DNA from: Cryobacterium adonitolivorans
Lineage (GTDB): Bacteria > Actinomycetota > Actinomycetes > Actinomycetales > Microbacteriaceae
Direction of reading: 5' to 3'
Length of the DNA stretch: 64,000 bases
Assembly (NCBI RefSeq): GCF_004402695.1
Contig: NZ_SOFL01000049.1
Span: 1 to 64,000 of the forward strand
Notes under the pieces: generated by a model
Databases searched by the model: none
Seen by the model: the letters and a program-made list of their open reading frames with translations, nothing else
Told to the model about the DNA's origin: nothing
In this document: piece after piece, positions 1 through 64,000 of the stretch
Layout of the letters: every line of letters starts with the position of its first letter
Numbering within the stretch: position 1 is the first letter of the stretch
Position numbers and translations under genes: made by a program

Positions 1-404
1 AAGGCGGGGAGCTGGCGGGTGAACCGGGCGGCGTTGAAGATCATGATGCCCGCCGTGGTGGCTGTCAGACGCAGTGCACCGCCGGCTTCGGCGGCCATGC
101 ACCGGCGGGAGAGTTCTTCGTCGTCCCAGGCTGGGCCGTGCGCGCCGGTGTCGGGATCGTTCCGGCCGGACTCGACAGGGTCACCGCCCAGGCCCGCGAT
201 AATGCGCGGCTCATGGCCGAGGCGGTCCAGCTCCGCGAGCAGCCGGGTGCGCTCGGCGTAACCCGCCGCGATGGTCTTCTCGTTCTCGATCAGCGGGTTG
301 ATGACGGCGCTGATCGCCGCCGCGACAGGATCCACCGCGGGATCCACTGCGGGGTCCGCGGCGTCATCTGGGGTGTCTTCGGGTGTGGCAGCTGAGGTGG
401 CCAT
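1..404 (-). CDS. DUF222/HNH endonuclease family protein, N-terminal part (runs off the left edge)
   Basis: The minus-strand frame is open from an ATG at 404 to the window edge, about 134 residues. The N-terminus is acidic and Ala/Pro/Asp-rich with a short PAVD repeat. It is followed by a helical stretch (AAISAVINPLIE, then ERTRLLAELDRLG) typical of the DUF222 domain that precedes a C-terminal HNH nuclease in the many paralogues of Microbacteriaceae. The HNH part would lie outside the window and cannot be confirmed. No good ribosome binding site is visible before the ATG. The family call is from pattern recognition; its cellular role is unknown even where the family is well sampled. Confidence 0.65.
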   Translation of the reverse strand, partial: MATSAATPEDTPDDAADPAVDPAVDPVAAAISAVINPLIENEKTIAAGYAERTRLLAELDRLGHEPRIIAGLGGDPVESGRNDPDTGAHGPAWDDEELSRRCMAAEAGGALRLTATTAGIMIFNAARFTRQLPA

Positions 405-517
405 AGGGACAGTGAACCACCCACCACCGACACTCCCAGGCCCCACAAACCAGCTGTGGAAAGGTCGTAAAAGACCGGCCTGTGGAGGAACGGCACCGGC
501 GAAAGCACGGCAAAAAG

Positions 518-541
518 GGGCGCGGCCGTTGGGCCGCGCCC
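518..541 (-). terminator. Intrinsic terminator of the decayed surface-protein gene
   Basis: A perfect 10-bp GC stem with a 4-nt loop lies just past the stop at 559-561. Reading the minus strand it is followed by CCTTTTTG, a run of five T. This is a classic rho-independent terminator for minus-strand transcription. Confidence 0.8.
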
Positions 542-558
542 GGTGGCAGATCGAACCG

Positions 559-1460
559 TTAGGCGGTCACGCGACGGCGACGCAGGACCAGAACTGCACC
601 GAGCATGAGGAGCACGGCGGAGGCGGTCAGCGGCCCGGCCACTGAGGCGCCGGTCTCGGAGCGCGGTACCGGTGCGGACGGCACTGACGGCACGGACGGG
701 GGACGCGGCAACGTTCAGCGCCACGGCCTGGGTCAGGCCTGAGGTCTGTCCTGTGATCACCAGGGTGTGTGTCGGCTGTGAGGGAGCTGATCAGTGCGGC
801 GGTCAGGCGGGATCTGCAGGGCACTGTCGATGACCAGGAAGCTGCCGACCAGCGTCGGCTGTGAGTGCACGTAGACGTCGACGTAGGAGTCGCTCATTTC
901 CATCCACGTGATATTCGCTGTGTACGAGCGTTCTTCGGGTTGAGAGCACCAGTCGGCAGTCCAGCCGACGTCTGTGGCTCAAAGGTGACCTTTGCGGCTG
1001 CCAGGTACTGACTCAGCGCGGCTGAATCGGGCGCCAGAGCGGCGGGCTTGAGAGGCTGGGTCACCGATGCCTCCATGAACTCGCGCACCGTCGTTGAGGC
1101 AAAGCCGTCGAGCGACCCGGTGACAGCCAGCCCCATCGAGCCGTTGGCCTCGGCCGACGTCAGGGTGTAGCTGATCGAGGTGGCACCTTCGACCTCGCCG
1201 CCGTAGCGGCCGAAGCCGACGGTCCACTGGTACGTGAGGGTGTTTCCCACGATCGGGTCGAGGCGCTGGAGAGGGCGTCGGAACGTCGGAAGGTTCGGCG
1301 GGAACGGGCGCGGCCGTTGCGGCGACCGGCTGGATTTCCTCTGCCTGTGCGGGGCTGGCAACCAGGGCCATCCCACCGATCAGGGCCAGGCCAAGGCCGA
1401 ACGCTGCTGTGCGGTGCGTCCACTTCCGTGTGGTTCTTGTCGTCAGGGTTCGTGTCTCAT
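559..1460 (-). pseudogene. Degraded secreted or cell-wall-anchored protein gene
   Basis: Pieces of one secreted protein lie in order on the minus strand but in changing frames. A signal peptide (basic stretch, GLGLALIGGMALVASPAQA) is at about 1440-1320. A beta-rich domain (VGNTLTYQWTVGFGRYGGE...) covers about 1250-950. A second stretch (SYTANITWMEMSDSYVDVYV) covers about 935-810, followed by short pieces to 715. The C-terminal anchor (RSETGAS, a hydrophobic helix, then RRRR) ends at 559. The frame order is A-B-A-B-C-A, at least five changes in 900 bp. An ATG at 1458-1460 is also out of frame with the signal peptide. The SETG motif plus helix and basic tail resembles a sortase-type anchor but is not a canonical LPXTG. 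Neighbouring genes are intact, so true decay is likelier than poor sequence. Confidence 0.7.
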
Positions 1461-1591
1461 TCAGGTCGGGATGTGGAGAGTGGAGAGTCGCGAACAGCGG
1501 CCCCAAACGGGGGCGTATTTCACGCTGTGCGGGAGCGAACGAAATCCCGGTGTCCGCACCCTCGTTCGGCCGAGCTGGGGCTGGCAGCCGG

Positions 1592-2314
1592 TCACCGATG
1601 CTGCGGGGTGCCCGGCACCACGATGCCGTGTTCGTAGGCATAGACCACGGCCTGGATGCGATCGCGCAGATCGAGTTTCTGCAGCACCTTCGAAACATGG
1701 GTCTTCACCGTGGCCTCGCCCAGGTACAGTCGACCGGCGATCTCGGCGTTGGCCAGGCCCAGCGCGATCAGCTCGAAGACCTCCCGCTCCCGGTCGGTGA
1801 GCATGCCCACGGCCGCCGGCTCCGACCGGTGCGTATCCTGCGCCGGTTCGGCATCCGGCGCGGCGGCGGGCAGGGAGCCCGGAAGGCCGGCGAAGCGGGC
1901 GATCACCCGGCGGGTGATCTCGGGGGAGAGCAGCGCGTCGCCGCGGGCGAGCACCTGCACCGCCTCGACGAGGGATTCAGGCGAGGCGTTCTTGAGCAGA
2001 AACCCGCTGGCGCCGTGCTGCAGGGCCGCGAAGAGGTAGTCCTCCCTGTCGAAGGTGGTGAGCACCAGCACCGCGGCGCGGCTGCTCTGGTCGGCCACGA
2101 TCACGCGGGTGGCGGTGAGTCCGTCCATGCCCGGCATTTGCACGTCCATGCAGATCACGTCTGGTTGCAGAGCGGCGGCCTGGCGGATCGCGGCGGCGCC
2201 GTCCACGGCCTCGCCGACCACCACGATGCCCGGTTCGGACTCGAGGATGATGCGGAATCCGGCGCGCACCAGGGCCTGGTCGTCGACGAGGAGCACCCGG
2301 ATCGGCGCGCTCAT
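1592..2314 (-). CDS. NarL/LuxR-type response regulator
   Basis: This 240-residue protein has a receiver domain at about 5-120, with acidic pocket D11/D12, phospho-acceptor D57 in CMDVQMPGMDG, and the lysine of FLLKNASP. A Pro/Ala-rich linker precedes a LuxR helix-turn-helix at about 168-232 (LTDREREVFELIALGLANAEIA...TVKTHVSKVLQKL). It should be phosphorylated by the kinase encoded just upstream and then bind DNA as a dimer. Its ATG overlaps the kinase stop by 4 nt, so the pair is translationally coupled. The target genes are not evident; no ABC exporter lies next to the pair, unlike many such actinobacterial systems. Confidence 0.93.
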   Translation of the reverse strand: MSAPIRVLLVDDQALVRAGFRIILESEPGIVVVGEAVDGAAAIRQAAALQPDVICMDVQMPGMDGLTATRVIVADQSSRAAVLVLTTFDREDYLFAALQHGASGFLLKNASPESLVEAVQVLARGDALLSPEITRRVIARFAGLPGSLPAAAPDAEPAQDTHRSEPAAVGMLTDREREVFELIALGLANAEIAGRLYLGEATVKTHVSKVLQKLDLRDRIQAVVYAYEHGIVVPGTPQHR

Positions 2315-3708
2315 TCGGTGTCCTGAACGGACGCCGGCGCCAATGCCTCGGCGGGCAGGGGCAGGGAGGGCGACTCGGTGGCGGCCACCGGCGGGGCGGC
2401 GAGCGGAACGCGGGCGCGCACCAGGTAGCCGCCGCGGGGCCGGTTGGCCAGCTCGAGGGTACCGCCGACAGCAGCGACGCGCTCGCGCATGCCCTGCTGG
2501 CCGAGGCCGCCTGGGGCGCGCTGCTCGGCGGCGGTGCCGGCCGGTGGGCGCACGCCGCGACCGGTGTCGGTGGCTTCCAGCTCCACGGCATCCGCCTCGT
2601 AACGCAGTCGCAGTTCTGCCGTCGCGCCGGTACCGGCGTGCTTGCGAGTGTTGGTCAGGGCCTCCTGCGCGATGCGATAGAGGCTGAGACCGATGGTGCC
2701 GGGAACCGGGCGCGGCTCGCCGATCACCTGGAGCCGCACGGCCAGTCCGGCGTCGGTGTTCTCCTGGGCGAGCTCTGCGAGCTGGTCGACGCCACGGGTG
2801 CTGGTGCTTTGGTGGGCGGGCTGGGCGCCGTCGGTATCATCGGCGCGCAGGGCACCGAGCATGGTGTTCAGTTCGTCGACCGCACTGCGGGCGCTCTCTT
2901 CGATCACCGTGATCGCGCGGGCGGCGTTGGCCGGGTCGCGGTCGAGGATGCGCCGGGCCGCGCCGGCCTGCACGCCCATCAACGACACGTGGTGGGCGAT
3001 GACGTCGTGCAGCTCCCGGGCGATCCGCACCCGTTCGAGGCTGACGGCCTGGGCCGCGGTGCGTTCTCGTTCGGTGGCGAGCTCACGGGTGAGTGCCTCG
3101 AGCGCCGCCGAGCGCCGGGCCGCCTGCCAAGCGGCGCCGCCGAAGTAATAGGCGGCCCAGAAGTAGACCAGGTTGAGCAGCACCTGCAGCAGGCCGTAGG
3201 CGGCATAGGGTGAAAAGAAACCGTCCCTGGACAGTTCGGGGATGGCGGTGGACTGGTTGGCGGTCTCCAACAAGCTCCAGAACAGCCAGATGAACATGCC
3301 CGCGATGATGCCCAGCCGCGTCCACCGGGCGATTGTACGATGGTGGCTCCATGCGCCCACCGAGTAGATGGCCACATAGAGGCAGATGCTCGAAAAGAGT
3401 CCGTCGGTGACGCCCATGCTGCCGAACACGGCGAAGACCAGCGAGACCAACAGTGCCACGGCCTCCGGCCAGCGGCGGCGGGCGGCCAGGGGGAGCGCAA
3501 TGAGTGCCACCCAGATCACCACCTGCCACCACGGCGCATCGCCCATGAGCCCGGTGCCGAGGGTCAGCGAGATGCTCAGGGCGGTGCCGCCGGCCAGCGC
3601 CAGCGCCACCCAGGCATCCACCCGGTACGCCGTGCGGGGGCCGCGCGGCCGCCGCCATCCGTCGGCCAGGGGATCGGCGACCCGTTCGGTGCGGGATTCG
3701 GCAGTCAT
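2311..3708 (-). CDS. Sensor histidine kinase, HisKA_3 type
   Basis: This 465-residue membrane kinase is the partner of the downstream LuxR-type regulator. The first ~190 residues hold several hydrophobic segments (ALALAGGTALSISLTLG, VVIWVALIALPLAA, AVALLVSLVFAVFG, LGIIAGMFIWLFW and others) with almost no extracellular loop, suggesting sensing within the membrane. The dimerisation box RIARELHDVIAHHVSLMGVQ carries the predicted phospho-acceptor His234. A HATPase_c domain follows, with IAQEALTNTRKHA as the N box and ATDTGRGVRPP and GGLGQQGMRERV as the G boxes. The stop overlaps the regulator start. The stimulus is unknown. Confidence 0.92.
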   Translation of the reverse strand: MTAESRTERVADPLADGWRRPRGPRTAYRVDAWVALALAGGTALSISLTLGTGLMGDAPWWQVVIWVALIALPLAARRRWPEAVALLVSLVFAVFGSMGVTDGLFSSICLYVAIYSVGAWSHHRTIARWTRLGIIAGMFIWLFWSLLETANQSTAIPELSRDGFFSPYAAYGLLQVLLNLVYFWAAYYFGGAAWQAARRSAALEALTRELATERERTAAQAVSLERVRIARELHDVIAHHVSLMGVQAGAARRILDRDPANAARAITVIEESARSAVDELNTMLGALRADDTDGAQPAHQSTSTRGVDQLAELAQENTDAGLAVRLQVIGEPRPVPGTIGLSLYRIAQEALTNTRKHAGTGATAELRLRYEADAVELEATDTGRGVRPPAGTAAEQRAPGGLGQQGMRERVAAVGGTLELANRPRGGYLVRARVPLAAPPVAATESPSLPLPAEALAPASVQDTE

Positions 3709-3821
3709 GCCCCCACGCTAGCGCCGCGGCGCCGCGGGCGGATCAGCCCCAAGGCGGAGGTCGGCCCGGACAGCCGTCACGGCTCAGGCCTCGTCGCGGA
3801 CTGCCGCCTGCGTCTGCGGGG

Positions 3822-4505
3822 TCAGGGGGTGAGGATGCGGCGGGTGTTGTTCAGGGCTGCCGCGGGGGAGTCCCAGAGGGCCACGACATCGGCGGCCAGC
3901 CGGCGCTCGAGGCCCTCGAGGGCGCGCAGGGCGAAGATCACGGCCGCGGCGGTGTCGCCGGCCTTGGCGAAGCCGTGGCCAACCGCCCGGGTCCAGGTCT
4001 CGGCGGCGGCCTTGGCGCTGGCGTAGTTGGCACCGCCGGGGGTGGGCGCATCCACCGACACCGACGACACGATCGCCAGCCGGCCGGTGAACGAGGCCAG
4101 CAGGTCGGCGTTGAAGGCGCGGGTGGTGTTGCGGAGCGTCCGCACGACGCGTTCGTGCAGAAAGTCCCAGTCCTCGTCGGTCTGCCCGTCGAGTCCGCCG
4201 CCGCCTCGCCAGCCGCCCACCATGTGCACGAGCCCGTCGACGGGCCCGTGTTCGGCGTGCACGGTGGCGGCCAGCGCGGTCACCGCGGCGAAATCGGTCA
4301 GGTCGCAGACGTAGACGGATGCCTCCGGCGCCGCCTCGAGCACGCGCGCCAGGCGCTCCTCGTTGGAGCCCACGGCCAGCACCCGGGCGCCGACCCCCGC
4401 CAGGGCGGCCGCGACGGCCACCCCGGCGGCGCTGGTGGCCCCGGCGATCAGTACGGTGTGCCCGGCGGCCCCGTGCTCGCCCGGGTCACCGGATGGGTCG
4501 GCCAT
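3822..4505 (-). CDS. Short-chain dehydrogenase/reductase family protein
   Basis: This protein of about 227 residues has a Rossmann fold starting VLIAGATSAAGVAVAAALA, a variant of the TGxxxGxG cofactor loop. A CDLTD acid patch and HMVGGW follow (NNAG-like position). SSVSV then precedes YASAK, the catalytic Tyr-x-x-x-Lys. It is probably an NAD(P)-dependent oxidoreductase of unknown substrate. I chose the ATG at 4505, which leaves a 7-nt gap after the DUF6421 stop and has an AGG-containing leader; an ATG at 4520 in the same frame would overlap that gene by 8 nt. Tight linkage to the DUF6421 gene suggests a shared pathway. Confidence 0.8.
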   Translation of the reverse strand: MADPSGDPGEHGAAGHTVLIAGATSAAGVAVAAALAGVGARVLAVGSNEERLARVLEAAPEASVYVCDLTDFAAVTALAATVHAEHGPVDGLVHMVGGWRGGGGLDGQTDEDWDFLHERVVRTLRNTTRAFNADLLASFTGRLAIVSSVSVDAPTPGGANYASAKAAAETWTRAVGHGFAKAGDTAAAVIFALRALEGLERRLAADVVALWDSPAAALNNTRRILTP

Positions 4506-4512
4506 CGTGAGC

Positions 4513-5931
4513 CTATGCATCCGCCGTGATGCCCATGGTCGACTCGATGACCGGTTTCATCTTCTTGTCGAGCGCTTCGAAGAACATCGAGAGCGGGAAC
4601 TCGTCATCGAGGACGAGGTCGGTGTAGCCCTTCGGTGCCCCGGCGAGCACCTCGAGCGGCAGACCGCGTGCCCACGTCGACGCCGGGTTGGGCGTGAGCG
4701 TCTTCGTGAGCATCTCGTAGGCGGCCAGCCAGTGCGCCTTCTTCGGCCGGTCGATCGACTCCCAGTACAGGTCGTCGATCTGGGCGCCGAGCGCGATGAC
4801 CACGTCGGGCACCGCCTCCCAGTCGAAGGAGAGCGCCGTGTCGGTCCAGTGCAGCACGTGGTGCTGGTGCAGCCAGGCGAACAGCAACTGCCCGCCGAGA
4901 CCGTCATAATTGCGCACCCGGCTGCCGGTGATCGAGAACCTGAAGATGCGGTCGAAAATCACCGCGTACTGCACGAGTCTGGCGTGCCGACGTGCCTCGG
5001 GGCTGGCGGCCTCGTCGCGTTCGATCTTCACCGACTCGCGGAACGCCGTGAGGTCGCAGCGCAGCTCCTCGAGTGAATACAGGAAGAACGGCATCCGCTG
5101 CTTGATCATGAACGGGTCGAACGGCAGGTCCCCGCGCATGTGGGTGCGGTCGTGGATGAGGTCCCACATCACAAAGGTCTCCTCGGCGAGGTGCTGGTCC
5201 TCGAGCAGCGCTTCGGCCTCGGCGGGCAGCTCCAGCCGAGTGATCCCAGCCGCGGCGCGCACCACCCGGCGGAACCTCGCGGCCTCCCGGTCGGCGAAGA
5301 TCGCCCCCCAGGTGAACGTGGGGATCTGCCGCATTGCCACGGTCTCGGGAAAGAGCACCGCCGAGTTGGTGTCGTAGCCGGCCGTGAAGTCGAGAAAGCG
5401 GATGGGCACGAACAGCTTGTTGGTGTACTCGAGCTCGAGCTCGGCCACGAACTCCGGCCAGAGCACCTCGATCAACACCGCCTCGACGAGCCGGTTGGGG
5501 CTGCCGTTCTGCGTGTACATCGGGAACACCACCAGATGCCGGATGCCGTCGACCCGGTTCTGCTGCGGCTGGAAGGCCAGCAGCGAGTCGTAGAAGTCGG
5601 GCACGCCGAAGCCGCCGGCCACCCAGCGGTCGAAGTCGACCACGACGGCGGCCAGGTAGGCGGCATCGTGCGGGAAGTGCGGCGACAGCTCGGTCACCGC
5701 TGCGGTGATCCCGGCGACGGACGCTTGCGCAGCCGCGTGTGCGCCGGCCTCGGGGATCGAGCCGTCCTGGGCCTGCACGGCCTGCAGGGCGGTTGCGGCG
5801 GTCTTGAGTCGCAGCCAGGCGGGAGAGCCGGTCAGGTCCGATCTGGTCAGGTCGGCCGCGGTGGCGGTGGTAGCGGTGTCCTCGAGAACCTCGGGCTCAC
5901 CGACCAGTGCATCTGCAATGTAATTCGACAT
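4513..5931 (-). CDS. DUF6421 family protein
   Basis: A soluble 472-residue protein that I recognise as an actinobacterial conserved family of unknown function (DUF6421), usually found beside an SDR gene as here. It has no signal peptide or membrane segments. It contains well-kept His/Asp/Glu clusters such as MWDLIHDRTHMRGDLPFDPF at about 270-290 and WLHQHHVLHWTD near 370, which could bind metal, but this is inference. The ATG at 5931 is preceded by a strong GGGAGG ribosome binding site. An ATG at 5985 in the same frame lacks such support and would add a basic 18-residue leader. The gene heads a two-gene operon with the SDR. Confidence 0.82.
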   Translation of the reverse strand: MSNYIADALVGEPEVLEDTATTATAADLTRSDLTGSPAWLRLKTAATALQAVQAQDGSIPEAGAHAAAQASVAGITAAVTELSPHFPHDAAYLAAVVVDFDRWVAGGFGVPDFYDSLLAFQPQQNRVDGIRHLVVFPMYTQNGSPNRLVEAVLIEVLWPEFVAELELEYTNKLFVPIRFLDFTAGYDTNSAVLFPETVAMRQIPTFTWGAIFADREAARFRRVVRAAAGITRLELPAEAEALLEDQHLAEETFVMWDLIHDRTHMRGDLPFDPFMIKQRMPFFLYSLEELRCDLTAFRESVKIERDEAASPEARRHARLVQYAVIFDRIFRFSITGSRVRNYDGLGGQLLFAWLHQHHVLHWTDTALSFDWEAVPDVVIALGAQIDDLYWESIDRPKKAHWLAAYEMLTKTLTPNPASTWARGLPLEVLAGAPKGYTDLVLDDEFPLSMFFEALDKKMKPVIESTMGITADA

Positions 5932-6028
5932 GGGAACCTCCCGTCCTCGTGAGTGCCGCGGGCGCGACGTGCGTGCGGCGCACATCGGTGTGCGCCGCCC
6001 CCAGCGTAACCGGGGGCTGACGGCGTTT

Positions 6029-6760
6029 TCATGCGAGCATCCGCAGTGAATCGCCGTCTTCGCCCGATTTGGCGCGTGATTGCGCCGGCCGGGCCCGTCG
6101 ACGGATCAGGTACTCGGCCACCAGGAGGTTGATCACCCAGGCGGCACCCATGAGAACGGCCCTGGAGAGCTCATCTGTCGACCCGAAGGCCATCGCTCCG
6201 GGGATCAGCAGCAGCGCCTGCGTGCCTGCGGCCACGCCGATCGCGTAGGCGCGGGTCATCCACTGGCTGTGCAGGATGAAGTCCCGGCGGACGATCCCGC
6301 CGACGCCCAGCGCGATACTCGCCACCATCGCCGACCCGAAGATCACCCGAAACGCCAGCAGGAGCGGGCCGTCCCCTGGCGGGTGCGGGTAGAAGACCGC
6401 CATCCACACCCCGGACAGCGCGGCGAGCAGGCCGGCCGGGATAAGGATGCGGCCCGCGATGCGGTGCCACGCCCGCTTGCGCCCCCGGACAGGACCTCGG
6501 CGGCGGGCGGGGACGAACTGGAACGCTCCGACGAGGCTGAAGACGGTGACGCTGATGATGTGCGTGATCACGGGAACCGGGGAGTCGAGGAACCGGGCGT
6601 TCTGCTCGGTAGCGACGGCTCCGCCGGTCAGTTCGGTGATCCGTGCCGCACCGGCGAGCACCGGGATGAGGCTGAGAAGGATCAACCCGGTGGGCGCGAG
6701 CCACGGCGCCCGGGGGCGTCGATCGAGTCCGGGTGCCGGGGCGGTCGCGAGGTCATTCAT
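6029..6760 (-). CDS. DUF2306 family membrane protein
   Basis: A 243-residue integral membrane protein with about six hydrophobic segments: APTGLILLSLIPVLAGAA, ITHIISVTVFSLVGAFQF, ILIPAGLLAALSGVWMAVF, VIFGSAMVASIALGVGGI, AYAIGVAAGTQALLLI and AVLMGAAWVINLLVAEYL. The conserved histidines in WHRIAGR and LHSQWMTRAYA match the DUF2306 family, whose function is unknown. Its start overlaps the upstream small gene by 8 nt, making it the last gene of a three-gene set downstream of the MalT-like regulator. Confidence 0.8.
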   Translation of the reverse strand: MNDLATAPAPGLDRRPRAPWLAPTGLILLSLIPVLAGAARITELTGGAVATEQNARFLDSPVPVITHIISVTVFSLVGAFQFVPARRRGPVRGRKRAWHRIAGRILIPAGLLAALSGVWMAVFYPHPPGDGPLLLAFRVIFGSAMVASIALGVGGIVRRDFILHSQWMTRAYAIGVAAGTQALLLIPGAMAFGSTDELSRAVLMGAAWVINLLVAEYLIRRRARPAQSRAKSGEDGDSLRMLA

Positions 6761-7016
6761 CGAAGTCTCCGTTGCTCGGGAGGGTGGCGTTGATCGAGAT
6801 CAGGGTGACGCCGAGGTCACCGATGCGGCGCAGGAGCCCGTGCAGTGCCGCCTGATCGGTGACGGGGCCGGTCAGGGTGGTGGTCCCGTCGCTTCCAGCG
6901 CTGAGCTGGAAGCCGTCGAACCAGGTCCCCCACCGGTCATCGAGCCGGCCCTGGAGACGAATCTCGTAGCTGACGAGGTCAGCGGGTGGGTGCGGCATCC
7001 TGGGTGCGTCGCTCAT
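6753..7016 (-). CDS. Small conserved protein of unknown function
   Basis: An 87-residue soluble protein: YEIRLQGRLDDRWGTWFDGFQLSAGSDGTTTLTGPVTDQAALHGLLRRIGDLGVTLISINATLP. I recognise the pattern (a beta-hairpin, then Thr-Gly-Pro-Val-x-Asp-Gln-Ala-Ala-Leu-His-Gly-Leu-Leu) from small unnamed proteins that recur in bacteria and archaea next to DUF4386-like membrane genes. No catalytic residues are evident. Its start lies inside the 3' end of the upstream membrane gene (38-nt overlap) and its stop overlaps the DUF2306 start, so translation of the three genes is likely coupled. Confidence 0.7.
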   Translation of the reverse strand: MSDAPRMPHPPADLVSYEIRLQGRLDDRWGTWFDGFQLSAGSDGTTTLTGPVTDQAALHGLLRRIGDLGVTLISINATLPSNGDFDE

Positions 7017-7668
7017 CGCGCCCCTCCTTCAGTGCCGCGTTCTTACGCTCTGTCGACCACAGGGAGTAGCCGAGCCAGATCAGGGCGAGGCCCATCGGGA
7101 TGGCGGCCAGCCGTTCGATGTTGTGCGGGAGAAGGCCGAAGACGGGGGTGAGCACGGCAGCAGCGATGAGCAGGATGCCCGCACCGCGGGAAAGTACGTG
7201 CGCCCGGAGTATCGCGATCCCCAGCAGCAGCGCGCCCAGGATGTACAGCGCACTCCCGACCGGCACGACCAACGCGAGCGGACCCAGGTCGGTCTCGCTG
7301 GCATAGCGGCCGAAGAGCCCCACGAAGTCCTCGGCGAGCTGCGGGGCGGTTCCGGCGAGCAGGGGCGCAATGAACGCCTCGGCGAAGTTGAACGCCGCCT
7401 GCAGGATGAAGAACAGGCTGAACATGAGGTAGCCGATCAGGCCCAGCAGGCCGAGTTTCTTCACCTGGCTCAGATACAGGCCGGCCAGGCCCACGAGACC
7501 CAGGACGGCCATGCTGAGGCTGAGGACGTGCACGATCACCCAGGCCGGCGTGGTGAGAGATGCGACCACGTCGCTGGGGTGGATGAATTGGATGACGATG
7601 TAGAGGAGCCCCGAGAGCGCGGCGAAGATGCCGGCTGCACGCGTGAGGGTGGACGGTGTGATGTTCAT
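6979..7668 (-). CDS. DUF4386-like integral membrane protein
   Basis: A 229-residue protein with six hydrophobic segments, e.g. AAGIFAALSGLLYIVIQFI, VIVHVLSLSMAVLGLVGLAG, LLGLIGYLMFSLFFILQAAF, VPVGSALYILGALLLGIAIL, ILLIAAAVLTPVFGLLPH and IPMGLALIWLGYSLW, and a polar C-terminal tail (about 35 residues). The arrangement resembles DUF4386-like proteins of unknown function. It is the first gene after the 126-nt intergenic region that separates this set from the MalT-like regulator; three GTGGTGA repeats in that region may control it. Confidence 0.72.
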   Translation of the reverse strand: MNITPSTLTRAAGIFAALSGLLYIVIQFIHPSDVVASLTTPAWVIVHVLSLSMAVLGLVGLAGLYLSQVKKLGLLGLIGYLMFSLFFILQAAFNFAEAFIAPLLAGTAPQLAEDFVGLFGRYASETDLGPLALVVPVGSALYILGALLLGIAILRAHVLSRGAGILLIAAAVLTPVFGLLPHNIERLAAIPMGLALIWLGYSLWSTERKNAALKEGRDERRTQDAAPTR

Positions 7669-7735
7669 GGTGTCTCTCCGTGATTGTGAGTGGCCCAGGC
7701 CGGTTCCTGATGACGACCTGAATCTACGGAGGGAG

Positions 7736-7777
7736 GTGGTGACGCGGCATCACACGGCGTGGTGACCGACGTGGTGA
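7736..7777. promoter_or_regulatory. Three GTGGTGA direct repeats upstream of the membrane-protein operon
   Basis: GTGGTGA occurs at 7736-7742, 7759-7765 and 7771-7777, all in the same orientation, starts separated by 23 and 12 bp. They lie between the stop of the MalT-like regulator and the start of the DUF4386-like gene. MalT-type LuxR activators are known to bind short asymmetric direct repeats, so these are candidate activator sites. This is inference. Confidence 0.4.
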
Positions 7778-7794
7778 TTGTGCCCGGAGGGGTT

Positions 7795-10482
7795 CTACAG
7801 CAGGCCCAGCGAGTCTGCGCGACGCACGGCCGCGGGGCGACTATTCACCTCGAGCTTGGTGAAGATGTGCTTGGTGTGTGTGCGTAGGGTATTCAGGGAG
7901 ATGTACAGCTCGCGGGCGATGTCGGGACCGCTCAGTTCGCTGGCCAGCAGCCTGAGCACGTGCAGCTCGCGTTCGCTCAGTGGCTCCGTCAGGGTCTGGA
8001 TGCCCCCTGGCCGGCCATCGGTGGGCCGGATGTCGCGCAGCAACCGCCGAACGTAGTTCGGGGCGATGCCCCTGGTCGCAGCCTCGCGCAACAGCGCCGC
8101 CATGGCCGCCCCTTCATCCACAAAGAGCCGCACATAGCCTTCAGGCTCGGCCTGGGCGAGAGCTCGTGCCAGGGGCGCCAGCGCCAGCGCAGTGTCGCCG
8201 TGTGCTCCGTGCGCCAGCGCCTGGAGGATGAGGATCTCGGTTGTGCTGCGGCGCCCGGTTTCCGCCGCATCGAGCAGCCGATCCAGCAACCGCAACGCCT
8301 CCGGCGTCTTCAGCTGGGCGATCAACAGTCTCGCCAGGGTGAGGTGGTCGAACTCGCGGAGATAGCTCAGATCCACAGCGGCCGATTCGGCCCCGGCGGA
8401 CAGGCCGTGCTCGTCGGCCCAGGCGAGGGCCTCATTCAGTCGCCCCTGCGCGATCCAGACCCGAGCCTTCATCGCCGGAATCGGGCGCACCTCGGGGAAG
8501 AACCCGCGCAGATAGTGGCGCTCCGCCTCGCCGAGCAGGTCGATGGCGACATCGGGGTGGCCCTCCGCCTGCCGGATGCGCGCCATCGCCACGTACCACC
8601 GATACCGGTTCTCCCGGGAGTTGGACCGGTCGCCCAGCGCTTCGCTCGTCGCCAGATGTTCGGAGGCCGCGGGCAGGTCGCCCAGCTCCCGCAGCAGTTC
8701 ACTGAGCCCGACATGCAGGTCGCCCGTGGAGAGCGGGGGTGGATCGCCCTGTTCGCCGGCCAGCCGCACAGCCTGCTCGTAGGCGCGCCGCGCCTGGCGC
8801 AGCCGGCCCTGGGAAATGAGCATGTCGGCCGACGGAATCGTGGTCCCCAGCGCATCCGCCAGATTGCCCGCCAGGCGGAGGCTCGTTTGGACCTCGCCGA
8901 AGGCCCGCACCCCGTCGTCGAGATCGCCGGCGGCCCACGAGGCGAGCCCCAGGAAACCGGCGGCCGCACCGCGCCCGAGATGGTCGCCGGGTTGGGTGAG
9001 GTCCAGGGCCTGGCTGGCGTGCTCCCTCATCGCGCCCACATCGCCTCGCGCCTGCGCCAGGGCGGCCCGATAGACCGCGATCGTCACGGGGAGGGTCCGC
9101 AGTTCCTCGCTGAGCACTGAATCGTGCGCCGGGGCTCCGTCCGCGGTGGTGGCGGCCAGTGCGTGCTCCGCGTCGACCAGGCGGGATTGGGCGGCCTGCA
9201 GGTCACCGGACACGAGCGACGACCAGGCGTAGTAGACGCCCAGCACGGGATGTCGCGTGATGACGTCTCTCGGCAACAGCGTCAACCACCGCAGCAGCGT
9301 GGCATCCTGCCTGCTTTGCCGCACCATCGGCACCGCGAGCTCGATCAGTCGCGCCGCCCGCTCAAAATCCGCTGCCGCCAGCGCGTGCGTGACGGCGTCC
9401 TCCGCGAGGCCGTTCTGCTCGAGCCACACGCTGGCGAGAGTGTGCAGCCGGGCCGGGAGGGCCGGGCCATCACCGGCCAGGCGCGCCCGGAGCATGTCGG
9501 CGAACAGGTGGTGGTAGCGGTACCACTGGCGTCGATCATCCAGGGGGACGACGAACAGGTTGTCCCGCTCGAGCGAGGCGAGGATCTCGCTGCTGCCCGT
9601 GAGCTCGGTCACGGCGTCGCAGAGTGGTCCGCTGAGCCGGTCGAGGATGGCGGTGTGCAGCAGGAAGTCTCGGATGTGGGCTGGCTGGCGTTGCAGGACC
9701 TCTTCAACGAGGTAGTCAATGACAAAACGGTTGCTGCCGGTGAACCCCTGGATGAAGCCGGAGACGTCGGTGCGCTCCCGCAGGGATAGCGCTGCCAGCT
9801 GCAGTCCCGCGATCCACCCTTCGGTGCGGGTCTCGAGGGCGGTTATCTCTGCTGAGGACAGGCCCAGGTGCATCATCTGATTGAGGAAGGTGGCGGCCTC
9901 GTCCGGCGTGAAGCGCAGGTCGGCCGCGCGCAACTCGGTGAGCTCGCCGCCTGCTCTCAGCCGGGCCACGGGCAGCAGCGGGTCGGAACGACTGATGATC
10001 ACCAGATGCAGTTTCGCCGGGAGGTGGTCGAGCAGGAAGACGACGGCGCCCAGGAGCGACGGGTCCTCGATGAACTGGAAGTCGTCTAACACGAGAAGGA
10101 TGTGTTGCGACGCCTGGCTGAACTCGTTGATGAGGGTGGTCAGTGTGGCCGTCATGCCGGTCGGCTGGTCGCTCGGCGCCTCAACGCCCAGGGTGGGATC
10201 GGCGTGGTTCACGGCGCTGAGCAGATACGCGAGGAAGCGGGACGGTTCGTTGTCGCTCTCGTCGAGGGACAACCAGGCCACCATGAGCGCCGGGTCCCGG
10301 TGCTGGGCATCGGCTATCCACTCGCTGAGCAGCGTGGTCTTGCCGAATCCAGCGGGGGCGGCCACCAGCGTCAGCTTGCGCCCGGAGCGCAGCCCCTCGT
10401 TGAGCTTCTCGATCAGGCGCGGCCGGGGAACGGCGTGGGGTCGGAGCTGCGGGATGAAGAGCTTCGTTGCGAGAACAGGCAT
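7795..10482 (-). CDS. MalT-like large ATP-binding LuxR family transcriptional regulator
   Basis: An 895-residue STAND-type activator. Residues 42-50 (APAGFGKTT) form Walker A in an N-terminal NTPase domain; HILLVLDDFQFIEDPSLL is Walker B, and winged-helix and helical regions follow. A long TPR-like middle (about 350-800) is rich in Ala/Leu helical pairs. The last ~65 residues are a LuxR HTH (PLSERELHVLRLLASELSGPDIARELYISLNTLRTHTKHIFTKLEV). I chose the ATG at 10482, where MPVLATKLFIPQLRPHAVPRPRLIEKL matches family N-termini; an upstream in-frame ATG at 10632 falls inside the XRE gene. It starts 7 nt after the XRE-cupin stop, so the two regulators are co-transcribed. The inducer is unknown. Confidence 0.9.
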   Translation of the reverse strand: MPVLATKLFIPQLRPHAVPRPRLIEKLNEGLRSGRKLTLVAAPAGFGKTTLLSEWIADAQHRDPALMVAWLSLDESDNEPSRFLAYLLSAVNHADPTLGVEAPSDQPTGMTATLTTLINEFSQASQHILLVLDDFQFIEDPSLLGAVVFLLDHLPAKLHLVIISRSDPLLPVARLRAGGELTELRAADLRFTPDEAATFLNQMMHLGLSSAEITALETRTEGWIAGLQLAALSLRERTDVSGFIQGFTGSNRFVIDYLVEEVLQRQPAHIRDFLLHTAILDRLSGPLCDAVTELTGSSEILASLERDNLFVVPLDDRRQWYRYHHLFADMLRARLAGDGPALPARLHTLASVWLEQNGLAEDAVTHALAAADFERAARLIELAVPMVRQSRQDATLLRWLTLLPRDVITRHPVLGVYYAWSSLVSGDLQAAQSRLVDAEHALAATTADGAPAHDSVLSEELRTLPVTIAVYRAALAQARGDVGAMREHASQALDLTQPGDHLGRGAAAGFLGLASWAAGDLDDGVRAFGEVQTSLRLAGNLADALGTTIPSADMLISQGRLRQARRAYEQAVRLAGEQGDPPPLSTGDLHVGLSELLRELGDLPAASEHLATSEALGDRSNSRENRYRWYVAMARIRQAEGHPDVAIDLLGEAERHYLRGFFPEVRPIPAMKARVWIAQGRLNEALAWADEHGLSAGAESAAVDLSYLREFDHLTLARLLIAQLKTPEALRLLDRLLDAAETGRRSTTEILILQALAHGAHGDTALALAPLARALAQAEPEGYVRLFVDEGAAMAALLREAATRGIAPNYVRRLLRDIRPTDGRPGGIQTLTEPLSERELHVLRLLASELSGPDIARELYISLNTLRTHTKHIFTKLEVNSRPAAVRRADSLGLL

Positions 10483-10489
10483 GTCGCGG

Positions 10490-11083
10490 CTAGCTCGACG
10501 TCGCCGATTTGGACCGGGCGCGCACGTGGATCCGTTCGCCCTGCTTGCCGAACATGGAGAGGATCTCCACCGAGTCGGCGCCGGTGGAGCCGAACCAGTG
10601 TGGATTGCGGGTGTCGAACTCCGCCGCCTCACCCGAGCCCAGGACCACGTCGTGCTCGCCGAGGATCAGCCGGAGGCGGCCGGAGAGCACGTAGATCCAC
10701 TCGTACCCGGTGTGGGTGCGGGGAGCGGGTTCCCGATCGGTGGCGGGGATGACGATCTTGAAGGCCTGGGGCTCTCCCTGATGCTGCGAGAGGGGCGTGA
10801 GGGTCCGGCCATCCGTGCGGGTGGACTTCTGCGGCACTCGCGGGTCCTGCACCCTGGGCGGGCTGACGATCTCCTCGAACGGCACCGCCAGGGCGGCCAC
10901 GATGGGCAACAGCAGCTCGAGGTTGGGCTTCCTCTGACCGGACTCGAGCCTGGACAGCGTGCTCTTGGAGATCCCGGTGGCGGTGGCGAGTTCTGCCAAC
11001 GTGACGTTTTTCTTTTCGCGGGCGCGGCGCAGGCGCGGCGCGATCTGACTCAGCTCGTCATTGATCCGCGGTGTCGTGCTCAT
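10490..11083 (-). CDS. XRE-family regulator with C-terminal cupin domain
   Basis: A 197-residue protein with an N-terminal HTH_3 (ARREKKNVTLAELATATGISKSTLSRLESGQRKPNLELLLPIVAALAV, about residues 16-70) and a cupin_2 sensor domain (HTGYEWIYVLSGRLRLILGEHDVVLGSGEAAEFDTRNPHWFG, about 115-175). Such proteins usually repress catabolic or stress genes and sense a small ligand in the cupin barrel. The ATG at 11083 fits the domain start. The gene is divergent from the small membrane protein at 11205, and the shared 121-bp region is the obvious place for autoregulation. Downstream it is coupled to the MalT-like gene. Confidence 0.9.
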   Translation of the reverse strand: MSTTPRINDELSQIAPRLRRAREKKNVTLAELATATGISKSTLSRLESGQRKPNLELLLPIVAALAVPFEEIVSPPRVQDPRVPQKSTRTDGRTLTPLSQHQGEPQAFKIVIPATDREPAPRTHTGYEWIYVLSGRLRLILGEHDVVLGSGEAAEFDTRNPHWFGSTGADSVEILSMFGKQGERIHVRARSKSATSS

Positions 11084-11204
11084 GGAGACAGCTAAGCAGC
11101 GTGTCCCACTTTTGGCAACGATAGTTTCAGTATTTTCCGGGTGGCCGCACTGTAGGGAAGGAGGTCGTGAACATCGGCCGCCCATCCCTCGAAAGGAACA
11201 CACC

Positions 11205-11453
11205 ATGTCACTACCCCCAGCTCCCCGCGGAAGTGTCGGACCCCCCTCGGTGCACGCGCGGGCAGTGATCACCTGGATCGCCATCTTCCCGCTGGTGACG
11301 CTCGGATTCTTTGCGATTGCCCCATTCGCGACCGACTGGAACCCTGTCCTGCGCGCCTTCGTGCTTTCCCTCGTCGTGGTGCCGATCGCCGTGTACCTCG
11401 TTGTGCCCCAGCTGATGCGTGCCTACGGCAGGATTCGCACCACGAGGCGCTGA
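11205..11453 (+). CDS. Small two-helix membrane protein, DUF2798-like
   Basis: An 82-residue protein with two hydrophobic segments (AVITWIAIFPLVTLGFFAIAPF and VLRAFVLSLVVVPIAVYLVVPQLM), consistent with small DUF2798-type membrane proteins. A GAAAGGAA ribosome binding site sits 8 nt before the ATG. It is divergent from the XRE-cupin gene and is probably under its control. Function unknown. Confidence 0.7.
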   Translation: MSLPPAPRGSVGPPSVHARAVITWIAIFPLVTLGFFAIAPFATDWNPVLRAFVLSLVVVPIAVYLVVPQLMRAYGRIRTTRR

Positions 11454-11481
11454 CCGGCCCGCCAGGCGCTAGCCTGCCGCC

Positions 11482-11835
11482 ATGACGGATGCCGGGCACG
11501 CTATGGGCATATCCGCCGCGGGCGACGTGCGGGCGGCGCTCGCCGCGATCGCCACCCAGGCCTTCATCCGCCGCAGCGATGCGACCACGACCCTCGACCT
11601 GGCCGCACGGCTGCTGAGAGACCCTGAGCCGCTGATGCACAAGGCCTCGGGCTGGATGCTGCGCGAGGTGGGCGCCCGCGTCGACCGGGACCTGCTGATC
11701 GGCTTCCTTGACCTGCACGCGGGCCAGATGCCGCGCTCCATGCTCAGCCACGCGACCGAGCACCTGAGCGCCGAGCTGCGGGCGCACTATCGTGGCCAGC
11801 CCACTGAGCGTCCGAGGCCGTTCCGACGGGGATAG
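11482..11835 (+). pseudogene. AlkD-like DNA glycosylase, N-terminally truncated remnant
   Basis: The 117-residue frame carries only the C-terminal HEAT-like repeats of the AlkC/AlkD alkylpurine glycosylase family: FIRRSDATTTLDLAARLL, LMHKASGWMLREVGARVDRDLLIGFLDLHAGQMPRSMLSHATEHL. In full proteins of about 220-240 residues the same block ends the chain. The catalytic N-terminal half with the DNA-facing Trp/Asp residues is absent, and nothing like it is found upstream before the preceding gene. The first ~20 residues are unrelated. It may still be translated, but base excision activity is unlikely. Confidence 0.7.
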
Positions 11836-11900
11836 CAGAGGCGCGTCACGACTTGGTAAACAAGTGAATCAATAGTTTGTTCTCCCTTGCGCGCATTTCG

Positions 11901-11920
11901 TTCGTAAGGTTTACTAACAA
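11901..11920 (+). promoter_or_regulatory. Candidate ROK operator upstream of the ROK regulator
   Basis: A 20-bp segment ending TAACAA lies 3-22 bp before the ATG of the ROK regulator. It matches the segment 19250-19269 before the ROK kinase at 14 of 20 positions (pattern TTyGTAArG, five or six less conserved bases, TAACAA). A shared operator for the ROK regulator is the simplest reading. Confidence 0.45.
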
Positions 11921-11922
11921 AC

Positions 11923-13098
11923 ATGACAGCTCTCGGTGCCCCGCGGATGATCCAGGACCGAGCCCTTCGCCCCAACACGAAGGTCTTGCCCGAGCACATC
12001 CGCCTGAACAACCGCACCCTGGTGCTGCAGACGCTGTACCGCACCGGTCTGCAAAGTCGCGCGGACCTGGCCCGCGAGACCGGACTGACCCGGGTGACGG
12101 TGTCCGACCTGATCAGCGAGCTGATGGGGGAGAACCTCGTCATCGAGCTCGGCCAGCGCCAGGAATCGCGCCCCGGCAAGCCGGCCACACTGCTCGACAT
12201 CAACCGGGCCGCCTTCCAGATCATTTCGCTCGACCTCTCCGGTCACACCCGCCTGCGCGGTGCCGTGCTCAGCCTGGACGGCGCGGTGCTCTCCAGCTCG
12301 GGACTGGACCTGGCCGGAGCCCGCGGCGAGGCCGCCTTCGACAAGGTCGCCGAGCTGCTCGCCCAGGTGATCGCCCGGGCCACCGCCCCGATCCTCGGTG
12401 TCGGGATCGGGTCTCCCGGGATCGTCGACCGGGCGGGCGTCGTGCGCAACGCGCCCAACCTCGGCTGGCGTGACCAGCCGCTCCAGGCCAGGCTCCAGGA
12501 CACGACCGGCCTGCCGGTGCGGGTGGTCAACGACGCCAACGCCGCGGTGCTCGCCGAACACAGCTTCGGTGGCGCCGACCATGATCTGCTACTGGTCAAG
12601 GTGGGCCACGGCGTCGGCGCAGGGCTGCTGATCGGCGGTCGCGCCATCTTCGGCGAGCGCTTCGCCGCCGGTGAGATCGGCCACGTCGTCGTCGGCACAG
12701 ACGACGGACCGCTCTGCGCCTGCGGCAAGTCCGGGTGCCTCGAGGCCTGGCTCTCGGTACCGCGGCTGACCGCGGCGATCCATGATGCCACCGCCGCAGC
12801 CGCCACACCGGCGGATGCCGAGCGCGCCATCTTTGACATCCTCTCCGAAGCCGGGCGCCGGCTCGGCATCATCCTCGCTCCCGTCGTCGGTGCCCTCAAC
12901 CTGCTCGAAATCGTGTTGAGCGGGCCACCCGAACTTCTCGACGGGGCGCTCTCCGCGGCCACCGTCGAGACCCTCCGGTCGAGGACCATGGCCACCGAAA
13001 CCGGTGACCTCACCCTGCGAATGACCGCGCAGGGGGAGGACATCGTTCTGCGCGGCGCGGCCGTCATGGTTCTTTCCGCACAACTCGGAGTTTCGTAG
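11923..13098 (+). CDS. ROK-family transcriptional regulator (NagC/XylR type)
   Basis: This 391-residue protein has an N-terminal MarR-like winged helix (LVLQTLYRTGLQSRADLARETGLTRVTVSDLISELMGENLV, about 27-68). A ROK sugar-binding domain follows, with GVGIGSPGIVD, NDANAAVLAEH, GVGAGLLIGG, GEIGHVVVG and the zinc cluster CACGKSGCLE. It should repress the sugar operon that follows and release DNA on binding a sugar or sugar phosphate. It is 68 nt ahead of the binding-protein gene with no clear terminator between, so it is probably the first gene of that operon. No Shine-Dalgarno is obvious; the message may be leaderless or nearly so. Confidence 0.93.
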   Translation: MTALGAPRMIQDRALRPNTKVLPEHIRLNNRTLVLQTLYRTGLQSRADLARETGLTRVTVSDLISELMGENLVIELGQRQESRPGKPATLLDINRAAFQIISLDLSGHTRLRGAVLSLDGAVLSSSGLDLAGARGEAAFDKVAELLAQVIARATAPILGVGIGSPGIVDRAGVVRNAPNLGWRDQPLQARLQDTTGLPVRVVNDANAAVLAEHSFGGADHDLLLVKVGHGVGAGLLIGGRAIFGERFAAGEIGHVVVGTDDGPLCACGKSGCLEAWLSVPRLTAAIHDATAAAATPADAERAIFDILSEAGRRLGIILAPVVGALNLLEIVLSGPPELLDGALSAATVETLRSRTMATETGDLTLRMTAQGEDIVLRGAAVMVLSAQLGVS

Positions 13099-13166
13099 CC
13101 GAAGCATTTCCCTGCACCAACGATGTGGCGCCCGCCAACATCGGCAATCCCCGAAAGGAATATCTC

Positions 13167-14519
13167 ATGAAGAGAAAGCTCGTATCTCTCGCCGCGCTGG
13201 CCACTGCCTCCGCGCTCGTGCTGGCGGGATGTTCGTCCGCCGCCGATGAAGGCGATGACGCCTCCACCGACAACAGCGACAAGACCATCACCCTGTGGCT
13301 CGCCGGCGGTGACACCCCCGATGAACTGCGCGACTACCTCAAGTCCGAATTCGCCGCACAGACCGGCGCCACGCTGAACATCCAGCAGCAGGACTGGGGA
13401 GACCTCGTCACCAAGCTGACGACCTCACTGCCCGACGCCAACAACACGCCGGATGTCGCCGAGCTGGGCAACACCCAGTCGTCGACCTTCACCAACGTGG
13501 GCGCCTTCCTCGACATCTCAGACCTGTACGAGGAGCTCGGTGGCAGCAAATTGCTGCAGTCCTTCGTCGACGCCGGCATGGTGGGCGACAAGAACTACGC
13601 CCTGCCCTACTACTTCGGTTCCCGCGCCGTGTTCACCCGGTCCGACGTCTGGGCCGCGGCCGGAGTCGAGCAGCCCACGACCCTCGACGAGTTCAACGCC
13701 GGCGTCGCCGCAGTCAACGCCGCCAACCCGTTGAACATCCCCGACTTCTCCGGCTTCTACCTCGGTGGGCAGGACTGGCGCAACGGCATCTCCTGGATCT
13801 TCGCCAACGACGGCGAGCTCGCCACCGTGAAGGACGGCACCTGGACCTCGACGCTCGCCTCAGAGAACAGCCTGAAGGGCCTCGCCCAGCTGCAGGACCT
13901 GTACAAGTCCGCCTCCAACGCGCCCAACGACGCCAAGGACTCCAACCAGTACATCTACCTCAACGACAGCGACGAGATCAAGGACGCCGAGGGCGCCGTC
14001 ACGTCGAACACCTCGCTGTCCGCCGCCTCGATCATGGCACCCACCTGGGCGCACTGGTCGATCGGAACCCTCGGCACTGATGCCGACGGCAAGGCCACCC
14101 GCACCTGGGATGACACCAAGAACGCGGTCTTCGCCCTCCCGGGCAACGACGGCAAGCCCGCCCCGGTCTTCGCCGGCGGTTCCAACATCGGCATCTCCGC
14201 GGCGAGCAAGAACCCCGAGCTGGCCAAGAGCCTCCTCAAGATCATCTACTCGAAGGAGTACCAGACCATGCTCGGCCAGAACGGCCTCGGCCCGGCAAAC
14301 GGCGACTACGTGGACTCGCTCGGCGACGACCAGTTCGCCGAGGCGCTGATCGCCTCGGCCTCGAACTCGAAGCTCACCCCGGCGGCGCCCGGCTGGGCCA
14401 CGGTGGAGGGCTCGCTCGTGATGGAAGAGTTCTTCAGCAAGATCGAGGGTGCCAGCGACCTCAAGGCCCTCGCGAAGGAATACGACGAGAAGCTCACGCC
14501 GATGCTGAACGGCGAATAA
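13167..14519 (+). CDS. Sugar ABC transporter substrate-binding lipoprotein
   Basis: A 450-residue extracellular solute-binding protein family 1 member. It has a lipoprotein signal (KRKLVSLAALATASALVLAGC), with cleavage before the Cys of LAGC, then an acidic Ser/Asp linker and a bilobed domain (ITLWLAGGDTPDELRDYLKSEFAAQTGATLNI...). It is tethered to the outer membrane face and delivers an oligosaccharide to the two permeases downstream. The ATG at 13167 has a GAAAGGAA site. The substrate cannot be read directly; the adjacent NagZ-like enzyme and ROK genes suggest an N-acetylglucosamine-containing sugar. No transporter ATPase is in the operon, which is common in actinobacteria, where a shared MsiK-type ATPase serves many importers. 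Confidence 0.92.
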   Translation: MKRKLVSLAALATASALVLAGCSSAADEGDDASTDNSDKTITLWLAGGDTPDELRDYLKSEFAAQTGATLNIQQQDWGDLVTKLTTSLPDANNTPDVAELGNTQSSTFTNVGAFLDISDLYEELGGSKLLQSFVDAGMVGDKNYALPYYFGSRAVFTRSDVWAAAGVEQPTTLDEFNAGVAAVNAANPLNIPDFSGFYLGGQDWRNGISWIFANDGELATVKDGTWTSTLASENSLKGLAQLQDLYKSASNAPNDAKDSNQYIYLNDSDEIKDAEGAVTSNTSLSAASIMAPTWAHWSIGTLGTDADGKATRTWDDTKNAVFALPGNDGKPAPVFAGGSNIGISAASKNPELAKSLLKIIYSKEYQTMLGQNGLGPANGDYVDSLGDDQFAEALIASASNSKLTPAAPGWATVEGSLVMEEFFSKIEGASDLKALAKEYDEKLTPMLNGE

Positions 14520-14562
14520 CCGGCGCCTGTCGAACCAGACGAACAATGAAAGGAGGGTCGGC

Positions 14563-15507
14563 GTGACAACGCAGAACCTCGTGCTGGGTCAGGCCGATCG
14601 GCCGCGCCCGGTCAGGCCCCGGAAAAGGGGCAGATCAACGCCGTACCTGTTGGTCATCCCGGCCTGCGGCATCCTGATCCTGGCGCTCGGCTACCCGCTC
14701 GTCTGGCAGTTCATCACCTCGATGCAGAGGTTCGGACTCTCCCAGCAATTCGGCCAGCCCCCGGAGTTCGTCTGGTTCGACAACTACGTGACCCTGTTCA
14801 CCGACCCGTACATGTGGACCGTGGTGGCCCGGTCGCTGGCCTTCTGCCTGGTCACCGCCGCGGTCACCATGGCCATCGGTACCCTGATGGCCCTCCTGAT
14901 GAACGCCGTGCACACGGCCGTGCGCATCACCCTGCAGATCTCGATGCTGCTCGCCTGGGCGATGCCAGTCGTCGCGGCGATGACGGTCTGGAACTGGCTC
15001 ATCGACTGGCGCCGCGGCGTCCTGAACTCGGTCCTGACCGGCATGGGCCTGGATTTCCAGAACCACAACTGGCTGGCCAACCCGCTGTCGTTCTTCTTCG
15101 TGGCGATGGTCATCGTGGTCTGGATGAGCGTTCCGTTCGTGGCGTTCTCCATCTTCGCCGGCCTCACCCAGGTGTCCACCGAGGTGCTCGAGGCCGCCCA
15201 GCTGGACGGCGCCACCCTGTCCCAGCGGCTCCGGTTCATCATCGTCCCGATCATCCGACCGGTGCTCGCCATCATCCTGCTGCTGCAGGTGATCTGGGAC
15301 CTGCGGGTGTTCACCCAGATCCGGCTGCTCCAGGATGTCGGATCGATCGCCTCGGAGACCAACCTGCTCGGCACGTACATCTACCAACTCGGCGTCGGCT
15401 CCAGCGACTTTGCCATGGCCAGCGCCGTCTCGATCTTCGTGCTCGTGCTGACCGTGGCCCTGAGCTGGTTCTACGTACGCAGCATGCTCAAGGAGGACGA
15501 ATCATGA
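14563..15507 (+). CDS. Sugar ABC transporter permease 1 (MalF/UgpA-like)
   Basis: This 314-residue membrane protein has six hydrophobic segments and the binding-protein-dependent transport motif EAAQLDGATLSQRLRFIIVPIIRP (EAA loop) at about 208-230, which docks to the ATPase. The start is a GTG 6 nt after a strong AAAGGAGG site. It follows the binding-protein gene by 43 nt and overlaps the second permease by 4 nt (ATGA). The two permeases should form a heterodimeric channel. Confidence 0.93.
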   Translation: MTTQNLVLGQADRPRPVRPRKRGRSTPYLLVIPACGILILALGYPLVWQFITSMQRFGLSQQFGQPPEFVWFDNYVTLFTDPYMWTVVARSLAFCLVTAAVTMAIGTLMALLMNAVHTAVRITLQISMLLAWAMPVVAAMTVWNWLIDWRRGVLNSVLTGMGLDFQNHNWLANPLSFFFVAMVIVVWMSVPFVAFSIFAGLTQVSTEVLEAAQLDGATLSQRLRFIIVPIIRPVLAIILLLQVIWDLRVFTQIRLLQDVGSIASETNLLGTYIYQLGVGSSDFAMASAVSIFVLVLTVALSWFYVRSMLKEDES

Positions 15508-16457
15508 CCTCGACGGTCTATTCCAGCGGCCAATCCACCGGCGTGAATGCCCTTCAGGCCGGCTCCCGGCCCCGACCCAGCGATCCGCCGACACGGCGGC
15601 CGGGCAGCAGGGGCGGCAACCGCCGCTTCCGGCCCGGCCGGATCGCGCTCGGCGTCGTCGGCATCGTGGTCTCGCTGATCTGGGTCTTCCCGGTCTACTG
15701 GATGCTCAACTCCTCGCTGCTGCCCAATGTGGTGCTGCAGAGCACCACGCCGACCTGGCTGCCGTTCGGCGGTTCCCTCGACAACTTCGTCGCGGTCTTT
15801 TCCGGTGGAACGTTCCTTCCCGCCCTGGGCATGAGCACGGCCATCGCCATCATCACCGTGGTGTTCTGCCTGTTCTTCGCGTTTCTCGGCGCATTGGCGA
15901 TCAGCCGGTTCAGGTTCCGCGGGCGCAAGGCGTTCGTACTGGCCGTGCTGCTGATCCAGATGCTCCCCGCCGAGGGGCTCTTCATCGCCCAGTACAAGCT
16001 GATGGGCAGCCTGAACATGCTCAACTCGATCGTGGGCGTGAGCATCATCTACATCGCCGCCGTCGTGCCCTTCACGATCTGGATGCTGCGCGGCTTTGTC
16101 GCCGGCGTGCCCGCCGACCTCGAGGAGGCAGGCATGATCGACGGATTGAGCCGCACCCAGGCCTTCATGCGCATCACCTTCCCCCTTCTCGCTCCCGGGC
16201 TGGTGGCCTCCGGTGTGTACGCCTTCCTGCAGGCCTGGAACGAGTTCACGGTCGCCCTGGTGCTGCTGCAGGACAATTCCAGCCAGACGCTTCCGCTCTG
16301 GCTGCGCGGCTTCATCCAGGCCAGCGCCAGCCGGGCAACCGACTGGGGTCAGGTGATGGCGGCCTCCACCATGGTGGCCATTCCGGTGATCATCTTCTTC
16401 CTCTTCGTGCAGGGCAGGATGACCAGCGGACTGGTCAGCGGGGCGGTCAAGGGATGA
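15504..16457 (+). CDS. Sugar ABC transporter permease 2 (MalG/UgpE-like)
   Basis: A 317-residue protein. The first ~45 residues are a polar Gly/Arg/Pro-rich leader, and six membrane segments follow. The EAA loop is DLEEAGMIDGLSRTQAFMRITFPLLAPG. The ATG overlaps the stop of permease 1 and the stop overlaps the GH3 start, both by 4 nt, so transport and hydrolysis genes are translationally coupled. It partners with permease 1. Confidence 0.93.
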   Translation: MTSTVYSSGQSTGVNALQAGSRPRPSDPPTRRPGSRGGNRRFRPGRIALGVVGIVVSLIWVFPVYWMLNSSLLPNVVLQSTTPTWLPFGGSLDNFVAVFSGGTFLPALGMSTAIAIITVVFCLFFAFLGALAISRFRFRGRKAFVLAVLLIQMLPAEGLFIAQYKLMGSLNMLNSIVGVSIIYIAAVVPFTIWMLRGFVAGVPADLEEAGMIDGLSRTQAFMRITFPLLAPGLVASGVYAFLQAWNEFTVALVLLQDNSSQTLPLWLRGFIQASASRATDWGQVMAASTMVAIPVIIFFLFVQGRMTSGLVSGAVKG

Positions 16458-17977
16458 CCGGCCTTATCGGCGGCGAGTCCCTGGTGCGCACGCACATCAG
16501 GGCAACCCTGATGCCGGGCTTCGTCGGCACGGTGCTGCCGGGCTGGCTGCGCCAGCGCCTGCAGGACGGACTCGGCGCCGTGTGCCTGTTCGGGCAGAAC
16601 ATCGAATCCATCGCCCAGCTGCGCGAGCTGACGGACTCGATCCGCGACGCGAACCCGCTCGCTGTCATCGCCATCGACGAGGAGGGTGGCGACGTCACCC
16701 GGCTCTACTTCTCTTCCGGCTCGCCCTATCCGGGCAACGCCATCCTCGGCCGGATCGACGACGTCGGGTACACAGAGGAGGTCGGTCGCCTCGTCGGCTG
16801 GGAGCTGCGCAAGGCCGGCTGCACTCTCACGTTCGCGCCTGACGCCGACGTCAACTCCAACCCCGACAACCCCGTGATCGGCGTGCGCAGTTTCGGCGTC
16901 GACCCGGCCCGGGTGGGCCGGCACTCCGCCGCCTGGGTGCGCGGGGTGCAGTCCACCGGGGTCGCCGCCTGCCCCAAGCACTTTCCTGGTCACGGTGACA
17001 CCGCCCTCGACTCCCACCTGGCCATGCCCGTCGTCGACCTGCCGCCGGCGACCCTGCGCGAGCGGGAACTGGTGCCCTTCCGCGCCGCCATCACCGCCGG
17101 CGCGAAGGCCATCATGACCTCGCACATCCTGCTGCCCCAGGTCGATCCGGAGAACCCCGCGACGCTCTCCTCGCGGGTGCTCGGCGGTCTGTTGCGCACC
17201 GAACTGGGCTTTTCGGGCGTCATCGTCAGCGACGCCCTGGACATGAAGGGGGCCAGCGGCGTCCTGGGCATTCCGGGGGCCGCCGTCGCCGCGCTCGCCG
17301 CCGGCTGCGATCTGCTCTGCATCGGCACCGAGAACACCCCCGCACAGCTCGATCAGATCGAGGCCGAGGTCCTGGCCGCCGTGGACGCCGGAACCCTCAC
17401 CGAGGCCCGGCTCGCCGAGGCCGCCGGCCGCGTTCACCGACTCGCCGCCGGCATCACCGACGAGACCCTGAACATCCCTCTGCCCGATGCCGCGCTGGCC
17501 GCGCCCGAGCCGGGTTTCGACACCGGGCGCATCATCGCCTCCTTCGCCGTCAACGAGCACGCGAAGCTGTGGCTCGCGGCGACGCCGGAGACCTTCTCGG
17601 TGGTTCGGCTCGACACGGTGACGAACATCGCCGTTGGCGCTGCGCCCTGGGGCCCGTTCGCCGAGGTGGCCGCCCACCCGGAGTCAGACCTCGCGGCCGC
17701 GTGGCGGGCCAGGCCTCTCGTCGGACGCACCGTGGACGACAGTGGGGCGCTGGAGCTTCCCGCCCGGACACCCGTGGTCGTGATCGGCAAGGACAACCAT
17801 CGGCATCCGTTCATTCGCGACCTGGTCGATGCGCTGCGGGCCGACCGCCGTGACGTGCTCGTGGTCGACATGGGCTGGCCGTCGGATGAGCTGACCTACG
17901 CCGACATCGCCACCTTCGGTGCATCCAGGCTTGCCGGGCGCGCGTTGCTCGAGTTGCTGGCGGCCGTACCGGCGTAG
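16454..17977 (+). CDS. Glycoside hydrolase family 3, NagZ-like beta-N-acetylglucosaminidase
   Basis: A 507-residue cytoplasmic enzyme with no signal peptide. The GH3 TIM barrel carries the NagZ signature KHFPGHGDTALDSH at 175-188, where Asp186/His188 match the Asp-His acid/base dyad of NagZ, and the nucleophile D260 in VSDALDMKGAS. About 170 further residues form an alpha/beta C-terminal domain. It should remove terminal beta-N-acetylglucosamine from the imported sugar, from chito-oligosaccharide or cell-wall fragments. Some actinobacterial relatives (Nag3 of Cellulomonas) act as phosphorylases, so phosphorolysis is possible. Its start overlaps permease 2, which supports action on the transported substrate. 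Confidence 0.88.
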   Translation: MTGLIGGESLVRTHIRATLMPGFVGTVLPGWLRQRLQDGLGAVCLFGQNIESIAQLRELTDSIRDANPLAVIAIDEEGGDVTRLYFSSGSPYPGNAILGRIDDVGYTEEVGRLVGWELRKAGCTLTFAPDADVNSNPDNPVIGVRSFGVDPARVGRHSAAWVRGVQSTGVAACPKHFPGHGDTALDSHLAMPVVDLPPATLRERELVPFRAAITAGAKAIMTSHILLPQVDPENPATLSSRVLGGLLRTELGFSGVIVSDALDMKGASGVLGIPGAAVAALAAGCDLLCIGTENTPAQLDQIEAEVLAAVDAGTLTEARLAEAAGRVHRLAAGITDETLNIPLPDAALAAPEPGFDTGRIIASFAVNEHAKLWLAATPETFSVVRLDTVTNIAVGAAPWGPFAEVAAHPESDLAAAWRARPLVGRTVDDSGALELPARTPVVVIGKDNHRHPFIRDLVDALRADRRDVLVVDMGWPSDELTYADIATFGASRLAGRALLELLAAVPA

Positions 17978-18036
17978 ATTCGCGCCGGCTGCGGCAGGTC
18001 GCGCGGGCGGCGCGAGCGGCGGCGGCGCGCCCGCTG

Positions 18037-18086
18037 TGGCTCGGTGCGCCCCCTCTGGCTCGGTGCGCCCGCTATAGCGGGCGCAC
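18037..18086. terminator. Repeat plus 24-bp palindrome between convergent genes
   Basis: TGGCTCGGTGCGCCC occurs twice in tandem (18037-18051 and 18056-18070). The second copy runs into a perfect 24-bp palindrome (18063-18086; 10-bp GC arms around TATA). It lies between the convergent GH3 and ROK kinase genes and probably ends transcription from both sides, although no T-run is present. The rest of 18087-18176 is G-rich with GTGGGGTGAG-like repeats and no gene. Confidence 0.55.
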
Positions 18087-18176
18087 TGCGCCATACGAGG
18101 TGCAGTGAACGAGGTGGGCCGGGCAAGGGGGCGAAGTGGGGTGAGCCAAGTGGGGTGGGCGAGGTGCGGTGACCGC

Positions 18177-19139
18177 TCAACTCACCAGGTCGCGTGCCCG
18201 CAGGGCGCCGCCGAGCAGGCCGGCGTTTTCGCCGATCGACGCCGGCAGGATCTCGGGACGCCGGTGAAAGCTCAACAGGGCATTCACCCGCTCGCGCAGC
18301 GGAACGAATAATTGGTCGCCCGCCTGTGCCAGCCCGCCACCGATCACTATCGCCTCCGGCGCGAGAATCGCGGCCAGCTGGGCGATGCTCAGGGCGAGTG
18401 CGTCCAGTGCCTCGTGCCAGATCATCGACGCCGCGGGGTCGCCGGAGCGGGCCAGTGACAGCACCGCGCGCGCGCCGCGCAAACTGATACCCGTGACCTC
18501 CTCGTAGCGACGCACGATCGCGCCGGCCGAGGCGACGGTCTCCAGGCAGCCCCGGGAGCCGCAGCCGCAGAGCGTTCCGCTGGGGTGAACGATCGAATGG
18601 CCGATCTCGCCCGCGTAGCCCCCACCGGTGTGCGCCCGGCCGTTGATGAACAGCGAACCGGCGATTCCGGTGCCGATGACCAGCACGACCACGTTGCGAT
18701 AGGGCCGGGCGGCGCCGAGCCGGAACTCGGCCTCCCCGGCGGCCCGCACGTCGTGCGAGAAGGTGGTGGGCAGGTGGATGAGCTCTTCGGTCAGTCGCTT
18801 GAACGGCACGTTCGACCAGTGCAGGTTGGTGGACAGCACGCCGATACCCGCGTCGTCGTCGACGACGCCAGGGGCGAGCAGACCCACGGCCCGGGGGTGC
18901 ACCCCCGGAAAGTCCGCGGCGAACTGCAGCGTGAGCTCCTGCACCCGGGCGATGACCGAGAAGGCCGTGCGTTCGCCGTCGAGCGGTGTCGGCGTGCGAC
19001 TGAGGCCCAGCATGCGGCCGGATGCGTCAAAGAGCGCGGCCTTGGTGTCGGTGCCGCCGACATCGACGGCGATCACGGCCTCGCCGTTGCCGAGCGGGAG
19101 GGCCTGGTCGACAGCCGAAGTGAGGGTCACGGCGGTCAT
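18177..19139 (-). CDS. ROK-family sugar kinase (glucokinase/N-acetylglucosamine kinase-like)
   Basis: This 320-residue kinase has the ATP-binding motif AVDVGGTDTKAALFD at about 23-37, LAPGVVDDDAG, the substrate loop GEIGHSIVHPSG and the zinc cluster CGCGSRGCLE. It should phosphorylate a hexose or N-acetylhexosamine in the cytoplasm. It is convergent with the NagZ-like operon and its promoter carries a 20-bp motif resembling that of the ROK regulator, so phosphorylation of the released N-acetylglucosamine is the most likely job. Glucose as substrate cannot be excluded from sequence alone. Unlike the regulator it lacks an N-terminal DNA-binding domain. Confidence 0.88.
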   Translation of the reverse strand: MTAVTLTSAVDQALPLGNGEAVIAVDVGGTDTKAALFDASGRMLGLSRTPTPLDGERTAFSVIARVQELTLQFAADFPGVHPRAVGLLAPGVVDDDAGIGVLSTNLHWSNVPFKRLTEELIHLPTTFSHDVRAAGEAEFRLGAARPYRNVVVLVIGTGIAGSLFINGRAHTGGGYAGEIGHSIVHPSGTLCGCGSRGCLETVASAGAIVRRYEEVTGISLRGARAVLSLARSGDPAASMIWHEALDALALSIAQLAAILAPEAIVIGGGLAQAGDQLFVPLRERVNALLSFHRRPEILPASIGENAGLLGGALRARDLVS

Positions 19140-19249
19140 GGCGGGGGCTCCTCAGCGGTAGGCGAGTGTGGCGGGGCAAGAAACCGGCCAAGAGTGTGCT
19201 CGTGCTGCGTCAACTGCCTGTGAGGACATCATCCCATGCGCCGACGCTG

Positions 19250-19269
19250 TTTGTAAAGGATGGTAACAA
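19250..19269. promoter_or_regulatory. Candidate ROK operator between the ROK kinase and prfC
   Basis: The 20-bp motif TTTGTAAAGG...TAACAA is semi-palindromic (TTGTnA, 7 bp, TnACAA) and matches 11901-11920 at 14 of 20 positions. It sits 111 bp before the kinase start in the divergent region shared with prfC. Confidence 0.45.
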
Positions 19270-19366
19270 TTAGCGGGGAGGAGTTGGCCAGTCGCGCAGG
19301 TTAGGTTTGAAGAACGCGTGCGCGCAAGCGCCGTATTGACAGACATATAGAGGTAGGAACTGAGCA

Positions 19367-21004
19367 GTGGCTGAAGCAACCGTGACCCCGGGCACCGAGG
19401 TGTCCCCGAAAGAGGTCGAGGCCCAGGCCGTGCGCCGGCGCACCTTCGCCGTCATTTCCCACCCCGACGCGGGAAAGTCCACGCTCACCGAGGCACTGCT
19501 GCTGCACGCGCACGCCATCACCACCGCCGGCGCCACGCACGGCAAGGCCGGCCGCCGCGGCACTGTCTCCGACTGGATGACCATGGAGCAGGAACGTGGC
19601 ATCTCGATCACCTCCGCCGCCATCCAGTTCGAATACCGCGACAGCGTGATCAACCTCGTCGACACCCCCGGCCACGCCGACTTCTCCGAGGACACCTTCC
19701 GGGTGCTCTCGGCGGTGGATGCCGCCGTGATGCTCGTCGACGCCAGCAAGGGCCTCGAGGTGCAGACCATGAAGCTCTTCGAGGTGTGCAAGCAGCGCAA
19801 CCTTCCCGTCATCACCGTGATCAACAAGTGGGACCGGCCGGGCTCCGCCGCGCTCGACCTGATGGACGAGATCCGCACCCGCACCGGCCTGATCCCCACC
19901 CCGCTCACCTGGCCGGTGGGCATCGCGGGCGACTTCCGCGGCGTCATCGAGCGTGACAGCTCCGACTTCATCCGCTTCAACCGCACCGCAGGTGGCGCCA
20001 CCCGCGCTGACTTCGAGCGCACCACCGCCGACGAAGCGGCCGAGGCCGAGGGCGATGCCTGGGTCACCGCCGCCGAGGAGTCCGAACTGCTCGCAGAGGA
20101 GGGCCAGAACCACGACGAGGACATGTTCCTGGATGGCGTGACCACCCCGGTGCTGTTCTCCGCCGCGGTGCTCAACTTCGGTGTGCAGCACATCCTGGAC
20201 ACCCTGGTGGACTTCGCCCCGCCCGCCGAGGCGCGCCTGGACGCCGCCGGCGGCCACCGCCCGGTGACCAGCCCGTTCTCCGGCTTCGTCTTCAAGGTGC
20301 AGTCCGGCATGAACTCCTCGCACCGCGACTACGTCGCGTTCGTGCGGGTGTGCTCCGGCCAGTTCCGCCGCGGCATGGTCGTCACCCACTCCGCCACCGG
20401 CCGGCCGTTCGCCACCAAGTATGCCCAACAGCTGTTCGGCAAGGACCGTGAGGTGGCCGAGGAGGCCTGGCCAGGCGACATCGTCGGCCTGGTCAACGCC
20501 TCCGCGCTGCGGGTCGGTGACTCGATCCACGAGGGCGCCCCCGCCGTCACCTTCCCGCCGCTGCCGATGTTCGCGCCCGCGCACTTCCGTGCCGTGCGCC
20601 CCGCCGACACCAGCAAGCACAAGCAGTTCCGCCGCGGCATCGACCAGCTCGACCACGAGGGCGTCATCCAGGTGATGCGCTCGGACTTGCGTGGCGACCA
20701 GGCGCCTGTGCTCGGCGCCGTCGGCCCGATGCAGTTCGAGGTCGTCGAGGAGCGGATGTCGCACGACTTCGGCGCCGCCATCCGCAGCGACGTGCTGCCG
20801 TACCAGCTGGCCCGCCGCACCGACAAGGAGAGCGCGCTGATCCTCGGCCACGACCGTCAGGTGGAGGTGCTCCGCCGCAGCGACGGCACCCTGCTGGCCC
20901 TTTTCAGCACCCCGTGGCGCCTGCGCAATACCGTGCGCGACCACCCCGAACTGCTGCTCGAAGACCTGGCCGGCGGCGGGCCTGTCGACGAGGTGCGCTA
21001 CTAG
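19367..21004 (+). CDS. prfC: Peptide chain release factor 3
   Basis: This 545-residue translational GTPase releases class-I release factors RF1/RF2 from the ribosome after termination. Visible G motifs are SHPDAGKST (31-39, P-loop), DTPGHADF (G3) and NKWD (G4); GTVSDWMTMEQERGISITSAAIQF is switch I. Domain II follows (FSGFVFKVQSGMNSSHRDYVAFVRV), then domain III (VGPMQFEVVEERM). The start is a GTG with GAGGTAGGAA ahead. An acidic insertion near 205-255 separates the G domain from domain II. The gene stands alone, divergent from the ROK kinase. Length is near the usual 530. Confidence 0.95.
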   Translation: MAEATVTPGTEVSPKEVEAQAVRRRTFAVISHPDAGKSTLTEALLLHAHAITTAGATHGKAGRRGTVSDWMTMEQERGISITSAAIQFEYRDSVINLVDTPGHADFSEDTFRVLSAVDAAVMLVDASKGLEVQTMKLFEVCKQRNLPVITVINKWDRPGSAALDLMDEIRTRTGLIPTPLTWPVGIAGDFRGVIERDSSDFIRFNRTAGGATRADFERTTADEAAEAEGDAWVTAAEESELLAEEGQNHDEDMFLDGVTTPVLFSAAVLNFGVQHILDTLVDFAPPAEARLDAAGGHRPVTSPFSGFVFKVQSGMNSSHRDYVAFVRVCSGQFRRGMVVTHSATGRPFATKYAQQLFGKDREVAEEAWPGDIVGLVNASALRVGDSIHEGAPAVTFPPLPMFAPAHFRAVRPADTSKHKQFRRGIDQLDHEGVIQVMRSDLRGDQAPVLGAVGPMQFEVVEERMSHDFGAAIRSDVLPYQLARRTDKESALILGHDRQVEVLRRSDGTLLALFSTPWRLRNTVRDHPELLLEDLAGGGPVDEVRY

Positions 21005-21101
21005 CTAGCCCAATCCGGAATCACGTGGTCCCCGAACTACACTCAGAAGCCTAAACAACCAGGGAATCGCCCATGTGGCGCCAACGACAGGGGAGAGTGT
21101 C

Positions 21102-21278
21102 ATGAAGTCTTTCGCGTGCGGAGATGTGGTGCCAGGGTGCACGGCGAGTTGGGTCAGTTCCACAGATGACGAAATTCTCGTTCTCGTTGCTCAGCATGCG
21201 AGCGCCGTACACGCCATCGACGCGGTGAGCCCCGAGCTGGTCCAGAGCGTCATGGACCGGATCGTGGTCGTCTCCTGA
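21102..21278 (+). CDS. DUF1059 family small protein
   Basis: A 58-residue protein: KSFACGDVVPGCTASWVSSTDDEILVLVAQHASAVHAI. The CG-x-VVPGC and VAQHA features match the short DUF1059 family (function unknown), where the two Cys and one His could bind a metal. A GGGGAGAG site precedes the ATG. It lies immediately upstream of the EAL gene and may share its transcript. Confidence 0.8.
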   Translation: MKSFACGDVVPGCTASWVSSTDDEILVLVAQHASAVHAIDAVSPELVQSVMDRIVVVS

Positions 21279-21319
21279 CGACACCACTGTCCCCGTCCGG
21301 GTGGGCCGAACTACTGGAT

Positions 21320-22375
21320 GTGGTCGCCGCCGGAACCGGGGTATCAGCCGCCTTCCAGCCGATTGTGGACACCGCCCGCGGCATCGTGGTGGGGTTCGAG
21401 GGCCTGGCCCGTTTCGAGATGCCCGCGGGGATCAGCGTCGAGGACCTCTTCGCCCAGGCGCGCGCCTCGAACCGGTCCGCGGAGGTCGAAGCGCGCTGCC
21501 TGCGGATCATTCTCGCGGAACGCGGCTCGGTTCCGGCCAACTGCTTCATCACCGTGAACGTATCGCCCCACGTGCTTGGACACGAGTCCATCCGGCAGGT
21601 GTGGCAGGACAATGCCGACCTCGCCGGAGTGTTCGTGGAGCTCACCGAACAGTCCGCCATTGAATCCGCCGCCGACCTCGAACCCGAGCTCGACGCTATC
21701 CGGGGAGCGGGCGGCCTGATCGCCGTCGACGACCTCGGCTCGGGCTACGCCGGTCTCAGCCGTCTGCTCGCGCTCAAACCCGAACTGATCAAACTCGACC
21801 GGGAACTCATTCAGGGCATCGACACCGACGAGGCGAAACGAGCGCTGGTCGAGATGATCGGCACCTTCGCCAACCGCATCGACTGCTGGGTTTTGGCCGA
21901 GGGCATCGAAACCGCGGCTGAGTACGACACCATCACCGCGCTCGGGGTGCCGCTCGCGCAGGGCTATTATCTCGCCCGGCCCGGTCCCGCGTGGCCCGCT
22001 CTGGCCAAGCCGGTGTTGCCGAGTGCGGTGCCGCAGCCCGTTCCCGTCGTGCGCGACCTGCTCGACGTCGCTCCCGCCGTGGAGTCGGTGGCCGCCGCAG
22101 CCAGGATTTTCACCGATCACGCGGAGGTGCGCACCGTGGTGCTCATCGACCACCACGGCCGGCCTCGCTCGGTTCTCGACAGCGAGAGCGCCCACCTCGG
22201 GGTCACCACCGACGCCGTGCGGGTGAACCTCGACACTCCCGTGCGGGATGCCCTGCTGCGCGCGATCACCCGCGACAGCACGCAGCGTTTCGATCCTCTG
22301 ATCGCCACCGACAACGCCGGCCGCTACGCCGGTATTGTGCGCCTGGAACGCCTCATCACTACCGCGCTTCAGTAA
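21320..22375 (+). CDS. EAL-domain c-di-GMP phosphodiesterase-like protein with C-terminal CBS-like region
   Basis: The EAL domain spans about 10-235: FQPIVD, EGLAR (EAL variant with Gly28 after catalytic Glu27), NVSPHVL, VELTEQ, DDLGSGYAGLSRL, LIKLDRELI, LAEGIET and QGYYLARPGP. The metal- and catalysis-linked residues (Glu27, DD, Lys, the second Glu) are present, so hydrolysis of c-di-GMP is plausible. Residues about 245-350 look like a pair of CBS motifs that may bind a nucleotide. It is soluble, with no membrane or GGDEF domain. The GTG at 21320 is only one option: the frame stays open further upstream into the DUF1059 gene, reading LLTTPLSPSGWAELLDVV, but without a good start codon. Confidence 0.82.
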   Translation: MVAAGTGVSAAFQPIVDTARGIVVGFEGLARFEMPAGISVEDLFAQARASNRSAEVEARCLRIILAERGSVPANCFITVNVSPHVLGHESIRQVWQDNADLAGVFVELTEQSAIESAADLEPELDAIRGAGGLIAVDDLGSGYAGLSRLLALKPELIKLDRELIQGIDTDEAKRALVEMIGTFANRIDCWVLAEGIETAAEYDTITALGVPLAQGYYLARPGPAWPALAKPVLPSAVPQPVPVVRDLLDVAPAVESVAAAARIFTDHAEVRTVVLIDHHGRPRSVLDSESAHLGVTTDAVRVNLDTPVRDALLRAITRDSTQRFDPLIATDNAGRYAGIVRLERLITTALQ

Positions 22376-22430
22376 GCACGTCAGTCGCGGCGGGAGCGCG
22401 CCTGTACCCTGCCGGTGCTGGCGACCGGGC

Positions 22431-22916
22431 TCAGGTTTCTAAGAGTGCCCGCAGCCGGTCGAGATCGACCCCGTCCCGGGTGTCGACGAAGTACTCGCCC
22501 TGCCACTTCTGGGTGCGGATGGCCTGGGCGTTGTCGGTGGGGGACCACGGAGGATAGACCCGGAGGCCGCGCTTGCCGCCGACGCCGGCCACCGAGCCGA
22601 TGCCGTGGCGCTGCAGCGCCGACCGGGGGAACACGAACTGTCCCGCGTTCTGGCCCTCCGTGGTGATGATCACCAGCAGGTCGACGTCGTCGGCGGGGAA
22701 CGGTTCCGTGGCTCCTGTGGTCGAGCGCCGCCAGACGGCGACGAACAGGCCGACCTTGGTCGGGGTCAGCTTGCCGACGCGGAAGCGCAGGCGCTGCGAG
22801 CCGATCCGGGTCACAGCCGCGCCGTACTCACCGTTGTCGGTTTCGGCGATCGCGGGCTCCACACCGCCCAGCGGCTCGAACAGCGTCATGGCCAGTGCTA
22901 CCTCTGGATGCATCAC
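22431..22916 (-). CDS. MepB family protein
   Basis: A soluble 161-residue protein matching the MepB family: KLTPTKVGLFVAVWRRS, NAGQFVFPRSALQRHGI, RVYPPWSPTDNAQAIRTQKWQGEYFVD. MepB is named for the mepRAB multidrug operon of Staphylococcus aureus, where its role is unknown. The start is GTG at 22916, overlapping the modC stop in a GTGA, which makes it part of the molybdate operon by translational coupling. No catalytic motif is known. It is convergent with the EAL gene. Confidence 0.82.
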   Translation of the reverse strand: MMHPEVALAMTLFEPLGGVEPAIAETDNGEYGAAVTRIGSQRLRFRVGKLTPTKVGLFVAVWRRSTTGATEPFPADDVDLLVIITTEGQNAGQFVFPRSALQRHGIGSVAGVGGKRGLRVYPPWSPTDNAQAIRTQKWQGEYFVDTRDGVDLDRLRALLET

Positions 22917-23998
22917 GATGGTGTGGACCTTTCGGATCTGCCGGTGGGGTAGACCATGGCGGCAGCAGGCGGAATCGAGAACCAGAGCGCAGACCCCACG
23001 GCCGAATCAAGCCCTGCGGCGTCCCTCGGGCTCACGTCCGCGGCAAGCAGAGCGCTTCGCGCCCGCACGAAATCACCCCGGGGTTCGAGGTCGATCAGCT
23101 CGGCGCGCACGCTGGTGCGGGCCGGATCGGCCGGTTCTTCCAACGACACCGTGACCGCTGCGGGCCTCACCGCGAGGGAGATCTGTTCGCCCTGGGCGCC
23201 GGCCGAGCCGGCGTCGATGGGGATCGACGCCGGGGGATCTGCGACGACCAGGGTGTTCCCCCGTCGGATCCCGGTGATCAGGTTCAGCCCGGCGAGCCCG
23301 GCCGCGAAGGCGCTCCCCGGACGATCGAGCACCTCCGCGGGTGTTCCCTGGTCGACGACCCTGCCGTCTTCGACGATCACCACGCGGTCGGCGAGGGTGT
23401 ACGCGTCGAGCACATCGTGGGTCACGATCACGGCGCTGCAATCGGCCAATACCCGGCGCAGCATCCGCCGCACCGCCGGTGCCACCGATACGTCCAGCGC
23501 GGCCAGCGGTTCGTCGAGCAGTAACAGGCCGGGGTCGGACGCGAGCGCCCGAGCTACCGCGATCCGCTGGGCCTGCCCGCCCGAGAGCTCGGCCGGGCGC
23601 CGGGCCGAGAGCGCCTCGGCATCCACCTCGCGCAGCCACCGGGTCGCTCTCTGGCGCGCGCGGCTCGCCGGCGCACCCGCGCTGCGCGGTCCGAAGGCCA
23701 CGTTGTCGAGCACGCTCAGGTGCGGGAACAGCAGCGGCTCCTGCGCCAGCAGGGAGACGCCGCGCTGGTGCGGTGGCCGCCAGAAACGGCGACCGGGCCC
23801 GGCCGGCAGGTCGAACAGAACGGTGCCGTTGAGTTCGCAGCGCCCGGAGTCGGGTGTGACCAACCCGGCAATGGTGTTGAGCAGGGTGGACTTGCCGGCG
23901 CCGTTGGGCCCCAGGATCGCGACCGTCTCGCCGGAAGCCACGTCCAGGTGCAGGCGCACGTCGCGTTCGGCGACGTGCAGGTCGAGGGAGAAGGTCAC
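22913..23998 (-). CDS. modC: Molybdate ABC transporter ATP-binding protein
   Basis: A 361-residue ATPase with Walker [10 protein letters not shown] (30-38), Q-loop region [14 protein letters not shown], signature LSGGQAQR and Walker [14 protein letters not shown], followed by the switch His (VTHD). The C-terminal ~110 residues form a single Mop/TOBE-like region ([13 protein letters not shown]...[14 protein letters not shown]...RGDFVRARS). It energises the ModB channel. It overlaps modB and the MepB gene by 4 nt each. The call rests on operon context with ModA, ModB and a Mop-domain regulator; tungstate as a substrate is possible. Confidence 0.92.
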
Positions 23999-24789
23999 GA
24001 GAGCGCCCGCGCCCGCCGACGGGAGGGCTCACCGGTGCGATGGGCCAGGCTCACGATGATGACGGCCACGATCACCAGCACCAGCGACAGGGCCACGGCG
24101 GTGTCGGGGTCGGTCTCCCGCTGCAGGTAGATTTCCAGCGGCAGGGTGCGGGTGGTGCCCTGCAGGCTGCCGGCGAAGGTGAGGGTGGCCCCGAACTCGC
24201 CGAGTGCCCTGGCGAACGACAGCACCGCGCCCGACAGCATCGCCGGCAGCACCAGGGGCAGGGTGATCCGGCGGAGCACCGTGGTGGGGCTCGCGCCGAG
24301 GGTGGCGCCGACGGCTTCGTATCGGCTGCCCACCGTGCGCAGGGCACCCTCCAGGCTCAGCACCAGGAACGGCAGGGCGACAAAGGTCTGAGCGATCACG
24401 ACGGCGGTAGTGGAGAAGGCGATCTCGATGCCAAGGAGTTCGAAGGTCTGCCCGAGCAGCCCGCGGCGGCCGAAGGTGTATAGCAAGGCGATGCCTCCCA
24501 CGACCGGGGGGAGCACGAGGGGGAGCAGCACCAGCGAGCGGAGCACCTTCTGTCCCCAGAAGTCGGTGCGTGCCAGCACCAGCGCCATCGGCACGCCGAA
24601 GATCACACACAGCACCGTGGCGGCCAGCGACGTGCGCAGGCTCAGGAGCAGGGCGGCCACCGAGGACTCCGAGCTGATCAGCGGCACGAACTCCGCCCAG
24701 TTCACCCTGAGAACCATCGCCACGAGCGGCAGCAGAACGAAGGCCGCGCCGATGGCGGCCATGGCGATGACCCAGCGGGGAAGCGTCAT
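23995..24789 (-). CDS. modB: Molybdate ABC transporter permease
   Basis: A 264-residue membrane protein with five or six hydrophobic segments and the EAA loop [30 protein letters not shown] at about 155-185. It forms the homodimeric molybdate channel. It starts 5 nt after the modA stop and overlaps modC by 4 nt. Confidence 0.92.
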
Positions 24790-24793
24790 GAGG

Positions 24794-25594
24794 CTACGGC
24801 GCCCCGAAGCCCGCGGCCCGCAGCACCGCGGCGCCGTCGCTGCCCGTGACGAAGTCGACGAACGCCCGGGCCACGTCGGCGGATGCCGAGCCGGTCACGG
24901 GCGCGATCGGGTAGGTATTGACGGCGCTGGCGGACTCGGTGAACTCGATGCCCTCGACGGCGTCGCCCGCGGCGGCGACGTCGGTGACGTAGACCAGGCC
25001 GGCGTCCGCTTCACGTGAAGTGACCTTGCCGAGCACATCGGTGACGGAGGATTCTTCGCTCACCGGGGTGAGCGTGACGCCGGCGGTCGCAGCCACCGTC
25101 TTGGCCGCCCGGCCGCAGGGCACCTCGGGCGCGCAGACGACGAGCCTGACGTCCGGGCCGGCCAGGTCGGCGAAGTCGGTGATGCCCGCGGGGTTTCCCG
25201 GCGGCACCGCTATCGTCAGGACATTGGTGGCGAAGTCGACGGGTGTGCCGTCGGTGAGCGCCGCATCCGTGAGCCTGGTCATGTTCGTGGTGTCCGCAGA
25301 AGCGAACACATCGGCCGGTGCGCCCTCGATGATCTGGGTGACGAGTGCGGAAGAGCCGGCGAAGTTCAGCGCCACCGTGGTGCCCGGGTTGTCGGCTTCG
25401 AAGGTCTCGGCGAGGTCGGTGAAGGTGGCCTGCAGCGACGCGGCGGCGTACACGGTGATGTCACCCTCGAGCGTGGCGGCCGAGCCGGTCGGTGCGGTGG
25501 CCGCGGGGGTCGCGGGTGCGCATCCGGTGAGGGCCAGGGCGATACCGAAGACGGTCGCGGCAACGAGGACACGCGAAGCGCGGGTCACGGTCAT
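24794..25594 (-). CDS. modA: Molybdate-binding lipoprotein
   Basis: A 266-residue protein with a lipoprotein signal ending ALALTGC, a Thr/Ala linker, and the ModA fold: [82 protein letters not shown]. The Ser residues of AAASL and AGSSA would bind the oxyanion. It captures molybdate outside the membrane. The ATG overlaps the stop of the HTH-Mop regulator by 4 nt. Confidence 0.93.
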
Positions 25595-25995
25595 ACTCGT
25601 CCCTGTGGCGTTTCGACGATGACCGTCGTGGCCTTGACCACGGCGATCGCGACCGAGCCGAGTTCCAGGCCGAGCTCGCGCACAGCTTCGCTGCTCATCA
25701 ACGACACGACCCGGTGCGGGCCGCACTGGATCTCGACCTGGGCCATCACCGTGTCCATGACGATATCCGTCACGAGGCCCACGAACCGGTTGCGGGCCGA
25801 CCGGCCGATGACGGACGGGTCCTCCGGCAGCACCGCGTTCTTGCGCGCGAGCTGGGCCAGCGCCAAACCGTCGACGACGGTGCGTGACGAGGCGTCCTTC
25901 GAGCTGGGCAGCACTCCATTGTCGATCCACCGGCGCACGGTGTCGTCGCTGACACTCAAGAACGCCGCGGCGTCTTTAATGCGTATCTGAGGCAT
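25591..25995 (-). CDS. HTH plus Mop/TOBE domain molybdate-responsive protein
   Basis: A 134-residue protein with an excisionase/MerR-like helix-turn-helix at about 2-60 (IRIKDAAAFLSVSDDTVRRWIDNGVLPSSKDASSRTVVDG) and a single Mop domain at about 68-134 (ARNRFVGLVTDIVMDTVMAQVEIQCGPHRVVSLMSSEAVRELGLELGSVAIAVVKATTVIVE). This is the usual actinobacterial molybdate-sensing layout and it probably represses the operon it heads. I chose ATG 25995; ATG 26004 adds MFP. An inverted repeat lies just upstream. Confidence 0.88.
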   Translation of the reverse strand: MPQIRIKDAAAFLSVSDDTVRRWIDNGVLPSSKDASSRTVVDGLALAQLARKNAVLPEDPSVIGRSARNRFVGLVTDIVMDTVMAQVEIQCGPHRVVSLMSSEAVRELGLELGSVAIAVVKATTVIVETPQGRV

Positions 25996-26002
25996 GGGAA
26001 AC

Positions 26003-26029
26003 ACTCTAGCTCCGATTTCGCGGAGTCAA
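26003..26029 (-). promoter_or_regulatory. Possible promoter and inverted repeat of the mod operon
   Basis: On the minus strand TTGACT (26029-26024) and TAGAGT (26008-26003) stand 15 bp apart, a short spacer for -35/-10 elements. CTCCG-N6-CGGAG at 26010-26025 falls in between and could be an operator for the HTH-Mop protein. Motif quality is modest. Confidence 0.35.
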
Positions 26030-26104
26030 GCCGGGTTGCGGCCCGCATCCGCGCTCGGATAGCCGTCATGGACGGTCTGGTGCGTGGGGCCGCCGGGCCG
26101 ATGC

Positions 26105-26314
26105 CTAGTTGGACCGCCGCGGGCGCCGGCGCGGAAAACGCGGCTTCCAGCGGGGCTGAACGGCGGGAGGTTCGTCCTCACCCAGGCGCGGGAGGACGAC
26201 GGGCAGGTGCGCCACCGACGACGTCGCGGAACCGGGGCCGATGTTCAGTGCGTCGAAGAGCACCAGCGCCGTTTTCAGTGCCGCCTGAACGATCGTGCGC
26301 CCCAGGTGTATCAC
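26105..26314 (-). CDS. Possible small protein of unknown function
   Basis: A 69-codon minus-strand frame from a GTG: VIHLGRTIVQAALKTALVLFDALNIGP, then Ser/Ala/Pro and a very basic tail (FPRRRPRRSN). Codon third positions are GC-rich as in real genes here, and the first 27 residues could form an amphipathic or membrane helix. There is no clear ribosome binding site and I do not recognise a family. It sits in the 354-nt gap (25996-26349) between the mod operon and the epimerase gene, which otherwise shows nothing. Confidence 0.35.
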   Translation of the reverse strand: MIHLGRTIVQAALKTALVLFDALNIGPGSATSSVAHLPVVLPRLGEDEPPAVQPRWKPRFPRRRPRRSN

Positions 26315-26349
26315 TCGTGCGGTGAACGGACCTCGGGCGCGACTCCCGG

Positions 26350-27345
26350 TCACGATCGTGCCGTTCGGGTGACCACATCGTCGATGGCGGGCTCGAGGTC
26401 CGGCCAGAGAAACCTGTACCCGGCGGCGACCAGGCGTTCCGGCTCCACCCAGCGGCTCTTGAGCACCAACTCGGGTTCGGTGCGCAGCAGCCACATGGCC
26501 GGTTCCAGCATCCAACGGAACGCCGGCATACCGAGCCTGGCGCCGACGCTGCGGCGCAGCGTCGACATGAGCCTGCGGTTGTCACTGGGGTGCGGCGCGG
26601 CCAGGTTGACCGGCCCGGTGAGCTCGTCGCGGGCGACGATGAAACGAATTGAGGCCACAACATCGTCGATGTGGATCCCGCTGAAGCGCTGCCGCCCGCG
26701 CGAGTGATGGGTCGGAGCCTTGCCGTCGCCGGTCGGCTGGGCGACGCCGATGCCGCGGTAGCGCCGGTGCGGAAACCACCGGCCGTCGACCTGCGGCCCA
26801 CCCAGCCCGAGGCGGGCCAGGCGCACGAGAATCGCGGTGGCGGGACCGTCACCGGGCACGATGGCCATCCGTAGCGCCATCCGCCGGGTCCCGGGCAGGT
26901 CACCACCGAAGAAATCGTTCTCCCAGTTGTGGGCGATGTCCGCCGAGAACCCGGTGCCGAGCTCACCGTGCGTCTCGGTCATCGGGCGATCCAGCGCGTA
27001 GCGGTAGATCGTGGCGGTGCTCGCGTTCAGCCACACTCGCGGCGGCTGCGTGCTCGTCTTGATAGCCCGGCGCAGCTGGCGGGTGGTGTCGATCCGCGAG
27101 CGTAGGATCTCGTTGCGGTTCCGGTCGGTGTACCGGCAGTCGACACTCTTGCCGGCCAGGTTGATGACCAGCGCGGCACCGTCAATCAGCGCCCGAACTG
27201 CGGTGTCGTCGTCCCAGCGCGCGTCGGGCCCGGTCCGGCCGATGCAGACGACCTCGTAGCCGCGGTCGTCAAGCTCGCGAACGAGCCTCCGGCCGATAAA
27301 CCCGGATGCCCCGGCTACCACTGCGCGTTCTCTCGTGTCCCCCAC
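26350..27345 (-). CDS. TIGR01777-type NAD-dependent epimerase/dehydratase family protein
   Basis: A 331-residue extended SDR with the nucleotide-binding loop [17 protein letters not shown] near 8-24, [28 protein letters not shown] (the family's NLAGxxV...RW-like segment), [10 protein letters not shown] in place of the SSA/YG site, and the C-terminal block [21 protein letters not shown]...[17 protein letters not shown]. It belongs to the YfcH/SulA-like family of unknown substrate. A C-terminal DUF1731-like region ([44 protein letters not shown]) is present. It is a single gene with no functional partner nearby. Confidence 0.85.
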
Positions 27346-27393
27346 GGGTCCAGCCTACGACGCGCGTCTGCCGGCGTAGCTCCCGCGTCTGGC

Positions 27394-27427
27394 GCGCGTT
27401 GCCTCGGGGCCGGCCAGCGCAACGCGC
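27394..27427 (-). terminator. Hairpin downstream of ald
   Basis: Perfect 9-bp arms (GCGCGTTGC / GCAACGCGC) with a 16-nt GC-rich loop lie 12 bp past the ald stop. No T-run follows, so termination strength is uncertain. Confidence 0.4.
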
Positions 27428-27438
27428 ACCGTTCGGCC

Positions 27439-28545
27439 TCAGGCCTGCACTACGGCCAGTGGCAGGCCGAGCGCGGCGGCGACACCGGCGTTGGTGACAG
27501 TGCCGGCGTGGATGTTCAGGCCGGCCGCCAGCGCGGCGTCGTCGGCGATCGCCCGCTCCCAGCCCTTGTCGGCCAGGGCGATCACGTAGGGCAGCGTGGC
27601 GTTGGTGAGCGCCCGTGTCGAGGTCTCCGGCACCGCGCCGGGCATGTTGGCGACGCAGTAGTAGACGGAGTCGTGCACGGCGAAGGTGGGCGCGTCGTGC
27701 GTGGTCGGCCGGGACCCTTCGAAGCAGCCGCCCTGGTCGATGGCGATGTCGACCAGCACCGACCCCTTCTTCATGCCGGCGACCATCTCATCGGTGACCA
27801 GCTTGGGCGCGGCCGCCCCGGGAATCAGGACGGAGCCGATCACCAGGTCGGCGTCGGCCAGCTGGGCCGCGATCTCGTAGGCCGAGGACGCCCGGGTCTG
27901 GATCTTGCCCTCGAAGCGGGTCTCCAGTTCGCGCAGGCGTGGCACCGAGAGGTCGATGATGGTGACGTCTGCGCCCATGCCCAAGGCGTTGGCCGCGGCG
28001 TGCTCGCCGGCCACACCGCCGCCGATGACGACGACCTTGGCCTTGGGGGTGCCGGGCACGCCGCCCAGGAGCATGCCCCGGCCGCCCGCGGCGCTCATCA
28101 AGTGATAGGCGCCGACCTGCGCGGCCAGGCGCCCGGCGACCTCACTCATGGGTGACAGCAGCGGAAGGGTGCGGTTGGGAAGTTGCACGGTTTCGTAGGC
28201 GATCGCGGTGGTGCCCGAGGCCAGCAGCGCTTCGGTCTGGGCGCGGTCGGCGGCCAGGTGCAGGTAGGTGAAGAGCACCTGGCCGGCGCGGAGGTGGCCG
28301 TATTCGCCCGCGACCGGCTCCTTGACCTTGAGCAGCAGCTCCGCGGTGGCCCAGACCTCTGCCGCGGTCTCGAGAATGGTGGCGCCCGCCACCGCGTAGG
28401 CGTCGTCGGCGATCGAGGAGCCGAGTCCGGCGCCGCGCTGGATGAACACCTCGTGGCCGCGGCGGGTGAGCTCAGACACTCCAGCCTGGGTGATGGCCAC
28501 GCGGTTCTCGTTGTTCTTGATTTCGGTGGGGACTCCGACGCGCAT
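27439..28545 (-). CDS. ald: Alanine dehydrogenase
   Basis: This 368-residue enzyme interconverts L-alanine and pyruvate plus ammonia with NAD(H) in the cytoplasm. All signature residues are seen at the expected numbers: Arg15 (NNENRVA), Lys75 (KVKEP), His96 (YLHLAAD) and Asp270 (VDIAIDQGG), with the NAD loop [15 protein letters not shown] at about 174-188. I chose the ATG at 28545 ([10 protein letters not shown]); an upstream in-frame ATG at 28593 adds 16 unrelated residues. A 23-bp inverted repeat lies 63-85 bp upstream. No AldR/Lrp gene is adjacent. Confidence 0.96.
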
Positions 28546-28607
28546 GATGGCTCCAGTGTGAGTAGGGAATGGACGCGGGTTCAGCCCGAACAATCAACTG
28601 CTCCCTG

Positions 28608-28630
28608 CAGGAAATGATGCTGTTTTCCTG
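28608..28630. promoter_or_regulatory. Inverted repeat upstream of ald
   Basis: CAGGAAA and TTTCCTG form perfect 7-bp arms around a 9-nt AT-richer spacer, in a locally low-GC stretch 63-85 bp before the ald start. It is a good candidate operator for an Lrp/AldR-type regulator encoded elsewhere. Confidence 0.45.
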
Positions 28631-28774
28631 TTTCGAATGGGTTTCAACCGAAGAATCACTAACCAACTCGATTCGTGGCTGTCGATTTCGTTCTTCCCCA
28701 GGGCGGGCATCCGTCGGCGACCGCAGATTGTTCGGTGACCTGGCACGGTAACCCACGGGGCGGATGCACCGCCG

Positions 28775-30367
28775 CTAGTCCAGAAGCGGCGTCACCCCGG
28801 CCTGCAGGGCATCAATCTCGCACCGCACGTCGCGCGCGCTGCCCGGGTAGACCTGCCGCGCCCGAACCGCCGTTGTGAGGGCGGTCCGCTGCAGGTCGAA
28901 GTACTCGCCGCTGGTGGGGTCATCCCGGCCGGCGACCGCGGCGGCGGCCACGGCGCGGGCGGCCGCACGGCCCTCCTCCACCTCGGCGTCTTCGGCGCTG
29001 GTGTCGATCCGCAGCGTCTTGGCCAGCAGCGGCAGCGTCGAGCCCTGCAGCAGCAGGGTGCCGACGGCCACGATGAACGCGACGGTCTGGATGATGGTGC
29101 GGCCGGGGAAGGGAGCCCCGGAGGCGATGGTGAGTGGGATGCCGCCGGCCGCGGCGAGGGTGATGATGCCGCGCATGCCGGTCCAGGAGACCAGGAGGTT
29201 CTCCGCGGGAGTCAGCACCGTGACGTGGCCGTTGTTGCGTCCGCCCTGCCGCCCCAGCGGACCGGTCCGGCCGCCCCGCCCGGGACCGCCCCGCCCGCGC
29301 CGCCGGCGCCGGGCCCGGGGATCGATGGAGGCGGCCATCCGCCGGGCGTAGATGAGCAGCGAGAGTTGCGCGCGGCTGTAGCTGAAGTACACCCAGGCGA
29401 ACCGGCAGAGGATGACGGCGAGCAGCACAATCAGGCCCAACCCGATGGTGGACCAGGTTGGAGTGTTCGACTCGGCGAGGTCTTCCAACACGAACCGGAG
29501 CTGCAGCCCCATGTAGGCGAAAACGAACGCCTCCAGGATCAGGTCGACAACGGGCCAGAGCGCCGCCTCCTGCAACCTGGTGCGGTAGGCGGTGGCGGGC
29601 AGGGCCGACGTTCTGTTGCCGAAGTGGGACAGGCTCACGGCGAAGCCGGCCGCGACGACGGCAATGATGCCGGAGGCCTGCAGCTGCTCGGCCGCGAAGT
29701 AGGCCAGGAACGGCACCAGGAGGTTGAGCCCACTCTCGATGGTGGGGTTGCCCACCTTTGCCCGCACCCCGACGACGACCCGTCCGACGACCACACCGAG
29801 GATCAGGCCGACCGCGGCCTCCCAGCCAAAGAGCAGGAAGGGGTTTTCGATGAACTCCCGGTCGCCGGTGACGGCCGCTACCGCGACAGCGAACAGGGTG
29901 AGCGCCGCCGCGTCGTTGACGAGGCTCTCGCCGGTGAGAATCGAGATCGTGCGCCGCGGCAAACCGATCTCCCGGCCGTGGCTGACGGTGGTGACCGAGT
30001 CCGGCGGCGAGACCACGGCGGCGAGCACGAAGGCCCCGGCCAGGCCGAGCTCCGGCGCGATCCACGAGGTGAGGAAGCCGACGACCACGGTGGTGAAGAT
30101 CACCAGGCCCACGCCGAGGCCGAGGATGCTGCGCAGGTTCTTGAGGAAGGCGAAGAACGAGAAATTGAGCGTGGCCGAGTAGAGCAGCGGCGGGATCACG
30201 ACCCCGAGGATCAACTCGGGGTCGAGCTCGAGCCGGGGCAGGCCGGGGATGAACGAGATAGCCGCCGCCAGGGTTACGGTGACGATGCCGGCCTGCAGGC
30301 CACGGAGGTGGGCGAAGGCGGCGATGACCAGAGCACCGGTCATCACGAGGAGCAGCTGGACGTCCAT
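28775..30367 (-). CDS. CPA1-type Na+/H+ antiporter
   Basis: A 530-residue membrane antiporter with about 12 hydrophobic segments. Diagnostic motifs are VSPPDSVTTV (near 118-127) and ILTGESLVNDAAALTLF (near 144-160), the two Asp-bearing sites that carry cations in NhaP/NHE proteins. It exchanges cytoplasmic Na+ (or K+) for protons. Between membrane segments, residues about 351-379 form an Arg/Gly-rich loop (RRRRRGRGGPGRGG and onward) that is not typical of the family. The cytoplasmic tail after ~430 is acidic/Ala-rich. It is a single gene, divergent from the VOC gene. Confidence 0.9.
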   Translation of the reverse strand: MDVQLLLVMTGALVIAAFAHLRGLQAGIVTVTLAAAISFIPGLPRLELDPELILGVVIPPLLYSATLNFSFFAFLKNLRSILGLGVGLVIFTTVVVGFLTSWIAPELGLAGAFVLAAVVSPPDSVTTVSHGREIGLPRRTISILTGESLVNDAAALTLFAVAVAAVTGDREFIENPFLLFGWEAAVGLILGVVVGRVVVGVRAKVGNPTIESGLNLLVPFLAYFAAEQLQASGIIAVVAAGFAVSLSHFGNRTSALPATAYRTRLQEAALWPVVDLILEAFVFAYMGLQLRFVLEDLAESNTPTWSTIGLGLIVLLAVILCRFAWVYFSYSRAQLSLLIYARRMAASIDPRARRRRRGRGGPGRGGRTGPLGRQGGRNNGHVTVLTPAENLLVSWTGMRGIITLAAAGGIPLTIASGAPFPGRTIIQTVAFIVAVGTLLLQGSTLPLLAKTLRIDTSAEDAEVEEGRAAARAVAAAAVAGRDDPTSGEYFDLQRTALTTAVRARQVYPGSARDVRCEIDALQAGVTPLLD

Positions 30368-30523
30368 GGTGCCTGTCTTTCTGTGGTGTCGTGCCAGTCT
30401 TCCCTATCGGGACGGCGTAGAACGGGCGCATGGTCGTCGAATCCGCCCGGCCGATGGGCGCGCGCTGGCTTGGAAGTGAACCGCCGGATCCGGAGCTGCC
30501 GTGGCAAGCTGTGGGCATGTAAA

Positions 30524-30877
30524 ATGTGCTTGGAATCGGCGGATACTTCCTGCGGGCCGCGGGCCGCGGACCCTGAGTCGTTGAACGCCTGGTATCGCGA
30601 TTGCCTCGGCCTGGACGCAGGTGAGAATGGCCTGTGGCAGCAGGAAGCAGGGCCGACGGTGTTCGCGACCTTCGAGCCCGAGACCGACTACTTCGGCTCC
30701 CGGGCTCAAGCCATCATGCTCAACTTCCGGGTGCGTGATCTCGACGCGATGCTCGCGCAATTGCGTGCCGCGGGAGCGGACGTGGCCGCCCAGACGCAGG
30801 ACATGGAGGGCGTCGGTCGATTCGGGTGGGTCACCGACCCTGAGGGCAACCGGATCGAGCTCTGGCAGCCCGCCTGA
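30524..30877 (+). CDS. VOC (glyoxalase/bleomycin resistance) protein with altered N-terminus
   Basis: The 117-codon frame from ATG 30524 has a VOC half-domain: AADPESLNAWYRDCLGLD, QAIMLNFRVRDLDAMLAQLRAAGADV, VGRFGWVTDPEGNRIELWQP. The first residues (MCLESADTSCGPR) do not fit the family. A GTG at 30526 reads MLGIGGYFLRAA, a perfect VOC start, but goes out of frame at a tandem 7-bp duplication (GGGCCGC twice, about 30556-30570). The duplication thus broke the original frame; the overlapping ATG frame happens to rejoin the body. The first beta strand is lost, so activity is uncertain. Confidence 0.65.
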   Translation: MCLESADTSCGPRAADPESLNAWYRDCLGLDAGENGLWQQEAGPTVFATFEPETDYFGSRAQAIMLNFRVRDLDAMLAQLRAAGADVAAQTQDMEGVGRFGWVTDPEGNRIELWQPA

Positions 30878-30884
30878 GCGCATC

Positions 30885-30900
30885 CTCTGATCGATCAGAG
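30885..30900. terminator. 16-bp palindrome between convergent genes
   Basis: CTCTGATCGATCAGAG is a perfect palindrome lying between the stops of the VOC gene and the truncated sigma gene. It may act as a weak bidirectional terminator. Confidence 0.4.
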
Positions 30901-31407
30901 AGGAGGCTGCCGGGTCAGCAGCTCGCCGCGCACGCTCGGCAGCAGGGCCGAGCCACGCATCACGCCGGCGTCGGCCAGGCCGTCGACGATGAGCCGTGCG
31001 GATGCCGGACCCGTCGCCACGGCTACCTGGGCCTCGCGCGCCAGCACCGGGTGACAGGCGATGGACACCAGGCGCAGCACGTCGTCATCGATCGGCTGCC
31101 AGTCCTCGGGGCTCATGCCCTCGATGGTGCGCGCCGCCAGGTCGTGGGCGATTGCTCGGTACCTGTCATCGAGGCGCTCGCGCCGCCACCAGGTGTCGAT
31201 GGCCTTGCGCTTGGCGACGGCCGTGAGCCAGGCCCCAGGGTTCTGCGGGATGCCCGACTCCGGCCATTGCCTGAGCGCGTCGAGCACAGCCTCCTGGGCG
31301 AGATCCTCGGCCAGCACCACGTCGTTGGTCATCTTCGCGAGCGTGGCCACGATCCTGGCGCTCTCGATGCGCCAGACCGCCTCCACGGTGCGCCGCGCAT
31401 CGGCCAT
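30895..31407 (-). pseudogene. ECF sigma factor (DUF6596/SigJ-like) collapsed by an internal deletion
   Basis: The frame encodes 170 residues although members of this family have about 400. Residues 1-125 are normal sigma region 2 and linker (IVATLAKMTNDVVLAEDLAQEAVLDALRQWPESGIPQNPGAWLTAVAKRKAID...VLRLVSIACHPVLAREAQVA). The chain then jumps directly to a segment that in full proteins lies about 170 residues later (VATGPASARLIVDGLADAGVMRGSALLPSVRGELLTR) and stops. Region 4 (the -35 binding HTH) and most of the SnoaL/DUF6596 part are gone. It follows the YCII gene by 27 nt, the standard partner arrangement. Promoter recognition is unlikely. Confidence 0.72.
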
Positions 31408-31434
31408 GGTCCGAGCCTGCCCGCCGAAGTCCCG

Positions 31435-31860
31435 TCAGGCCTGGCCGCTCTCGGCGCGCCACAGTTCCTGCTGCTGCAGGATCGGGTTGTCGGCCGCCTC
31501 GCCGAAGTCGCTCATTTCGGTGACCCGGCGCACCTCCAGCTTCGACCCCGGTCCGAGCGGGCACCGGCTCGCCCACTCCATGGCCTCCTCCTTCGACGCG
31601 ACCTGGATCATCCAGAAGCCGCTGAAGAGTTCGTGGGTTTCACCGTAGGGTCCGTCGGTCACGATGGGAGGGTCGGCCGCGAAGTCGACGACGAAATTGT
31701 CGGTCATCGAGTCGGCCAGGCCGTCACCGGCGAGCATCACGCCGGCCTTCATCAGGGCCTCGTTGTATGCGCCCATCTTCTCGATGATCTCGTTGATGTC
31801 CGCCGTCTCGTAGTCCTGACGGGCCGCTTCGGTTGCTCGCATGATCAGCATGTACTTCAT
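31435..31860 (-). CDS. YCII-related (DGPF domain) protein
   Basis: A 141-residue protein of the YciI/DGPF family: MKYMLIMRATE, then MGAYNEALMKAGVMLAGDGL and the hallmark VTDGPYGETHELFSGFWMIQVASKEEAMEWASRCP. In actinobacteria such genes nearly always sit just upstream of a DUF6596 ECF sigma factor gene, as here, though the sigma gene is decayed. The ferredoxin-like fold may bind a small ligand; the function is not known. A GAGGAG site precedes the ATG. Confidence 0.88.
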   Translation of the reverse strand: MKYMLIMRATEAARQDYETADINEIIEKMGAYNEALMKAGVMLAGDGLADSMTDNFVVDFAADPPIVTDGPYGETHELFSGFWMIQVASKEEAMEWASRCPLGPGSKLEVRRVTEMSDFGEAADNPILQQQELWRAESGQA

Positions 31861-31954
31861 CGGGCTCTCCTCACTTCTCAGGGCGCCGAGTGCGTCCCTC
31901 TACATGATGCGTCGAACGGGGCCGGCCTGGATCGACAGGTCGGTGAAGAAAGAC

Positions 31955-32761
31955 TCAGCTCGTCAGGACCTGCCGCGTGATGGACCTCAGCAATTCTTCG
32001 CCGGCCAGGATGCCGCGCCTCGCGGTCACCTCGAGGTTGTGCCTCGTGAAGGCCGCGTCGTGCAGTTCGCCGTGCGCCGGGCGGAAGGCGAAGTGCGCCT
32101 CCTCCAGCATGCGCTGGTCGAGGAGCGAGTCGCCGGCGGCGAGCACCGTGGGTGCGCCGAGTCGGCGGTGCACCTCGGCGACAGCAGCGCTCTTGTTCAC
32201 GGCCTCCGGCACGCAGTAGAGCTTCCGCCCCTGCACGGATACCGTCCAGCCGAGCACCCGGCACTGCACGTGCAACGCGGCGATCCACTCCGCGGGCATC
32301 GCCTCACGGTCGATGATCGCGTAGCTGAACAGGTCCTGGGCGGTGTGTACCCGCACGATCCACGCCGCGGCGGCCGGGTCCTCGAGCAAGGACCTGACCT
32401 CGGCCAGCGGAGCCGCTTCCGCGCCCAACCGAGCCCGCAGGGAGCGTGACCAGACCGGATCGACCTCACCGTCGACCAGGATCGCGCCGCCGTTGGTGGT
32501 TATGGCGAAACGCGGGACTGGGCCCGGCAGCTGCACACGGCCGTACTGGGCCACGGTGCGGGTGGTGACCGGCACGAAGGTGGCCGCCGCGGCGAGCTCG
32601 AGCAGAAGCTGCTCGGCGGCGCGCGTCATGTAGGAGATCGGCACACCCTTGTAGACCTCGGAAACGACAATCGGGGGAGCCTGGGCGTCCGGCGTCTCGA
32701 GCCAGAAGGCGCGCGACGAGTAGATGAGCGTGCGGTCGAGGTCGCAGGCAACCAGGGGCAT
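31955..32761 (-). CDS. HAD-superfamily phosphatase of the Ter-cluster biosynthetic module
   Basis: This 268-residue HAD (Cof-like) hydrolase has motif I ACDLDRTLIY (nucleophile Asp6 and acid/base Asp8), motif II VTTRT, a cap around 90-190, Lys in NKSAAV (motif III), and motif IV AAGDSLLDQRML. It should remove phosphate from a small metabolite. It is the last gene of the minus-strand Ter biosynthetic set, where a HAD enzyme is predicted to dephosphorylate a nucleoside-like product. The ATG at 32761 is 5 nt after the StiP-like stop; a GTG at 32770 in a GTGA overlap is an equally good start and would add three residues. Confidence 0.85.
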   Translation of the reverse strand: MPLVACDLDRTLIYSSRAFWLETPDAQAPPIVVSEVYKGVPISYMTRAAEQLLLELAAAATFVPVTTRTVAQYGRVQLPGPVPRFAITTNGGAILVDGEVDPVWSRSLRARLGAEAAPLAEVRSLLEDPAAAAWIVRVHTAQDLFSYAIIDREAMPAEWIAALHVQCRVLGWTVSVQGRKLYCVPEAVNKSAAVAEVHRRLGAPTVLAAGDSLLDQRMLEEAHFAFRPAHGELHDAAFTRHNLEVTARRGILAGEELLRSITRQVLTS

Positions 32762-32766
32762 GACGG

Positions 32767-33924
32767 TCACTGGGCACCCGCAAGCCCATGGCCGGGCCGG
32801 ATGAGCCCGACGCAGCTGTACGGCAGGTCGGGCACGATCTCGATCGGGACGCCGCGCTGCTCGGCCAGCAGCAGCACGTGCGCGACATCCGCCACGGCAT
32901 CCGCCCGCACCAGCACCTTCCACGGAACCCGGCGCAACAGCACCCGGGTGGTTTCGCCGACTCCCGGCTTGACCAGGTTCACGTCGTTGATGCCGTACTC
33001 GGTGCTGATCTGCTCGACCGCCTTCCAGCCGACCCACGACGGGGTGCGGTCTTCTGCGTTCGCCGCCGCGACTCCGTCGGCGACGTCGTCCGCGACGTCA
33101 GGGAAGTAGCCGCAGACCGTGTCGAGAAAGTCGCGCGAGACGTCGTTGTGGCTCAACTCGGCATAGAACTTGGCGCCGTGGAACTCGTCTTCGCCGATCA
33201 GATCCCGGTTGAAGACGGTGCGGGACACGAGCCCGGACACCGTGGAGTTCAGGCAGGCGGACGGGATCAGGTAGTCCTCGCGAGTGCCGTGGATGGTGAC
33301 GCAGTGCCCAGGGTCGGCCAGTACCGCCAGGTCGTCCTTGAAGAACACGCCGTCGGTCTGGCTGAACAGGGCGATCGCCGCGGACAGTTCACGTGCGATG
33401 GCGCCCTTGCCGGTCCAGCCGTCGACGAAGATGACCTGCTGTGGATCGTGCTGGGCGGCGAGGTAGCGCAGGGCGGTCTGGTCGAGCCCCACGCCGCGCA
33501 CGATGCTCATCGTGTAGTGCGGCACGTCGATCCCGCGTGCGTGTTGGGCCCAACGCCGCATCAGGATGCCGATCGGGGTGCCGGCCCTGGCGAGGGAGAC
33601 GAACACCGGCCGGTCGCCGCGGGCGGCGAGGGCGAGGTCGGTGACGACGCCGACGGCGACCGCGAGCCGGCGGCCCGAACGTTCCAGGGCCTCACGGTAG
33701 AGCGCCTCGTATTCCGGCGACGGCAGGTACTCGATGGGCAGCGACTCGGCGTAATTCGCCGCCCCGCTCTGGATGGCGTGCTCGCGCTCCTCGGCCGGTG
33801 CCTCGAGGGCGGCGCCCTGCAGGTCCTGCAGCAGCCAGCTCACGTCCTCGGCGGCGTATGAGCCGAAGGCGGGGCCGCTGAGCGGGTGGGGCAGCACGGC
33901 CGCCGGAGGAATGGGGCTGGTCAC
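32767..33924 (-). CDS. StiP-like phosphoribosyltransferase-fold protein (Ter module)
   Basis: A 385-residue protein that I recognise as the 'cysteine protease StiP' family, which comparative genomics reinterprets as an orotate-PRTase-like domain followed by a PELOTA-type RNA-binding region. Seen here: ANYAESLPIEYLPSPEYEALY, VFVSLARAGTPIGILMRRW, QQVIFVDGWTGKGAIARELSAA (PRPP-loop position DGWTGKGAI), then FYAELSHNDVSRDFLD and a C-terminal VNLVKPGVGETTRVLLRRVPWKVLV. The start is GTG at 33924, overlapping the TRSP/PRTase stop (GTGA). The exact reaction is unknown; a glycosyl transfer using PRPP is predicted from the fold. Confidence 0.82.
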   Translation of the reverse strand: MTSPIPPAAVLPHPLSGPAFGSYAAEDVSWLLQDLQGAALEAPAEEREHAIQSGAANYAESLPIEYLPSPEYEALYREALERSGRRLAVAVGVVTDLALAARGDRPVFVSLARAGTPIGILMRRWAQHARGIDVPHYTMSIVRGVGLDQTALRYLAAQHDPQQVIFVDGWTGKGAIARELSAAIALFSQTDGVFFKDDLAVLADPGHCVTIHGTREDYLIPSACLNSTVSGLVSRTVFNRDLIGEDEFHGAKFYAELSHNDVSRDFLDTVCGYFPDVADDVADGVAAANAEDRTPSWVGWKAVEQISTEYGINDVNLVKPGVGETTRVLLRRVPWKVLVRADAVADVAHVLLLAEQRGVPIEIVPDLPYSCVGLIRPGHGLAGAQ

Positions 33925-35339
33925 GGGTTGGGTATCCCATCGGTGGGGGCGGACGCGGTCAGCAGCACGACCACGATGCGGTCGCTGACGCGGCGGAGGG
34001 TTTCGATCACGCCGTCGTCGCCGTCGAGCCCGGCGGGGTCGGTGCCGGGTTCCGGCATGAACACGACCGTGCCGAAACGGCGGCCGGAGGCGGTGAGGTT
34101 GTAGGCGAAGCGCACGCCCACGCCGTCGGAGGTCGTGTCGTGGCTGCGGAAGCGGATGGCGCTTCTGATGGGGTAGTCGGCGGCATCGAGCGCGGCGATC
34201 GGCGATCGGGTGCTGGTGGAGAACCTGACGGCCAGCGGCGCTGCGGCGCGCCCCAATTCGTCCGCGGTCAGCATCGGCAGGGCAATGAATTCTTCCGAGC
34301 CGAGGACCAGGACCCCCCGGTCGCCCGTGGCCGGCTGCCCGGTGGGGAGCAGGGCGCACACACGATCGGCGATCGCCGAAGCGACGCCGGCGTCCGTAGG
34401 TGCCGTGGTGCCGAACCGGGCGCTTCGCAGGGGCGAAAGGTCGGTGCAGTCGAGCAGGCTCACCTCTCCGCCGCCGGCAGCTGCCGGGGCGACGGTCGGC
34501 ATCGACGCGATCATCCGGCCGGCGCGAGGGAGCACGTCGGCGGGGAGCCCGATCGAGCCGGCGGCCAGGCAGACAACGGAAATGCGGGTGCAGAGCGTGG
34601 TGCCCAGCTGGTCGAAACGACCGAGATCGGCGGGGGACCGCAGGTCGATCAGGGAGGCGATCACCCAGTGCCGTTGCGGGATGAGCGCCTGGAGCGCCGT
34701 GATCGTGTTGATCACCGTGGTGCCGGTGCTCAGTTCGTCGTCGACCAGAATCGTCGTGCCGCCCGGGCGCAACCAGTGCGGGTCGGTCGGCAGCAGGGCA
34801 TGGTCGGTGGCGTGGGAGTGTTCCTCCGCGAAGCCGGCGAATGATGTGGCCCCGGCCGGCGCGTGCCGCGTCGAGTGCAGGTAGTAGGCGCCGAGGGCGT
34901 CTGCGACAAGCTGGCCGAGGCCGGTGGCCGTCTCGGCGTAGCCGAAGGTGACCACGCCGGGTTGCGGCGTTGTCGCGGCGCGGATGTCTCGGCGTAGGCC
35001 CGTGAGTTCGCGGTGGGCCTGCGCCAGGGTTTCCGCATCCGTCGAATCGGCGTTCTCGGCCAGCCGGGCCACCAGGACAGCGAATCGGTCGCCGAGTGCG
35101 CGCGCACCCCGATGGGCGCCGCCGCCGACGACGCCGGAGACGAGAAGACCGAGTAGTTCACCGGCCGCCAGGGCGATGCCGGGCACCGTCGGTACGTGTT
35201 TGGCGAGCACCGTGGAGACGAGCAGGTGGGCGCGCTTGGGGTTGTGGCGGAGGGCTATGCCGACGAGTTCGTCGACACCGAGGATGCTCCGGTCGTGATC
35301 GGTTTCCACGTGGATGTCGAGGGCTGTTGCCACCGTCAC
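33921..35339 (-). CDS. Phosphoribosyltransferase with TRSP domain (Ter module)
   Basis: A 472-residue protein with an N-terminal PRTase_2 domain (LVGIALRHNPKRAHLLVSTVLAKHVP, VVTFGYAETATGLGQLVADAL, and the PRPP-binding loop TTILVDDELSTGTTVINT). A C-terminal TRSP domain starts near 260 and runs through FMPEPGTDP. It is the second PRTase of the module. The GTG start at 35339 overlaps the stop of the aldolase-like gene (GTGA), and the upstream in-frame ATG at 35429 lies inside that gene. Together with the StiP-like, HAD and lyase genes it forms a tightly coupled four-gene set. Confidence 0.84.
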   Translation of the reverse strand: MTVATALDIHVETDHDRSILGVDELVGIALRHNPKRAHLLVSTVLAKHVPTVPGIALAAGELLGLLVSGVVGGGAHRGARALGDRFAVLVARLAENADSTDAETLAQAHRELTGLRRDIRAATTPQPGVVTFGYAETATGLGQLVADALGAYYLHSTRHAPAGATSFAGFAEEHSHATDHALLPTDPHWLRPGGTTILVDDELSTGTTVINTITALQALIPQRHWVIASLIDLRSPADLGRFDQLGTTLCTRISVVCLAAGSIGLPADVLPRAGRMIASMPTVAPAAAGGGEVSLLDCTDLSPLRSARFGTTAPTDAGVASAIADRVCALLPTGQPATGDRGVLVLGSEEFIALPMLTADELGRAAAPLAVRFSTSTRSPIAALDAADYPIRSAIRFRSHDTTSDGVGVRFAYNLTASGRRFGTVVFMPEPGTDPAGLDGDDGVIETLRRVSDRIVVVLLTASAPTDGIPNP

Positions 35340-36526
35340 CGCATGCTCGCTTCGAGGAGGTCGACGAAGGTGGTGGACTCCGAGGCGACACCGAAGGCCT
35401 GGGCGCGCAGCATCGTCTTGTGCGCCCACGCGGAGTGCGGCTTCGCCTCGTTCATCTTGTTGCCGTACGGGGACGCGCTCGCCCCTCCGCCGACGTTGCC
35501 CAGGATGACCGAGGCGTCGAGGAACTCCTCGTGGCTCACGACCGACAAGGCGTGCACAACCGACACATGGGTGGGATGGATCACCGTCTTGCCGAGGAGC
35601 CCGTTCGCCTGGTCGAGGGAGATCTCGCGGATCAGCCCGTCCAGGCCGCCGAGCATCAGCCGGTGGCGCAGGTCCCGCTCGTTGGCTTCGACGAACGGGG
35701 TGAGGCGCAGCTGCGGACGGAGGATGCGCTCGGTCGAGTAGTGCTCCCAGACGGTGCCGGTGATCACGAAACTGTCTTCGGACCGGCCAAGCACGTTCAC
35801 GATGTCGGAGATCACCGAGGCGACCACCTGCACGTCGTATACCGTGAGATCGCGGGAGCGGCGAAGCCCGAAGGCGCTGGACAGGTCGGTGGCGCCGATG
35901 CGCGCGGCCAGCACGTCGTCGCGGTTGTCGTGCAGGATCCTGCGGATCGAGGAGAGCGCCGAGGCGCGCGTTTCGCTGTGGATCATGCTCGGCGACTCGA
36001 GGATCGGCATCAGCCGCAGCCGCTTACCTCCCTGCGAGCCGTCGGCGCCGCTGTGGCGCTGGATTTGGCGGAGCGCGACGAAGAACGCCTCGGCATAGCC
36101 GGTTTCGTTCTCGAACTTGGGGACCACGAATCCGCTCAACAGTGCAAGGCCGGCTCCGCAGGCCTCGGCGACCCGCAACATCTGTTCGGGGGTGCGCACG
36201 CGCACGAAAAGCAGTGGGAGGTCGGTGTCCGGCTTGTCCACCGACAAGTGATGCAGCGTCCTGATCGCGTCGGCGACGTTGACCTCCGCGGCGGGCACGG
36301 CGCTGTCGGCGATGGCGTCCTCGAGACAGAGCACCATGCTGACGCAGCCGCGTGAGGCCTGTTTCACCACGTCTTTGGCGATTTTGGGCCGGTCGCCCGG
36401 GCAATAGAGCGTGGCACCGAGGAATGCGGCGAGCAGCGGTGCTGGCGAGTCGATCGCCACCTCCTGCGGCTGCCGGTGGAAGAGCTGAGTGGCCTGGGAG
36501 TTCTTCAGGAATCCAAAGTGGCGCAT
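35336..36526 (-). CDS. C-C bond lyase of the HpcH/CitE TIM-barrel type (Ter module)
   Basis: This 396-residue protein resembles citrate lyase beta subunit and HpcH/HpaI aldolases: ATLYCPGDRPKIAKDVV, VLCLEDAIADS (the metal-binding Glu/Asp strand), RVRTPEQM, LLSGFVVPKFENETGY, LMPILESPSMIH, RIGATDLSSAFGLRRSRDLTVYD and GKTVIHPTHV. The Ter-associated group is classed separately as C-C_Bond_Lyase. It probably makes or breaks a carbon-carbon bond in the precursor of the module's product. It begins the coupled four-gene set and lies 5 nt after the unknown disordered protein gene. Confidence 0.85.
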   Translation of the reverse strand: MRHFGFLKNSQATQLFHRQPQEVAIDSPAPLLAAFLGATLYCPGDRPKIAKDVVKQASRGCVSMVLCLEDAIADSAVPAAEVNVADAIRTLHHLSVDKPDTDLPLLFVRVRTPEQMLRVAEACGAGLALLSGFVVPKFENETGYAEAFFVALRQIQRHSGADGSQGGKRLRLMPILESPSMIHSETRASALSSIRRILHDNRDDVLAARIGATDLSSAFGLRRSRDLTVYDVQVVASVISDIVNVLGRSEDSFVITGTVWEHYSTERILRPQLRLTPFVEANERDLRHRLMLGGLDGLIREISLDQANGLLGKTVIHPTHVSVVHALSVVSHEEFLDASVILGNVGGGASASPYGNKMNEAKPHSAWAHKTMLRAQAFGVASESTTFVDLLEASMR

Positions 36527-36531
36527 GGTTC

Positions 36532-37290
36532 TTATCGGCTCCGGGACTCTCGCGTGACGACATGGGGGGTGAGGGTGAAACCGAACTGCTGGAGGATCGC
36601 GTCGTCCGACAAGGTGCGGTCGACCGGCTCGGCGCGCAACTCGATGAGGTTGCCGATCCTCAGGAGGTAGAGCACGAACATCCGCGAGTCATCGCCCCGA
36701 GCGGTCGTGACCGTGGACCCGTCGAAGATCTGCACGCCGAGTGGGTGTGGGCCGCGCGCGACGAACAACGCCCGGCGGAGTTCCTGCACGTGACGCAGGG
36801 AAACGACCGCGTCGGCCTCATCGAACCCCACGAGCGGCCGATTGCCGGAGGTCGTCACCGGGGTGCCGGCGAGGTCGCCGGCGGCGTTCGCTGAGCCAGT
36901 TACCCGGTCGGCGTCCTCCCACACCGCAACATCGGCGCCGCTGACGATGAGGCTGCCCACGGCGGACTCACGGGCGTTGAGCCGGAGGACCGGCTCGGAG
37001 TGGCCCAGTTCGCGGACATCATCGATCGTGGGGGCGGGGAAGGGGAGCGAGTCGGGCGAAACGACGGGCCGTGCCGCCGCGACGGGGGCCGTGCCGGCGG
37101 GTGACGCGGGGCCCGGCGTCGCGGGGGCGAGCGACAACCCGGCGGACGCTGCCCGGCGGGGTTCCGGCTCGGGCGCGGCATTCTCGGGTGCGGTGCTGAC
37201 CAGCGCGGCGCTCTCGGCCGCAGGCGCGGGCCTGACCCGCCTTCGCAGATACCCGATGTCGGTGCGCACCGGGGAGTTGTTCAGCGCCAC
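36532..37290 (-). CDS. Unknown Ter-cluster protein with disordered N-terminal half
   Basis: A 252-residue soluble protein. Residues about 15-90 are Ala/Pro-rich and look disordered. The second half (LVGFDEADAVVSLRHVQELRRALFVARGPHPLGVQIFDGSTVTTARGDDSRMFVLYLLRIGNLIELRAEP) is ordered beta/alpha. I do not recognise the family. A very divergent TerD-like beta fold is conceivable from the ADAVVSLRHV...FVLYLLRIGN spacing but unsupported. It is 3 nt from the degenerate terD gene upstream and 5 nt from the lyase gene downstream, so it links the sensor and biosynthesis halves of the operon. Confidence 0.6.
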   Translation of the reverse strand: MALNNSPVRTDIGYLRRRVRPAPAAESAALVSTAPENAAPEPEPRRAASAGLSLAPATPGPASPAGTAPVAAARPVVSPDSLPFPAPTIDDVRELGHSEPVLRLNARESAVGSLIVSGADVAVWEDADRVTGSANAAGDLAGTPVTTSGNRPLVGFDEADAVVSLRHVQELRRALFVARGPHPLGVQIFDGSTVTTARGDDSRMFVLYLLRIGNLIELRAEPVDRTLSDDAILQQFGFTLTPHVVTRESRSR

Positions 37291-37293
37291 CGG

Positions 37294-37845
37294 TCAGAGG
37301 TCGATTCGGAAATCGGCGGCGACACCGGCCAGGCCCGTCGAATAGCCCTGGCCGAGGGCACGGAACTTCCAGTCGTCGCGGTGGCGGTAGAGCTCGCCGA
37401 ACATCAGCACGTTGATGGTGCGATTCTCGCCGGCCGGGAGAACGAAGCGCACGAGCTCCCGGTTGTCGCCGGTGGCCACCCGCACATACGCCGAGCGCAC
37501 CGACGAAAAGTTGACGGCTCCACGCACGTCGGGGTCCACGTAGACGACGAACACGATCTTCGAGACGTCGGCGGGCACCCGCGCGAGGTCGACGTCGATC
37601 TCCTCGACGTCCCGGTCATCGCGGAAGCCGACCGAGCCATCCTGGCTGACGATCTGGTTGAAGAACACCAGGTGATCGTTGGAGAGCGACTTACCGTGCG
37701 CGTCACACAGAATGGCCAGGGGCACGAGCTCGGCCTGCGGCCCGCGGCTGGGGATGATCTCCCAACCGAAGCCGACCATCAGGTCGGTGAGCCCCGGATT
37801 CTCGGCGGTCAGGGCCGCGTTGGCCCCCGGGATCAGTGTGTTCAC
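37294..37845 (-). CDS. Divergent TerD family protein lacking canonical calcium ligands
   Basis: A 183-residue TerD-fold protein: LTDLMVGFGWEI, LSNDHLVFFNQIVSQDGSV, VSKIVFVVYVD, FSSVRSAYVRVATGDNRELVRFVLP, INVLMFGELYRHRDDWKFRALGQGYSTGLAGVAADF. In the other two paralogues the acidic motifs read DLDASA and GDGDDE, which bind Ca2+ in characterised TerD proteins. Here they read AELVPLA and DDRDVEE, so at least one calcium site is probably lost. It overlaps the upstream unknown gene by 4 nt. A structural or adaptor role is possible. Confidence 0.87.
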   Translation of the reverse strand: MNTLIPGANAALTAENPGLTDLMVGFGWEIIPSRGPQAELVPLAILCDAHGKSLSNDHLVFFNQIVSQDGSVGFRDDRDVEEIDVDLARVPADVSKIVFVVYVDPDVRGAVNFSSVRSAYVRVATGDNRELVRFVLPAGENRTINVLMFGELYRHRDDWKFRALGQGYSTGLAGVAADFRIDL

Positions 37846-38354
37846 GACCGTCCGTCCAGGGTGAGGGAGGGAGCCGCGAACTTATCGGCGAGGAAGCGCC
37901 CGTGAGTGGAGAGCTCCGCGATGGCACCGATGCGGATCTGGTTGAGCAAGTCGTTGATCGTCTCTTCGAGGATTCCGAGCTGGGCGGAGAACTGCAGGGT
38001 GGCGGCCGAGGTGTTCGTGCGTTCGCCCTCCGGCAGGGCCAGGAAGGAACGCAGCGGAGTCGGCAGGTAGTCCCGGATCATCGCGTCGAGCAACACGCGC
38101 TGCTCGGTCGAGGCGTTCTGGGCGGCCACCATCTCGATCACGACACGCAGCAGGTCGTCGATCTGCGCCAGCCTGGAGCTGAGTAGCGTGGGCAGCTCGC
38201 CGCCGGCGCTCCGCACGGCGGTGCGCAGGAGGTCGAGCGCGCGCGCCGTCGCCTCGTCCTCCGATTCCGCGGCCCGGGGCTCCGCCAGGACCGATGGCAT
38301 CTCCGGCGTCGCCGGACCCTTGAACAGCGAGTCTACGAACTTGCCGAATGCCAT
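37842..38354 (-). CDS. Unknown helical Ter-cluster protein
   Basis: A 170-residue, mainly helical protein with no signal or membrane segment: ATARALDLLRTAVRSAGGELPTLLSSRLAQIDDLLRVVIEMVAAQ, then LDAMIRDYLPTPLRSFLALPEGER and QFSAQLGILEETINDLLNQIRIGAIAELSTHGRFLADKF. The last part may form a coiled coil. I do not recognise the family. It lies between TelA (33-nt gap) and the degenerate TerD (4-nt overlap). The repeated association of unknown helical proteins with TelA suggests a partner role; this is inference. Confidence 0.65.
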   Translation of the reverse strand: MAFGKFVDSLFKGPATPEMPSVLAEPRAAESEDEATARALDLLRTAVRSAGGELPTLLSSRLAQIDDLLRVVIEMVAAQNASTEQRVLLDAMIRDYLPTPLRSFLALPEGERTNTSAATLQFSAQLGILEETINDLLNQIRIGAIAELSTHGRFLADKFAAPSLTLDGRS

Positions 38355-38387
38355 GCCCTCACCGTCCCCGTTGTATCGCCCGACTAA

Positions 38388-39590
38388 CTAGCGTAGCTCC
38401 CGCTGTTCGCCCTGCTTGCTGCGTTCCAGGTAGGGCTTGGCCTTCTGCAGCCCGACCTCGAGGGCCGTGACGGTGCCCTCCATGTTCTTGGCGGCGTCGG
38501 CGCGGAAGGTGTCGATGGCGTCCATGGTGGCGAACACGTTGTCGAAGGCCTTCTGCAGCGTCTCGACGCTCACCCCGGAGTTCGACGCCTGCTCGTGGAT
38601 GCGCACGGTCTGGTCCTTGAGCATCTCGCTGGTCTTGAGGATCATGTTGTTGGTGGTGGTGTTGATCGCGTCGATCTGGTCGAGCACCATCTTCTGGTTG
38701 GCCAGGGCCTGGGCCACGATGACCGCCGTGCGCAGGGCGGCGATGGTCGTCGTGCGCGCCCGGTCGACGCCCTTGATGAGTTCCAGGTTGTTCTTGCGGA
38801 TCAGGTCCATCGCCAGGTAGCCCTGCACCGATACCGCGAGCTGGGTGAGGATGTCCTGGTGGCGTTGGCGGATCGGGAAGAGCACGTCAGCCTCGAGCTT
38901 CTGCGCTTCGTCGATGCGGCCGGCCGAGCGTGAGGCGTCAATCTTCTCTACGGTGGCATTGTCCAGCGCCTTGGCAAAGACCGCGTACTCGCTCAGGGTC
39001 TGCATGGTCTCCCAGAGCTGCACCTTCTCACCGGCGAGCGACGCGTTGTCCTTGAGGAGTTCGTCCTGCCCGCTCATCAGCGACTTGATGATGGCGTCGA
39101 GCTGGGTCTGGGCGGACTCGTACTTCTGGAAGTACTTCGCCAGCTTGTTCCCGCCGGGGATGAAGCCCAGGATCTTGCGTCCCATTCCGAGGTCGGCGTC
39201 GTTCGGCGTCAGGTCTTCGACGGTCGAGCGCAGCTCGCCCAGCGTATTCGCCACGGTGATCTGCGCGCTGTTGCCGGTGCGCTTGGCACCGGCGACCGAG
39301 GTCGACGAGCGTTCCAGCATGCGGGTGGAGTAGCCGCTGGACTGCACCATCTCGGCGCCGGCGAGGGCCGAGATGCCCTCGATCTTGGCGCTGAACTCGG
39401 GTGTGCGCGGGTCGAGGGACGAGACATCCGCCACGAACTCGCGCGCCTGACGGGCGATCTCCTGCTGGCGCTCGGCCGGAACAGGAACCATGCCGGGTGC
39501 GTCGTCCGCCACCACGATGTCCGGGGCATCCGGTGCTTTGAGCACCAGCGCCATCTCGGAGGCGTCCGGGGGAGAGAGAGGTGAACTCAT
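38388..39590 (-). CDS. Toxic anion resistance protein TelA family
   Basis: A 400-residue TelA (KlaA) family protein, almost all alpha-helical with coiled-coil character: RQQEIARQAREFVADVSSLDPRTPEF, NSAQITVANTLGELRSTVEDLTPND, GRKILGFIPGGNKLAKYFQKYESAQTQLDAIIKSL, LAVSVQGYLAMDLIRKNNLELIKGVDRARTTTIAALRTAVIVAQAL. FIPGGNKLAKYF-QKYESAQ is the family's hallmark. TelA is linked to tellurite and other envelope stress; mechanism unknown. It lies 51 nt after a canonical terD gene. Confidence 0.93.
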   Translation of the reverse strand: MSSPLSPPDASEMALVLKAPDAPDIVVADDAPGMVPVPAERQQEIARQAREFVADVSSLDPRTPEFSAKIEGISALAGAEMVQSSGYSTRMLERSSTSVAGAKRTGNSAQITVANTLGELRSTVEDLTPNDADLGMGRKILGFIPGGNKLAKYFQKYESAQTQLDAIIKSLMSGQDELLKDNASLAGEKVQLWETMQTLSEYAVFAKALDNATVEKIDASRSAGRIDEAQKLEADVLFPIRQRHQDILTQLAVSVQGYLAMDLIRKNNLELIKGVDRARTTTIAALRTAVIVAQALANQKMVLDQIDAINTTTNNMILKTSEMLKDQTVRIHEQASNSGVSVETLQKAFDNVFATMDAIDTFRADAAKNMEGTVTALEVGLQKAKPYLERSKQGEQRELR

Positions 39591-39641
39591 GCGACTTCCT
39601 GTCTGATTCTGATTCGGCGGGCGGCGACGCGGGAGGGCCGG

Positions 39642-40220
39642 TTAGTCCAGTGAGATGCCGAAGTCGGTGGCGATGCCGGCGAGTCCGGAGGTGTAGCCCT
39701 GGCCGACGGCCTTGAACTTCCAGTCGGTGCCGTTGCGGTAGACCTCGGCGAAGAGCATGGCGGTCTCGGGTGCCGCGTCCTCGCTCAGGTCGAAGCGCAC
39801 GATCTCCTGGTCGTCCTGGTCGACGATGCGGCAGTACGCCCCGCGCACCTGGCCGAAGTTCTGGCGGCGTGCGTCGGCCTGGTCGATGGAGACGACGATG
39901 ACCACGCGGGAGACGTCGCTGGCCACAAGACGCAGGTCGATCGTGATCTGCTCGTCGTCGCCGTCGCCGGCGCCCGACCGGTTGTCGCCGAGGTGCACGA
40001 CCGACTTGTCTGCCGAGGCAGGCTGGTTGTAGAAGATGAAATCGGCGGAGGAACGCACCTTGCCGTTGTCGCCGACGAGGAGCGCGGAAGCGTCCAGGTC
40101 GAAGGACTCGCCGCTGGTCGTGCGCGGGTCCCAGCCGAGGCCGACCGTGGCGACGGTGAGTCCGGGGCTGACCTTGGTCAGCGAGAGGTTGTTGCCTTTT
40201 GCGAGTGTCAGACCTGCCAT
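39642..40220 (-). CDS. TerD family calcium-binding stress protein
   Basis: A 192-residue TerD: MAGLTLAKGNNLSLTK start, VGLGWDP, SFDLDASALLVGDNGKV, FIFYNQPASADKSVVHLGDN, GAGDGDDEQITIDL, VVIVVSIDQADARRQNFGQVRGAYCRIVDQDDQEIVRFDLSEDAAPETAMLFAEVYRNGTDWKFKAVGQGY. Both acidic calcium motifs (DLDASA and GDGDDE) are intact. It is a cytoplasmic beta-sandwich that binds Ca2+ tightly and is associated with tellurite/oxidative stress tolerance. It lies between another TerD gene and TelA. Confidence 0.95.
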   Translation of the reverse strand: MAGLTLAKGNNLSLTKVSPGLTVATVGLGWDPRTTSGESFDLDASALLVGDNGKVRSSADFIFYNQPASADKSVVHLGDNRSGAGDGDDEQITIDLRLVASDVSRVVIVVSIDQADARRQNFGQVRGAYCRIVDQDDQEIVRFDLSEDAAPETAMLFAEVYRNGTDWKFKAVGQGYTSGLAGIATDFGISLD

Positions 40221-40278
40221 GGGAATTGTCTCCTTGTATGCATGATGTGGGTGAACGAGCCGTGCGGTGGGGCGCGGT

Positions 40279-40869
40279 TTAGAGGACCTTCGCCGCCGCA
40301 GTGAGCAGGTCCATGGCCGAACGGCCGGTGGCGCGCTCTCCGATGGCCTTGAAGGTCCAGCCGGTGCCGTCGCGGGACACCTTCGACATGATCATCGCGG
40401 TGTGCGGGCCGCTGTCGGTCAGCTGGTAGCGGGCGACCTCGGGGGTGCCGGCTGAGGAGTCGTCGACGAGGCGGCTGAACGCGTTCTGGACGGCGTCGAA
40501 GGTCTGCTGGCTGTAGCTGCTGATGACGAAGACGATCTGCGAGACCGCAGCGGACACCTTGGTGAGGTCGACGAGGATCGTTTCGTCGTCGCCATCTCCG
40601 GCCCCGGTCAGGTTGTCGCCGGTGTGGCGGGTCGATCCGTCCTTGCTGCTGAGCTGCTGGAACCAGACGGTGTCGAGAACCTTGCCGGAGGCGTCAAAGA
40701 AGATCGCCGAGGCGTCGAGGTCGACCTCTGGTGCCTTGCCGCGACCGAACAGTCCGCGCTTGACGGGGGCGGCGCTGTCCCAACCGAGGCCCATGCGGAC
40801 CTTCGAGAGGTTGCCGCCATCCGCCTTGGTCAGCGAGAGCGACTGGCCCTTTGACAAGCTCAAACCCAT
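40279..40869 (-). CDS. TerD family calcium-binding stress protein
   Basis: A 196-residue TerD paralogue with GLSLSKGQSLSLTKADGGNL, VRMGLGWDS, a short insertion (KRGLFGRGKAPE), VDLDASAIFFDASGKV and GAGDGDDETILVDL, so the calcium motifs are intact. The C-terminus (ARYQLTDSGPHTAMIMSKVSRDGTGWTFKAIGERATGRSAMDLLTAAAKVL) diverges from the usual AxxFGI ending. It is the first gene of the minus-strand ter operon after terC; 58 nt separate it from the next terD. Confidence 0.94.
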   Translation of the reverse strand: MGLSLSKGQSLSLTKADGGNLSKVRMGLGWDSAAPVKRGLFGRGKAPEVDLDASAIFFDASGKVLDTVWFQQLSSKDGSTRHTGDNLTGAGDGDDETILVDLTKVSAAVSQIVFVISSYSQQTFDAVQNAFSRLVDDSSAGTPEVARYQLTDSGPHTAMIMSKVSRDGTGWTFKAIGERATGRSAMDLLTAAAKVL

Positions 40870-40959
40870 TGTGTACTCCTTCGTATGACGTTTTGTGTTG
40901 GTCAGCGCCAGTGCGCGCCCAGTCTAGAGGCCGCCGGCACGGAAAATCCTGTATGGAGC

Positions 40960-40995
40960 GGGCGGCGAGACGGCTACAGCCGCGAGTCGCCGCCC
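40960..40995 (-). terminator. Nested hairpin downstream of terC
   Basis: Perfect 9-bp outer arms (GGGCGGCGA / TCGCCGCCC) enclose an inner 5-bp stem (CGGCT/AGCCG). It starts 19 bp past the terC stop and probably separates terC from the terD operon. Confidence 0.55.
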
Positions 40996-41013
40996 ACTCC
41001 TGGGTGTTTGTTA

Positions 41014-42195
41014 CTACTTCGCGAAGCTGCTGTGTGCTTCGTGCGCCTCGGCGAGCAGGGCCTGAAGTTCTACGTCTTCGGCGGCACCAGCCTGGTGCTT
41101 GGGGGTAAGCAGGCCGAGAGCGCGCTCGTGGGCCACGACGAGTGCGTAGGTCTCGTCGCGGGTCTCACCCTTGCCGCTGAAGTCGCCGGTCAGGTACTTC
41201 TTGGCCGATCCCTTGCTGAGCGCGATCGCGCTGTGCGCGCGACCGGCCGGGCTGACGAGCGAGGCGACAACGGTGACCGCGAGAACACCGATGATCACGG
41301 CGAGCGAGAGGCCGGTGCTGATCTCGAAGACCGGTACGTGCTCGCCTCCGTTGATGAACGGCAGCGTGTTCTCGTGCAGGGCATGCAGCACGAGCTTGAC
41401 GCCGATGAAACCGAGGATCGCGGCCAGGCCGTAGCTGAGGTAGATCAGGCGGTCGAGCAGGCCGTCGATGAGGAAGTAGAGCTGACGGAGGCCCATCAGC
41501 GAGAACGCCGTCGCGGTGAAGACGATGTAGACGTTCTGGGTGAGACCGAAGATCGCGGGCACGGAGTCCAGCGCGAACAAGAGGTCGGTTCCACCGATGG
41601 CGACCATGACGAGAAGCATCGGCGTCATGACCTTCTTGCCGTTCTCCATGGTGAACAACCGGTCGCCGTCATAGCGCTCGGTGGTGTGGAACAGGCGCTT
41701 GGCGAGCCGGATGATGAAGTTGTCGGCCTCGTCGCTCTCGGCTTCAGGCTTGAGCAGCTTGACCGCGGTGTAGATGAGGAACGCGCCGAACAGGTAGAAC
41801 AGCCAGGCGAACGAGTTGATCAGCGCCGAGCCGAGGAAGATGAACCCCGTGCGGGCGATCAGCGCGAAGACGATGCCGAAGAGGAGCACCTTCTGCTGGT
41901 CGGCGCGGGGCACCTTGAAGCTGGCCATGATGATGAGGAAGACGAAGAGATTGTCGACAGACAGCGCCTTCTCGGTGATGTAGCCGGCGAAGTACTCGGT
42001 TCCCAGCGTGCCGCCGCCGAAGAAGAGAACGCCGAGCCCGAAGACGATCGCGATTCCCACATAGATGGCGGACCATTTGGCGGCCTCGGGGAGGGTCGGC
42101 TCATGCGCCTTGCGCACGTGGAAGAAGAAGTCGAAGGTGAGCAGGGCGACGATGCCGAGGATCGTGAGGAGCCAGACGTATCCGGGTATGTCCAT
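41014..42195 (-). CDS. TerC family integral membrane protein
   Basis: A 393-residue membrane protein with about nine hydrophobic segments and the TerC/Alx signatures EKALSVDNLFVFLIIM (near 94-109) and GGTDLLFALDSVPAIFGLT (near 200-218). The two Asp residues in these motifs are linked to metal (manganese) export in Alx/MeeF/MeeY proteins. A soluble C-terminal tail of about 80 residues follows. In Ter systems TerC associates with TerD and TelA at the membrane. It is divergent from a MarR gene, with two palindromic sites in the 150-bp region between, and no yybP-ykoY riboswitch pattern is seen there. Confidence 0.94.
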   Translation of the reverse strand: MDIPGYVWLLTILGIVALLTFDFFFHVRKAHEPTLPEAAKWSAIYVGIAIVFGLGVLFFGGGTLGTEYFAGYITEKALSVDNLFVFLIIMASFKVPRADQQKVLLFGIVFALIARTGFIFLGSALINSFAWLFYLFGAFLIYTAVKLLKPEAESDEADNFIIRLAKRLFHTTERYDGDRLFTMENGKKVMTPMLLVMVAIGGTDLLFALDSVPAIFGLTQNVYIVFTATAFSLMGLRQLYFLIDGLLDRLIYLSYGLAAILGFIGVKLVLHALHENTLPFINGGEHVPVFEISTGLSLAVIIGVLAVTVVASLVSPAGRAHSAIALSKGSAKKYLTGDFSGKGETRDETYALVVAHERALGLLTPKHQAGAAEDVELQALLAEAHEAHSSFAK

Positions 42196-42228
42196 GGGTG
42201 GTGTTCTCCGCGAGGGTAGTGGTGTGAT

Positions 42229-42250
42229 TTAGTTGGGGTCGCCCAACCGT
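42229..42250. promoter_or_regulatory. MarR-type operator 1 next to terC
   Basis: TTAGTTGG-N6-CCAACCGT, an imperfect copy of the palindrome at 42287-42310 with the same 6-bp spacer; the centres are 59 bp apart. It lies 34 bp before the terC start codon. Confidence 0.6.
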
Positions 42251-42286
42251 TCGCATGCCTACCGAAAGGTAAGGTAGCTCCACTAT

Positions 42287-42310
42287 ATTAGTTGGGTCCG
42301 TCCAACTAAT
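42287..42310. promoter_or_regulatory. MarR-type operator 2 between terC and the MarR gene
   Basis: A perfect inverted repeat with 9-bp arms (ATTAGTTGG / CCAACTAAT) and a 6-bp spacer, in the size range of MarR operators. On the minus strand TATAGT (42288-42283) adjoins it and could be the terC -10 element. Confidence 0.72.
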
Positions 42311-42345
42311 CGCACAGCCTCCGAAAAGTCAGGAAACTTTCAGCC

Positions 42346-42840
42346 ATGGTGCACAGCCGGGAAACCCCTCCAACGGTGGGAGAGGCCCTGGAATCGGCCC
42401 TGTCGACGATCTTCCGCTGGTCGACGCGCGCCGACAACAAGCGGATGCTGCACGATTCGACCGGCGCCGCCCTCTCCAGCACGGACTCCTGGTTGCTGGA
42501 ACGCGTCGTGGTCGCCGGGCCCCTGCGGATGTCGAAGCTCGCGGGCTGGATGGCGGTCGACAAATCCACCATGACAACCGAGATCCGGCGGCTGGAAAAA
42601 TCGGGGCTGGTGAGTCGGCGATCCGATCCGACCGATCGCCGCGCCGTGCTCATCACCGCGACGGAAGAAGGTCGTACTGCAATCGCCCGGCACCGCCAGC
42701 TCGCCCAGGGCGTCTACGAGACCCTGGTCGGCAAATGGACGGAAGAAGACCGCACCGAGTTCTCGCGGCTGCTCGGCCGCTTCGTCGACGAGCTCTCCTG
42801 GGTGACCGATGCGGTGGCCCGGCACAACGAGTCGATCTGA
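42346..42840 (+). CDS. MarR-family transcriptional regulator
   Basis: A 164-residue MarR protein with a winged helix at about 45-110 (AALSSTDSWLLERVVVAGPLRMSKLAGWMAVDKSTMTTEIRRLEKSGLVSRRSDPTDRRAVLITATEEGRTAI, with the wing DPTDRRA). It should bind the palindromes in the divergent region as a dimer and repress terC and itself. The signal is unknown; no conserved Cys for redox sensing is present. It is convergent with the fluC genes. Confidence 0.92.
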   Translation: MVHSRETPPTVGEALESALSTIFRWSTRADNKRMLHDSTGAALSSTDSWLLERVVVAGPLRMSKLAGWMAVDKSTMTTEIRRLEKSGLVSRRSDPTDRRAVLITATEEGRTAIARHRQLAQGVYETLVGKWTEEDRTEFSRLLGRFVDELSWVTDAVARHNESI

Positions 42841-42853
42841 CCGGTGCGCTGGG

Positions 42854-43231
42854 CTACCCGCCCAGGCCCAGCCACAGGCCGAAGAATGAGCAGCCCACCG
42901 AGAGGGCGAGCATCCCGAACCCGTTGAACAGTGCGGAGAGGGAACGACGATCCTGCGCCAGTCGCACGGACTCGTAACTGGCGGTGCTGAAAGTGGTGAA
43001 ACCACCCAGCAGGCCGCCGCCCAGCACGAGGTGCCATGCCCCCGGCAGCCAGAGCGCCAGGGCGAGCCCGGTGATCAGGCCGAGCAGCAGGGAGCCCACC
43101 ACGTTGATGAGCAGGGTGCCGACCGGCAGTGCCGTGCGCACCCGGGCCCGCACGCCGCCGTCGACGACCAGCCGCAGGGTCGCGCCGAGACCGCCCGCCA
43201 GCGCCACGGCGACGAAGAGCACCGGGGTCAT
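42854..43231 (-). CDS. crcB: Fluoride channel subunit (FluC/CrcB)
   Basis: A 125-residue protein with four hydrophobic helices. Hallmarks are GGLGATLRLVVD, LLINVVGSLLLGLITG (channel Asn) and GGGLLGGFTTFSTASYE (central sodium-site loop and Phe/Thr track). It exports fluoride. It overlaps the other fluC gene by 4 nt; Gram-positive genomes often need two Fluc proteins that form a heterodimer. Confidence 0.94.
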   Translation of the reverse strand: MTPVLFVAVALAGGLGATLRLVVDGGVRARVRTALPVGTLLINVVGSLLLGLITGLALALWLPGAWHLVLGGGLLGGFTTFSTASYESVRLAQDRRSLSALFNGFGMLALSVGCSFFGLWLGLGG

Positions 43232-43686
43232 CGGGCCACCGCTTCGCGATGGTCCGGGCGCCGGCGGTGCAGGGCGCCGGACGCGCCGATCCCGGCCCAG
43301 GACGCGGCCGCGCCGACGAGGACGGTACCCAGCGCGTAGAGCAGCGCCGTGCCGAGCCGGCTGTCGGCCAGCAGCAGGCTGGTGTCAGTGGCCAGGGCGC
43401 TATATGTGGTGAAGCCGCCGAGCACGCCGGTGCCGAGCAGAAGGCGCAGTTGCCGGCGCCTGCCCTCGTCGGGGCCGCGGCGGGCCAGGGTCTCCAACAG
43501 CAACCCGAGCAGGAACGCGCCGACGATGTTGATGGCCGCAATCGAAACGGTCACCCCGGCGACCGGCGGGACCGAGATTGCCAGGAGCTCGCGCAGCGCG
43601 GTGCCCACCGTGCCGCCGGCGAAGACGAGGGCGAGGTGATGCCAGCGCAGGTGCACGGGGCGTGACCGATCGTTCGGGACGGCCAT
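43228..43686 (-). CDS. crcB: Fluoride channel subunit (FluC/CrcB), second copy
   Basis: A 152-residue protein with four helices: FAGGTVGTALRELLAI, IAAINIVGAFLLGLLLETL, GTGVLGGFTTYSALATDT and a last helix near the C-terminus, plus polar extensions at both ends. It should pair with the other subunit. Its first base overlaps the last base of the phosphoglycerate mutase stop, so the three genes are translated as one unit. Confidence 0.94.
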   Translation of the reverse strand: MAVPNDRSRPVHLRWHHLALVFAGGTVGTALRELLAISVPPVAGVTVSIAAINIVGAFLLGLLLETLARRGPDEGRRRQLRLLLGTGVLGGFTTYSALATDTSLLLADSRLGTALLYALGTVLVGAAASWAGIGASGALHRRRPDHREAVAR

Positions 43687-44432
43687 CAGGTGCCGCCGTC
43701 GAGGGCGAGCGCGAGCGCGGCCGCCTCGGCACGCGGGGCGTCGAGGTAGCGCCGGCCGCCGGCCTGGTACACAAGCGGATGCCCGGTGGGCAGGTTGAGC
43801 CGGTGGATGGCCGACTTATCGAGGGCCTCGAGCACGGCGCAATACGCACGTAGCGAGTTGCCGTGCGCCACGACCAGCACGGTGCGGTCGTCGGCCAGGA
43901 GTGGCAGCACCCGCTCGGTGTGGATCTCGGCCACCCGGCCCATCACGTCGCGCAACGACTCGGTGCGGGTGAGCGCCCGCCGGGGTAGGCCGCGGAACAG
44001 GGCGGTGGCCGCGAAGACCGCGAGCTGCTCGTCGGACATGGCCGGTGGCGCGGTGTCGACCGAGCGGCGCCAGGCCAGGAACTGGGCCTCGCCGGCCTCG
44101 GTGCGCACGTCGTCCTTGTGTCGGCCGGTGAGCGCGCCGTAGTTGCGCTCGTTCAGGCGCCAGTCGGTGCCGACCTCGTGCGCCGGCAGGTCCAGCGCGG
44201 CGGCGACGACCGCCGCGGTCTGCACGGCGCGCTGCAACGGGGAAACGAGCACGGCATCCGGCACCAGGTCGTTCGCCTTGAGCAAGCCGGCCGCGGCCAG
44301 CGCCTCGTCGGCGCCCGACGCTGACAGCCCCGGATCGAGGATGCCGGTGAAGAGACCGGCGGCGTTCGCGGTGCTCTGGCCGTGGCGGAGCAGAACGAGG
44401 GAACCACCGCTCGGCATGCTCGTCACCGTCAC
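43686..44432 (-). CDS. gpmA: 2,3-bisphosphoglycerate-dependent phosphoglycerate mutase
   Basis: This 248-residue enzyme interconverts 3- and 2-phosphoglycerate. Motifs: LRHGQSTANAAGLFTG with the phospho-acceptor His17, SPLQRAVQT, WRLNERNYGALTG, RRSVDTAPP, ESLRDVMGRV and VVAHGNSLRAYCAVLE (second catalytic His). It has the usual length. It heads an operon with two fluoride-channel genes. Since it is followed by fluC genes, it could be a secondary copy; whether another gpm exists in the genome cannot be seen here. Confidence 0.93.
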   Translation of the reverse strand: MTVTSMPSGGSLVLLRHGQSTANAAGLFTGILDPGLSASGADEALAAAGLLKANDLVPDAVLVSPLQRAVQTAAVVAAALDLPAHEVGTDWRLNERNYGALTGRHKDDVRTEAGEAQFLAWRRSVDTAPPAMSDEQLAVFAATALFRGLPRRALTRTESLRDVMGRVAEIHTERVLPLLADDRTVLVVAHGNSLRAYCAVLEALDKSAIHRLNLPTGHPLVYQAGGRRYLDAPRAEAAALALALDGGT

Positions 44433-44551
44433 CCACCAGTCTCGTCGGCCGGCGACGGCGCGACTAAGAAGTCGGTAGGAACCATCAGCGCGGTCGGCGG
44501 TTCGAGCAGATGCTCAGGTGGGATCCATCACCACGCAAAAGGCTACACCGC

Positions 44552-45025
44552 TCAATCGGACTCCCACGGCACGTCATCGTCGAACGACACCGGCGCCAGG
44601 GGGACGACGACGACAGGACGGCTCTGCCGGTGGGCCAAGTGCATCGCGATCGATCCCGCGAAGAACTCCTGCAAGCTGCCGCGCACGGCGCTGTCCCGGG
44701 TGCCGACCACGATCATCGCGGCCCGGAGCGTCTCGGCGAGCTGCCCAAGCGCTCTGGCCGGGTCGCCGGAGAGCTGGCGGGTGCTCCATTCGATGTCGTG
44801 GCCGCCCAGGATGCGGGTCAGGTGCGCGGTGAGGTACGGGTCGATGCCCGCGCCGTCGCCCGGTGCGGGCGCCTCGGCGTGGTCCGCCCGCGGATGCCGG
44901 CCCGGGTCCACCCAGGCGCACACCAGCTCGGCGTCGAACCGCGCGGCGAACACCGCGGCCTGCAGCACGACGCCGTCGGCCTGGCCTGGATAGACGCCCA
45001 CCACCACTCGGGCTCGGATGTTCAT
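44552..45025 (-). CDS. Universal stress protein family
   Basis: A 157-residue UspA-fold protein: VVVGVYPGQADGVVLQAAVFAARFDAELVCAWVD at the start and AMIVVGTRDSAVRGSLQEFFAGSIAMHLAHRQSRPVVVVP at the end. The nucleotide motif G-2x-G-9x-G(S/T) is present as GTRDSAVRGSLQEFFAGS with slight spacing change, so ATP binding is plausible. It may contribute to dormancy or stress survival. The gene is single; 119 nt separate it from gpmA. Confidence 0.85.
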   Translation of the reverse strand: MNIRARVVVGVYPGQADGVVLQAAVFAARFDAELVCAWVDPGRHPRADHAEAPAPGDGAGIDPYLTAHLTRILGGHDIEWSTRQLSGDPARALGQLAETLRAAMIVVGTRDSAVRGSLQEFFAGSIAMHLAHRQSRPVVVVPLAPVSFDDDVPWESD

Positions 45026-45150
45026 GGCGCCCAGAGTGACAGAAGACCCCGAAGCGCGGTAGGCCCTATCCAGGGCGGCGCTGGTGTGACGTCGGCTCAG
45101 TGCCGGGGAGGGGTCGTTAGGTGCTTTCGCCGCGCGTCAGATTGTTTCGG

Positions 45151-45480
45151 CGACTGGATCGTGGACCCGTCGGTCTGGGCCGGCGGGCGGATCCCGCCGG
45201 AGGCCCGGCACCAGCAGGTGCTCGACCTCGGGCACCCGGGCGCCGACACGCACGTGCTCGGCCAGGTCGACGCGATTCTCACCGAGTACGGCATCAGGTA
45301 CATCAAATGGGACCACAACCGGGTGCACGCCCTGTCCTTTCGCGCGATCACGGCCCTTTTCGGCCATGCCGGCATCGAGTGGGACATTACCGAGGCCACC
45401 CCGGCCGAACGCGCCGCTCACGGGTCGGGTGGTGCGGGTCGGGCAGACCGACCCGGTGAACCTCGACGGGAGCCGGCGGG
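45151..45480 (+). pseudogene. GH36 alpha-galactosidase remnant
   Basis: Two non-adjacent parts of a GH36 enzyme are fused: PPEARHQQVLDLGHPGADTHVLGQVDAILTEYGIRYIKWDHNR (which holds the nucleophile Asp of KWDHN) and ALSFRAITALFGHAGIEWDITEATPAERAA (a later segment). A change of frame then leads to GRVVRVGQTDPVNLDGS, again GH36-like. The N-terminal domain, most of the barrel and the C-terminus are gone. Full enzymes have about 700 residues. It cannot be active. Confidence 0.72.
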
Positions 45481-45500
45481 GGTCGGCGACTGTGCGGCGC

Positions 45501-45609
45501 AGACGACGCGCCGAGGACCCTGTTGGGTGTCACGGTCTTGGGCTACACCGACCAGCTCGTCGAAATCGAGGCGGTCGCCGCGGTGCTCGACGTCGACGTC
45601 ATCGACCGA
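45501..45609 (+). pseudogene. RidA-family C-terminal remnant
   Basis: The stretch APRTLLGVTVLGYTDQLVEIEAVAAVLD resembles the last ~30 residues of RidA/YjgF proteins (R-T-x-x-G-V-x-x-L...LVEIEAVA). Nothing of the upstream domain is visible. It is followed without gap by the tail of the siderophore-interacting protein gene on the other strand. Confidence 0.5.
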
Positions 45610-46450
45610 GCGACGGTGACTGCTCCGGAACGGGGAGGATCTGGCCGACCGGCTCACGCTTCTCGGCCTGGAACCGGTCCTCGGTGCGGCCCTGGGCCCA
45701 GTAGCCCGACAGGGAGAGTTCGGACCTCTGCACGCCGTGCGCCGTGAAAACATCGCGCAGACCCTTCATCGCCGAGCGCTCGCCGTGTGCGAAGACCTGC
45801 GGCCGGCCGGGCAGCCAGGTCGCGGCATCCACTGCGGCGGCGAGATGAGCGGGGTCCGTGCCGAAGAGCCACTGTATCTGCACCGCCGTGGGCGCCGCCA
45901 GCTCCAGGATTTCGCTCGGGCCGGCCGCCTGGATGAAGGCCAGTCCCTCTGCCGTGGCGGGCAACGACGCCAGGGCGGATGCGATGGCGGGCAGTGCGGA
46001 CTGGTCGCCGGCGAACAGGTGCCACGCCGAACCGGGGTCGGGGGCGTAGCCGCCGCCGGGGCCGGAGAACGTGAGCAGGTCGCCGGGCTGGGCCGCGTCG
46101 GCCCACGGACCGGCCAGGCCATCGTCGCCGTGCACCACGAAGTCGATCGAGAGAGTGCGAGCGATCGTGTCCACTTTCCGCACCGTGTATGTGCGCGTGA
46201 CCGGAAGGTCCTCCGCGGCGAGGGTTTCACGCAGGAGCGGAACATCGAACGGCGGCGTGAGGCCGAGCTCCCGCTTGGCGAAGTAGATCTTCACGTACTT
46301 GTCGGTCGCATCGTTCGTCACGAAGCTCTCGAACTGCTCGCCGGAGAGGACGATCCGCACCAAATGGGGACTCAGTTGCTCGCGTCGCACGACCGAGAGG
46401 GTGATTTGCGGCCTGACGGGACGGGCCGGTGCAAGAGTGGGAGTAGTCAT
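45599..46450 (-). CDS. Siderophore-interacting (FAD-binding ferric reductase) protein
   Basis: A 283-residue protein of the SIP family: VRRE-QLSPHLVRIVLSGEQFESFVTNDATDKYVKIYFA, the FAD motif RTYTVRKVD, DFVVHGDDGLAGPWADAAQPGDLLTFSGPGGGY, LFAGDQSALPAIASALASLP, VFAHGERSAMKGLRDVF and LSGYWAQGRTEDRFQAEK. It reduces ferric siderophores in the cytoplasm to release iron. I use ATG 46450 (MTTPTLAP); ATG 46459 is possible. An IdeR/DtxR-like box lies 17-33 bp upstream. Confidence 0.92.
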   Translation of the reverse strand: MTTPTLAPARPVRPQITLSVVRREQLSPHLVRIVLSGEQFESFVTNDATDKYVKIYFAKRELGLTPPFDVPLLRETLAAEDLPVTRTYTVRKVDTIARTLSIDFVVHGDDGLAGPWADAAQPGDLLTFSGPGGGYAPDPGSAWHLFAGDQSALPAIASALASLPATAEGLAFIQAAGPSEILELAAPTAVQIQWLFGTDPAHLAAAVDAATWLPGRPQVFAHGERSAMKGLRDVFTAHGVQRSELSLSGYWAQGRTEDRFQAEKREPVGQILPVPEQSPSLGR

Positions 46451-46466
46451 CCAGACCAACTCTAAG

Positions 46467-46483
46467 TTAGGTAACCCTCACTT
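46467..46483. promoter_or_regulatory. Iron-box-like site upstream of the SIP gene
   Basis: TTAGGTAACCCTCACTT resembles one good and one weaker half of the IdeR/DmdR/DtxR 19-bp consensus (TTAGGTTAGSCTAACCTAA). Its position just before a siderophore-reductase gene supports iron repression. Confidence 0.6.
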
Positions 46484-46501
46484 GGCAATGCCGGGGTGCG
46501 G

Positions 46502-46972
46502 CTAGCCGAAGCGCAAGATGCGGAATCCCGCGGCGTCCAGGGTGGTGAGACCGAACCGCTGCCGGAGGGTGCGTTCCTTCTGGCCCGGCACGACGTTCGA
46601 GAGCGCCAGGGCCACATGGAACAGGACCTCCGACGCGACCAGGCGCTGCAGCTTCGGGGGCGCGAGCCGGGACCGGGCGCTCTGCACCACGACAATCCGC
46701 ACGGCGTCGGAGGCGATGTGGTCCTCCAGCTCTCGAAGCAGCGTGGCGGCCTTCACGAGTGAGGATCGCCGGGCGTCCCGGTCGATGGCCAGCACGACGA
46801 CGCGCGCCGGACGCTCGGCCGACGCGTGGTCGGTCACCGGGATTTCCGCTGCTCGCGCGCCGGTGCGTAGCACGGTCAGGAGTTCGTCGGCATCCCCCTC
46901 GAGCAGGATCGGTGCGGTCAGAACGTGTGCCGCGATAGCCCGAAGTTGTTCCGCTCGCCTCTTCCGCGACAT
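46502..46972 (-). CDS. Conserved-looking protein of unknown function
   Basis: A 156-residue soluble protein with no motif I recognise: SRKRRAEQLRAIAAHVLTAPILLEGDADELLTVLRTGARAAEIPVTDH, then VVVLAIDRDARRSSLVKAATLLRELEDHIASDAVRIVVVQSARSRLAPPKLQRLVASEVLFHVALALSNVVPGQKERTLRQRFGLTTLDAAGFRILRFG. The alternating strand/helix pattern suggests an alpha/beta fold. ATG 46972 follows GGAGGGGG. It is divergent from a membrane protein gene. Confidence 0.6.
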   Translation of the reverse strand: MSRKRRAEQLRAIAAHVLTAPILLEGDADELLTVLRTGARAAEIPVTDHASAERPARVVVLAIDRDARRSSLVKAATLLRELEDHIASDAVRIVVVQSARSRLAPPKLQRLVASEVLFHVALALSNVVPGQKERTLRQRFGLTTLDAAGFRILRFG

Positions 46973-47097
46973 ACCGCCCCCTCCGCTGTCCATCCATTCT
47001 GCGGCACAACCGACGGGAGCGGGCCTAGACACCGCCGGATGGTCGGGGCAAAGATCGTACCGATGAACGCCGGGTGGCCGGCGCGGGATGGATACCG

Positions 47098-47613
47098 GTG
47101 AATGTAGACACAACGAAGCCCTGGTCGACCGCTCGGCTGCGGGAGCGGTTCATCACTCCCGAGCTGGTCTCAGGGACCGTGCTGGTGAGCGTCGTGATCG
47201 CCGTTGCCGACGAGTCGGGCGGCATCCTCGATGTCTTCGCGATCACGCTGATCAGCGTGCTGGTCTTCTGGGCCACCGAGGTCTTCGCGCACGCCGTCGC
47301 CGCGCAACGGCGTCGACCGGATACCGAGACCGTGCAGGTCAGGGCGTCGGTGCGGTTGGCGCTGCACAGCTCCCAGGGGCTGCTGTTGGCGGGAATCCCG
47401 CCGCTGATTTTCCTGCTGTTCGGACTCGTCGGGGTGCGCGACGGTGAAGTGGCCTACTGGACCGCGCTCTGGGTCGAGGTGGCCATTTTGGCGGCAGTGG
47501 GCTGGATCGCCTTCGGCGGCTTCAAGGTCGCCTGGTACTGGCGGGTCTGTGGGTCGCTGGCCACGGCGGCCCTGGGGATGCTCGCCATGCTGCTGAAGAT
47601 CCTGGTGCACTGA
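47098..47613 (+). CDS. Four-helix membrane protein of unknown function
   Basis: A 171-residue protein with four hydrophobic segments: ELVSGTVLVSVVIAVADE, VFAITLISVLVFWATEVFAHAVAAQ, GLLLAGIPPLIFLLFGLVG with WTALWVEVAILAAVGWIAF, and SLATAALGMLAMLLKILV. I do not recognise the family. The GTG at 47098 is chosen as the start; a GTG at 47074 would add eight residues. The gene is divergent from the unknown soluble protein and ends before a large perfect hairpin. Confidence 0.65.
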   Translation: MNVDTTKPWSTARLRERFITPELVSGTVLVSVVIAVADESGGILDVFAITLISVLVFWATEVFAHAVAAQRRRPDTETVQVRASVRLALHSSQGLLLAGIPPLIFLLFGLVGVRDGEVAYWTALWVEVAILAAVGWIAFGGFKVAWYWRVCGSLATAALGMLAMLLKILVH

Positions 47614-47647
47614 CGCCGGAATGCAGCGATCCAGCGCCCCCACCATC

Positions 47648-47710
47648 CCGCGAGCCGTGAGTTAAGCCCCAAAGAACGCGAGTTTTTGGGGCTTAACTCA
47701 CGGCTCGCGG
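47648..47710. terminator. Perfect 26-bp inverted repeat (11-nt loop)
   Basis: The arms 47648-47673 and 47685-47710 pair without mismatch. The AT-rich top (AAA/TTT then CCCC/GGGG) and the 3' TTTTT next to the loop do not follow the usual stem-then-T layout. It sits after the membrane protein stop and 20 bp before the TetR start. It may be a bidirectional terminator or a member of a dispersed repeat family. Confidence 0.6.
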
Positions 47711-47730
47711 AACCTCGCTAGCCTTGCACC

Positions 47731-48336
47731 ATGGCGACCCTGGGCAAATACCCGAAAGGCGTTGCGAAGCGCGCCGAGATCCTCGAGACCGCGCTGGCGC
47801 TCGTGGCTCGGCAGGGTTTCCACCAGACCTCGGTGCGGGACATCGCCGCCGCGGTGGGGCTCACGCAGGCCGGCCTGCTGCACTACTTCGAGTCCAAGGA
47901 CGACCTCTGGGTGGCCATCCTCCGTACCCGGGACGAGATCGACAAGGCGAAGGATCCCGAGGACCCGGACCCGGCGGCCACCTTCGCGGCCCTGATCCGC
48001 CACAATGCCGAGGTGCCAGGACTCGTGCAGATGTTCGCCAACCTGTCGGCCGCCGCGGCGACTGACCCTGAGCATCCGGCGCACGGCTATTTTCGGGAAC
48101 GCTACGCGCACTCGCGGAGCACTATCGCGGCCGGGCTGGGCCGGATGCAGGCATCCGGTCGCCTCGACGCCGCGGTCGACCCGGAGATGTTGGCGTCGAT
48201 TCTGATGGCGGTCAGCGACGGCATGCAGGTGCAGTGGATGTTCGACGAGACCCGCGACATGGGTGCCCACGTCGAGGCCGTGATCGCCCTGGCCCGGGCC
48301 GGGAACCGCCCGCCGGCGAGCGGGTCCCCGGCCTGA
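47731..48336 (+). CDS. TetR-family transcriptional regulator
   Basis: A 201-residue TetR protein with the N-terminal HTH at about 12-60 (KRAEILETALALVARQGFHQTSVRDIAAAVGLTQAGLLHYFESKDDLWVAIL) and a ligand-binding domain of the TetR_C6 kind. It is convergent with the Idh/MocA-isomerase pair, whose expression it may control, though no operator is obvious near their promoter. Confidence 0.9.
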   Translation: MATLGKYPKGVAKRAEILETALALVARQGFHQTSVRDIAAAVGLTQAGLLHYFESKDDLWVAILRTRDEIDKAKDPEDPDPAATFAALIRHNAEVPGLVQMFANLSAAAATDPEHPAHGYFRERYAHSRSTIAAGLGRMQASGRLDAAVDPEMLASILMAVSDGMQVQWMFDETRDMGAHVEAVIALARAGNRPPASGSPA

Positions 48337-48347
48337 TCGAGCGCCGG

Positions 48348-49454
48348 CTACAGCGTGGCCGCCGCGGGATCCCAGTCTTCGGCCAGCGGTGTCGGCTGGG
48401 GAACGCTCGACGCCACGTCGACCGTGCGACCGGTCTCGGCGGCCTCGGAGACGGCCAGCAGCACATCGAGCACGTGCGCCGCGACCGCGCCACTGGCGCG
48501 CTCGGGCACATCGGCCCGGATGGACCGGGCCAGGTCGAGCACGCCGGACCCGCGACCGTAGATGGAGCCGGTCGCCGTGAGAACGCTCGGCTCCTCATGG
48601 CCGAACCGCCACAGGGTGGAATCACCCTCGAACGTGTTCGGGTCCGGCAGCACCAGGGTGCCCTCGGTGCCGCTGATCTCCACGAAGCCCATCCGGGGCA
48701 GGGCGTTCTGGAAGCTGAACGTGGACTGCGCGGACTGGCCGCCCGCGAACGCGATGACCGCGGCGTGATGGGTCGGTACCTCCGCCGGGAACTCGGTGCC
48801 GGCCCGGGGACCGCTGCCGATGGTGCGGACGGCAGCGGACGTGGACGACACCGCGCCGACCCGGCTGGCGGGGCCGAAGGCGTGCACGAGCGTCGTCACG
48901 TAGTACGGCCCCATGTCGAAGAGCGGCCCGGCGCCGAGCGCGAACAGGAACTCCGGGTTCGGGTGCCAGGCGTCGGGGCCGGGAACGTGGAACATCGTGG
49001 TGGCCGTCAGCGGCTCCCCGATGTCGCCGCGCTTGATCGCCCGCATGGCACTCTGGATGCCCGCGCCCAGCACGGTATCGGGCGCGCAGGCGACCCGCAG
49101 GCCCGCGTTGCTCGCCGCGGTGAGCAGCCTGGAGCCGGATTCGTGATCCAGGGCGAGCGGCTTCTCGCTCCAGACGTGCTTGCCGGCGGCGATGATCCGC
49201 TCACCCACCTCGGTGTGCACGGCGGGGATGGTGAGGTTCACGACGATCTCGATGTCGTCCCTGGCGAGCAGGTCGTCGACGGACCCGTGGCCGGGAACTC
49301 CGTAGGCCTCTGCCTGCGCCCGAGCGCGATCGAGGTCGAGGTCCGCGACGAAGAGCACGTCGAGGTCGGCGAACGCCGTCATGTTCTGAAGGTAGGTGCC
49401 GCTGATGACCCCGGCGCCGATGACGCCGACGCCGACCCGTCCGGTGCGGCTCAT
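48348..49454 (-). CDS. Gfo/Idh/MocA family oxidoreductase
   Basis: A 368-residue NAD(P)-dependent sugar dehydrogenase-like protein: Rossmann start GVGVIGAGVISGTYLQNM, VADLDLDRARAQAEAYGVPG, NLTIPAVHTEVGERIIAAGKHVWSEKPLALD (the EKP motif with catalytic Lys) and a C-terminal alpha/beta domain (LFDMGPYYVTTLVHAFGP, with GPYY in place of GCHxxD). It overlaps the upstream isomerase-like gene by 4 nt. The pair looks like part of an inositol- or sugar-catabolic step. Confidence 0.9.
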   Translation of the reverse strand: MSRTGRVGVGVIGAGVISGTYLQNMTAFADLDVLFVADLDLDRARAQAEAYGVPGHGSVDDLLARDDIEIVVNLTIPAVHTEVGERIIAAGKHVWSEKPLALDHESGSRLLTAASNAGLRVACAPDTVLGAGIQSAMRAIKRGDIGEPLTATTMFHVPGPDAWHPNPEFLFALGAGPLFDMGPYYVTTLVHAFGPASRVGAVSSTSAAVRTIGSGPRAGTEFPAEVPTHHAAVIAFAGGQSAQSTFSFQNALPRMGFVEISGTEGTLVLPDPNTFEGDSTLWRFGHEEPSVLTATGSIYGRGSGVLDLARSIRADVPERASGAVAAHVLDVLLAVSEAAETGRTVDVASSVPQPTPLAEDWDPAAATL

Positions 49455-50254
49455 TTGTCGTTCTCCGCAAGCCAGGCGAACGACGCCGCGATGCCCTCGA
49501 AGACATCGCCCGCGTAGCCGTCGAACTCCACGACGCGCAGGGCATGCGGGGCTGCCTTGAGGATGGCGGCGACGCCGACGTCGCCGCTGCCGGCCGGCAG
49601 CTGGTTGGAGAAGGCCGTGGCGAGGGCCTCGGGCACCGTGAGGGCGCTCTCGCTGCTGGGAAGCGACGTGGCGATGTCGCCCTGGATCGGGCCGTCCTTG
49701 ATGTGCAGGAACTGCACGCGGTCGCCGAGCCGCCGCAGCAGTTCGGGGGTGTCCGCGCCTCCGACGGTCGACCAGTAGGTGTCGAGTTCAAGGGCGACGT
49801 CGGGTGAGAGCCGCTCGAGGAACAGTTCGTAGATGCTGCGGCCATCCACGTGGTTGGCGAACTCCCACTGGTGGTTGTGGTAGCCGAAGCGCAAGCCCCT
49901 CTCGGCCGCAATGGCCTGGAGCTCGTTCACTCGGTCGGCGATCCGTGCGGCGTCGTCGATGCTCTGCCAACGGTCGCTCGGGACGAAAGGGTCGATGACG
50001 GTGCCGATGCCGAGCTGCGCCGCGGCGTCGAAGGCGCGGGTGGGGTCGTCGGAGTCGATGACGGGTGCGTGCCCGGACGGCGCCGTGACGCCGGATGCCG
50101 CGAAGGCCTTCTCGAACTCATCCGCGCGTTCGACGAACGCGTACGGCTCGACCTGGGTGAAGCCGATTTCGGCGACGCGGGCGATGGCGCCCTGGAGGTC
50201 TGCGGAGATGGCATCCCTCACGGTGTAAAGCTGGACCGAGGGTGTGCTGGACAT
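49451..50254 (-). CDS. Sugar phosphate isomerase/epimerase (xylose isomerase-like TIM barrel)
   Basis: A 267-residue AP_endonuc_2 family protein: VQLYTVRDAISADLQGAIARVAEIGFTQVEPYAF, the barrel strands LRFGYHNHQWEF (metal His), VALELDTYWSTVGG (metal Glu/Asp) and VQFLHIKDGPI (metal His), and VVEFDGYAGDVFEGIAASFAWL. It probably epimerises or isomerises a sugar with a divalent metal. A GGAGCAAG-type site precedes the ATG. It heads the operon with the Gfo/Idh/MocA gene. Confidence 0.88.
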   Translation of the reverse strand: MSSTPSVQLYTVRDAISADLQGAIARVAEIGFTQVEPYAFVERADEFEKAFAASGVTAPSGHAPVIDSDDPTRAFDAAAQLGIGTVIDPFVPSDRWQSIDDAARIADRVNELQAIAAERGLRFGYHNHQWEFANHVDGRSIYELFLERLSPDVALELDTYWSTVGGADTPELLRRLGDRVQFLHIKDGPIQGDIATSLPSSESALTVPEALATAFSNQLPAGSGDVGVAAILKAAPHALRVVEFDGYAGDVFEGIAASFAWLAENDK

Positions 50255-50338
50255 ACTTGCTCCTTTGGAAGTGATGGCGCGAAGGATTCTTCTGCAGAAA
50301 CAAACCTAGTGCTGCATGGTTTTATGCGCCAGACCCTG

Positions 50339-51607
50339 TCACCGATTCTGAGCATCTGCAGGTCGGCCGCTGCGGAGCAGGGACCAGACCACGACCACCG
50401 CGACCAGGGCCATCGCGGCGACGCCGAGTCCCGAGTAGCCCACCAGCAGCAGGACCAGGCCGGCCAGGGCGCCGCCGAGCGCTCCCGCGGCGTTCATCGA
50501 CAGGTCGGAGAACCCCTGCAGCGCCGATCTGTCGTGCACCCCCACGGCCTCCGTGATCAGCGTCGAGCCGGCCACGACGGATGCCGACCAGCCGAGCCCG
50601 AGCAGGATCAGCCCGACCGTCATGGCCGTCGCGGTGTCTCCGGCGAGCCAGAACAGAACGAGCGCGGCCAGCAGCAGGGCCTGCCCGGCCAGGATCACCG
50701 GCATTCGTCCCACCCGGTCGGCCAGGGCGCCGAATACCGGCGAGAGCGCGTACATACCGGCTACGTGCAGGCTGATGGTCAGGCCCACGATCGTGAGCGA
50801 GGCGCCGTGCTCCGAGAGGTGCACGGGCGCCATCGACATGAGTGCCACCATGGTGGCGTGGCTGAGGGCGATGACCGCGACGGCGTAGCGCGCCAGCGGG
50901 TTGGAGCGCACGATGGCCAGTCCGCCGTGCTGCAGGGTGCTCGTCGGCCGGGCCTCGCGCACCGACAGCGCGGTGAGCAGCGGGTCGGGCCGGAGCCCGA
51001 CCGTGTAGACCAGGGCTGCGCCGACCTGCGCGGCGAGGGAGAACGCGAACGCACCCGTGAGCGGCGGCAGGCCCAGCTGCGCCCCGACGACCTCGCCCGG
51101 ACCGAACAGGTTGGGCCCGAGGACCGCTCCGATCGTTGTCGACCACACGACGATTGAGAGATCCCTGGCGCGGGTGGTGGGGCCGGCCAGGTCGGTGGCG
51201 GCGAACCGGGCCTGCAGGTTGGTGGCCGAGCCGGCGCCCAGCAGCATCAGGGCGAGCAGCAGCAGGGGGAAGGTGTCGAGCCCGACCGAGGTCACCGCGA
51301 GAACGGCGCCGACCCCGGCGATGCCGGCGCCGGTGGCGAGGGACCGGCGGCGGCCGCTGGCCTGGGCCAGGCGGGCTAGCGGCACGGCCACCAGGGCCGC
51401 GCCCAGGGTGCTCATCGTGGCGGCCATGCCCGACCAGGCGTTGGACCCGGAGAGCTGGGCGGCGAGCAGCGCACCGAGCGAGAGCGTGGCGCCCATGCCG
51501 ATGCCGCCGAGGATCTGGCCGAGGATGAGTACCTTGACGACCTTGCGCTGCAGTCGGGGGTGCGCGCTCGCATCCGTGTCGGAGGAGGGACGGCGGGGTG
51601 TGGTCAT
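50339..51607 (-). CDS. Major facilitator superfamily transporter
   Basis: A 422-residue membrane protein with about 12 hydrophobic segments: VLILGQILGGIGMGATLSLGALLAAQL, MAATMSTLGAALVAVPLARLAQASGRRRSLATGAGIAGVG (MFS loop motif A variant) and, in the second half, SPVFGALADRVGRMPVILAGQALLLAALVLFWLAG (the second motif A). It is probably a drug or metabolite exporter. The ATG at 51607 precedes a short polar N-terminus. It is divergent from the DUF1622 gene. Confidence 0.9.
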   Translation of the reverse strand: MTTPRRPSSDTDASAHPRLQRKVVKVLILGQILGGIGMGATLSLGALLAAQLSGSNAWSGMAATMSTLGAALVAVPLARLAQASGRRRSLATGAGIAGVGAVLAVTSVGLDTFPLLLLALMLLGAGSATNLQARFAATDLAGPTTRARDLSIVVWSTTIGAVLGPNLFGPGEVVGAQLGLPPLTGAFAFSLAAQVGAALVYTVGLRPDPLLTALSVREARPTSTLQHGGLAIVRSNPLARYAVAVIALSHATMVALMSMAPVHLSEHGASLTIVGLTISLHVAGMYALSPVFGALADRVGRMPVILAGQALLLAALVLFWLAGDTATAMTVGLILLGLGWSASVVAGSTLITEAVGVHDRSALQGFSDLSMNAAGALGGALAGLVLLLVGYSGLGVAAMALVAVVVVWSLLRSGRPADAQNR

Positions 51608-51746
51608 CGGGATCCCTGATCGTTGCGTGGGCGGTGCGGCCGAGTGTGTGCGGGTGTCGATCAGCCTACGGCGCGGTTGGTCGAGTACCGCCCGACCTTC
51701 GAGGTGGAGTATCTTCGCGCCAAGGGTGATGGCGGGAGAACAACGG

Positions 51747-52136
51747 ATGACGTTCGAGGCAGTGGTAGAAGCGGCAGTGCGGGTGGTCGAGGTGGTCGGT
51801 GCGGGCATCATGGTGTTCGGCGGTCTGGCGGCACTCCTGGCGGGCATTCCGCGGGCGCTTCGCGCGGACACCCGGCCGACGGCGTACCAGAGCATGCGGC
51901 GCGAGCTGGGCCGGGCCATCCTGCTGGGCCTGGAGGTGCTGATCGTGGCCGACATCATCCGCACCATCGTGGTGGAACCCACGGTGGAGAGCGTGCTGGT
52001 GCTCGGGGCGATCGTGATTATCCGGGTGCTGCTGAGCTTCTCGCTCGAGGTGGAGATGGACGGCGTGTGGCCGTGGGCGCGCTGGCGGATGACGGGCAAG
52101 ACGGGCGCGCCGGGCGCGCCGGGCGCGCCCCAATAG
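51747..52136 (+). CDS. DUF1622 family membrane protein
   Basis: A 129-residue protein with three hydrophobic segments (AAVRVVEVVGAGIMVFGGLAALLAGIP, AILLGLEVLIVADIIRTIVV, VESVLVLGAIVIIRVLLSFSLEVEMDG). The RTIVVEPTVESVxVLG...RVLLSFSLEVE stretch is the DUF1622 signature; function unknown. The C-terminus GAPGAPGAPQ is encoded by three perfect tandem 9-bp repeats of GGGCGCGCC at 52103-52129. A GGGAG site precedes the ATG. Confidence 0.85.
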   Translation: MTFEAVVEAAVRVVEVVGAGIMVFGGLAALLAGIPRALRADTRPTAYQSMRRELGRAILLGLEVLIVADIIRTIVVEPTVESVLVLGAIVIIRVLLSFSLEVEMDGVWPWARWRMTGKTGAPGAPGAPQ

Positions 52137-52175
52137 ACACCACGGGCGGGGCGGCCGACCGGGGCGGACCTTTGG

Positions 52176-53420
52176 TCAGGCTGGGCGCAGCCGCCAGAGC
52201 GAGGTGACCTCGGCCGCCCGGGCGTCGTGCAGCGGGTCGGTCGCGTCGGAAACCTTGCGATGGGTGGGCCGTGTGTCGAGGCGTGCGGCCACCGAGAGGC
52301 CCGCGTCGTCGATGAGGTCGAGCAGTTCGCCGCGGGAGCGCAACCCGAGCAGCTCGGCCAGGTTGGAAATGATCAGCCAGCCCTCACCGTCGCCAGTGAG
52401 GTGGCCGGCGAGCCCGGCGAGGAAGCCGCGGAGCATGCGGCTGTCGGGGTCGTAGACGGCGGCGTCGGTGCTCGTCGCGGCCGAGGCCGGCAACCACGGT
52501 GGGTTGCAGACCACCAGGTCGGCGCGGCCCGGCGGGAACAGGTCGGCCTCGATGACGTCGACCCGGTCGGCCAAGCCCAGGCGCCCAAGGTTCTCGCGGG
52601 CGCAGGCCAGCGCGCGCGGTTCCATGTCGGTGGCAACGACGCGGTCGATGCCGCGGCGGGCGAGGATCGCGGCGATCACTCCGGAGCCGGTGCCGATGTC
52701 GAACGCCACCCCGGTCGCGGGCAGGGGGGCGGTGGCGACGAGGTCGAGGTACTCGCCGCGGACCGGTGAGAATACACCGTAGTGCGGGTGGATGCGGTCC
52801 CCGAGCGCCGCGACAGGCACGCCCTTGACGCGCCACTCGTGGGCGCCGATCACGCCGAGCAGTTCGCGGAGTGACAGGATCGATGGTTCGGTGCCGGGGC
52901 CGTACGCCTCATCGCAGGCCTGCCGCACGTCGGGGGCTCGGCGCAGGCCCAGGGTGTGGTCGGCGTCGAGCGACACGAGCACCAGGCCCAACAGGCGGGC
53001 GCGGCGCAGGGCCTCGGCGCGGTGCACCTCGAAGGCGGCCTTGAGCGTGTCGGCGGGGGTGCGCCGGCGCCGGTCCACGCGACGGGCCATCGCCGTGAGC
53101 AACTGCCGGGCGTTCTGGAAGTCGCCCTGCCAGAGCAGGCCGGTACCGGACTTCGCCAGCCTGTACGCGGCATCCGCGGTAAGGGTGTCATCGACGACGA
53201 CCACCCGCTTGGGGGCCGGCCAGCCGCCCTCGGAGTGCCAGCGGGCGGTGTGCTCGGCGTCGCCGGTGCGCCAGCGGATGTCGGCGGGCGCGGTGTGCGG
53301 TGCGGCCCCGGCGGCCGCATCGCTTGCGGCCGCATCGCTTGCCGCCGCGTCGGGTGCGCGCGCGACGGTGAGGCCGGATTCGGGGGCGTCGGCGCTGTCG
53401 GGGGTGTTCATGCTGGACAT
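52176..53420 (-). CDS. Class I SAM-dependent methyltransferase with N-terminal domain
   Basis: A 414-residue protein. Residues 1-45 are disordered with repeated DAAAS units (tandem 15-bp repeats, 53314-53358). An N-terminal helical domain (WPAPKRVVVVDDTLTADAAYRLAKSGTGLLWQGDFQNARQLLTAMARRVDRR) precedes a HemK/RlmG-like methyltransferase: VAFDIGTGSGVIAAILARRG (SAM motif I), VVATDMEPRALACARENLGRLG, ADLVVCNPPWLPASA (NPPW). The NPPW motif suggests methylation of an exocyclic amino group of a base or a Gln side chain. The substrate is not known. ATG 53411 is an alternative start. Confidence 0.87.
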   Translation of the reverse strand: MSSMNTPDSADAPESGLTVARAPDAAASDAAASDAAAGAAPHTAPADIRWRTGDAEHTARWHSEGGWPAPKRVVVVDDTLTADAAYRLAKSGTGLLWQGDFQNARQLLTAMARRVDRRRRTPADTLKAAFEVHRAEALRRARLLGLVLVSLDADHTLGLRRAPDVRQACDEAYGPGTEPSILSLRELLGVIGAHEWRVKGVPVAALGDRIHPHYGVFSPVRGEYLDLVATAPLPATGVAFDIGTGSGVIAAILARRGIDRVVATDMEPRALACARENLGRLGLADRVDVIEADLFPPGRADLVVCNPPWLPASAATSTDAAVYDPDSRMLRGFLAGLAGHLTGDGEGWLIISNLAELLGLRSRGELLDLIDDAGLSVAARLDTRPTHRKVSDATDPLHDARAAEVTSLWRLRPA

Positions 53421-53581
53421 GGTGTCCGATCTTGTGCCGCTGGGTTTCGGTGCGCCCGGGTTCGTGCACGGGGGACGCTCGGTCGGAACCAGCCCTGGCA
53501 GAAGGCTCTCGCGACCTGTTCGATTATCGCATCCGTCGCCAACCCGTCCGCAGCGGGGCACATCGCGGAAAAGGGGCGGCG

Positions 53582-54574
53582 CTACAGCAGGGCCGGCATG
53601 ACCTCGCGCTCGAACAGCTCGAGGCCCGACCGGTCGTAGGCCGCCTCGGGGAAGTAATGGATCGCGTAGCCGAGGCCGCGCCGCTTCATGCCGTTCAGCC
53701 GCTCGATGATCTGCTCGGGCGTGCCGACGCCCTGCGCCTCGCCGCTGCGGTACTCGGCCATGAAGCTCGCCGCGCCCTCCACGCCGAGGTACGGGGTGAC
53801 CCGGGCCTGGATGGCGTCCAGCCGCTCGGCCACCTCGGCCTCGTCGCGGCCGATCACGGTGTTGTAGTTGGCCGAGCGCACGATGGCATCGAAATCCGTG
53901 CCGAGCGTGGCGCAGTGCTCGCGCAACAGGTCGCTCTTGTGCGTGAAGCCCTCGGGGGTGCCGTCGAAGTTGGTGTAGTTCGCGTACTGCGCCGCGATGC
54001 GCAGGGTGACCTTCTCGCCGCCGCCGGCGATCCAGATCGGGATGCCGCCCTCCTGCAGCGGCAGCGGACGCACGATGGCGCCGTCCACCTGGTAGTGCTC
54101 GCCGTCGAGGGTGGCGGTTCCTTTGGTCCAGGCCTGCTGCATGATCTGCACGCCCTCGTCGAGCCGGGCCAGTCGCTCGCCCGCGCGGGGGAAGCCGTAG
54201 CCGTAGGCACGCCACTCGTGCTCGTACCAGCCGGCGCCGATGCCCATCTCGACGCGGCCGCCGGAGATGACATCGATCGTGGAGGCAACCTTGGCCAGGT
54301 ATGCGGGATTGCGGTAGCTCATGCAGGTGCACATCTGGCCGAGCCGCACCCGGCTGGTGGTGGCGGCGAAGGCGCTCATCAGGGTCCACGCCTCGTGGGT
54401 GGCCTCCTCGCTGGGCACCGGAACCGTGTGGAAGTGGTCGTACACCCAGATCGATTCCCAGGCGCCGGCGTCCGCGTGGGCCGCGAGGCCGCTCATGGTG
54501 GCCCACTGCTGGGCGGGGTCGATGCCGACGAGGTCATGACGCCAGCCCTGGGGAATGAAGAGTCCGAATCGCAT
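53582..54574 (-). CDS. LLM-class F420-dependent oxidoreductase
   Basis: A 330-residue luciferase-like monooxygenase fold: MRFGLFIPQGWRHDLVG, WESIWVYDHFHTVPVPS, SAFAATTSRVRLGQMCTCMSYRNPAYLAKVASTIDVISGGRVEMGIGAGWYEHEWRAYGYGFP and PIWIAGGGEKVTLRIAAQYANYTNFDGTPEGF. The TIDVISGGRVEMGIGAGW segment matches the F420-dependent TIGR03560-type group common in actinobacteria. I use ATG 54574; ATG 54613 adds a non-conserved leader. Substrate unknown. Confidence 0.88.
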   Translation of the reverse strand: MRFGLFIPQGWRHDLVGIDPAQQWATMSGLAAHADAGAWESIWVYDHFHTVPVPSEEATHEAWTLMSAFAATTSRVRLGQMCTCMSYRNPAYLAKVASTIDVISGGRVEMGIGAGWYEHEWRAYGYGFPRAGERLARLDEGVQIMQQAWTKGTATLDGEHYQVDGAIVRPLPLQEGGIPIWIAGGGEKVTLRIAAQYANYTNFDGTPEGFTHKSDLLREHCATLGTDFDAIVRSANYNTVIGRDEAEVAERLDAIQARVTPYLGVEGAASFMAEYRSGEAQGVGTPEQIIERLNGMKRRGLGYAIHYFPEAAYDRSGLELFEREVMPALL

Positions 54575-54622
54575 GAAGCCCAGCCTAGGGGTGGTGTCGG
54601 AGTCACCACCCAACCCTCCGCG

Positions 54623-54843
54623 TCAGGCGGGCATGACCGCGAAGAGCGAATGAATGTTGCCCTCCGGGTCGGCGAAGAAGCCGGTCAGGTGACCCCAGTC
54701 GCGCTCCGTCGGCGCGGCAATGGCAATGGCGCCACCTTCGACGAGCTCGGCAAACCGGGTCGCACTCCGATGGGGCCGTCCAGCGCCACGTAGTCCGGCT
54801 CGCGCACGGCCACCTCGAACCCGAGCGCATGCTCGTAACATCG
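54623..54843 (-). pseudogene. VOC (glyoxalase-like) protein remnant
   Basis: In one minus-strand frame CYEHALGFEVAVREPDYVALDGPIGVRPG reads as the middle of a VOC protein; in another frame RFAELVEGGAIAIAAPTERDWGHLTGFFADPEGNIHSLFAVMPA gives its end. The first ~30 residues of the domain are missing and the parts are joined with a frame change and a likely deletion near 54755-54770. The lspA stop lies 8 bp upstream. Confidence 0.7.
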
Positions 54844-54850
54844 CCCCGGC

Positions 54851-55435
54851 TCAGGCCGTGGGCCCGGGGTCTTCCGATGCGGAGGAGACGGCGCCGGCCG
54901 CGGAGTCGGTCTCCGGGGGGCGCACGTGCACGCCCATCACGGTGAGGATCGCCAGCATGACGGCTCCGGCGAAGATCGCGATGTCGGCGACGTTGCCGAC
55001 GAACAGGTTGCCGTAGCCGATGAAGTCCACCACGTGGCCGCGGGCGAAGCCGGGCTCGCGGAACAGCCGGTCACCGAGGTGGGTGGTGGCTCCGCCGAGC
55101 AGCAGGCCGAGGGCGACCATCCAGCCGAGGGACTCGACCCGCCAGGTGAGCATGCTGATCCACACGACGGCGGCGGCGGCGAGCACCGCGAAGACCCAGG
55201 TGAAGTCGGAACCGATCGAGAAGGCCGCGCCGGGGTTGTAGACGAGCACGAAGCGGATGACATCATCGATCACCGGGATGACCTGGCCGTCGCCGAGTTC
55301 GGCCTCGGCCCACCACTTGGAGGCCTGGTCGATGAGGATCACGGCCAGGGCGATGCCGAAGGCGGGCCAGGCCAGCCGGGATGCCCGCGGCGAGCGGGTA
55401 GTGGCCGGCAGCGGAGTCTGGGAGGCAGAAGTCAC
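54851..55435 (-). CDS. lspA: Prolipoprotein signal peptidase II
   Basis: This 194-residue membrane aspartyl protease cleaves lipoprotein signal peptides after diacylglyceryl transfer. There are four membrane segments. Motifs: VILIDQASKWWAE (Asp36, Lys40), VYNPGAAFSI (Asn67), GGATTHLGDRLFREPGFARGHVVDFI with catalytic Asp137, and FVGNVADIAIFAG with catalytic Asp151. In most LspA proteins the third motif reads GGALGNLIDR; here His119 replaces that Asn. An acidic C-terminal tail of ~25 residues is present. It serves the lipoproteins seen in this window (sugar SBP, ModA, SsuA-like). Confidence 0.94.
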   Translation of the reverse strand: MTSASQTPLPATTRSPRASRLAWPAFGIALAVILIDQASKWWAEAELGDGQVIPVIDDVIRFVLVYNPGAAFSIGSDFTWVFAVLAAAAVVWISMLTWRVESLGWMVALGLLLGGATTHLGDRLFREPGFARGHVVDFIGYGNLFVGNVADIAIFAGAVMLAILTVMGVHVRPPETDSAAGAVSSASEDPGPTA

Positions 55436-55594
55436 CCCTCCATCATCCCAGCGATCGCGGACCGCGCGGCGCGGTTGTCAGAACCCTTATGGAGCGATCC
55501 GTGTAGCGTTGATGCACCCGCATGCTGAGCCTGCCGGCTGCAGCTGGATTGTCCTGAGCGTAATCATCCGCTCATCTGCCTGAGGAGAGCGCGC

Positions 55595-56632
55595 ATGTCG
55601 ACACCGACCGACATCCCCACCGACATCCCGACCGACATCCCGACCGCCGAAGACACCGCGACCGCGACCGCCGGTGAGCTTGCTGCCGGGCTGGCCGCCG
55701 TGGTCTACAACCCCATCAAGGTGAACCTCGACGCCATCAAACGCGTCGTCGCTGCCGAGGAGGCCAAGGCCGGCTGGGGCGAGACCCTCTGGTTCGAAAC
55801 CTCCAAGGAAGACCCGGGCCAGGGCGCGGCCCAGCGAGCCCTCGACGCCGGCGCCACGATGGTGATCGCAGCCGGCGGCGACGGTACCGTGCGCGCGGTG
55901 GCCGAGGTCGTGCACGGCAGCGACGCGACGCTCGCGCTGCTGCCGTCCGGCACCGGCAACCTGTTGGCCCGCAACCTCAACCTCACCCTCGACAACCTCG
56001 AGCACTCGATCGGCACGGCCTTCTCCGGTAAGGACCGCAAGGTGGATATCGCCCGCATCGAGATCCGGCACGAGGACGACAGCGTCAGCAAGCACGCGTT
56101 CCTCGTGATGGCCGGGCTGGGCCTGGACGCCAAGATGCTCGCCAGCACCAATGACGAGCTCAAGGCCAAGATCGGCTGGCTCGCCTACGTGGGAGCGATC
56201 ATCACGGCCCTGCGCGACCGCAACCAGCTGCGCCTGCGCTACAGCCTCGACGGCGGCAGCACCAAGTCGGTGCGCGCGCACACCGTGATCGTGGGCAACA
56301 CCGGCACACTGACCGCCAACGTGCTGCTGCTGCCCGAGGCCGTCATCGACGACGGGCAGTTCGAGATGCTCATGTTGCGTCCGGAGGGCTTCGTGCACTG
56401 GGTTCAGATCATCGTCAAGGTGCTCTGGGAGAACGGCGTGCTGCGCCGCACTCCGCTCGGTCGCCGCATGATGACGAAGGAGGTTGAGGCCCTCAACTAC
56501 GTCAAGGGCCGCCAGATCACCGTGAAGCTCAGCCACCCCGAGGAGATCGAGCTCGATGGCGACGGCTTCGGCACCGCGACCGCGTTCAAGGCCCGGGTGC
56601 TGCCCGGCGGCTTGCGCGTGCGGGTTCCGTAG
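55595..56632 (+). CDS. Diacylglycerol kinase family lipid kinase
   Basis: A 345-residue DAGK_cat protein: VVYNPIKVNLDAIKRVV, MVIAAGGDGTVRAVAEVVHGSDATLALLPSGTGNLLARNL (GGDGT nucleotide loop and PSGTGN), and a C-terminal beta-sandwich with IELDGDGFG. It phosphorylates diacylglycerol or a related lipid. The N-terminus (residues 5-16) is TDIP repeated three times, from 12-bp tandem repeats (55607-55642). A TGAGGAGAG site precedes the ATG. It lies 69 nt ahead of two coupled hydrolase genes and may share their transcript. Confidence 0.92.
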   Translation: MSTPTDIPTDIPTDIPTAEDTATATAGELAAGLAAVVYNPIKVNLDAIKRVVAAEEAKAGWGETLWFETSKEDPGQGAAQRALDAGATMVIAAGGDGTVRAVAEVVHGSDATLALLPSGTGNLLARNLNLTLDNLEHSIGTAFSGKDRKVDIARIEIRHEDDSVSKHAFLVMAGLGLDAKMLASTNDELKAKIGWLAYVGAIITALRDRNQLRLRYSLDGGSTKSVRAHTVIVGNTGTLTANVLLLPEAVIDDGQFEMLMLRPEGFVHWVQIIVKVLWENGVLRRTPLGRRMMTKEVEALNYVKGRQITVKLSHPEEIELDGDGFGTATAFKARVLPGGLRVRVP

Positions 56633-56701
56633 GAATGACCACCGTGACCGGTGGCGCGCGTACCGCCACGAACAGGTGCCCCGGCGAGCGGATGCCGCGC
56701 C

Positions 56702-57487
56702 ATGCGTGAGCTCCTGTTGCCTCTGACCGACGCCACAGTGAACGTGCGTTCCACTGCGGGCCCTGGCACGCCGGAAGCGCCGGTGTTCGTGCTGGTGCAC
56801 GGCATCGGCATGTCGCACCGGTACCTCGACCGGCTCCACAACACGCTGGCCGTGACGGGCGCCGTGCATTCGGTGGACCTGCCCGGTTTCGGCCGCTCGC
56901 CCAAACCGGAGCGTGGCGTGTCGATAGAGCAATACGCCGACTACCTCGGTGAACTGCTCCCGATGCTCAGCGAGCGTCCCGTCGTGCTGGTCGGGCACTC
57001 CATGGGCGCCCAGTTCGCGACCGAGACGGCCGTGCGCCACCCGGCGCTGGTGGCGCACCTGGTGCTGATCGGCGGCGTCACCGACCCCACCAGGGACTCG
57101 GTGCTGCGCCAGGCCCTCGACCTGGGCCGGGACACCCTCAAGGAACCGTTCGGCGGCACGATGATCGTGATGCGCGACTACCTGCTCTGCGGTCCGCGCT
57201 GGTACCTCGCCACGCTGCGGCCGATGCTCGCCTACCGCACCGACCTGCGACTGCGGGATGTGTGCGCGCCCACCTTGGTGATCCGGGGGAAGGACGACCC
57301 GGTGTCGCGCCACGAATGGGGCGTGCGCCTCGCGGCGCAGGCGTCACAGGGAAAGCTGCTCGAGCTGCCGGGCCGGCACCTCGTGCATTTCAGTGCCGCC
57401 GCGGCCACGGCCGCCGGCATCCGTGAGTACGCCCGCGCGTTCGCGCCTGGCCCTGCCTCGCCGCTTGACGAGCCAGCTGCGCCGTGA
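56702..57487 (+). CDS. Alpha/beta hydrolase
   Basis: A 261-residue hydrolase: VFVLVHGIGMSHRYLDRL (oxyanion HG), VDLPGFGRSPKPERG, VVLVGHSMGAQFATETAV (nucleophile Ser of GHSMG), LVIRGKDDPVSRHEWG (acid Asp) and LPGRHLVHFS (catalytic His). No signal peptide. It overlaps the next gene by 4 nt (GTGA), implying a joint function on a lipid or ester. Confidence 0.88.
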   Translation: MRELLLPLTDATVNVRSTAGPGTPEAPVFVLVHGIGMSHRYLDRLHNTLAVTGAVHSVDLPGFGRSPKPERGVSIEQYADYLGELLPMLSERPVVLVGHSMGAQFATETAVRHPALVAHLVLIGGVTDPTRDSVLRQALDLGRDTLKEPFGGTMIVMRDYLLCGPRWYLATLRPMLAYRTDLRLRDVCAPTLVIRGKDDPVSRHEWGVRLAAQASQGKLLELPGRHLVHFSAAAATAAGIREYARAFAPGPASPLDEPAAP

Positions 57488-58191
57488 CCCACAAGCCCGG
57501 CCGGTGGGTGTGGCGGAGGCTGCGAGTGGGCCTGCGCAACGCCGGCTCCTGGCTGCTGGACTACCGGTATGCCGTGATCGCCCAGGTGCGGGGCGCCCTG
57601 GCCCGCACCCGCCCCGATGACTTCGCCTCGGGCGAGCGCGTGCCGGTGCTGATCATTCCGGGCATCTACGAAAGCTGGCACTTCATGCGCCCGCTGATTC
57701 TCGTATTGCACGAAAACGGGCATCCGGTGCACGTGGTCACACCGCTGCGCGCCAACCGCCGGCCGGTGGTGCCGTCGGCCGAGATCGTGGCCCGCTACCT
57801 GCGGGGGCGCGACCTGCACAACGTGGTGATCGTCGCGCACAGCAAGGGCGGCCTGATCGGCAAGTACCTGATGACGCAGCTCGACCCCGACGGCCGAGTC
57901 GAGCGCCTGATCGCGATCAGCACCCCGTTCTCGGGCTCGCGGTACGCCCGGTACATGCTGCTGCCCAGCCTGCGCGCGTTTGCGGGCACGAACCCGCACC
58001 TGGCCGCGCTGGGCGCCGACCACCGCCTGAACAACAAAGTCGTGTCGATCTACGGCCGTTTCGACCCGCACATCCCGGAGGGCAGCGTGCTGCCGGGCGC
58101 GGAGAACATCCTCATCAACACCGGCGGCCACTTCCGCATCCTCAGCCACCCCGACACCCACCGGCACGTGCTCGCCGCCGCCGGCCGGTAG
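57484..58191 (+). CDS. Lipase-like alpha/beta hydrolase
   Basis: A 235-residue protein starting at GTG 57484. ERVPVLIIPGIYESWHFMRPLILVLHENGHPVHVVTPL and VVIVAHSKGGLIGKYLMTQL (AHSKGG nucleophile) are typical of the PGAP1-like/triacylglycerol lipase group. ENILINTGGHFRILSHPDTHRHVLAA holds the catalytic His. A short Arg/Trp-rich N-terminus may contact membranes. Coupling to the preceding hydrolase and nearness to the lipid kinase suggest lipid turnover. Confidence 0.86.
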   Translation: MTHKPGRWVWRRLRVGLRNAGSWLLDYRYAVIAQVRGALARTRPDDFASGERVPVLIIPGIYESWHFMRPLILVLHENGHPVHVVTPLRANRRPVVPSAEIVARYLRGRDLHNVVIVAHSKGGLIGKYLMTQLDPDGRVERLIAISTPFSGSRYARYMLLPSLRAFAGTNPHLAALGADHRLNNKVVSIYGRFDPHIPEGSVLPGAENILINTGGHFRILSHPDTHRHVLAAAGR

Positions 58192-58229
58192 CCCGGCCGC
58201 GCACACCAGGTGCCGGGCGATCTCGCTTC

Positions 58230-58292
58230 CGCGATGTCGGCTTGCGGGGTCTTTACAAGCTCAACCAGCGAGTGGGCGTTCCCGACATCGCG
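58230..58292. terminator. Structured inverted repeat between convergent genes
   Basis: Perfect 11-bp arms (58230-58240 and 58282-58292) enclose 41 nt that contain further short pairs (CTTG...CAAG at 58241-58259 and CTC...GAG after it), allowing a three-way-junction shape. It ends 3 bp from the acs stop. It is likely a terminator for one or both genes, but no T-run is present. Confidence 0.45.
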
Positions 58293-58295
58293 TCG

Positions 58296-60440
58296 CTAGG
58301 CGCGGGCGGCTTCCACGATCGCCTGGATGCGGCCGGGCACTGTGTCGTCCTGCAGTGAGGTGACGTCGCCGAGGGGTCGGCCGTCCACGATGTCGCCGAG
58401 CAGCCGGCGCATGATCTTGCCGGAGCGGGTCTTGGGCAGGTCGGGCACCACGAACACGTCCCGGGGCTTGGCGACCGCGCCGATCTCGTGGGTGATGTGC
58501 GCCCGCAACCGCGGGGCCAGTTCGCCGGCCAGGGCCAGCCAGGCGGCCGGGTCATCCGTGGCCGGAGCCACCGCGGGAATCACGAACGCGGCGATGCCCT
58601 CCCCGGTGGACGCATCCGTTACGCCCACCACGCCGGACTCGCCGACGGCCGGGTGCGACACCAGCGCCGACTCGATCTCGATGGTGGACAGCCGGTGCCC
58701 GGACACGTTGATCACGTCGTCGACCCGGCCGAGCAGCCAGATGTCGCCGTCGTCGTCGTACTTGGCGCCGTCGCCGGAGAAGAAGAAGCCCTGCTCGGCG
58801 AACCGGGCCCAGTAGGAGTCGCGGTAACGCTCCGGGTTGCCCCACACGGTGCGGGCCATTCCCGGCCAGGTACCGGCCAGCACCAGGTAGCCGCCGGTGC
58901 CGTGCGGCACGGGCTGACCGGCGTCATCCACCACCAGGGTGCGCAGGCCCGGCAGGGCGCGGAGGGCGGAGCCGGGCTTGAGCGTGCTCACCCCGGGCAG
59001 CGGCGCCATCACGGCCGCGCCGGTCTCGGACTGCCACCAGGTGTCCACGATGGGCGCGTGGCCGGCGCCGATGTTCTCCCGGAACCACACCCAGGCCTCG
59101 GGGTTGATCGCCTCGCCGACCGAGCCGAGCAGACGGATGCTGGAGAGGTCGTGTTCGGCGGGCAATCCAGTGGGGAACCAGGTCATGAACGTGCGGATCA
59201 GGGTGGGCGCCGTGTAATAGGTGGTGACACCGTACCGCTGGATGATCTCGAAGTGCCGGCCGGGGTGCGGGGTGTTCGGGGTGCCCTCGTAGATCACCGA
59301 GGTGGTGCCGTTGGAGAGCGGGCCGTAGTGCACGTAGCTGTGCGCGGTGACCCAGGCGAGGTCCGCGGTGCACCAGTGCACGTCGTCCTCCTTGGCGTCG
59401 AACACGGCCCAGTGGCTCCAGGACGCGTGGGTGAGGTAGCCGCCGCTGGTGTGCACCAGGCCCTTGGGCTTGCCGGTGGTGCCGGAGGTGTAGATGATGA
59501 ACAGCGGCGTCTCGGCGTCGAAGAACTCGGGCTCGTGGGTGTCGCGAGCGGTGCCGACGGTATCGTGCCACCAGACGTCGCGCCCGCTGGTCCAGGGGAT
59601 GTTCGGGGTTCGCGCGCCGGTCCGGCGCACCACGAGCACGTGCTCGATCGAGTCCACGCCGGCCACGGCCTCGTCGGCGGCTTCCTTCACCGGCACGGCC
59701 TTGCCCCGGCGGAACTGGCCGTCGGTGGTCACGAGCAGCTTGGCGCCGGTGTCCTCCACCCGGAACCGCAGCGCCTCGGCGGAGAAGCCGCCGAACACTA
59801 GGGAGTGGATGGCGCCGAGGCGGGCCACCGCGAGGGTGATGATGATGGTCTCGGGGATCACCGGGAGGTAGATGACGACCCGGTCGCCCTTGACGATGCC
59901 GAGGTCGGTGAGCGCGTTCGCGGCCCTGGCCACCTCCTTTTCGAGGTCGGCGTAGGTGAGGGTGCGGCGGTCGCCGGGTTCGCCCTCGAAGTGGAAGGCC
60001 ACCTTGTCACCACGGCCGGCGGCGACGTGCCGGTCGACGCAGTTCACCGCCACGTTGAGCTTTCCGCCCGCGAACCACTCCGCGTGCGGCACCGACAGAA
60101 CGCCGTCGGCATCCGGGGTGGGAGGCTGCCAGGTGTGGTCGGTATGCCACGGTTCGGCCCAGTCGAGGCGCTTGGCCTGCTCGGTCCAGAATGCGACGGG
60201 GTCGGCGGCTGCTTTGTCGTACCAGGAGGCGTCGACGTTGGCCTGCGCGGCGAACACGGCCGGCGCGGGGTAGCGGCGGTGCTCCGTGGAAAGGTTGCGG
60301 ATGGTGGCGCTGGTGTCGGTCCAGTCGGCGGTCGCGGCGCGGGTGGCCGGGGTGTGGGTGCTCGTGGAGGTCTCTGTGGCGGCCGCGATGCTCGTGTCGA
60401 CGCTGGCTTCGGCGCGGGTGTCGGGGTTCGGCATGGGCAC
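58296..60440 (-). CDS. acsA: Acetyl-CoA synthetase
   Basis: This 714-residue AMP-forming ligase makes acetyl-CoA from acetate, ATP and CoA. Motifs: IIYTSGTTGKPKGLVHTSGGYL (P-loop A3), WVTAHSYVHYGPLSNG, DTWWQSETGAAVMAP (A5), GDGAKYDDDGDIWLLGRVDDVINVSGHRLSTIEIESAL (A7-A8) and PKTRSGKIMRR with Lys675, the site acetylated in this family. The first ~50 residues are Thr/Ala-rich and disordered, longer than usual. A 22-bp inverted repeat lies upstream at 60504-60525. Confidence 0.95.
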   Translation of the reverse strand: MPMPNPDTRAEASVDTSIAAATETSTSTHTPATRAATADWTDTSATIRNLSTEHRRYPAPAVFAAQANVDASWYDKAAADPVAFWTEQAKRLDWAEPWHTDHTWQPPTPDADGVLSVPHAEWFAGGKLNVAVNCVDRHVAAGRGDKVAFHFEGEPGDRRTLTYADLEKEVARAANALTDLGIVKGDRVVIYLPVIPETIIITLAVARLGAIHSLVFGGFSAEALRFRVEDTGAKLLVTTDGQFRRGKAVPVKEAADEAVAGVDSIEHVLVVRRTGARTPNIPWTSGRDVWWHDTVGTARDTHEPEFFDAETPLFIIYTSGTTGKPKGLVHTSGGYLTHASWSHWAVFDAKEDDVHWCTADLAWVTAHSYVHYGPLSNGTTSVIYEGTPNTPHPGRHFEIIQRYGVTTYYTAPTLIRTFMTWFPTGLPAEHDLSSIRLLGSVGEAINPEAWVWFRENIGAGHAPIVDTWWQSETGAAVMAPLPGVSTLKPGSALRALPGLRTLVVDDAGQPVPHGTGGYLVLAGTWPGMARTVWGNPERYRDSYWARFAEQGFFFSGDGAKYDDDGDIWLLGRVDDVINVSGHRLSTIEIESALVSHPAVGESGVVGVTDASTGEGIAAFVIPAVAPATDDPAAWLALAGELAPRLRAHITHEIGAVAKPRDVFVVPDLPKTRSGKIMRRLLGDIVDGRPLGDVTSLQDDTVPGRIQAIVEAARA

Positions 60441-60503
60441 ACTCCGGCGATCGGGACGGCATGGGGCAGTGGGACGGTTTCGACGCTACGCAGCGGCAGC
60501 ATC

Positions 60504-60525
60504 CGTTGCAGAGACTCGCGCAACG
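60504..60525. promoter_or_regulatory. Inverted repeat upstream of acs
   Basis: CGTTGC-N10-GCAACG, perfect 6-bp arms, 64-85 bp before the acs start in the 120-bp gap after the SsuC-like gene. It is a candidate operator for acetate or carbon control. Confidence 0.35.
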
Positions 60526-60560
60526 CGGCGTAACCTGCGAGGCCGGGTGGCGAGGAGCGG

Positions 60561-61367
60561 TCAGGCCCACTTCCTGATGGCCCACTTTTCGAACACGCCC
60601 AGGATGGCGTCGGTGAGCTTGCCGAGCAGCGCGAGCAGGATGATGGCGAGCAGGATGCGGTCGATGCGGCCGTTGGTGCCCGATATCGCGAGCAGGAAGC
60701 CCAGCCCCATCGACGCGCCGAGTAGCTCGGCGGCCACCAGGAACAGCCAAGCCTGGGCGAGCGCGAGACGCAGCCCGGAGATCACCGAGGGGATCACCGC
60801 GGGCAGCTGCACGGCCGTGAACAGCCGCACCCCGCGCAGCCCGAAGGCGCGGCCGGCCTCCACGAGCTGGCGGTCCACGTGCCGCAACGCCTGCGCGACC
60901 GTCGTGTAGACCGGGAAGAAGGCGCCGATGGCGACGAGGGTGATCTTGGATTCCTCGCCGTACTTGAGCCAGATGATCAGCAGGGGAACCCAGGCCAGCG
61001 ACGGGACGGCGCGGATGGCACCGAGGGTGGGCGCTAAGAGCACGTCGGCGGCGCGGGAGAGCCCCACCAGCGACCCGGCGGCCAGGCCCAGTGCGGCACC
61101 GATGGCGAAACCGATAAGCACCCGCTGGGTGGAGATGGCGACGTAGAGGGTGAGCTCGCCGCGGTCGAACAGGTCGACGGCGGCGATCCAGACCATGGCC
61201 GGCGACGGCAGCTGGGAGATGGAGACGAGGCCGAGGGCCGTGGTGAGTTGCCACGCGATGAGGATCAGCACCGGCAGGAGCAGCCCGCCCACGACGCGTA
61301 CGCTGCGCCGCGACGTCAGCGGCCGCCGCACGGCGGGCGCCGTGTTCGGGGCGATGGTCTCGGTCAT
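60561..61367 (-). CDS. ABC transporter permease, SsuC/TauC-like
   Basis: A 268-residue membrane protein with about six hydrophobic segments and the EAA loop EAGRAFGLRGVRLFTAVQLPAVIPSVISGLRLALAQAWLFLVAAELLGASMGLGFLL. This pattern is typical of the nitrate/sulfonate/taurine permease family. It works with the SsuA-like lipoprotein and SsuB-like ATPase encoded upstream. A strong hairpin lies between it and the binding-protein gene. Confidence 0.9.
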   Translation of the reverse strand: MTETIAPNTAPAVRRPLTSRRSVRVVGGLLLPVLILIAWQLTTALGLVSISQLPSPAMVWIAAVDLFDRGELTLYVAISTQRVLIGFAIGAALGLAAGSLVGLSRAADVLLAPTLGAIRAVPSLAWVPLLIIWLKYGEESKITLVAIGAFFPVYTTVAQALRHVDRQLVEAGRAFGLRGVRLFTAVQLPAVIPSVISGLRLALAQAWLFLVAAELLGASMGLGFLLAISGTNGRIDRILLAIILLALLGKLTDAILGVFEKWAIRKWA

Positions 61368-61420
61368 CGGGGCCTTCCGTGCGGGGTTGGTGTGGCGGTG
61401 AATCGGCTGCGGTGAACCGG

Positions 61421-61455
61421 ATGCCGGGGCGGCCTGCGTACGGCCGCCCCGGCAT
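61421..61455 (-). terminator. 14-bp perfect hairpin between binding-protein and permease genes
   Basis: Arms 61421-61434 and 61442-61455 pair perfectly around a 7-nt loop, 9 bp after the SBP stop. No T-run follows on the minus strand. It may stabilise the upstream message or partly terminate it, giving more binding protein than permease. Confidence 0.55.
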
Positions 61456-61463
61456 GCGGCGGG

Positions 61464-62513
61464 CTACTCGACGACCGTCGGGTCGGCCTTCGTGGCGAAA
61501 GTGTCGTTCACGATGGTGTCGAGAGCGTCGTCGACCTGGCTCTGCTCGAGCACGTCGCCGGTCTTGACGAAGATCGGGCCGATCGTTGTGAGCACGTCGA
61601 TCTGGGCGTTACCGGGGATGTTGTCGACGCCGAGGTTGGAGCGTTCAGTGATGACCTTGGTGGCGACAGCGAGGTCGAGGCCGGCTACGTCGGCGAGGAT
61701 CTGTGCGGTCTCCTCCTCGTTCTCGAGAGCCCAGGCGCGGGCGTGCTCGTAGACGTCGACGACGGTCTGGGCCACATCCGGCTTCTCGGTGATGAAGGAC
61801 TCGGTGGCGTTGAGGAAGCCGTAGCTGTTGAAGTCGACGTTGCGGTAGGCGAGCTCCGCACCGGCGGCTTCGGCACCGGCCATGATCGGGTCGAGTCCGG
61901 CCCAGGCGTCGACCGAGCCGTTCTGCAGGGCGGCCCAGCCGTCGGCATGCTGCAGGTTCTGCACGGTGACGTCGTCCAGGCCGAGGCCGGCCTCTTCGAG
62001 CGACTGCAGCAGGAAGAAGTACGGGTCGGTGCCCTGGGTGGCGGCGATCTGCTTGCCCTTGAGGTCTTCGACGGAGCCGATGTCGGAGCCGTCCGGAACG
62101 ACCAGCGCGGCCCACTCTGGCTGTGAGTAGATGTCGATGACCTGGATCGGCGAGCCGTTGGAGCGGGCCAACAGCGCGGCGGAGCCGGCGGTGGAACCGA
62201 CGTCGATGGCGTTGGCGCGGAGGGCCTCGTTGGCCTTGTTCGAGCCGGCGGACTGCACCCAGTTGACCGTGATCTCCTGATCGGCGAGGGCCTCTTCGAG
62301 CCAGCCCTGTTCCTTGATCACCAGGCTGAGCGGGTTGTAGGTGGCGAAGTCGATGTTGAGCGTTCCGCCTTGGGTGACAATGCCGGTGGCGGCGTCGGTG
62401 CTGACGGCGGCCTCGGCGGCGGGCTGGTTCTCACCGGCCACGCAGCCGGTGAGCAGCAGGGCTGCGGCCGCGGCGGAAGCGATCAGGGCGGTGGCGGTGA
62501 AGCGATTCTTCAT
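61464..62513 (-). CDS. ABC transporter substrate-binding lipoprotein, SsuA-like
   Basis: A 349-residue lipoprotein (signal KNRFTATALIASAAAAALLLTGC). The NMT1/SsuA-type domain reads LNIDFATYNPLSLVIKEQGWLEEAL, NWVQSAGSNKANEALRANAIDVGSTAGSAALLARSNGSPIQVIDIYSQPEWAALVV and LKGKQIAATQGTDPYFFLLQSLEEAG. It probably binds an aliphatic sulfonate or similar sulfur compound; the exact ligand cannot be read. It lies between the ATPase (93-nt gap) and permease genes. Confidence 0.88.
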   Translation of the reverse strand: MKNRFTATALIASAAAAALLLTGCVAGENQPAAEAAVSTDAATGIVTQGGTLNIDFATYNPLSLVIKEQGWLEEALADQEITVNWVQSAGSNKANEALRANAIDVGSTAGSAALLARSNGSPIQVIDIYSQPEWAALVVPDGSDIGSVEDLKGKQIAATQGTDPYFFLLQSLEEAGLGLDDVTVQNLQHADGWAALQNGSVDAWAGLDPIMAGAEAAGAELAYRNVDFNSYGFLNATESFITEKPDVAQTVVDVYEHARAWALENEEETAQILADVAGLDLAVATKVITERSNLGVDNIPGNAQIDVLTTIGPIFVKTGDVLEQSQVDDALDTIVNDTFATKADPTVVE

Positions 62514-62606
62514 GTCGGGTCTCTCGTTGGGTGCGGGGTTTGGGAGGGGGAACGGGTATCCATGCTGTGGATGTGATGCGGTGGAACGGTGAGGGGGCCG
62601 GGCCGG

Positions 62607-63596
62607 TCAGTACGGGAAGTGCGGGATGTTGGTGCTCGAGGCGACGCCGCGGGCGTCGCCGTGACGGTCGATGCCGAGGCCCGCGAGCAGGCGCCCGCGC
62701 AGCTCGGCGAGTTCCGCCGAGCCGCGGTCGCGGGGCCGGTTGCCGGGCACGGTGAGTTCCTGCACGATCGTGGCGCCGAAAGTCGTGGCGCCGGGTGCCC
62801 GTGCATTTCCGTCTGCCCGCGTGCCCCCGGCATCCGTCGTGGCCGGCTCCTGACCGAGCAGGATGATGCGGTCGGCCAGTTGCAACGCCTCGTCGACGTC
62901 GTGGGTGACGAGCAACACCGTGGTGGGGGCGGCGGCGTGCACGTCCAGGAGCAGATCCTGCATCTTGAGCCGGGTGAGGGCATCCAGCGCGCCGAACGGT
63001 TCGTCGAGCAGCAGCACGCCGGGGTTGCGCGCCAGTGCACGGGCCAGCGACGTGCGCTGGGCCATGCCGCCGGAGATCGCGGCTGGCCGGTGCCCGGCGA
63101 AGGCCGTGAGGCCCACGAGTTCGAGCAGCTCGGCGACACGGGCACGGCCGGCCTCGCGCGCGGTGCCGCGCGGCAGGCCGAGGGACACGTTGGCGGCCAC
63201 CGTACGCCAGGGCAGCAGGCGGGGCTCTTGGAACCCCACCGCGCAGCGCGTGTCGAAGGCGGTGGTGGGCGAGCCGTCGATCTGTACCGAGCCGGTGCTG
63301 GGGGAGTCCAGCCCGCCGGCGATGCGGAGCAGGGTGGACTTGCCGCAGCCGCTGGTGCCGAGGATCGCGAGGACCTCGCCGGCGCGCACCGTGAGCGACA
63401 CGTCGCGCAGCACCGGGCGGGCGGCGACGGATGCCACGGTGCCGGCGCTCGGCGCGAAGGTGCGCCCCAGCCCGGCGAATTCCACGGCGAGGGCCGCTTT
63501 GGCGCCCGACGGCCCGGCGGCCAGGCTGCGCGCCGACCCGCCGCCGAGCGCCGCAGCCCGGCGGGCGACGGTGCTCGTGGTGGTGCTGGCAGACAT
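62607..63596 (-). CDS. ABC transporter ATP-binding protein, SsuB-like
   Basis: A 329-residue ATPase with an unusual Ala/Ser-rich N-terminus of ~40 residues. Then Walker A AILGTSGCGKSTLLRIAGGL, Q-loop VGFQEPRLLPWRTVAANVSLG, signature ISGGMAQRTSLARAL, Walker B GVLLLDEPFGALDALTR and switch VTHDVDEAL. A C-terminal extension (about 60 residues after LADRIILLGQEP) ends STNIPHFPY, like SsuB tails. I chose ATG 63596 because the further upstream ATG at 63677 adds a non-conserved basic leader. It heads the operon. Confidence 0.9.
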   Translation of the reverse strand: MSASTTTSTVARRAAALGGGSARSLAAGPSGAKAALAVEFAGLGRTFAPSAGTVASVAARPVLRDVSLTVRAGEVLAILGTSGCGKSTLLRIAGGLDSPSTGSVQIDGSPTTAFDTRCAVGFQEPRLLPWRTVAANVSLGLPRGTAREAGRARVAELLELVGLTAFAGHRPAAISGGMAQRTSLARALARNPGVLLLDEPFGALDALTRLKMQDLLLDVHAAAPTTVLLVTHDVDEALQLADRIILLGQEPATTDAGGTRADGNARAPGATTFGATIVQELTVPGNRPRDRGSAELAELRGRLLAGLGIDRHGDARGVASSTNIPHFPY

Positions 63597-63749
63597 GGGC
63601 GTCCGATCGGTTGGAGGTCGAAGTTTTCTCGACGCTATCCAGCCGCGCGCCCTGGCGCACGCCCTCCTGAAACGCAACGTAGCAATTGGGCGTCGGGCGC
63701 GCGGGCGGGGCCGCCGGGGTTCACAGCCAGGACTTGGGATGATTGACCC

Positions 63750-64000
63750 ATGACTCGAACCGTTTCCGGAGCCCGCGTGCTGATCACTGGCGCCGCCATG
63801 GGCATGGGCCGCCTCTACGCCGAGCGGGCTGTCGCCGAGGGTGCCAGGGCCGTGATCCTGTGGGACCGGGACGCCGCCGCGCTCTCGGCCACCGCCGCCA
63901 TCCTCACCGAGCGCGCGAGCAGCGCCACCCAGATCGCCCCCTACGTCGTGGACATCGCCGACCTGGGCGCAATCGCGCAGACCGCCCAGCGGGTGCGCAC
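63750..64000 (+). CDS. Short-chain dehydrogenase, N-terminal part (runs off the right edge)
   Basis: About 83 residues are visible: TRTVSGARVLITGAAMGMGRLYAERAVAEGARAVILWDRDAAALSATAAILTERAS...APYVVDIADLGAIAQTAQRVR. TGAAMGMG is the cofactor loop (TGxxxGxG) and DRD after the second strand suggests NAD(H) preference. The catalytic Tyr/Lys lie outside. It resembles SDRs of the dehydrogenase/reductase 3 (retinol or aliphatic alcohol) type. It is divergent from the SsuB-like gene. Confidence 0.85.
   Translation, partial: MTRTVSGARVLITGAAMGMGRLYAERAVAEGARAVILWDRDAAALSATAAILTERASSATQIAPYVVDIADLGAIAQTAQRVR

Follow-up and report, generated by a model that had tools for sequence, protein, structure and literature searches.

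A TelA-containing Ter cassette of Cryobacterium with a predicted nucleoside-type enzyme module, two constant proteins outside Pfam and a shared candidate docking motif

Between positions 31955 and 42195 of the minus strand of a Cryobacterium window (the whole stretch of DNA analysed, 64,000 nucleotides) lie eleven open reading frames, all present as a first-pass annotation had listed them. Their order is terC, terD, terD, telA, Hel, a degenerate terD, Dis, a C-C lyase, a PRTase-TRSP protein, a StiP-PELOTA protein and a HAD phosphatase, and the proposed identities held up well: Pfam clearly names eight of the eleven (TerC, TerD three times, TelA, C-C_Bond_Lyase, PRTase_2 with TRSP, and StiP with PELOTA_1). 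The features are as follows.

42346..42840, plus strand: marR, MarR-family regulator divergent from terC (Pfam MarR 3e-13)
42231..42309, no strand: two palindromes TTGG-N6-CCAA, at 42233 and 42292
41014..42195, minus strand: terC, Alx-type metal-homeostasis membrane protein (PF03741 4e-51; TIGR03718 above its cut-off)
40953..41001 (approximate limits), minus strand: strong hairpin 3' of terC (-40 kcal/mol, without a U-tract)
40279..40869, minus strand: terD1 (PF02342 7e-47), canonical Asp-rich Ca site kept
39642..40220, minus strand: terD2 (PF02342 2e-76), canonical Asp-rich Ca site kept
38388..39590, minus strand: telA (PF05816 5e-85)
37842..38354, minus strand: Hel, helical protein without a Pfam family, C-terminus SLTLDGRS
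37294..37845, minus strand: terD3, degenerate TerD (PF02342 4e-45)
36532..37290, minus strand: Dis, disordered linker 1-88 with a GLSL motif, then a predicted TerD-like domain at about 90-240
35336..36526, minus strand: C-C bond lyase, HpcH/CitE-like TIM barrel (PF15617 1e-109)
33921..35339, minus strand: PRTase_2-TRSP (PF15609 1e-54, PF12500 2e-21)
32767..33924, minus strand: StiP-PELOTA (Pfam StiP 4e-101, PELOTA_1 3e-36), predicted PRTase-fold and L7Ae-like domains
31955..32770, minus strand: HAD-IIB-type phosphatase, last gene (TIGR01484 1e-6, below its cut-off)

The lyase/PRTase, PRTase/StiP and StiP/HAD junctions each overlap by the four nucleotides GTGA, in agreement with the overlaps first reported for the last four genes, and the Hel and TerD3 genes likewise overlap by 4 nt. 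All genes of the cassette are under purifying selection (dN/dS 0.02-0.31). A PADLOC scan for known anti-phage families returned no match among ten of the cassette proteins (TerD2 being left out), and the block contains no TerB, TerF or TerY gene.

The 5' end of the block appears to be regulated in its own right. In all 16 loci that begin with this TerC, marR is the divergent neighbour, and its product is a probable repressor of terC. The palindrome at 42292 directly adjoins a -10-like TATAGT box, and a strict TTGG-N4-7-CCAA pattern recurs in 14 of 17 terC upstream regions, against a mean of 0.17 and a maximum of 2 in shuffled sequence; judged from the sequence, these conserved palindromes are a candidate MarR-type operator. 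Alx-type relatives of TerC are often under riboswitch control; a search for an Rfam riboswitch 5' of terC found none. The hairpin behind terC is a possible terminator or attenuator. The presentation of the eleven genes as a single unit went too far; a single eleven-gene mRNA is doubtful, since terC has a MarR-type operator of its own and a strong hairpin behind it.

With Hel alone as the query, 39 named loci were retrieved from the Microbacteriaceae and Micrococcaceae, one of them ended by a contig edge and one frameshifted, and in 39 of 39 the same block was found: TerDs, TelA, Hel, TerD3, Dis, lyase, PRTase, StiP and HAD. TelA-bearing loci of the family, fetched separately, show the same order, some of their genomes being identical to those of the Hel-retrieved set. 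This gene order is far from chance. It also bears on the alternative that the locus simply houses two systems, with a nucleoside pathway lying downstream of a TerC/TerD/TelA envelope-stress unit but not coupled to it. Each half can indeed be found alone: other actinomycete families have the enzyme module in loci lacking TelA, Hel and Dis, and a Curtobacterium plasmid and a contig from a viral collection carry the TelA-Hel-TerD3-Dis half but not the module; the hairpin, moreover, separates terC from the remaining genes. Yet the halves adjoin in every Hel-retrieved locus, most loci have only a few bases between the Dis and lyase genes, and trees of the scaffold genes and of the enzyme genes are congruent, recovering the same genus-level groups. 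We therefore regard two uncoupled systems as unlikely.

The description of the cluster as a "complete" Ter system was too strong, as a search of the genome yielded no Ter ATP-grasp: the best match to PF15632 scored 23.6 bits against a cut-off of 29.1. That match is a 1250-aa frame of a kind present in nearly all genomes searched, and is probably CarB. The PF15632 cut-off was exceeded in only 5 of 25 module-bearing genomes (this one and 24 others). Because most module-bearing genomes lack a Ter ATP-grasp, we do not count it as a defining part of the cassette; we read it as an optional one.

The TerD-type proteins of the cassette are not equivalent. In contrast to TerD1 and TerD2, TerD3 has the second Asp of DLD substituted, and its orthologues have the acidic GDGDDE loop shortened by deletion. 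Dis had been called disordered, which is correct for its linker half; its C-terminal half, on the other hand, models as a hidden TerD-like domain, one with a TerD fold that is not filed as TerD. Specifically, the AF2 model of Dis matches TerD 3ibz (Z 9.3, 124 residues, 3.2 A), as well as 2kxt (Z 7.0) and the SCP2 chain 9a6r_B (Z 11.4), with the next unrelated entry at 5.2. The TerD profile PF02342 recognised none of 39 Dis orthologues, and kinship of Dis with TerD3 by sequence was rejected (hhalign probability 0.4%). Hel, for its part, is a conserved partner of TelA, a role that the first-pass annotation overlooked, as it did the TerD-like domain of Dis and the motif described below. An identification of Hel as XpaC was considered and seems doubtful: the XpaC/Halogen_Hydrol profile PF10112 matched neither this Hel nor any of ten homologues scanned, and alignment with an XpaC protein by hhalign was weak (probability 2.3%, E 0.02).

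The TelA N-terminus, the Hel C-terminus and the Dis linker have in common a motif of the L-x-L-G type. In TelA it reads ALVLKAPDAP (residues 14-23), and in Dis the two leucines L52 and L54 show conservation of 90% or more within an otherwise variable linker. Motif sites in the tails number 25 in TelA, 22 in Hel and 42 in Dis, compared with 0.4, 1.4 and 1.4 in shuffled sequences, figures that should be read in light of a motif definition made after the sequences had been viewed and of shuffles that take no account of relatedness. The TerD and Dis linkers of TelA-containing loci hold 7.0-9.5 motifs per 1000 aa, whereas the linkers of PRTase and StiP from these loci hold 1 in 8404 aa, and the motif is found again in loci with TelA from a different family of actinomycetes; it is absent from the Hel of the plasmid variant. 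A tag common to three proteins suggests, at the level of sequence, how the cassette parts may assemble. One might suppose that TerD is the hub of such an assembly, the L-x-L motif imitating the N-terminus of TerD (GLSLSKG) and docking on TerD domains as an added beta strand. The N-termini of TerD1 (MGLSLSKG) and TerD2 (MAGLTLAKG) fit the same pattern, and TerD proteins are encoded in every such operon. The distribution of the motif speaks otherwise: the Pro/Ala-rich TerD linkers of TelA-free loci contain none in 1857 aa, and betaproteobacterial TelAs with no annotated TerD nearby (Sphaerotilus and Variovorax plasmids) have an L-x-L near their N-terminus too. Accordingly, a TerD hub seems rather doubtful to us. 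Because of these same betaproteobacterial proteins, the motif of TelA itself may serve another purpose.

Within the enzyme module, the PRTase_2 protein carries a canonical PRPP loop, conserved as LVDDELSTGTT, and the catalytic motifs of the HAD phosphatase (D10xD12xT14, T69/T70, K193, and G213-D214...D218) are at least 97% conserved. A single fused protein combines PRTase and StiP in 17 of the compared loci. A sequence search for solved relatives of StiP, PRTase and lyase yielded nothing beyond weak L7Ae matches. The earlier view of StiP as PRTase-like is backed by its predicted fold: the AF2 model (pTM 0.88) resembles a PyrR-type PRTase (Z 9.5, 147 residues, 3.9 A) and also HGPRT, and its other domain matches the L7Ae-like YbxF (Z 8.8). 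The StiP and PRTase_2 profiles have no detectable sequence similarity, so it is the model, and not sequence, that carries the PRTase fold of StiP. The canonical loop hhhhDDxxxTGxT is absent from StiP, a conserved FVDGWTGKG being found instead (DGWTG versus DDxxxTG), and for this reason we speak of a "PRTase-fold" protein and not of a proven PRTase. The title of the Pfam model would make StiP a cysteine protease, and the module a regulated protease with accessory enzymes in place of a two-PRTase pathway. An invariant Cys224 in PSACLNST, together with conserved His residues, would suit such an activity; Cys224 sits in a low-confidence loop of the model and might still be catalytic. Given that the fold matches are to PRTases and the L7Ae fold, with no protease among the matches listed, and that a conserved D168...T171-G172 occupies the position expected of a PRPP loop, we consider a protease very improbable, and the protease annotation of StiP is put in doubt.

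Our preferred reading, to which we assign a probability of about 60%, takes the locus for a Ter stress cassette with TelA and an associated MarR, in which a TelA scaffold holds TerD sensors beside a nucleoside-metabolite pathway. Gene content, the constant order, purifying selection, the congruent trees of the two halves and the motif in three proteins are observed; the steps of the reading are proposed, with confidence falling from the enzyme pathway through the roles of TerC and TerD and the TelA scaffold to MarR repression. The last four genes would form one pathway. In it, a carbon skeleton would be prepared or trimmed by the C-C lyase, the PRTase or PRTases would couple PRPP to that skeleton or to a base, and removal of the phosphate by the HAD phosphatase would free a nucleoside-like compound; the PELOTA domain of StiP may bind RNA. 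TerC would transport divalent metal at the membrane, and TerD1 and TerD2 would be sensors binding Ca2+ or metal. With TelA as scaffold, the L-x-L motifs of TelA, Hel and the Dis linker would all use a single docking site, for which TelA or Hel is the likeliest place because the motif tracks TelA rather than TerD, and docking would bring two degenerate TerD-type domains, adaptors and not sensors, to a complex controlling or receiving the metabolite. MarR would repress terC until relieved by stress. A more ambitious proposal, which we hold only tentatively, is that in TelA-type Ter systems a multivalent L-x-L-G motif code, carried by TelA, by Hel and by the linkers of hidden TerD-like adaptors, assembles a membrane-proximal complex physically coupling metal/Ca2+ sensing to exchangeable nucleotide-chemistry modules, namely nucleoside-metabolite synthesis on chromosomes and a DNA methylase with nucleotide kinases on plasmids. 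Conserved block and shared motif provide a concrete, mutable hypothesis for the link between the cassette parts, while two conserved proteins without a Pfam domain, Hel and Dis, gain a likely role and one of them a predicted fold.

Ter systems with a biosynthetic module were predicted in 2012 by Anantharaman, Iyer and Aravind to make a nucleoside-like metabolite, as cited in PMC7824862 and PMC8115787, and the literature searched contained no report identifying the product of such modules. The initial assignment of our locus to this published type is upheld by the presence of TerC, three TerDs, TelA and four enzymes in one block. Like the 2012 systems, the cassette combines TerC, TerD and TelA with PRTases, a PELOTA domain, a C-C lyase and a HAD phosphatase; it differs in that no Ter ATP-grasp could be found in the genome, and it apparently adds Hel and Dis as constant parts, besides the shared L-x-L motif and a putative MarR operator in front of terC. 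Actinomycete Ter modules without TelA (loci L080-L099 and L104) resemble it in having a lyase, a PRTase-StiP pair, frequently fused, and a HAD phosphatase, in most cases beside TerD genes; the 18 kb fetched for them contain neither TelA nor Hel nor Dis, and the motif is missing from their TerD linkers. The enterobacterial terZABCDEF operon of K. pneumoniae and E. coli has TerZ, TerA, TerB, TerE and TerF and is not known to carry TelA. It shares TerC and TerD proteins with the cassette, which in contrast has TelA, Hel and Dis. The enterobacterial operon has been tied to resistance to tellurite, phage and colicins (PMC12054061). TelA was found in none of the annotated phage genomes, and viral contigs yielded two TelA loci and two StiP loci. 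A plasmid and viral-collection variant is seen in the Curtobacterium plasmid D40 (L169) and an IMG/VR contig (L161), which keep DUF475 (TerC superfamily)-TerD-TerD-TelA-Hel-TerD3-Dis but replace lyase-PRTase-StiP-HAD with DNA methylase, dNMP-kinase-like, AAA and Thg1-like genes. The cassette type, then, has been known since 2012; what seems new is the modelled StiP fold, the TerD-like domain predicted in Dis, Hel and Dis as constant parts of the cassette, and the motif that these two share with TelA.

The cassette is real and conserved, and its extent and gene order are as follows:

31955-42195, minus strand: eleven genes, in the order terC, terD1, terD2, telA, Hel, terD3, Dis, C-C lyase, PRTase_2-TRSP, StiP-PELOTA, HAD

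The first-pass annotation had outlined a Ter cluster joined to an enzyme module, and in outline this is correct. Families were assigned by Pfam and NCBIfam. The 5' half encodes an Alx-type TerC, two canonical TerDs, TelA and a third TerD (TerD3), and the 3' half a C-C_Bond_Lyase, a PRTase_2-TRSP protein, a StiP-PELOTA_1 protein and a HAD-IIB phosphatase. Neither database yielded a family for Hel, a helical protein, or for Dis, a disordered linker with a C-terminal domain. The GTGA-type overlaps claimed for the last four genes are 4 nt long at all three junctions, and an overlap of equal length joins Hel to TerD3. Compared with four Cryobacterium relatives, all cassette genes fall in the purifying range (dN/dS 0.02-0.31).

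StiP was found in 69/296 genomes of the class but in only 25/398 of the family, and in two of the ten members of the genus drawn. Among 45 compared loci (44 relatives and the window), the lyase, PRTase, StiP and HAD co-occur throughout, PRTase and StiP being fused as one protein in 17; TelA, Hel, TerD3 and Dis were found in 22. A scan with Hel as the sole query returned 39 named loci in Cryobacterium, Glaciihabitans, Subtercola, Plantibacter, Herbiconiux, Frondihabitans, Frigoribacterium, Curtobacterium, Arthrobacter, Paenarthrobacter, Pseudarthrobacter and Sinomonas, with identical block and gene order in all 39 (L131 ends at a contig end and L150 is frameshifted). Since a tree of TelA and the TerDs recovers the same genus-level groups as one of the lyase, StiP and HAD, the two halves share most of their history.

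The flanking genes, a CrcB pair and a histidine phosphatase on one side and YCII and a sigma factor on the other, are shared by two further Cryobacterium genomes, where the match reaches to about 42860 and about 31950 of the window. Between them, these genomes carry different content:

L165, 3073-4662: a TetR gene in 1.6 kb
L166, 2686-7261: a LysR regulator and a PutA-type proline dehydrogenase in 4.6 kb

The cassette, including marR, therefore forms a discrete unit of about 10.9 kb, and the site that it occupies is variable. The sigma-factor gene adjoining YCII (30895-31407) looks internally deleted; it lacks several hundred bp kept by three Cryobacterium relatives, and alignments to these break at 31022/31019.

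An Alx-type TerC opens 16 of the 39 Hel-scan loci, always with an adjoining divergent marR (16/16), and in 18 of the remainder DUF475, a TerC-superfamily protein, opens the locus instead. In 14/17 loci, a TTGG-N4-7-CCAA palindrome occurs upstream of terC (shuffled mean 0.17, maximum 2), and in most a conserved TATAGT box comes after it. The window has a -40 kcal/mol hairpin 3' of terC, and several relatives show hairpin-like sequence at this position. Given the divergent marR, the palindrome and the hairpin, terC may be a separate MarR-controlled unit, with the remaining ten genes as a putative transcript of their own.

The earlier description of Dis as disordered holds for residues 1-88, which are predicted to be so, but not for residues about 90-240, which are modeled as confident beta structure. 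VIA-align of this model ranks TerD structures first, namely SCP2 (chain 9a6r_B; Z 11.4; a TerD-family protein of Bacillus), Streptomyces TerD 3ibz (Z 9.3) and Klebsiella TerD 2kxt (Z 7.0), the next entry being unrelated (Z 5.2). Foldseek gave no significant match to the model, Pfam TerD matched 0/39 Dis orthologues, and hhalign detected no relation between Dis and TerD3. Dis is thus TerD-like in its predicted fold, yet not a TerD by profile. TerD3 is degenerate as had been claimed: across its orthologues DLD is without its second Asp and the GDGDDE loop is largely gone. With Dis TerD-like in fold, the cassette holds four TerD-type domains, two of them canonical and two degenerate.

Despite the Pfam title "cysteine protease", the AlphaFold2 model of StiP (pLDDT 85, pTM 0.88) supports the first reading of it as a putative PRTase by fold: residues 72-267 match PyrR/HGPRT phosphoribosyltransferases (best Z 9.5, 147 residues, 3.9 A). 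The modeled C-terminus matches L7Ae/YbxF-type RNA-binding proteins (Z 8.8). StiP has VDGWTGKG in place of the canonical PRPP loop, which is present in the separate protein PRTase_2 (LVDDELSTGTT); Cys224 of StiP is invariant.

TelA, Hel and Dis share an L-x-L motif: ALVLKAPDAP near the start of TelA, ...SLTLDGRS or ...GLTLGGR at the C-terminus of Hel, and, in most loci, one to four copies of GLSL/GLDL/GLTL followed by G, A, R, S or H in the Dis linker, where both Leu are at least 90% conserved. One Paenarthrobacter linker carries four near-identical tandem copies of the motif-containing unit. Tails contain 25 (TelA), 22 (Hel) and 42 (Dis) sites against 0.4, 1.4 and 1.4 when shuffled, counts that concern related sequences and a motif defined after their inspection. 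Other families also have TelA-Hel loci (L106-L119; Hel 31-39% identity). There, SLDLGG-like and L-x-L-x-PP stretches occur close to the TelA N-terminus, DLDL or a similar sequence closes Hel, and the long linker of the TerD that follows contains as many as five S[AP]LDLG-like copies. Because TerD linkers of TelA-free loci hold no motif in 1857 residues, against 7.0-9.5 per 1000 in TelA-linked proteins, the motif, as judged from sequence, goes with TelA and not with TerD; in the PRTase and StiP linkers from the same cassettes, also taken as a control, it occurs once in 8404 residues. This reading is limited by L-x-L in Sphaerotilus and Variovorax TelAs lacking an annotated TerD nearby.

Cassette parts also occur elsewhere. 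An Arthrobacter plasmid (L168, 7977-9185) carries a lone TelA, 75% identical to the window's, with no TerD or Hel annotated nearby. Hel-like proteins of L114 and L118, with TelA absent from the fetched neighbourhood, have hydrophobic N-terminal segments that are probably membrane-spanning. A further family (L117; G069 contig C302) has another arrangement of these parts, with StiP on the strand opposite to TelA-Hel-TerD and within about 4 kb of it.

The system type is already known, Ter systems of this kind reportedly having been defined by Anantharaman and colleagues in 2012. No report of the identity of the module's product was found in the literature searched. In that search, which did not include the 2012 paper, no description was found of the variant, the Dis fold or the shared motif, and to this extent we regard them as new. 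We hypothesize a mechanism with testable parts, in which a TelA scaffold would hold TerD sensors beside a nucleoside-metabolite pathway. A Curtobacterium plasmid (D40; L169, 3292-13164) and an IMG/VR contig (L161, 4841-16595), nearly the same sequence and counted as one example, possess the DUF475-TerD-TerD-TelA-Hel-TerD3-Dis half, with a DNA methylase inserted behind TelA. As they carry dNMP-kinase-like, AAA_33 and Thg1-like genes in place of the lyase/PRTase nucleoside module, the scaffold half may serve different nucleotide chemistries.
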